Origin: a virus
IMG/VR virus record: IMGVR_UViG_3300036770_000627
Location: 1-22,667 of that record
DNA length: 22,667 bases
Reading direction: 5' to 3' (one strand)
Part shown: positions 1-22,667 of the stretch, one piece after another
How the letters are laid out: each line of letters starts with the position of its first letter
Numbering within the stretch: position 1 is the first letter of the stretch
Translations under genes and position numbers: made by a program
The notes under the pieces: model-generated
What the model was told of the DNA's origin: nothing
Database searches by the model: none
The model's input: the letters and a program-made list of their open reading frames with translations, nothing else

Positions 1-2
1 CT

Positions 3-998
3 AAAGAGATTTTGATCCAATATTTGACTCATGTTGGTAAAACTCCTGAGGCAAAAATCATGCATAAGATTGATGACAACGAATTGATTCCTTCAATTTG
101 TTGGTTAGCACGTATGAATATGCGTGGGCTTGAATTGATCCCTAACGAACAGGCAACGCTTGATAATGAAATCACTAGATTGTTAAAAGCAGTTCATAAG
201 CCTGAACTACAACGAAGCATGACAGGTAAGCAACCCAAAGTGGCAGTTGCTAAACCCAACGTACAAGAAATTATGAAAGAAAAAACCCGTGAGTGTGGTG
301 GTGACTTAGAGGGTTTGCTTGATGACTATATCTTAGCTGGTGCTGGTAATAAGCATACATTAAAACCCATTGATGAAGTTAACAAGCGTAATATCTTACC
401 CCAACATGTAAGCATTCTTACTGAAGTTTGGAAAAACAAATTAAATGAGTTTGAAGAAGTATTAAAGGGTAAAGATAAGGCATTAGTTGAAGGCTATAGT
501 AATTATAGCAAAGTTCAACTTAAAAACATCATTAAGTTTATTGAGCAAGTTATTAGTGACCTAAATAGTTATGTAAGCATTAAGAAAGCTACAAAAGCTC
601 CTCGGGCACGTAAGCCAGTTCCAGTTGAAAAGCAAGTATCAAAACTAAAGTACATGCGTACTTATAAAGATGCTGGGAGTAAACTTGAATTAGTAAGTAT
701 CAGCCCTACTAAACTTCACGGAGCAAGTGAAGCATGGGTATATGACACTGCCAAACGTAAACTACATCACTATATTGCCGATGAATATAGCAAGACATTT
801 ACAGTAAAAGGCAACACACTGATTGGATTCTGTACTAAAGAAAGTGAAGTAAAAACATTACGTAAGCCAGCCGAACAAATTAAAGAAGTTATGGGTAGCA
901 AGCCAGCGGCACGTAAGTTTTTCAAAGATATTAAGGCAGTTAGTGTAGCTCCAAATGGACGTTTCAATGAATCAATGGTGATTCTCAAAGCGTTCTAA
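3..998 (+). CDS. Conserved phage protein of unknown function, 3' part only
   Basis: This reading frame is open to the left edge, so the real start lies outside; the TTG at position 12 is probably internal because the codons before it are also open. About 332 residues are visible. The protein is soluble and lysine-rich, with no membrane segment or signal peptide. A charged helical middle (roughly residues 130-200) leads into a basic linker rich in Lys, Arg, Ala and Pro. A compact C-terminal domain follows, containing WVYDTAKRKLHHY, TVKGNTLIGF and KTLRKPAEQ, and ending GRFNESMVILKAF. I recall a similar C-terminal pattern in hypothetical proteins of marine T4-like phages, but know no function. 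The gene ends 39 bp before the neck gene, and a late-promoter motif starts 14 bp after its stop, so the neck gene probably starts a new transcription unit. Confidence 0.8.
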   Translation, partial: KEILIQYLTHVGKTPEAKIMHKIDDNELIPSICWLARMNMRGLELIPNEQATLDNEITRLLKAVHKPELQRSMTGKQPKVAVAKPNVQEIMKEKTRECGGDLEGLLDDYILAGAGNKHTLKPIDEVNKRNILPQHVSILTEVWKNKLNEFEEVLKGKDKALVEGYSNYSKVQLKNIIKFIEQVISDLNSYVSIKKATKAPRARKPVPVEKQVSKLKYMRTYKDAGSKLELVSISPTKLHGASEAWVYDTAKRKLHHYIADEYSKTFTVKGNTLIGFCTKESEVKTLRKPAEQIKEVMGSKPAARKFFKDIKAVSVAPNGRFNESMVILKAF

Positions 999-1011
999 CA
1001 AACTGCGGCCT

Positions 1012-1020
1012 GATAAATAC
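1012..1020 (+). promoter_or_regulatory. Late-promoter-like core (GATAAATAC) before the neck gene
   Basis: GATAAATAC matches the T4 late promoter core TATAAATA, which has no -35 element. It sits 17 bp before the ATG at 1038, and the ribosome site GAGGA lies between the two. The same core recurs before seven other + strand genes in this window, which makes chance unlikely. Confidence 0.6.
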
Positions 1021-1037
1021 TCTAAACGAGGACTATC

Positions 1038-1823
1038 ATGGCTGCAGATCCATTATCTACCCCAACCAATTATAATTTACAAGAAATAAAATCAGCATTT
1101 TTTGAAAACTTGCGCCTACGTTTGGGCGGCGACATTATTGATTTAGAATTAGATCCGCAACATTACGAGGCAGCTTATAATTATGCGATTAAAGTATATA
1201 GACAACGGGCACAGAATGCCACAATAGAAAGTTATTCGTTAATGACTGTAATTAAAAATGTGGACACTTATACATTGCCAAGTGAGTTTATTAATGTTCG
1301 TTCATTGTTTAGACGTACAGTAGGACTTGAAACTGGGCCTAGTTCAACAGCGTTTGATCCTTTCAGTAGTGCCATATTAAACACTTATCTATTAAATTAC
1401 AATTACACAGGTGGTATGGCAACTTATGATTTTTACGCTGGTTATGTAGAATTAGCAGCACGTATGTTTGGTGGTTATGTGACATACACTTTTAACCCAG
1501 TTACCAAAGTATTACGTGTAGTACGTGACTTTAAGGGTACTGGAGAGCGTATATTAATATGGGCTGATATACAAAGACCAGAGATTGAATTACTACAAGA
1601 CCCAGGTGCTGGAGTATGGCTTGGGGACTTTATGTTAGCAGTGCTTAAGGGTATCATAGGTGAAGCCCGTGAAAAGTTTGGCACCATAGCAGGTCCAGGT
1701 GGAGGCACTTCATTGAATGGTGCTGCTATGAAAGCAGAAAGTAAAGAATCACAAGCAGCCTTACTTGACCAACTAAAGAATTATGTAGATTTTTCCCAGC
1801 CCTTGACATGGGTACAAGGTTGA
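1038..1823 (+). CDS. 13: Neck protein, T4 gp13 type
   Basis: The 261-residue product fits the gp13 neck family, which closes the filled head at the portal vertex and joins it to the tail. The N-terminal region has the family pattern: a helix followed by RLGGDIIDLELDPQHYEAAY (residues about 30-50), then an alternating helical segment and a YTLPSEFINVRSLFRR stretch. T4 gp13 is about 309 residues; marine T4-like versions are shorter, so the length fits. The ATG at 1038 is preceded by GAGGA at a normal distance and by a late-promoter core. The last residues are polar, with no obvious extra domain. No gp14 homologue is seen next to it. The assignment rests on remembered family patterns, not a search. 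Confidence 0.75.
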   Translation: MAADPLSTPTNYNLQEIKSAFFENLRLRLGGDIIDLELDPQHYEAAYNYAIKVYRQRAQNATIESYSLMTVIKNVDTYTLPSEFINVRSLFRRTVGLETGPSSTAFDPFSSAILNTYLLNYNYTGGMATYDFYAGYVELAARMFGGYVTYTFNPVTKVLRVVRDFKGTGERILIWADIQRPEIELLQDPGAGVWLGDFMLAVLKGIIGEAREKFGTIAGPGGGTSLNGAAMKAESKESQAALLDQLKNYVDFSQPLTWVQG

Positions 1824-1849
1824 TTCTCACTTGGATTCACGGATAAAGG

Positions 1850-1858
1850 ACTAAATAC
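1850..1858 (+). promoter_or_regulatory. Late-promoter-like core (ACTAAATAC) overlapping the HNH start hairpin
   Basis: ACTAAATAC ends only four bases before the ATG at 1863. A T4-type transcript would start just downstream, at or inside the start codon, giving a nearly leaderless mRNA. The core overlaps the first three bases of the hairpin at 1856-1880. Confidence 0.5.
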
Positions 1859-1880
1859 AAGTATGAAAAACATACTTGTA
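1856..1880 (+). promoter_or_regulatory. Perfect hairpin enclosing the HNH start codon
   Basis: TACAAGTATG (1856-1865) and CATACTTGTA (1871-1880) are exact inverted repeats of 10 bp around an AAAAA loop. The start codon ATG (1863-1865) forms the last three bases of the left arm, so folding would hide it. Read-through mRNA from the neck gene would form the hairpin. A transcript started at the overlapping late-promoter core would lack most of the left arm. T4 phage homing endonuclease genes such as I-TevI are known to be controlled by a start-region hairpin combined with an internal late promoter. That the same happens here is inference. Confidence 0.75.
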
Positions 1881-2693
1881 AATATAATAAACAATGATAC
1901 CAGTTACAACAAATCAGCGACTAAAATGTTGCGTAATACTGATCCAGAGTTGTGGTCTAGAATTTTAGAAGCAACTTCTTTTTTACCCAAAGACGCTAAA
2001 CCCAAACAAAGAGTATGGCACATACTTAATGACAAATATTCAATTGAACTTTGTCCGATTACAGGTGATTCTTTAAGGTGGAATGAAAAAGATTACCGTA
2101 GATTTTCTTCAGTTGAGGCAAAAAATAAAGGGATAGGAAAAATTATCAGTAAAGCGACTACTGGAAATCATTGGAGACAAAAGGATCCTAAAAAGTCTAA
2201 TGAAGCCAATAAAAAATTCTCCAATGGCTTTCGTGACGGTAAGCACAAACCTTGGGAAGACCGCAATAGAGACTACAAATCAAGTTTAGCAGCAGCAAAA
2301 AAAACTTGGATGGAAAAATATGGAGTTGATAATCCATCTAAATGCCCTGCTATACGACAAAAACTTTCTAAATCAGCACTTGACCGATATTCAGGCACTG
2401 ACAGAACATTAGCAGAAGAATACTATAATGCTGTTAAATTAATTACAAATAAAAATTGGTATGAACATTTCCATGATATTAATCCAGACAAATTACAAAG
2501 AAGTAGAGACCTTCACTTAGACCATATATACAGTATTAGTGAGGGTTTTAAGAATAACATTCCACCTGAAATTGTTGGTCACTGGACTAATTTAAGATTA
2601 CTTCCGAAAGTCGAAAACTCCAGTAAGGGAGCAATATGCCACAAAACCAAAGAACAATTATACGAAGATTACCATAAAACTTTCAGCGCCTAA
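1863..2693 (+). CDS. HNH homing-type endonuclease (C-terminal finger out of frame)
   Basis: The 276-residue product resembles free-standing HNH endonucleases of T4-like phages, which cut DNA and spread their own gene. The middle contains KYGVDNPSKCPAIRQKLSKS (about residues 157-176), a motif common before the nuclease in this group. The HNH-like core follows at about residues 219-255: LHLDHIYSISEGF supplies the His/Asp metal ligand, and WTNLRLLPKVENSSKG supplies the Asn and distal helix. The N-terminal half is basic and presumably binds DNA. The frame stops at 2693, but the next 91 bases in the +1 frame encode a zinc-finger typical of the C terminus of such enzymes, so this ORF looks shifted. 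A GGATAAAGGA ribosome site precedes the start, with the ATG buried in a hairpin. The gene sits between a structural and a metabolic gene, as mobile endonuclease genes often do. Confidence 0.8.
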   Translation: MKNILVNIINNDTSYNKSATKMLRNTDPELWSRILEATSFLPKDAKPKQRVWHILNDKYSIELCPITGDSLRWNEKDYRRFSSVEAKNKGIGKIISKATTGNHWRQKDPKKSNEANKKFSNGFRDGKHKPWEDRNRDYKSSLAAAKKTWMEKYGVDNPSKCPAIRQKLSKSALDRYSGTDRTLAEEYYNAVKLITNKNWYEHFHDINPDKLQRSRDLHLDHIYSISEGFKNNIPPEIVGHWTNLRLLPKVENSSKGAICHKTKEQLYEDYHKTFSA

Positions 2694-2784
2694 AATAAAA
2701 TGCTATCATTGTAGTAAAGAAGTTGACCACATGAATTTTTCAAGATGGCACGGTGATAATTGTAAACATAAGGATAACAAATGA
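2689..2784 (+). pseudogene. Out-of-frame zinc-finger tail of the HNH endonuclease
   Basis: In the frame one base on from the HNH gene, the DNA encodes PKIKCYHCSKEVDHM followed by NFSRWHGDNCKHKDNK and a stop. The Cys-x2-Cys, then Arg-Trp-His-x-Asp-Asn-Cys, is the zinc-finger pattern that commonly ends phage HNH and GIY-YIG homing endonucleases. This frame has no usable start codon before the first cysteine. It stays open upstream, overlapping the end of the HNH ORF. Its TGA overlaps the kinase ATG (ATGA at 2781-2784), as expected for a real gene end. It could be a frameshift mutation, a sequencing or assembly error, or a programmed shift near GCC-TAA-A at 2688. I cannot tell these apart from one sequence. 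Confidence 0.7.
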
Positions 2785-3413
2785 TTATTGGAATTACAGG
2801 ACTGATTTCGAGTGGCAAGGATACTGTAGCAGATTATCTTTGTACGGTTCATGGGTTTAAACGCATTAGTTTTGCTGGTTCACTTAAAGATGCTGTAGCC
2901 AGTGTGTTTAATTGGGATCGTGAGTTACTGGAAGGCACTACAAAAAGCAGTCGTGAATTTAGAGACCAAATTGACTCTTGGTGGGCAGAGCGTTTACAAA
3001 TTCCACATCTAACACCACGATGGGTATTACAGCATTGGGGCACTGAAGTATTTCGTAATTGTTTTCATCCTGATATATGGGTCGCTAGTGTAGAACACAA
3101 ACTTAAAAGTGCCAAAGATAACATAGTAATTACTGACTGTAGATTTCGCAATGAGATTGAGGCAATTAAAAATGCCGGTGGTATTACAATTCGTATTGAA
3201 CGTGGTATAAGACCTGAATGGTATGACGATGCCGTTGCTCTTAATAAAGGTCCAAGTCAAATAGGTTGGGCTCTTGCTAAAGATAAGCTACTCAAATTAA
3301 ATGTACATGCTAGCGAATATAGTAGTGTGGGGTTAAACTACGACCATTATATTGATAACAATAGCACTATTGATAGTTTACATACTCAGATAAAATCAAT
3401 ATTGAATCTCTAG
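2781..3413 (+). CDS. 1: Deoxynucleoside monophosphate kinase, T4 gp1 type
   Basis: The 210-residue product belongs to the P-loop kinases that phosphorylate dNMPs to dNDPs and feed phage DNA synthesis in the cytoplasm. The Walker A loop GLISSGKDT is at residues 7-15, directly after a hydrophobic strand, as in T4 gp1. The region SFAGSLKDAVASVF (about residues 30-43) matches the substrate-binding helix of the family. A lid-like basic segment follows, with RWVLQHWGTEVFR. A strand ending in IVITDCRFRNEIE (about 115-127) carries the Asp-x-Arg-x-x-Asn-Glu signature. AAGGA lies six bases before the ATG. The start overlaps the stop of the frame-shifted finger, so it is probably translated from the same mRNA as the HNH gene. 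The 3' end overlaps the minus-strand HNH gene by 18 bp. In T4 this gene lies near genes 3 and 2, so its place here is different. Confidence 0.85.
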   Translation: MIIGITGLISSGKDTVADYLCTVHGFKRISFAGSLKDAVASVFNWDRELLEGTTKSSREFRDQIDSWWAERLQIPHLTPRWVLQHWGTEVFRNCFHPDIWVASVEHKLKSAKDNIVITDCRFRNEIEAIKNAGGITIRIERGIRPEWYDDAVALNKGPSQIGWALAKDKLLKLNVHASEYSSVGLNYDHYIDNNSTIDSLHTQIKSILNL

Positions 3414-3749
3414 GTCTCCACGTTTCCAATTAACTTCTTTTTTCTTAACCACTTCTATGCAGTTAAGGCACACACTTCGTAGATTGTTGAGCAAAACATT
3501 TTTTAGATTACCATCAATATGAAACACTGTGATTTGTGATGGGTATATACTCCTAAAACCACACAAATCACAGTTAGTTTTTTTCTTGTATCCTGCCTTT
3601 TCCCAACCATAAACTTTAGGTTTCGTTTTGGGTTTATTTTTCCCACAATCATCACAAATACTTCTATAGTGCGTTATATCATTACGTTTGTAATTGATAG
3701 CACAAAAATTTTTATTACATAATCTACATATAGGCCTAGGCATGTTCAT
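3396..3749 (-). CDS. Small HNH/zinc-ribbon protein
   Basis: The 117-residue product is the only convincing minus-strand gene here. It has an N-terminal ribbon (CRLC near residue 9, CDDC near residue 33), then GWEKAGYKKKTNCDLCGFRS. The C-terminal part has the HNH-like arrangement TVFHIDGNLKNVLLNNLRSVCLNC (read as ITVFHIDGN, then LNNLRSVCLNC), with paired cysteines and the His-x-Asp-Gly-Asn step. I recall close relatives as conserved hypothetical proteins in marine T4-like phages, ending W-K-x-G-D-L as here. The start at 3749 is preceded by a late-promoter-like ACTAAATAAT but no clear ribosome site; a second Met lies two codons on. The gene converges on, and overlaps, the dNMP kinase end. A role as nuclease or homing enzyme is likely but unproven. 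Confidence 0.75.
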   Translation of the reverse strand: MNMPRPICRLCNKNFCAINYKRNDITHYRSICDDCGKNKPKTKPKVYGWEKAGYKKKTNCDLCGFRSIYPSQITVFHIDGNLKNVLLNNLRSVCLNCIEVVKKKEVNWKRGDLEIQY

Positions 3750-3752
3750 GCG

Positions 3753-3762
3753 ATTATTTAGT
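3753..3762 (-). promoter_or_regulatory. Minus-strand late-promoter-like core (ACTAAATAAT)
   Basis: Read on the minus strand this is ACTAAATAAT, three bases before the ATG of the small HNH gene. The spacing resembles that before the other HNH gene at 1863. It suggests a short-leader late transcript running against the + strand genes. Confidence 0.4.
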
Positions 3763-3768
3763 AGTTTT

Positions 3769-3780
3769 ACCTTCGAAGGT
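3769..3780. repeat. 12-bp perfect palindrome between divergent promoters
   Basis: ACCTTCGAAGGT reads the same on both strands. It lies in the 123-bp gap between the divergent small HNH gene and the tail sheath gene, between the two late-promoter-like cores. It could be a protein-binding site or chance; nothing else supports a function. Confidence 0.4.
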
Positions 3781-3809
3781 TTGGCATTTCAGTGTTTTTC
3801 TAATTTTTT

Positions 3810-3818
3810 AATAAATAA
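3810..3818 (+). promoter_or_regulatory. Late-promoter-like core before the tail sheath gene
   Basis: AATAAATAA contains the T4 late core ATAAATA at 3811-3817 within a very AT-rich stretch. It is 55 bp before the sheath ATG and just upstream of a leader hairpin. Confidence 0.5.
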
Positions 3819-3819
3819 T

Positions 3820-3851
3820 ATTATGCGGTTCAGGTGGTAAAACCTCATAAT
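3820..3851 (+). promoter_or_regulatory. Hairpin in the tail sheath mRNA leader
   Basis: TTATGCGGTT (3821-3830) pairs with AACCTCATAA (3841-3850) except for one C-T mismatch, and A3820 pairs with T3851. The loop is 10 bases. The ribosome site AAGGA at 3861-3865 lies outside the stem. The hairpin would form at the 5' end of the late sheath transcript and could stabilise it. Confidence 0.55.
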
Positions 3852-3872
3852 TTTTACATAAAGGAAAAGAAC

Positions 3873-6800
3873 ATGGCACTAGTATCTCCAGGCGTAGAAG
3901 TAACAGTTATTGACAACAGTCAATATTTACCAGCGCCAACAAATTCAGTACCTTTCTTCTTATTTGCGACTGCCCAAAACAAAGCTAATCCAAACGGAAC
4001 AGGTGTAGCAGAAGGAACAACAGCAGCTAATGCAGGAAAGTTATACAACATTACAAGTCAGCGTGACTTAGTTACGATTTATGGAAATCCATTTTTCTAT
4101 ACAAATGCGAATGGAACACCAATCCAAGGTTATGAACTTAATGAATACGGATTGTTAGCAGCATACTCAGCATTGGGTGTTACTAACCAAGCATATACAT
4201 TAAGAGCAGATATTGATTTAGCAAGTTTAGTAGGACAGACAGCAAGACCAGTTGGATTGCCAGCTGAAGGTAGTTATTGGTTAGATACTACAACATCAAC
4301 ATGGGGCATTTATGAATGGAACGCTACAACAGCCACATTTACAAATAAGATTCCAATTGTTATAACAGATAGTACATTTATCTCAGCTGGTTTTCCAGTA
4401 GCAAGTTTAGGAAGTGTTGGTAGTTACGCTGTAAATGCTATAGCAAGTAGTCTATCACGTAATCAATATTTTTATAAAAATAGTTCAGGAAGTTGGGTAG
4501 CACTAGGTTCAGCAGATTGGTATAACTCTTGGCCAACAGTTCAAGGAACAGTATCAAGTCCTTCACTAACAGCAGCAGAAACATTTACAATACAGGTTTT
4601 AAACACAAATAATAGTTATACAGTAACAATTGCTGTACCAGCAGGTCCAAATAACACAGTGGCTGGAGTTGCTGCTGCTATTAATGCTTTAAGTTTACCT
4701 GAAATTTCAGCAAGTGTTTCAAGTAATAAACTTAACATTTTCTCAGCACAATTAGATGGAGATCCAGCTGTAGTATGTCAATTAGTTTTAGCTGATGTAT
4801 CTGGCACACCTTTAGTTGATATGGGTATTACTCCAGGCACATACAATCAACCATTAACAACATGGGCAACAGCTCCACAACAACCATTATGGAGTAGCAG
4901 TCAAACCTATCCAAGACCTACTGGCAGTGTTTGGTTAAAAGCAGGTGGAGCAGGTAATGGCTTTGTTCAACAAGTTTCAGCTTGGAACAGTACAATTTCT
5001 TCATGGGTGCCTAAGACAGTTTCAAATGCTGTGAACGATTGGGCAGCTATCGCAGCACTTGATAGTACAGGTGGTCAGGCTATTCCTGCTAATACTGTTT
5101 ATGCTCAATACGATGCTGACCAAACAGGTGATGATATGCCTATTGGAGCGATCACACTTTGGAAGCGTATAGCTACAGGAGAAACAATTGTAACTGGTAC
5201 AAATACAAGTCCATTATTTAATTCAACAAATTGTGTTGGAGCTGGACCATACACATTGCTAGTCTATGTTTCATTGCCAAGCAGTACAACGTTATCAAGT
5301 GCTTATACAGTAACAATTCCAAATGCTGGCACAGCAACAGATTTTGTTAATAGTTGGGTAGCTGCTGGTATTCCTTATACTACAGTAGAAGAAACTTCTG
5401 ATGGAGCATTACAAATTACCCATACAGAAGGTGGTGTAATTATTGTCGATGATACTTTTTCTTCTGGTGCTGATAAAGGTAAATCAAATGGTGTAATGGA
5501 TGAAGCAGGGTTTGTACTTAATACAACAGACGGTGTTAAGAATGGTCCATTTGCTGGTACAATCTTTACAGCAACTCAATCTTCAACAACAGGTAGTGGA
5601 ACAGGTTTAATTTTAGAAATTGCTAACTTAAGTGGCGTTTATACAATAACGTTTATTAACGCCGGTGGTGCTAGCCATGTAGTTGGAGATCAAATTACAT
5701 TCAATGGTGCTAACTTAGGTGGTGCTACACCAGGAAATAACTGTGTAGTAGAAGTTATAGCAGTTAGCGGTGGTGCTGTTACTGAAGTAGCATTTATTTC
5801 AGGTAGTCCTGCTGATAATCGGACATATCAATTAAGTAATTGGTATAGTTTTGATTATGAGGCTAATGAGGGTGCTCCTTTCACAACACCAGCAAACAAT
5901 ACTAATTGGTATTATAGCGTTGTAAATCAAGTTGACATTATGGTTCAATCAAATGGTCAATGGAACGGTTATAAAAATATTAACTATGATAGCAATGGCT
6001 TCCCAACACCTTCGGGAGTTAACGCAACAGATCCAAATGGTCCAATTATAAGTGCTAGTGAACCAACTACACAAAGTGATAACACAGCATTGGTTTATGG
6101 TGATCTATGGGTTGACACAAGTGATTTAGAAAATTACCCAGTAATCTATCGTTGGCAAAGTGTAAGTGGTGAAGATAAGTGGGTATTAATTGATAATACT
6201 GACCAAGTTAGTGGAAACGGAATAGTATTTGCTGACGCACGTTGGGCAACCAATGGCACAACTAATCCAGCAAATGATCCTATACCAACAATAGTATCAT
6301 TGTTATCAAGTGACTACCTAGATTTAGATGCTCCAGAAGCAGATTTATACCCAACAGGAATGTTACTGTTTAACACAAGACGTTCAGGATTTAATGTTAA
6401 ACAATATAAAGTAAATTATTTTAATTCAGTTAACTTCCCAGATACAACTTTACCAACAGAAAAAGACGCTTGGGTAAGTCAAAGTGGATTACAAAGTAAT
6501 GGTGCTCCATATATGGGACGTAAGGCACAACGTAATATGGTTGTACAATCACTACGTTCAGCCATTGATACAAACCTAAATATTAGAGATGAAGATTTCT
6601 TCTTTAACCTAATTACATGTCCAAACTATCCTGAATTACAACCAAACATGGTTGTTTTAAACGCTGATAGAGGTGAGACAGCATTTATTGTTGGTGACAC
6701 ACCAATGCGATTAGCCGATACAGCAACAGCTATTGAGGCATGGGCAAATAATGCCGCAGGTGCTACATCAACAGGTGAAGATGGATTAGTTACACGTAGC

Positions 6801-7466
6801 ACTTACATGGGTCTATTCTATCCAAGTGGTATAACAAGTGATTTGTCTGGCAACCTAGTAGCAGTTCCCCCATCACACATGATGACAAGAACAATACTAC
6901 GTAATGACCAAATTGCTTTCCCTTGGTTCGCACCAGCAGGTACACGTCGTGGTATTATTGATAATGCTACAAACATTGGATACTTAAATTCAGAAACAGG
7001 TGAATTCGTTACAACAAGAACACGAATTGGAATACGTGATGTATTATATACAAACTTCATCAATCCATTAGTTTTCTTTACAGGTAATGGTTTATTAAAT
7101 TATGGTAACAAGAGTAGCTTCAATAGTCAATCAGCATTGGATCGTATTAATGTTGCTAGACTTGTGGCATTCATCCGTCGTCAACTAACAATTTTAGCAA
7201 GACCATTCGTGTTCGAACCAAACGATGCGTTTACTAGAGGTCAAATATCAACTGTTACAGAAACATTGATGAATGACTTAGTAACAAATAGAGGAATCTA
7301 TGATTATAGCGTTGTTTGTGATGAGTCAAATAATACTCCTGCTAGAATTGATAGAAACGAACTTTGGATCGATGTAGCAATACAACCAGTTAAGGCAGTT
7401 GAATTCATCTACATTCCTGTTCGTATCTTTAACACAGGTGAAGAAGTATCAGGAACAGGAGTATAA
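3873..7466 (+). CDS. 18: Contractile tail sheath protein, T4 gp18 type, greatly enlarged
   Basis: The 1197-residue product is the sheath subunit that contracts to drive the tail tube into the cell. The ATG at 3873 is chosen because AAGGAAAAG precedes it and the protein begins MALVSPGVEV, typical of this family; a GTG 39 bases upstream has no ribosome site. The conserved N-terminal part ends near residue 120 (YTLRADIDLASLVG). The conserved C-terminal core starts near residue 836 (RRSGFNVKQY). It continues through YMGRKAQRNMVVQSLRSAID (880-899), the PNYPELQPNMVVLN strand, HMMTRTILRNDQIAFPWFAP and a final VKAVEFIYIPVRIFNTGEE. Between them lie about 700 residues of repeated beta-rich modules, described separately. 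T4 gp18 is 659 residues, so the excess is surface insertion. A leader hairpin lies upstream and a second hairpin lies just after the stop, before the tube gene. Confidence 0.93.
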   Translation: MALVSPGVEVTVIDNSQYLPAPTNSVPFFLFATAQNKANPNGTGVAEGTTAANAGKLYNITSQRDLVTIYGNPFFYTNANGTPIQGYELNEYGLLAAYSALGVTNQAYTLRADIDLASLVGQTARPVGLPAEGSYWLDTTTSTWGIYEWNATTATFTNKIPIVITDSTFISAGFPVASLGSVGSYAVNAIASSLSRNQYFYKNSSGSWVALGSADWYNSWPTVQGTVSSPSLTAAETFTIQVLNTNNSYTVTIAVPAGPNNTVAGVAAAINALSLPEISASVSSNKLNIFSAQLDGDPAVVCQLVLADVSGTPLVDMGITPGTYNQPLTTWATAPQQPLWSSSQTYPRPTGSVWLKAGGAGNGFVQQVSAWNSTISSWVPKTVSNAVNDWAAIAALDSTGGQAIPANTVYAQYDADQTGDDMPIGAITLWKRIATGETIVTGTNTSPLFNSTNCVGAGPYTLLVYVSLPSSTTLSSAYTVTIPNAGTATDFVNSWVAAGIPYTTVEETSDGALQITHTEGGVIIVDDTFSSGADKGKSNGVMDEAGFVLNTTDGVKNGPFAGTIFTATQSSTTGSGTGLILEIANLSGVYTITFINAGGASHVVGDQITFNGANLGGATPGNNCVVEVIAVSGGAVTEVAFISGSPADNRTYQLSNWYSFDYEANEGAPFTTPANNTNWYYSVVNQVDIMVQSNGQWNGYKNINYDSNGFPTPSGVNATDPNGPIISASEPTTQSDNTALVYGDLWVDTSDLENYPVIYRWQSVSGEDKWVLIDNTDQVSGNGIVFADARWATNGTTNPANDPIPTIVSLLSSDYLDLDAPEADLYPTGMLLFNTRRSGFNVKQYKVNYFNSVNFPDTTLPTEKDAWVSQSGLQSNGAPYMGRKAQRNMVVQSLRSAIDTNLNIRDEDFFFNLITCPNYPELQPNMVVLNADRGETAFIVGDTPMRLADTATAIEAWANNAAGATSTGEDGLVTRSTYMGLFYPSGITSDLSGNLVAVPPSHMMTRTILRNDQIAFPWFAPAGTRRGIIDNATNIGYLNSETGEFVTTRTRIGIRDVLYTNFINPLVFFTGNGLLNYGNKSSFNSQSALDRINVARLVAFIRRQLTILARPFVFEPNDAFTRGQISTVTETLMNDLVTNRGIYDYSVVCDESNNTPARIDRNELWIDVAIQPVKAVEFIYIPVRIFNTGEEVSGTGV
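4275..6230 (+). repeat. Modular insertion region in the sheath protein
   Basis: Three divergent modules share a Gly-x-x-Trp-(Leu/Val)-(Asp/Lys) start followed by an aromatic strand: YWLDTTTSTWGIYEWN (residue 135), GSVWLKAGG (351) and GDLWVDTSD (743). Two further modules share YTVTI followed by an Ala-rich helix and a small strand (about residues 235-300 and 465-535). A segment at about 562-646, with GGASHVVGDQITFNGANLGG, resembles a repeat common in phage tail fibre proteins. Confidence 0.6.
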
Positions 7467-7468
7467 CG

Positions 7469-7488
7469 AAATGGGCGAAGGCCCATTT
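7469..7488 (+). terminator. Hairpin between sheath and tube genes, no U-tract
   Basis: AAATGGGC (7469-7476) and GCCCATTT (7481-7488) form a perfect 8-bp stem with a GAAG loop, three bases after the sheath stop codon. No run of T follows, so it is a poor intrinsic terminator. It may instead protect the 3' end of the sheath mRNA or weaken read-through before the tube promoter at 7497. Confidence 0.5.
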
Positions 7489-7496
7489 CAGTAGTA

Positions 7497-7505
7497 GATA
7501 AATAT
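7497..7505 (+). promoter_or_regulatory. Late-promoter-like core (GATAAATAT) before the tail tube gene
   Basis: GATAAATAT sits 20 bp before the tube ATG, with the strong ribosome site AGGAGA at 7512-7517 between them. It directly follows the post-sheath hairpin, so the tube gene can be transcribed apart from the sheath. Confidence 0.55.
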
Positions 7506-7525
7506 TAAAACAGGAGAAAGTTTAA

Positions 7526-8137
7526 ATGTCTTTAGATTCATTACTTAGATTATCTGTAGCAGGAAGTGATGGTGGGGTTGGTAATCAATCATTACTAATG
7601 CCAAAACTTCAATACAGATTTAGAGTTGAGTTTTTCAACTTTGGTGTAGATCCTACTGGTCCATTAGCTCTAACAAGACAAATTGTAGACGTTACAAGAC
7701 CACAAGTTCAGTTTGATGAAATTACATTGAATGTTTATAATAGCCGTGTATACCTAGCAGGAAAACATGCTTGGCAACCAATGACTGTAAACGTTCGTGA
7801 CGATGCATCTGGTGAAGTTAGCAGAGCAGTAGGAGAACAATTACAGAAACAATTAGATTTCCAACAGCAAGCTAGTGCTAGAACAGGTATTGATTATAAA
7901 TTTCAAACATTTGTTGAAATACTTGATGGTGGTAATGGCGTACTTACACCAAGAGTATTAGAAACATGGGAATTGTATGGTTGCTACTTACAACAGGCTA
8001 ACTATCAAACATTAAATTATGGTACAAGTGATGTTGTAACAATTGCTCTAACAATTCGTTACGATAATGCATTACAAAAACCTGATGGAAGTGGTGTCGG
8101 CACATTTGTAGGACAAGGAACAGGTGATTCAGTTTAA
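7526..8137 (+). CDS. 19: Tail tube protein, T4 gp19 type
   Basis: The 203-residue product is the subunit of the inner tail tube through which DNA passes. T4 gp19 is 163 residues, so this is slightly longer. The family features are visible: an N-terminal strand LQYRFRVEFFNFG (about residues 29-41), then VDVTRPQVQFDEITLNVYNS, then a helix with WQPMTVNVRDDASGEVSRAV. The C-terminal strands run around LETWELYGCYLQQANYQTLN and end in IALTIRYDNA. The start has an excellent AGGAGAAAG ribosome site. Its place directly after the sheath is the same as in T4. Five genes follow with gaps of one or two bases, apparently in one operon. Confidence 0.9.
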   Translation: MSLDSLLRLSVAGSDGGVGNQSLLMPKLQYRFRVEFFNFGVDPTGPLALTRQIVDVTRPQVQFDEITLNVYNSRVYLAGKHAWQPMTVNVRDDASGEVSRAVGEQLQKQLDFQQQASARTGIDYKFQTFVEILDGGNGVLTPRVLETWELYGCYLQQANYQTLNYGTSDVVTIALTIRYDNALQKPDGSGVGTFVGQGTGDSV

Positions 8138-8139
8138 TT

Positions 8140-8985
8140 ATGGCATTTTTAAGAGACTTTCCCTCACTGCTGGACTATGAAAATGCTTCAGCAGTTTTTA
8201 GAACAGACTTATACAAGAATGCTCCTAAACTAAAGTTCCAGTTTCATACATATTTTGATATTAATCCTCAAGCATATGACCAAGGTTTAAACACTGGAAG
8301 AAACTTTGGTATAGTAGTTAATACGGTACAACTTCCAAAATACAGTTTTAATACAGTACAACTTAATCAATATAATCGTAAACGTGTAATTCAAACAAAA
8401 ATAAAATACGATCCAGTCACAATTGTTTTCCACGATGATAATGGAAGTATGATTACTAAAATGTGGGAAGCTTATTACAAATATTATTATGGTGATGGTA
8501 GTAAACCTAAAGTTGTGTTTGCTGGTAATCGTGGCAATGACAGTGCTATACAAACTGGAGCTGGTGGCGTAGTGACTAGCAATAGTATGAGTGATTATAA
8601 TTCAAGAACTACATATGCTCCAAGTATAACTGGTAATGTTGATTGGGGTTATATAGGGGAAACAAATAAACCAGGTAGTCCACAGGGTAAAAAGATTCCT
8701 TTTTTTAAAACAATCACAGTATTTGGCTTTAGTCAAAACTATAAGTTTACAGCGTACACGCTTATTAATCCATTAATTACAGCATTTACACATGATACAT
8801 ATAATTATGATGAAGGTGGCGGTACAATGAAGAATACAATGACAGTTGATTATGAAACTGTTGTTTATAATTATGGAACATACAATGATCGTGCTCCATA
8901 TGATGTAATTAAAGGATTCGGGCTTCCTGAAAGTTATGACAATAGTGCTAGCCCAATAGAGCCTGCTCCAATCATAGCGAGATAA
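8140..8985 (+). CDS. Tail-tube-fold paralogue, possibly gp54-like baseplate-tube initiator
   Basis: The 281-residue product lies two bases after the tube gene. It shares the tube layout: a strand with KLKFQFHTYFDIN (residues about 30-42), then VVNTVQLPKYSFNTVQLNQYN (given here as VNTVQLPKYSF and TVQLNQYN). A strand-helix pair YDPVTIVFHDDNGSMITKMW corresponds to the tube segment PMTVNVRDDASGEV. A longer Gly/Asn/Ser-rich loop and extra C-terminal strands, rich in Tyr, make up the added length. In T4 the baseplate proteins gp48 and gp54 share the tube fold and start tube growth. This protein could be such a junction protein or a second tube subunit. No strong ribosome site precedes the ATG, so coupled translation is likely. 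Confidence 0.65.
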   Translation: MAFLRDFPSLLDYENASAVFRTDLYKNAPKLKFQFHTYFDINPQAYDQGLNTGRNFGIVVNTVQLPKYSFNTVQLNQYNRKRVIQTKIKYDPVTIVFHDDNGSMITKMWEAYYKYYYGDGSKPKVVFAGNRGNDSAIQTGAGGVVTSNSMSDYNSRTTYAPSITGNVDWGYIGETNKPGSPQGKKIPFFKTITVFGFSQNYKFTAYTLINPLITAFTHDTYNYDEGGGTMKNTMTVDYETVVYNYGTYNDRAPYDVIKGFGLPESYDNSASPIEPAPIIAR

Positions 8986-8987
8986 AA

Positions 8988-9278
8988 ATGAGTTTTAGTG
9001 ATAACGTTAATCGTAATTTAGTTAATGCTAACAATCGTCAAGGTGTGGCATATCAAAAAAATAGTGCCCAAGGAAATAACATTGGTTATTTTAAACAACT
9101 TAGTGATTTGTTACCTCAAGCGATTCAAAATTCTACAAATATTAGTAGAAATATATTATTTGACATACCAGGTGGATTTGGGGCAAGCCCAGGTCCATTG
9201 GGAGTTGCTGGATCAGCAACGGTGAATGCTATCAGTAAGCCACCGATAATAGGCACTACAACATACGCTGGATCATAA
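8988..9278 (+). CDS. Small Gly/Asn-rich protein of unknown function
   Basis: The 96-residue product is not recognised. It is polar at the N terminus, rich in Asn and Gln, with a short amphipathic stretch (about residues 35-60). The C-terminal half is rich in Gly, Pro, Ala and Ser and looks unstructured. There is no signal peptide or cysteine. It begins two bases after the tube-like gene and ends one base before the next. This close packing in a tail operon, and the start and stop codons fitting neatly, support it as a real gene rather than a chance frame. A role as a small tail or baseplate component is inferred only from place. Confidence 0.65.
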   Translation: MSFSDNVNRNLVNANNRQGVAYQKNSAQGNNIGYFKQLSDLLPQAIQNSTNISRNILFDIPGGFGASPGPLGVAGSATVNAISKPPIIGTTTYAGS

Positions 9279-9279
9279 A

Positions 9280-9642
9280 ATGGCAACAATTCAAGATAAT
9301 AGAAACAGCTTAGATAAAACTATAAGAATTTTTGATACATTCTATAACATTGATTTGGTTATTGACGCTAATCAATTTGATGTTGTATTTGGTTATTTTT
9401 ATGAAACTAGTGGGAGTAAAAAAATTGCTGGTAACTTTACAAGCATACTTTTTAGAATTAGTCAAATGACAGGTATAAATGTATTAACACTATTAGCAGA
9501 CTTACAAGGTCAACCAAATACTGTTTCTGTAAATAAAACAATCGCCTATTACCTAAATTCATTGAAATCAAAAACAGCACTTTATGGTATTAGTAATGTG
9601 CCTATTCCAAACTTTCCAGTAGCTAGAAATGTAGTATTATGA
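9280..9642 (+). CDS. Small conserved tail-cluster protein of unknown function
   Basis: The 120-residue product has the look of a folded alpha/beta protein: a strand KTIRIFDTFYNIDLVID, then FDVVFGYFYE, a central segment NFTSILFRISQMTGINVLTL, and a final helix IAYYLNSLKSKTALYG. The end NFPVARNVVL resembles, from memory, conserved hypothetical proteins of marine T4-like phages. I know no tested function. It has no catalytic motif, cysteine pair or membrane segment. It lies between the tube-like pair and gp4, with single-base gaps, and is presumably a structural or assembly factor of the tail or the head-tail joint. Confidence 0.7.
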   Translation: MATIQDNRNSLDKTIRIFDTFYNIDLVIDANQFDVVFGYFYETSGSKKIAGNFTSILFRISQMTGINVLTLLADLQGQPNTVSVNKTIAYYLNSLKSKTALYGISNVPIPNFPVARNVVL

Positions 9643-9643
9643 T

Positions 9644-10081
9644 ATGGCTAACTACGCTCAGGGATTCTATACAGTAAAAAATCCTTCGAAGTATGTGGGC
9701 AAACACCAACCTAAATATAGATCAGGTTGGGAACTTACATTTATGACGTTTTGTGATAATAATAAGAACGTATTATATTGGGCTAGCGAATCATTAATGA
9801 TCCCATATCGTCATCCGATTACTGGAAAGAAAACAATTTATATCCCAGATTTTTTTGTAGTATATGAAAATAAGCGTAAACAAAAAATAGCTGAGGTTGT
9901 GGAAATCAAACCAAAAAAAGAAAGCCTTATAGAAAGTAAAACAGCAAGTGCTAAAAATAAATTAATCGTTGCAATCAATCATGCCAAATGGCAAGCAGCA
10001 ATGGCGTATTGTAAACAATTTGGTTATACGTTTAGAGTAATAACTGAAGATGACCTTTTCTATAATGGAAGACGTAGATAA
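9644..10081 (+). CDS. 4: Head completion protein, T4 gp4 type, PD-(D/E)xK nuclease-like
   Basis: The 145-residue product matches T4 gp4 (150 residues), which is needed to finish the DNA-filled head before tail joining. It has a restriction-endonuclease-like core: E30 in RSGWELTF, P68-D69 in YIPDFFVVYE, and E87-x-K89 in VVEIKPKKE. The spacing fits a PD-(D/E)xK active site, so DNA cutting or end-processing is plausible, although the activity of gp4 is not firmly known to me. The C terminus has a helix AKWQAAMAYCKQFGYTFRVI, typical of the family. It begins one base after the 120-aa gene with no ribosome site, so coupled translation is likely. A late-promoter core overlaps its stop codon. Confidence 0.85.
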   Translation: MANYAQGFYTVKNPSKYVGKHQPKYRSGWELTFMTFCDNNKNVLYWASESLMIPYRHPITGKKTIYIPDFFVVYENKRKQKIAEVVEIKPKKESLIESKTASAKNKLIVAINHAKWQAAMAYCKQFGYTFRVITEDDLFYNGRRR

Positions 10082-10089
10082 ATAAATAC
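10077..10089 (+). promoter_or_regulatory. Doubled late-promoter core overlapping the gp4 stop codon
   Basis: GATAAATAAATAC contains two overlapping ATAAATA cores. It includes the TAA stop of gp4 (10079-10081) and ends three bases before the gp16 ATG. A transcript from here would have little or no leader. Confidence 0.5.
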
Positions 10090-10092
10090 CCT

Positions 10093-10575
10093 ATGACTAA
10101 AAAATTAGAAGAACTTTTTGAATTAGCCAGCTCAGATGATAATAACCTGACCGAACCATTACCTGAAATGACCAAAGAAGTCACACAAACAGCACTTACG
10201 AATTTAGATAAAATTGAAAACGCATTACCTCAAGTACGAGGTTTAGAAAGTGCTGACAATGAATTAGATGGTTTAGTTGAACTTGCTACAGATAGTTATA
10301 AAGATTTAATGGATCTTGGAATGCAAGTGGATAGTCGTTATAGTAGCGAGATATTTTCTGTTGCTGGAACTATGTTGGGACATGCTATTACTGCTAAAAC
10401 AGCTAAAATTAATAAGAAATTAAAAATGATTGATTTACAATTAAAGAAAGCTCAATTAGATAGCAAACTACAAAATAAAGAACAAGAAGTACAAAATATT
10501 CCCTTAGGCGAAGGCCAATCACTTGACCGTAATGAATTGCTTAGAGTTCTAAACGGCAAAAATAATCTTAATTGA
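10093..10575 (+). CDS. 16: Small terminase subunit, T4 gp16 type
   Basis: The 160-residue product is close in length to T4 gp16 (164). The small terminase binds DNA and regulates packaging by the large subunit. The first 70 residues are acidic and probably flexible. The core helices follow: YKDLMDLGMQVDSRYSSEIF, then SVAGTMLGHAITAKTAKINK, then a coiled-coil-like KKLKMIDLQLKKAQLDSK (to about residue 136). This helical pair matches the ring-forming core seen across T4-like small terminases. The C-terminal tail is short and polar. There is no clear ribosome site before the ATG; the doubled late-promoter core ends three bases upstream. No large terminase gene follows, unlike in T4. Confidence 0.75.
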   Translation: MTKKLEELFELASSDDNNLTEPLPEMTKEVTQTALTNLDKIENALPQVRGLESADNELDGLVELATDSYKDLMDLGMQVDSRYSSEIFSVAGTMLGHAITAKTAKINKKLKMIDLQLKKAQLDSKLQNKEQEVQNIPLGEGQSLDRNELLRVLNGKNNLN

Positions 10576-10582
10576 TAAATAT
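10574..10582 (+). promoter_or_regulatory. Late-promoter-like core overlapping the gp16 stop
   Basis: GATAAATAT begins inside the TGA stop codon of gp16 (10573-10575) and lies 17 bp before the ATG at 10600. A modest AGGGA ribosome site at 10588-10592 lies between them. Confidence 0.5.
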
Positions 10583-10599
10583 AATATAGGGACCTAAAT

Positions 10600-11223
10600 A
10601 TGAAAAGTTTGAAACAATATATTTTTGAGAGTGTACATACTTATAATTACACCATTAAAATAGCGGGTGATATTGATAAGAACTGGTTGGATATGTTCAA
10701 GTACAACTTGAATAAGTTTGATCCTATTAAGATAAGCGATCCAATTAGTACCCCAATACAAAAATCACCATATGGATTTCCAAGCATAGAAAACCAGCCA
10801 ATACATATTATCAAATGTGAGTTTCGCTATCCAGCAACAGAACCAATGGTACAACAAATAGCACAATTACTTGGCTATAATGTTAACATGGTTCGTATGG
10901 TAGGTAGTAGTTTTGATGATAGTATTAATAATGAAGCTGAAGGTTACGCAAATGAAATGCGTGATAATCCATTGTTATTAACTCCTGAAATGGGGGAACA
11001 GCCTAACGCTAAAGAAGCTAATAAGGCATATGGTGATAGTTATTTACAAAGTATTAAAGATCAAGCTAAGGATAGTAAGATTGACATTCCATTTGCTGGT
11101 CAAAAAACACCAGATGCGTTTGATCCATTTAAACCATATTTAGCAGATGACCCACGTGGATTGAATAGTCCAATGAGCAAAATCACAAGACCGCCTAAGC
11201 CAAAGACTGGCGCAATGGCTTAA
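10600..11223 (+). CDS. Probable internal head protein with prohead-targeting N terminus
   Basis: The 207-residue product is not a named family to me. Its first residues, MKSLKQYIFESV, resemble the capsid-targeting peptide of T4 internal proteins (such as MKTYQEFIAE). The sequence I-F-E before S11 fits the (Leu/Ile)-x-Glu cleavage rule of the prohead protease gp21. Residues about 15-100 look folded, with alternating strands: YTIKIAGDIDKNWLDMFKYN, then HIIKCEFRYPATEP and a helix PMVQQIAQLLGYNV. The last 90 residues are polar, with Pro, Asp and Lys, and end in a basic Pro-Lys tail. Its own late promoter precedes it and the 947-aa gene follows 18 bp after, so both probably act in head assembly. 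Function beyond that is inference. Confidence 0.7.
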   Translation: MKSLKQYIFESVHTYNYTIKIAGDIDKNWLDMFKYNLNKFDPIKISDPISTPIQKSPYGFPSIENQPIHIIKCEFRYPATEPMVQQIAQLLGYNVNMVRMVGSSFDDSINNEAEGYANEMRDNPLLLTPEMGEQPNAKEANKAYGDSYLQSIKDQAKDSKIDIPFAGQKTPDAFDPFKPYLADDPRGLNSPMSKITRPPKPKTGAMA

Positions 11224-11241
11224 GAATAGAGGAAACATAAA

Positions 11242-14085
11242 ATGAATTTTAAAGACATGTTAGATAAATTATCAGTGCTAAGTGAAGCAACAAAAGAAAC
11301 TGAAAAAGGTCGTGTTCACAAAGCTGAGCCAGGGGGCTATGGTCGTAAATATGACACCGACGAAGAAGGTGATGAAAAAGACGGCGATAAAGATGCTAAG
11401 AAGCCAACTGAAAAGCGTGGTCGTGGTCGTCCAGCAAAAACTGGTGCTCATGTAAGCAGTCCAGCTGAGAAGAAAAAACAACAAGAAAAAGAAAAAGCTA
11501 GTAAAGATTTACAAAGCTTTATTGTAGGTAATGTGCCAAAAAAGCCAAGTAAAGAATTGAAAAACTTGCCTAGCAAAAAACACAGTCTCAAAGAATTCTT
11601 TGAACAGATTGATGAAGAAAGAATGATTAAAGAGGCTGAACAAATTACAATGATGCCAGCTAAATCAAATACTCAAGTTATCCAACAAGGTAATAAAACT
11701 TTAGGAACTATAAGCAATCCAAACTTAGCCTCACAAATTAAACAGGCTATTGGTAGAGGCGAAATGAGTTTGGCTGGTACTGAGTTAGGTGAAGAAAAAG
11801 AAAAGTGGATTCAAAAGGCAGTTAAACATCCAGGAGCCTTGCGTAAAAAATTAGGTGCTAAAGAAGGTGAACCTATTCCAGCTGGTAAGTTAGAAAAAGC
11901 CACACATAGCAAAGATCCTACCACAGCAAGACAGGCAAGATTAGCACAAACTTTAAGAAAGATTAACAAAGAAAGTGTAAACGAAGGTTGGTCATTTGAT
12001 GATTTAGTAGGAACCTGGGCAGCGGAACTTAGAAGCGCTCTCGGCTCTGACGCTTATGGTGTGAAAGTGTTTCCTAGTGGCACGGGACATAGAGGTATTG
12101 CTGATGTAATTATAGATGGCAATGAACGTGGTTTTTTGATGAATGATGAGGGACTTCAGCAAGCTATTAAGTTTATAAAAGGCATAAAACAAAGATACCG
12201 AGATGAATTTGATAGATTTGAAAGAGAAGCAGGTCAGCAAGGTATGGCGGGAGGTAAACTTAACGAAGTAGAACGTCCAACAGCAGATAATATGAGTGCT
12301 ATGGGTGCTGGCTTAGGTGCTGGTCGTAGCAACGCAGCACTAGAAGAAGCCAAGAAAACTGTTAAAAAAGATGACAAAGCTGAAAAAGCTGGTAAAAAAG
12401 TTGCCAAAGATATTGAATATGATGAAAAAGTAAAAGACAAAATTCACGGCACAAAGCGTCATAGCGAAGATGAAAAAGCAGAACGTGCAGGTAAGAAAGT
12501 TGCTAAAGACATTGAGTATGATGAAAAGAAGAAACATGTAAAAGAAGCAACTGTTAAGAGTGATGACAAAGCTGAAAAAGCTGGTAAAAAAGTTGCCAAA
12601 GATATTGAATACGATGAAAAAGTAAAAGACAAGATCCATGGCAAAAAGCGTCATAGCGAAGATGAAAAAGCAGAACGTGCAGGTAAGAAAATTGCTAAAG
12701 ACATTGAGTATGATGAAAAGAAGGATAAGAAAAAGAAAATGAATGAAAGCGCACATAGACATTCTTCAGCAAGATTAATGGGTAAAGCACATGCTTTAGC
12801 AAAAGAAGGTTATAATTGTAAGTATGAAGACATGGAAGAAGCCAAAATGTACCATGAAGGATACAAAGAAGGCTTAGATGAATGTTATGGATTGATGCCT
12901 ATGCGTGGTGTTGTAGTTGGAGAAGAAATGCCAGCAGCAACAGTTCCAGGTATGGCAAGTCAAGCGATGCAAGCAATGGAAGATGACCTAGATGAAATGG
13001 ACAAAGGTGAATGGATGAAGCATAAAGCTCAAACAACACCAGGTGATACATTCAAGGCATTTGGGCAAACAATGCATCACAAAGATGTATTAGAAAATGA
13101 ATTTGCGTTTGAATCATTAGATAAGCAACTAAGTGACCTATTAACAGAAGGTGAGAAAGTTGAAGAAGGCATGAGTGTTTCAATTAGCAAAGGTCAACAA
13201 GGTGCTCCAGATAGTGTCACAGTAAGTGCACAAGATAGTGAAGCTGAAAAATTACTTGGCTTTATTAAACAAGTTGGATTAGGAATATTTGGTGACGCCG
13301 GTCAAAGTAATTATGGCTCACCAATGAGTGCTGAACCAAAACATAGTCATGGTGAAATTGAAGTTGTTGATGACCACGATGGTATGATGAGTTTAATGAA
13401 AAAAATGAGTGGTATGGATCAAGGTGGTGAAGATTATCGTGATGAAGAACATCACGATGACGAGCATGGTCATGACCACGAAGAAGATAGCTGTAATGAA
13501 TGTGGTTACATGGAAAGTCAATGTAAATGTGACGAAGAAATGGTTGAAGACGAAAGTTATGACCAAGAAGAATATGAAGTCGCAGAACAGGCTGAAGAAA
13601 TGGAAGAAGGTGGTGATATTGACGAATTACGTAGATTAGCTGGTACAGTAAAGCCTGCTCCAGCAGCAGATCAAAAACGTGGTATCGAAGAAGATAATCC
13701 ACCAGATAGTGAAGAAGCAGAACATACTGCTGATGAAGAAGCAGAGGCTGCTGAGGATGCTGCTTTAGCTAAATCTGACCAACAAGATAAAACTCTAACT
13801 GTTAATGAAGATGGTGATGAAGCCAGTGAAGAACCAGAAGAAGGTATGGCTGAATCTACAGAAGATAAGGATAAGTTAGATGAGTGGGCTAATGAAGCTG
13901 GTAAACGTGGTACTGATGCAGCATTTTTAACAGATGATGAGTTTATGATTGATACAATTACATCAGGATTAAACAAGCGTAAAGTAACAGGTCAAACAAC
14001 TATTCCTGTAATTGCTAGTCAAGGTGCTAGAGATGGCAATGAAGACATTAATGCTTGGAAAAAGTTAGCTGGTTTATCAAAATAA
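11242..14085 (+). CDS. Large acidic repeat protein, candidate scaffold or internal head protein
   Basis: The 947-residue product has a strong AGAGGAAA ribosome site. Residues 1-16 end LSVLSE-A, fitting the T4 prohead protease rule; similar sites occur at IKE-A (131), LEE-A (369) and LLTE-G further on. Residues 58-66 (KRGRGRPAK) form an AT-hook, which binds the minor groove of AT-rich DNA. Residues about 189-242 (WIQKAVKHPGALRKKLG to ARLAQTLRK) form a basic module I recall from other phage proteins. A distinct folded segment at about 250-333 follows. Residues 377-494 hold two copies of a 54-residue Lys/Glu repeat. The C-terminal third is very acidic with His and a Cys cluster, C751-x2-C754-x6-C761-x-C763, and ends INAWKKLAGLSK. 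The gene ends at a strong terminator. Scaffold, internal DNA-binding protein or both are possible; I am sure only that it is real. Confidence 0.75.
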   Translation: MNFKDMLDKLSVLSEATKETEKGRVHKAEPGGYGRKYDTDEEGDEKDGDKDAKKPTEKRGRGRPAKTGAHVSSPAEKKKQQEKEKASKDLQSFIVGNVPKKPSKELKNLPSKKHSLKEFFEQIDEERMIKEAEQITMMPAKSNTQVIQQGNKTLGTISNPNLASQIKQAIGRGEMSLAGTELGEEKEKWIQKAVKHPGALRKKLGAKEGEPIPAGKLEKATHSKDPTTARQARLAQTLRKINKESVNEGWSFDDLVGTWAAELRSALGSDAYGVKVFPSGTGHRGIADVIIDGNERGFLMNDEGLQQAIKFIKGIKQRYRDEFDRFEREAGQQGMAGGKLNEVERPTADNMSAMGAGLGAGRSNAALEEAKKTVKKDDKAEKAGKKVAKDIEYDEKVKDKIHGTKRHSEDEKAERAGKKVAKDIEYDEKKKHVKEATVKSDDKAEKAGKKVAKDIEYDEKVKDKIHGKKRHSEDEKAERAGKKIAKDIEYDEKKDKKKKMNESAHRHSSARLMGKAHALAKEGYNCKYEDMEEAKMYHEGYKEGLDECYGLMPMRGVVVGEEMPAATVPGMASQAMQAMEDDLDEMDKGEWMKHKAQTTPGDTFKAFGQTMHHKDVLENEFAFESLDKQLSDLLTEGEKVEEGMSVSISKGQQGAPDSVTVSAQDSEAEKLLGFIKQVGLGIFGDAGQSNYGSPMSAEPKHSHGEIEVVDDHDGMMSLMKKMSGMDQGGEDYRDEEHHDDEHGHDHEEDSCNECGYMESQCKCDEEMVEDESYDQEEYEVAEQAEEMEEGGDIDELRRLAGTVKPAPAADQKRGIEEDNPPDSEEAEHTADEEAEAAEDAALAKSDQQDKTLTVNEDGDEASEEPEEGMAESTEDKDKLDEWANEAGKRGTDAAFLTDDEFMIDTITSGLNKRKVTGQTTIPVIASQGARDGNEDINAWKKLAGLSK
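12370..12723 (+). repeat. Two near-identical 162-bp direct repeats, each made of two half-repeats
   Basis: 12370-12531 and 12562-12723 are the same length and differ at six bases by my count. The step is 192 bp (64 codons). Each copy encodes two versions of a half-unit, DxKAE(K/R)AGKK(V/I)AKDIEYDEK, so the unit occurs four times. Four of the six changes are silent and two change residues (Thr to Lys, Val to Ile). Confidence 0.9.
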
Positions 14086-14103
14086 CTTTTATAAGTTTAA
14101 ATT

Positions 14104-14130
14104 TACCCGACTTAGGTCGGGTATTTTTTT
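14104..14130 (+). terminator. Strong intrinsic terminator after the 947-aa gene
   Basis: TACCCGAC (14104-14111) pairs perfectly with GTCGGGTA (14116-14123) around a TTAG loop. Seven T residues follow directly (14124-14130). It begins 19 bases after the stop codon and separates the head-protein unit from the fibre unit. A weaker AT stem (14084-14097) lies just before it. Confidence 0.9.
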
Positions 14131-14154
14131 GGGTCATATGTTTATAAAAAGAAC

Positions 14155-14163
14155 GATAAATAC
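14155..14163 (+). promoter_or_regulatory. Late-promoter-like core (GATAAATAC) before the fibre gene
   Basis: GATAAATAC lies 18 bp before the ATG at 14182 and just after the terminator. AAGGTGA at 14169-14175 provides a ribosome site. This starts the unit of fibre, GH19 enzyme and Ig-repeat protein. Confidence 0.6.
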
Positions 14164-14181
14164 AAAATAAGGTGATAAAAT

Positions 14182-17100
14182 ATGAGCCAAAGAAATATAG
14201 ATTTTGGTAGTTTTCCTGATGATCCAAGCGCAGATGCTATTAGATCAGCATTTCAGAAAACACAGGAAAATTTTGCTGAACTTTTTGCTGGTCTAGAAGA
14301 TCAGGCAGTATTGAGTGTTAATAGAACTCCAGGTGCTGGCATTACAGTAAATGCTCCTACTGGTAATGTTGTGGTAACAGCAAACATTGCTTGTGTACAA
14401 GTATCAACAAGTACACTTAGCATTGGTATTAGTGCTAACGGATCAAACAGTGCTATATTAACAAGTACAAATCAAGTTTTAGTAATTGATTTACCAAATA
14501 CAATTTCAAACATTGCTAACGTCACAATCTCAGGAAATTTATTAGCAAACAATGTCAGTGCCAATAGTAATGTAACCACACAAAATTTAGTTGTCAACGC
14601 AAATGCTAGCGCAAATAATTTATCTATTCTCAATAGTATTACAGGTAATAGTATCAACGTATATGATGCTTCAGTAAGTAATTTGTTAACAGTAACAGGT
14701 GGTTTTCAGCCAATCGGTGATGTAGTCAGTTCATTAGTACCTGCTAATACCACTATAAATGTAGGTAGTGCTTCAAAGTATTATGGCAATGGTTATTTTG
14801 TAAACCTGACAAGTAATGGAAATATTAGTGCGTATGATGTTTCAGTAAGTAATCTATTATCAGTGACAGGTGAGTTTCAACCTATTGGTAATGTAATAAG
14901 TGATATTTTACCAGCTAATACTACAATAGACATTGGAAATAGCTCAAGTTATTTTGGTCATGGTTACTTTAGTAATCTAAGTGTGACAGGAAATGTTTTA
15001 TCAAATAACTTGAATGCCAATACATTGGTAGCGACTGCTAATTTAGAAGCTACTGGAAATATACTTGCTAATAATGTTAGTGTAAACAGTAATACAATTA
15101 CAAATAACTTAACAGTAAATTTAGGATTTAGTGGCAATACAGCAAATTTAACTGGGAACTTATTAGTTAATAATATTACCAATAATAATTTAATTATAAC
15201 AAACGATTTAACACTTAATGCTAATCCTATCATGGCTGTTGGAGTTATTACCCCAACATATGGAACGGAATATTTACCAAGCAATGTAAATATAACAGGT
15301 ACAGATAGCAGTAATGCAACTACTATATTATCATTTACAATTCCAAATCAAGGCATTTGGCAGATTGATAGTCAGTTAATTTCACTACCTAGTTTACCTC
15401 CCTCTGGTGCCACGTTTAGTTATGGTGTTTATTACAGCAATGGCAGTTTAGTAGCAAATAGTGAAATACTTTCAATTACATCCAGTTTCGGCAGTCCGAC
15501 TCCAATCATAACATCATCAGGAAAAACTATTGTTACTACCTCTGGCTCAGAAACACTTAGTGTAAAAGGTTGGGGACAAGGAATAGCAGGACAAATTTTA
15601 GATTATGGATCAAATGGTCGTACCAGTGTAAGTTGGTTAAGACTAGATGCTGTCGCAACTATATCAACTAGTTCAAATGTAACTTTCGGTAATGCTATAG
15701 TCACGGGAAATCTTACAGCAGGCAATATATCAGCTAATTTTAGTGGAAATTTCACTGGTGTATTTGCTAATGGTACAAGTAATGTAGCCATACCTGCTGT
15801 AAATGGCAATGTTAACATAAGTATAGCAGGTGTTAGTAATGTTTTAGTAACAACATCCACAGGTGTAAATGTCGCAGGCACAATTCAATCAACTGGAAAC
15901 ATCAATACAAATGGAGAGTTAGGTGTAAGTGGGAACGCTGTTATATCAGGTAACTTAACAGTTGACGGCAATTTAGTTTATGTAAATGTAGAACAACTTG
16001 ATGTTGAAGATCCTATTATAAACTTACAATTAGGGCCTAACGGGGCTGCTCCTGTAAGTAATTCAGGTAAGGATGTTGGTACAGCACTTAATTATTATGA
16101 CAGTAGTGCCAAAGTTGCCTTTATGGGTTGGGACACAAGTAATGCTGAGATTGCCTTTGGTTCACAAGTATCAATTACCAGTGAAGTTGTTACATTCACT
16201 CAGTTAGCAAATATTCGCTCAGGTAATGCTAATTTAGGTAATTTAGTTACAGCCAATTTTGTTAATGTAGCTAGCAATACTATCACAAGTAATCTTACAG
16301 TTAATTTAGAATTACAATCTAATACAGCCAATTTTGATGGCAATGTTATAATGGATAATTGGTTAACTGTTGCTAATACTGCTAATGTTGGCAATTTAAG
16401 AACAGATAATTTATTATATGCTAACGGTAACCCATGGGACTTACAAGAAGCAGCAGGTAACACAAACGAAATACAATTTAACACAGGCGACAATTTTGGC
16501 GCTAGTAGTAATTTAACATACAATGATAGTACACAATTACTAACAGTATTAGGAAACAGTCAATTTAATAATGCTAATTTAGGAAATTTAGCCACAGCTA
16601 ATTATATAAATGTAGCAAATGATTTAAGTGTAATAGGTAATATATCTGCTGCTAATATAAATGCCAACATAACAGGTAATTTTACAGGTGAACTATCTAA
16701 TGGAACAAGTAACGTAAACATTCCTCTTGTAGATGCTAATGTAAACATCAGCGCAGCAGGTAATGCTAATGTATTAACTGTAAGTGGGTCAGGTGTGACT
16801 ATAACTGGAACACTTAATACAACTGGTAATGCTAATACAGGTAACTTAGGTACCACTAATGTAATTGCTACCACATTACAGGGCTCATTAACTACAAATG
16901 CTCAGCCAAATATAACAAGTGTAGGAACATTATCAAGTTTAGCAGTAACAGGAAACATAACATCTGGTAACGCTAATTTAGGAAACCTTGCTTCAGCAAA
17001 CTTTATAACAGGAACTTTAACAACCGCTAGTCAACCAAATATTACAAGTGTCGGGACACTTACAAGTCTTACAAGTTCAGGAAATGTACAATCAAATGGC

Positions 17101-18939
17101 ACAGTGATAACTAATGCTATAGAAGGTAGAACAACAGGAGTTTCAATTACAGCAGTTGGAACTAATCAAAATATTACACTTGTTCCAACTGGAACAGGAA
17201 GTGTAGATGTAAGTGGATTTACTATTACAAATGTAGATGATCCTGTTAATGTAAATGACGCTACAAATAAACAATACGTAGATGGAGTTGCTCAAGGACT
17301 TAGTATTAAACCAAGTTGTAATGTTGCTACTACAACAACATTAGCAGTTATTTCAGGCGGAATAATTACTTATAACAACGGCGCCAGTGGAGTTGGAGCT
17401 ACACTAACTACAACAGGTTCTTACAGCACTATTGATAGCGTTTCTGTAACAAATGGAATGAGAATTCTTGTCAAAGATGAAGCTACAGCTGCCAACAATG
17501 GTATTTACGTATTAACTAATAGCACAACATTAACACGAGCAACTGATTTTGATACCCCAGCTGAAATGGTAGCAGGGGTATTTACATTTATTTCATCAGG
17601 TTCAACATATAGTACAACTGGATGGGTCAGCACAGCAGCAGTAACCACAGTAGGTACAGATCCAGTTAATTGGTCACAGTTTTCAGGTGCTGGTACTTAT
17701 ACAGCAGGAACAGGATTAACACTTGTTGGATCACAATTCAGAATAGCTAATACTGCCATAAGTCCTGCCACGTATGGTAATGGTGACCGTGTTGGACAGT
17801 TTACAGTTAACCAACAAGGACAGTTAACAGGGGCAAGTAACGTCGTAATAGCAGCAAATGCTGCCAATCTTACAGGAACCACACTTGCTTCAAGTATTGT
17901 AACAAGTAGCTTAACAACTGTTGGAACACTTGGATCACTAAGTGTGTCAGGTAATATCAGTTCAGGCAATGCTAATCTTGGTAATTTAGCTATTGCCAAT
18001 TTCTTTTCAGGTGACGGTGGTTTATTAAGTAATATCAGTGCAGGAGCAGCACAATTTATTGCCAATGGTACAAGTAATGTAAGAATACCTACATCAAGCG
18101 GAAATGTTAATACAAGTGTAGGTGGAGTAGCGAATGTATTAGTAGTAACTTCTACAGGGGCAAATGTCACTGGTATATTAGGTATTTCTGGAAATGCTAA
18201 TACAGGCAATTTGGGAACAAATAGAGTTTTAGCATCAGGTAATATTACAACACCACAGTTTATTTCAAATGTAAGCACTGGCACTGCTCCAATGGTGGTG
18301 TTTAGTACAACATTAGTTGCCAACTTAAATGCTGATTTGTTAGATGGATATAATAGTGCGTCAGGTAATACAGCAAGCACAATAGCATTAAGAGATAATA
18401 ATGGTAATCTTAGTGCTAATTTCTTTATAGGCAACGGTAGTCAATTAACTGGATTAAGCACAAGTGGTGTAAGTAATGGAACCAGTAATTTAAGCATTCC
18501 AGCAACAAATGGTAACGTAAACATTAGCGTAGGTGGTGTAGCAAATGTATTAGTTGTAACTACTACAGGTGCTAACGTTACTGGAAATATCGTTTCTTCG
18601 AATAATATTACATCAAAATATTTCATAAATTCAGCAGTAACAGGTGTTAGTGCCGCAGGAACAACTCAAGGAACAGCAACACAAATAGGAAATACTATAA
18701 GCGAGATAACTACTATAAGTTCAGGAGCAAATAGTGTAGTTCTTCCTCCAGCGATTGCAGGCATGACACTTTATATTACAAACAATACATCAAGCGCACT
18801 TAACGTTTTTCCAGGGACAGGAGCTAAAATTAATCAATTAGCGACCAACGCATCATTTACACATGGTGCTAATGCCACACTACATTATATTGCTCCAACA
18901 ACGACACAATGGTATACAGTTGGGGCGACTTACGCTTAA
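14182..18939 (+). CDS. Giant repetitive tail-fibre-like structural protein
   Basis: The 1585-residue product is rich in Asn, Ser, Thr, Gly and Val, and almost free of Cys and of charged runs, as in beta-helical phage fibres. The short N-terminal module (residues 4-35) has the pattern P-D-D-P-S, then AIRSAFQKTQENF, and probably docks the fibre. Residues about 160-273 hold a 57-residue tandem duplication. A distinct Trp/Tyr-bearing segment occupies about 353-490. Four modules starting NGTSN follow. Near residue 600 is VNVEQLDVEDPIINLQLG, and near 1018 DATNKQYVDG followed by the MRILVKDEATAANNGIYVLT region; both are widespread in phage tail proteins. An LLDGYNSASGNTASTIALRD segment lies near 1385. 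The C terminus (about 1525-1585, VLPPAIAGMTLYITNN and onward) is a common fibre-tip domain. It probably contacts the host surface. Confidence 0.85.
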   Translation: MSQRNIDFGSFPDDPSADAIRSAFQKTQENFAELFAGLEDQAVLSVNRTPGAGITVNAPTGNVVVTANIACVQVSTSTLSIGISANGSNSAILTSTNQVLVIDLPNTISNIANVTISGNLLANNVSANSNVTTQNLVVNANASANNLSILNSITGNSINVYDASVSNLLTVTGGFQPIGDVVSSLVPANTTINVGSASKYYGNGYFVNLTSNGNISAYDVSVSNLLSVTGEFQPIGNVISDILPANTTIDIGNSSSYFGHGYFSNLSVTGNVLSNNLNANTLVATANLEATGNILANNVSVNSNTITNNLTVNLGFSGNTANLTGNLLVNNITNNNLIITNDLTLNANPIMAVGVITPTYGTEYLPSNVNITGTDSSNATTILSFTIPNQGIWQIDSQLISLPSLPPSGATFSYGVYYSNGSLVANSEILSITSSFGSPTPIITSSGKTIVTTSGSETLSVKGWGQGIAGQILDYGSNGRTSVSWLRLDAVATISTSSNVTFGNAIVTGNLTAGNISANFSGNFTGVFANGTSNVAIPAVNGNVNISIAGVSNVLVTTSTGVNVAGTIQSTGNINTNGELGVSGNAVISGNLTVDGNLVYVNVEQLDVEDPIINLQLGPNGAAPVSNSGKDVGTALNYYDSSAKVAFMGWDTSNAEIAFGSQVSITSEVVTFTQLANIRSGNANLGNLVTANFVNVASNTITSNLTVNLELQSNTANFDGNVIMDNWLTVANTANVGNLRTDNLLYANGNPWDLQEAAGNTNEIQFNTGDNFGASSNLTYNDSTQLLTVLGNSQFNNANLGNLATANYINVANDLSVIGNISAANINANITGNFTGELSNGTSNVNIPLVDANVNISAAGNANVLTVSGSGVTITGTLNTTGNANTGNLGTTNVIATTLQGSLTTNAQPNITSVGTLSSLAVTGNITSGNANLGNLASANFITGTLTTASQPNITSVGTLTSLTSSGNVQSNGTVITNAIEGRTTGVSITAVGTNQNITLVPTGTGSVDVSGFTITNVDDPVNVNDATNKQYVDGVAQGLSIKPSCNVATTTTLAVISGGIITYNNGASGVGATLTTTGSYSTIDSVSVTNGMRILVKDEATAANNGIYVLTNSTTLTRATDFDTPAEMVAGVFTFISSGSTYSTTGWVSTAAVTTVGTDPVNWSQFSGAGTYTAGTGLTLVGSQFRIANTAISPATYGNGDRVGQFTVNQQGQLTGASNVVIAANAANLTGTTLASSIVTSSLTTVGTLGSLSVSGNISSGNANLGNLAIANFFSGDGGLLSNISAGAAQFIANGTSNVRIPTSSGNVNTSVGGVANVLVVTSTGANVTGILGISGNANTGNLGTNRVLASGNITTPQFISNVSTGTAPMVVFSTTLVANLNADLLDGYNSASGNTASTIALRDNNGNLSANFFIGNGSQLTGLSTSGVSNGTSNLSIPATNGNVNISVGGVANVLVVTTTGANVTGNIVSSNNITSKYFINSAVTGVSAAGTTQGTATQIGNTISEITTISSGANSVVLPPAIAGMTLYITNNTSSALNVFPGTGAKINQLATNASFTHGANATLHYIAPTTTQWYTVGATYA
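14659..15000 (+). repeat. Tandem 57-codon duplication in the fibre gene
   Basis: 14659-14829 and 14830-15000 are adjacent 171-bp copies. Each encodes YD-(A/V)-SVSNLL-(T/S)-VTG-x-FQPIG, then a PANTTI segment and a Tyr-rich GYF strand. The nucleotide copies have clearly diverged. Confidence 0.8.
15769..18597 (+). repeat. Four dispersed NGTSN modules in the fibre gene
   Basis: Modules start at 15769, 16699, 18064 and 18475. Each reads NGTSN-x-x-IP, then GNVN-x-S, then a NVL-x-V strand and a TG-x-x-(I/V) strand, about 35-50 residues. They alternate with GNANLGNLA-type linkers, consistent with strand repeats of a fibre shaft. Confidence 0.75.
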
Positions 18940-18948
18940 GGAAATTAA

Positions 18949-19569
18949 ATGGTAACGATAGAATTATTACAGGCAATTTGTCCTAAAACTAAAAGAATAG
19001 TCCTTGAAAAATATGTTGATCCACTTAACAAAGTTGGAGAGCACTATGGATTATTTGAAAATGAAAAACGCATTGCTGCTTTTTTGGCACAAATAGCACA
19101 TGAAAGTGGTGGGTTTAATGCTGTTGTAGAAAATTTAAACTATGGTGCTAAAGGGTTAATGACAACATTTAAGAAATATTTTCCTAATGAGCAAATAGCA
19201 AAAGAATATGAAAGAAAGCCAGAGAAAATTGCGAATCGTGTTTACGCTAATCGTATGAAGAACGGACCTGAAGACTCAGGAGACGGATATACATTTCGTG
19301 GCAGAGGATTAATTCAACTAACAGGACGTGATAACTATACAAGATTTGCTGCTGCTGTTGGAAAGTCTGTAGTGGATGCTGTACGGTTTTTAGAAACTCC
19401 TGAAGGTGCAGTAACAAGTGCGGGTTGGTTTTGGGATGTAAATAAATTAAACATCTATTGTGATAAAGAAGATTTTGTTGGACTTACAAAACGTATTAAT
19501 GGTGGAACAATAGGATTGGCTGATAGAAAACACCATTATCATTTGGCATTACAGATGCTTAAAGGATAA
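18949..19569 (+). CDS. GH19 chitinase/lysozyme-like endolysin
   Basis: The 206-residue product has the glycoside hydrolase family 19 fold signature. The region FLAQIAHESGGF (about residues 45-56) carries the first catalytic Glu (E52). E61 in VVENLNYGA fits the second. The substrate-cleft motif TFRGRGLIQLTGRDNY is at about 115-130. RINGG near residue 180 matches the usual GH19 Asn-Gly-Gly step. Phage GH19 enzymes cut the peptidoglycan sugar backbone. There is no signal peptide or membrane segment, so export would need a holin, or the enzyme is carried in the virion. The ribosome site AAGGAAA overlaps the stop of the fibre gene, and the next gene begins one base after this stop. This places it inside a tail gene operon, which leaves open whether it serves lysis or entry. 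Confidence 0.88.
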   Translation: MVTIELLQAICPKTKRIVLEKYVDPLNKVGEHYGLFENEKRIAAFLAQIAHESGGFNAVVENLNYGAKGLMTTFKKYFPNEQIAKEYERKPEKIANRVYANRMKNGPEDSGDGYTFRGRGLIQLTGRDNYTRFAAAVGKSVVDAVRFLETPEGAVTSAGWFWDVNKLNIYCDKEDFVGLTKRINGGTIGLADRKHHYHLALQMLKG

Positions 19570-19570
19570 C

Positions 19571-22084
19571 ATGGCACAACCTAACTGGAATACACAAGCA
19601 GGGACATTAGGAACATATCCAGCAGGGGTAAGTCTTACTATAATTTTAAGTGCCAGTGCTGTAACTCCTGCAGTAAATATAGCGACATATACACTTATAA
19701 GTGGATTATTACCAAATGGGTTAGAAATTGATACAAGTAATGGAGTAATTTCAGGCACACCAACTAGTGTGACAGAGGATACCACTTACACTTTTGTTAT
19801 CAGAGCAACAGATAATTTTCAAAACATACGAGATAGAACTTTCAGCATAGAAATATCTGGATCAAATAGTCCTAATTTTACAACTCCTTCTGGTAATATA
19901 CTTAATGTTTTTGATAGCACTTGGGTAGAACTACCTATAGCATATAGTAATCCTATATCAACAAACTTAGTATCTATAAGATTATTACAAGGAACATTGC
20001 CTCCTGGATTAGAAATCAACAGTAATGGACTTATTAGAGGTTACGCTGATAAACCAGTTCAGTTAATTAATTATTCAAGTGTTACAACTAATGCGACATC
20101 AACAAACGCAACAGACGATACAATTACTGTATTTTCCACTACAGGATTTGTAGCTGGTAGACCTGTAGTGTTTACTGGAACAACCTTTGGAGGTATTGTT
20201 GTTAGCGTAACTTATTATATAAAAGAAGTTGTAAGTAATACAAAATTTACTATAACATCAGTAGTAAATGGATCAACCTTACAATTAAGCACTGCAAATG
20301 GATACATGACAGTTACTTTGCCTGGAACTAGTTTAGGACAACCTACAAAAATAAGTTATGAGTTTACGTTAAAACTTGAAAGCGATTTAGGCAATGACCA
20401 AGAAATTTATAACATAATTGTTACTAATCAAAACTTGCCAATAGCAGAAGGTGGTCCTGGTTATCTACCTAATACAAGAATACCTACTATCTATAATACA
20501 AGACCACCAACTTATAATATTGAAACAAGTTCTGATTATGGTTTCTTTTTATTACCAAATGACACAGGTGCTACGTATCCTACTACAGCAAATGCTAATT
20601 TAGGAAAGTTTCAAAGTGATAACTTCTTTAGTTTTCAAATATTAGGTCATGATTTTGATAATGACGATTTAGTTTATGTGTATAATAACTTACCATTAGG
20701 TATTACAGGAAGTAATACAGGATGGATAAGTGGGACTCCTGTAATAGCATTTGATACGATAAGTCAATACTTTTTTAGTGTATATGTAACTAAAGCTAGT
20801 AATCCAACATATACTAGTGATGTATTTAATTATACATTAACAATAACGAATGATGTTATTGGAGATATCACATGGATTACTCCTAGTAATATAGGTCAAA
20901 TAAATAATGGCACAGTAAGCACACTTAAAGTAGTAGCTACTTGTGATGTAGATTTAAAATATAGAATAGTAAATGGAAGTTTACCAGCTAACTTAAGTTT
21001 GTTAGATAATGGTGAAATAGCTGGAATAGTTAGTTTCCAACCTGGAACATCTCTTACAAGTGCTGATGGCACAAATACATTTACTTTTTCAATAGAAGCT
21101 TATAGTGATTTATTCAGCGTAGTAACATCAACAAAAACATTTACGTTAATCGTATTCCAAGAATTTGCTACACCAAGTGACCAACTTTACATTAAAGCTA
21201 CACCTAGTTTGGTTGATAGAAGCTTGATTGAAACATTATTAACAGATACAACTATTATTCCAAACAATATGTTATATAGACCAGAAGATTCAAACTTTGG
21301 TAAGGCAAGTGCTGTGGTATATGCTCATGCCTATGGAATAGATCCAGCATATTTGGTTGATTATTTAGTAGCTGTAACAAGAAATCATTATTGGCGAAAT
21401 CTAATATTAGGTGAATTAAAAACTGCTATAGCTAAAGATGAAAATGGTGACATAATTTATGAGGTAGTGTATAGTCAAATTATTGATAATTTAGTTAATC
21501 CAGAAGGAGTAAGTATACCAAACAGCATTTATTGGCCAAGACCCATTAATTTAAATTTGGGTCCTTGGTATTCAAGTAGCACAACAATATATACAAGTTG
21601 GGTTTCCTTATTAAATCAATCGTATTACACTAGTTTGACTCCTGGTTATGCTCAAACTTTGTATCCAAATAGTTTAGATAATATGCGTAATAGAGTTAGT
21701 CAGGTTATAGGATCACAGACTAATTACAAATTATTACCACTATGGATGACCAGTCAACAAGCAGATGGAAGCACATTAGGTTTTACCCCTGCTTGGGTAA
21801 TTTGTTATACTAAACCTGGATTCAGTACAACAATCAAAAATAATATTAATACATTATGGGTAAATCAATACAATGAAGTAAACAAGCTTAATCAAATAAA
21901 CTTTCAGATTGATAGGTTTACAGTAGATAAAAGTTTAACATTCAACTATGATAAGAATCTATTACCAAATACTTGGTTAGATTTTCCTGGAGCTACACCT
22001 CCACCTAATCCTATTGATAGTGATAATTTTTACGTTTTATTTCCAAGAAAAACAATTTTACCTAACACCCCACAGTCATACTAA
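19571..22084 (+). CDS. Tail-associated protein with putative Ig (He_PIG) repeats
   Basis: The 837-residue product begins with AGTLGTYPAGVSL, a common opening of phage Ig-repeat proteins. At least four putative-Ig (He_PIG-type) repeats are visible by their LPxGLxIxxxxGxIxG step: LPNGLEIDTSNGVISGTP (near residue 47), LPPGLEINSNGLIRG (near 143), LPLGITGSNTGWISGTP (near 374) and LPANLSLLDNGEIAG (near 471). A spacer at about 173-250 with FVAGRPVVFTG and YYIKEVV resembles another phage beta module. The C-terminal 300 residues are different: Tyr/Trp-rich, with AHAYGIDPAYLVDYLVAVTR and LLPLWMTSQQADGSTLGF near 720. I recall this pattern from marine T4-like virion proteins. AAGGA at 19562-19566 precedes the start. 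Probably a fibre, whisker or baseplate-edge protein; the exact place is unknown. Confidence 0.8.
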   Translation: MAQPNWNTQAGTLGTYPAGVSLTIILSASAVTPAVNIATYTLISGLLPNGLEIDTSNGVISGTPTSVTEDTTYTFVIRATDNFQNIRDRTFSIEISGSNSPNFTTPSGNILNVFDSTWVELPIAYSNPISTNLVSIRLLQGTLPPGLEINSNGLIRGYADKPVQLINYSSVTTNATSTNATDDTITVFSTTGFVAGRPVVFTGTTFGGIVVSVTYYIKEVVSNTKFTITSVVNGSTLQLSTANGYMTVTLPGTSLGQPTKISYEFTLKLESDLGNDQEIYNIIVTNQNLPIAEGGPGYLPNTRIPTIYNTRPPTYNIETSSDYGFFLLPNDTGATYPTTANANLGKFQSDNFFSFQILGHDFDNDDLVYVYNNLPLGITGSNTGWISGTPVIAFDTISQYFFSVYVTKASNPTYTSDVFNYTLTITNDVIGDITWITPSNIGQINNGTVSTLKVVATCDVDLKYRIVNGSLPANLSLLDNGEIAGIVSFQPGTSLTSADGTNTFTFSIEAYSDLFSVVTSTKTFTLIVFQEFATPSDQLYIKATPSLVDRSLIETLLTDTTIIPNNMLYRPEDSNFGKASAVVYAHAYGIDPAYLVDYLVAVTRNHYWRNLILGELKTAIAKDENGDIIYEVVYSQIIDNLVNPEGVSIPNSIYWPRPINLNLGPWYSSSTTIYTSWVSLLNQSYYTSLTPGYAQTLYPNSLDNMRNRVSQVIGSQTNYKLLPLWMTSQQADGSTLGFTPAWVICYTKPGFSTTIKNNINTLWVNQYNEVNKLNQINFQIDRFTVDKSLTFNYDKNLLPNTWLDFPGATPPPNPIDSDNFYVLFPRKTILPNTPQSY

Positions 22085-22088
22085 ATAC
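22080..22088 (+). promoter_or_regulatory. Late-promoter-like core overlapping the stop of the Ig-repeat gene
   Basis: ACTAAATAC includes the TAA stop at 22082-22084 and lies 16 bp before the ATG at 22105. A GGA at 22093-22095 is a possible ribosome site for that start. Confidence 0.45.
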
Positions 22089-22104
22089 ATATGGAATATA
22101 AATT

Positions 22105-22667
22105 ATGAGTGCTATTAACACAAACAGTATTGATGTAAATTATCCGATCCCAGGACAAAATAATACCTCTCAGGGTTTTAGGAATAACTTTGCCTCAATT
22201 AAAACAAATTTAGATACTGCTGGTAATGAGATTACAGACCTACAAAACAAAGTTGTACTTAAAGCAGCATTAAACAATAGTACACTAAACAACGACATGG
22301 CTAATACTCTTATTAGCAATGCTAGTACACGTAGTTTTAGAGCCACTACATATAATTTAGGAAACGCATTAGCTGGTACTGTATTAGTAGACGCTAGTTT
22401 AGGTGATTTACAATATGGTAATGTAGCAGGAAATGTTACACTAAATTTTGGATCTTGGGCTCCTACTGGTACAGAACAAGTTATTAAGATCCAATTAGGG
22501 TTTAGTAATAGTTCAGCAGTCGTTACTTTCCCTAGTGAAGTTGTTTATAGTAATAATAATTTTGGTACTACATTAATTGAAAATTATGAGCCATCTGGTA
22601 ATATAACTGTTCCATATAATGTAGAACAACTTAATTTTGAATTAAGAACAATTGATTGTGGTAATAC
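22105..22667 (+). CDS. Fibre-like structural protein, 5' part only
   Basis: The frame is open from the ATG at 22105 to the right edge (187 full codons), so only the N-terminal part is seen. It begins MSAINTNSIDVNYPIPGQNN, then GFRNNFASIKTNLDTAGNEI, a short helix-turn module found at the N terminus of many marine T4-like tail proteins and comparable to the start of the 1585-aa fibre. A linker ITDLQNKVVLKAALNNSTLN follows. After it comes a beta-rich domain with aromatic strands (FRATTYNLGNALAGTVLVDA and VTLNFGSWAPTGTEQVIKIQ). It is probably another fibre or fibre-adaptor protein. The GGAA at 22093-22096 gives a weak ribosome site, and a late-promoter core overlaps the previous stop codon. Confidence 0.75.
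   Translation, partial: MSAINTNSIDVNYPIPGQNNTSQGFRNNFASIKTNLDTAGNEITDLQNKVVLKAALNNSTLNNDMANTLISNASTRSFRATTYNLGNALAGTVLVDASLGDLQYGNVAGNVTLNFGSWAPTGTEQVIKIQLGFSNSSAVVTFPSEVVYSNNNFGTTLIENYEPSGNITVPYNVEQLNFELRTIDCGN

Follow-up and report, generated by a model that had tools for sequence, protein, structure and literature searches.

A conserved hairpin over the start codon of a phage HNH homing endonuclease gene: a probable translation switch with a predicted leaderless late message

The neck gene locus and its HNH endonuclease

The window (the whole stretch of 22,667 nucleotides of viral DNA analyzed here) encodes a free-standing homing endonuclease of the HNH type between the gene for a neck (head-tail adaptor) protein and that for a dNMP kinase, which is followed by the tail sheath and tube genes (Table 1). 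The identity of the endonuclease, initially proposed from the DNA letters and their translations, is borne out by two database matches (Table 1) and by the D-H-I, N-L-R and N..K motifs that are invariant in the family; the M-K-x-I-L N-terminus is nearly invariant as well. A Foldseek search with the HNH protein gave a weak match to Cas9 HNH domains (E 0.13), and no sequence relatives of the protein were found in the PDB. Judging by the family to which it belongs and by the distribution of the gene, the protein would be an active nuclease capable of homing.

The family comprises at least 80 loci, most of them on metagenomic fragments, that were gathered by protein similarity and not by the presence of a hairpin (the window protein as the query retrieved 20, and an alignment built from 20 diverse members retrieved 80). 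No members were found in bacterial genomes; a DNA-similarity search of the phage collection returned short matches only, mostly to the tail sheath and dNMP kinase genes, and tblastn with the HNH protein yielded only distant matches in Campylobacter phages, over 30% of its length. All 57 family members that were checked lie directly behind a neck gene, 43–86% identical to that of the window, so the family appears to occupy one homing locus. At this single site, the gene is present in some phages and absent from others: at most of the neck loci without it, the dNMP kinase gene (in many of these relatives directly after the neck gene) or other genes come next, and there is no TAAATA-N5-ATG element. 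In seven HNH-less loci (L026, L030, L034, L040, L063, L073 and L083), the dNMP kinase gene often has a TATAAT-like -10 box about 6 nt before its ATG, which is consistent with a leaderless early gene.

Table 1. Features of the neck gene locus and of the HNH start region in the window.
Feature	Coordinates	Strand	Remarks
Neck gene late core TAAATA	1014-1019		18 nt before neck ATG
Neck / head-tail adaptor gene (Ad2-like, 261 aa)	1038-1823	+	phrog_211, E 4.9e-21
Last seven codons of neck gene TTGACATGGGTACAAGGTTGA (copy 1)	1803-1823	+	Presumed homing-site region; directly followed by all checked HNH family members
Degenerate neck-tail copy CTCACTTGGATTCACGGATAA (copy 2)	1826-1846	+	13/21 identical to copy 1; candidate operator
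T4-type late promoter core ACTAAATA	1850-1857	+	TAAATA 1852-1857; last A at -6, predicted +1 = 1863
Left arm of hairpin TACAAGTATG	1856-1865	+	Last three bases = ATG 1863-1865
Loop AAAAA	1866-1870	+	5 nt
Right arm of hairpin CATACTTGTA	1871-1880	+	Codons 3-6 of HNH gene
HNH-type free-standing homing endonuclease ORF, 276 aa	1863-2693	+	phrog_3339 homing endonuclease, 5.2e-7; phrog_1035 endonuclease VII, 3.8e-4
dNMP kinase gene	2781-3413	+	phrog_139, 7.6e-49

The start codon in a perfect stem

The two arms at the start of the HNH gene (start-region segment actaaatacaagtATGAAAAACATACTTGTA) are 100% complementary and form the perfect 10-bp stem, closed by an AAAAA loop and with its arm ending at the ATG, that had been described in the initial annotation. 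The T4-type late core reported to overlap the left arm is found there too and shares two bases with it (1856-1857). Folding of the region 1830-1900 gives -11.8 kcal/mol (z -3.96), a stability that none of 200 dinucleotide shuffles reaches. The hairpin arm of the window contains no Shine-Dalgarno sequence; the stem sequesters the AUG instead. It had been suggested that RNA reading through from upstream hides the start and that RNA begun at the late core exposes it, and the predicted pairing supports this view: the AUG is unpaired with a probability of 0.004 in the read-through RNA compared with 0.92 in RNA from 1863, with family medians of 0.003 and, for RNA starting at the ATG, 0.86.

The late cores of phage T4 occupy positions -13 to -6, and phage Aeh1 has late cores of the form CTAAATA (PMC1524935). 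The window element is an TATAAATA-like core of this kind and, because its last A would be at -6 under this T4-derived rule, we infer that the A of the ATG is the first transcribed base, a placement to which the spacing peak of 4–5 nt described below also points. The gap between core and ATG is 5 nt for the HNH gene and 16–21 nt for most of the other late cores in the window.

Conservation and covariation of the stem among relatives

Removal of duplicates left 51 distinct start regions, in which stems were scored by Watson-Crick and G-U pairs, each G-U pair counting half. The late core is almost fixed in position, with TAAATA exactly 5 nt before the ATG in 49 of the 51 (48, and L259 after correction of its start); the exceptions are L266, with a gap of 4 nt, and L305, which reads TAAATG. 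A perfect stem centered on the AUG extends over at least 7 bp in 49 start regions and over at least 8 bp in 43. Relatives without the stem, which the initial annotation had named as evidence against its proposal, are limited to L020 and L259, where no 7-bp stem was detected. The stems of the family are A/T-rich, with energies of about -8 kcal/mol, and repression by a stem of this composition may be partial.

Chance and coding constraint are ruled out as the origin of the stem by two controls. When the left and right halves were swapped between lineages with different arms, 6.3% of the pairs formed at least 8 bp, and when codons 2–10 were recoded synonymously, the mean number of start regions with a stem of this length was 3.9 of 51 and the maximum was 9. 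The arms themselves differ from lineage to lineage: ACAAGTATG/CATACTTGT, AAGAGTATG/CATACTCTT, AATAGTATG/CATACTATT, AGTAGTATG/CATACTACT, AAAAGTATG/CATACTTTT, AATAATATG/CATATTATT and AGAAGTATG/TATACTTCT. In some lineages, the register is shifted but the stem is kept (AATAAGAGTA/TACTCTTATT, with the AUG at the loop, and AATACTATT-ATGAA-AATAGTATT), and, across the relatives, the loop is 5, 7 or 9 nt long and the AUG is located in the stem or in the loop.

The paired changes that would be expected if the stem is maintained are clearly present. In the first 14 sequences, the covariation score is 0.197 compared with 0.057 after shuffling, and no slid register exceeds 0.035. Concurrent changes on both sides of the stem, counted on one protein tree with one parsimony reconstruction, occurred three times at pair 5 (GC to AT), about six times at pair 7 and about five times at pair 8. 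A mismatched intermediate was also found, an A-C in L286 that falls between the G-C of L309 and the A-T of L287, with proteins 85–89% identical.

Other genes with a similar start were considered as further cases. A pattern scan for TAAATANNAGTATGNNNNNYATACT matched non-HNH genes as well, most of them without an extended stem, and a protein of 92–94 aa (L158, L128) was rejected as a second case given that its distant relatives retain TAAATA-N5-ATG and lose the stem. In a second homing endonuclease family (the L396 group), the putative leaderless promoter is mostly kept and the stem was found in none of 15 members. A third, endonuclease-like family (the L469-L500 group) has TAAATA-N5-ATG and, in 7 of its 18 distinct start regions, a hairpin that covers the AUG but is weaker and relies in part on G-U pairs.

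A class of putative leaderless late genes in jumbo relatives

The spacing of the HNH promoter is not peculiar to the HNH gene. In two HNH-bearing jumbo relatives, G001 (333 kb; loci L111-L127) and G002 (524 kb; L322-L348), the distances from TAAATA to ATG were counted for ORFs of at least 60 aa, with the expectation derived from the neighboring gaps. A gap of 4–5 nt was found for 30 and 55 ORFs, respectively, compared with about 2 and 6 expected; T4, RaK2 and PA5oct show no peak at this distance. Among the genes with this gap, several of which match virion structural families, a Shine-Dalgarno-like 4-mer precedes 1 of 27 and 0 of 48 (0–4%), a figure that is biased low because TAAATA fills positions -11 to -6 of the searched stretch; among the late genes with a gap of 16–24 nt, such a 4-mer precedes 20 of 30 and 45 of 63 (67–71%). 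A late sigma factor of the gp55 type is encoded in the relatives, with gp55 matches in three of four contigs and a match to phrog_12791 at E 1e-72.

These numbers, along with the TAAATA-N5-ATG arrangement throughout the HNH family, lend support to the initial suggestion that the late mRNA is nearly leaderless. When the ORFs with the 4–5 nt gap are ranked by hairpin strength, the HNH gene takes first place in both phages, among 30 and among 55 ORFs, so that the spacing appears to be a feature of the phage group, one that fits transcription from the A of the ATG, and the hairpin a peculiarity of the HNH gene. In addition, G002 shows a peak of TATAAT at 6 nt, which suggests that leaderless early genes are present in this phage as well.

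A probable switch between read-through and own-promoter transcripts

The best explanation of these sequence features appears to be a variant of the late-hairpin switch of I-TevI, mobE and T4 gene e, one that guards the AUG instead of a Shine-Dalgarno sequence. A two-state translation switch of this kind, serving the free-standing HNH homing endonuclease that follows the neck gene in large T4-like phages, can be regarded as probable. The read-through RNA from the neck gene would carry both arms and bury the AUG in the stem (in some lineages, in a tight loop) and, lacking a usable Shine-Dalgarno sequence, would not give rise to the endonuclease. The stop codon of the neck gene lies 32 nt before the stem, presumably too far for a terminating ribosome to melt it. 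A late RNA polymerase of the gp55 type acting at TAAATA would start its RNA at the A of the AUG, and this RNA, without seven of the ten left-arm bases, could not form the hairpin and would be translated as a leaderless mRNA.

The initial annotation likened the element to the two-state switch of I-TevI. The conserved stem with a late core in its 5' arm agrees with this comparison, which nevertheless has to be refined as to what is being separated. The neck gene, itself late and structural, has a late core of its own at 1014, so read-through RNA is expected late in infection too, and the lock would therefore keep the endonuclease out of the translation of the host operon rather than act only as an early/late timer. 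Thus, what the lock probably sets apart is read-through RNA from RNA of the gene's own promoter, and not only early from late RNA; the fact that the closest promoter upstream is another late one counts against taking a purely temporal switch as demonstrated. A more comprehensive scheme is tentative and, taken as a whole, somewhat doubtful: leaderless late mRNAs would form an entire class in these T4-like jumbo phages, a class exploited by the endonuclease, whose AUG would be translated only as the 5' end of a message; the hairpin would bar internal initiation on longer RNA, and the copy of the homing site by the promoter would let the enzyme shut off its own promoter.

Comparison with known late hairpins

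In I-TevI, I-TevII, I-TevIII, segB and Aeh1 mobE, a hairpin hides the ribosome binding site (PMC2988022). In T4 genes e, soc and 49, the Shine-Dalgarno sequence and/or the AUG are sequestered in the long RNA, and gene e has late promoters within the 5' arm, its late RNA being freely translated (PMC3014915). The HNH gene shares with the intron-encoded I-Tev genes of T4 a hairpin at the start of a homing endonuclease and a late promoter placed so that the late RNA would lose the 5' arm, with the read-through RNA, as proposed here, silent. In these genes, however, the stem hides a Shine-Dalgarno sequence that precedes the AUG by about 8 nt, whereas the stem of the HNH gene takes in the AUG itself, the core is 5 nt away and there is no Shine-Dalgarno sequence. 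The TAAATA-to-ATG gaps in T4 are 23 nt for I-TevI and 18 nt for I-TevII, so their late RNAs keep a leader with a Shine-Dalgarno sequence. Unlike the genes of the intron-encoded endonucleases, the HNH gene is a free-standing one that follows a late structural gene.

In this respect it resembles mobE of Aeromonas phage Aeh1, also an HNH enzyme, and segB of T4, both free-standing homing endonucleases with an RNA hairpin at the start (PMC2988022), and the CTAAATA late cores of Aeh1 resemble ACTAAATA (PMC1524935). The mobE and segB hairpins differ in sequestering the ribosome binding site, their insertion sites are different, and the part of the literature that is accessible describes no leaderless late RNA for them. 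The sequestration of start signals in a long RNA is shared with T4 genes e, soc and 49 (PMC3014915), which, in contrast, are not mobile elements; the late RNA of gene e begins upstream of the ribosome binding site and retains it. As in leaderless mRNAs with a 5'-terminal AUG, there is no Shine-Dalgarno sequence and the predicted transcription start is the A of the AUG, but the promoter is of the phage late-sigma type and the leaderless form would be the ‘on’ state of a hairpin switch. In the open-licence papers searched, no description was found of an AUG-locking late hairpin with a leaderless on-state, nor of leaderless mRNA for gp55-type late genes.

The neck-tail copy and alternative explanations

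A degenerate copy of the end of the neck gene is located between the neck stop codon and the late core, offset by 23 nt from the original and a few nucleotides upstream of the core. Such a copy is found in most of the HNH-bearing relatives, with a mean best match of 12.2/21 compared with 9.15 for shuffled sequences; a match of at least 13/21 occurs in 55% of the family, compared with 1.4% of the shuffles and, among 48 loci that lack a family HNH gene, a single one. In I-TevI, an operator resembling the homing site and overlapping the late promoter mediates autorepression (PMC2988022), and the neck-tail copy may be an autorepressor operator of this sort. The parallel is suggestive; a leftover of the insertion could look alike.

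The hint of autoregulation given by the adjacent copy bears on the strongest of the alternatives, namely, that the palindrome is itself a DNA operator and that a dimeric protein, perhaps the endonuclease, covers the late promoter by binding there and thereby represses transcription, the RNA hairpin being incidental. The palindrome overlaps the late promoter, as the operator of I-TevI does (PMC2988022), and its covariation would be identical at the DNA and RNA levels. However, its half-sites change and compensate between relatives with 77–93% identical proteins, which is unusual for an operator, the pairing persists through the changes of loop length and register described above, and the loop end admits G-T pairs (in 12 of 48), although coding may explain these. 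Overall, a DNA operator is an unlikely explanation of the palindrome.

A second alternative, that the stem acts on RNA otherwise than by hiding the AUG, as a terminator or attenuator of read-through or as a processing site, is highly improbable: no intrinsic terminator or terminator-like site was found within 1600-2900, the A/T-rich stem is followed by AATATAATAAAC rather than by a T run, and the conservation is centered on the AUG. Just as improbable is a role of the hairpin in aiding initiation on the read-through RNA by bringing an upstream Shine-Dalgarno sequence, GGATAAGG, closer to the start, as in T4 genes 25 and 38. This purine-rich sequence lies about 14–21 nt upstream in the clade of the window and the T4 precedents are real (PMC3014915), but the AUG is within the stem or its loop, not after the stem, and its GGATAA portion, which differs between lineages, is where the neck-tail copy ends. 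Finally, the stem could have no RNA function and be a by-product of the late core and of the conserved MKxIL start, which is indeed almost invariant; this least probable reading is already contradicted by the recoding and arm-swap controls (3.9 stems after recoding of the same amino acids compared with the 43 observed) and by the other putative leaderless late genes and the other homing endonuclease family that have the same promoter spacing without the stem.

Implications and further observations at the locus

In the phage homing endonuclease genes described so far, the hairpin at the late promoter hides the ribosome binding site, whereas here the start codon would be locked and the released message, as proposed, would be leaderless; the compensatory changes can be read directly in the HNH family. 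Beyond the locus itself, the results suggest that jumbo phages have a large set of leaderless late genes controlled by a gp55-type factor; how leaderless mRNAs compete for ribosomes in infected cells thereby becomes a testable question. They also suggest that a selfish gene takes the leaderless route to stay silent inside the transcripts of its host gene.

Two further observations concern the coding content of the site. After the stop codon of the HNH gene (window 2701-2784), another frame encodes CYHCSKEVDHMNFSRWHGDNCKHKDNK, which resembles the in-frame, zinc-finger-like C-terminal tail of longer relatives (L138, L184) and is probably a frame-shifted remnant. In L072 and L080, the neck-tail copy is kept and the HNH gene is replaced by an apparent endonuclease-like ORF on the opposite strand, recognized by eye only, so the 3' end of the neck gene may be a hot spot for different homing endonucleases.
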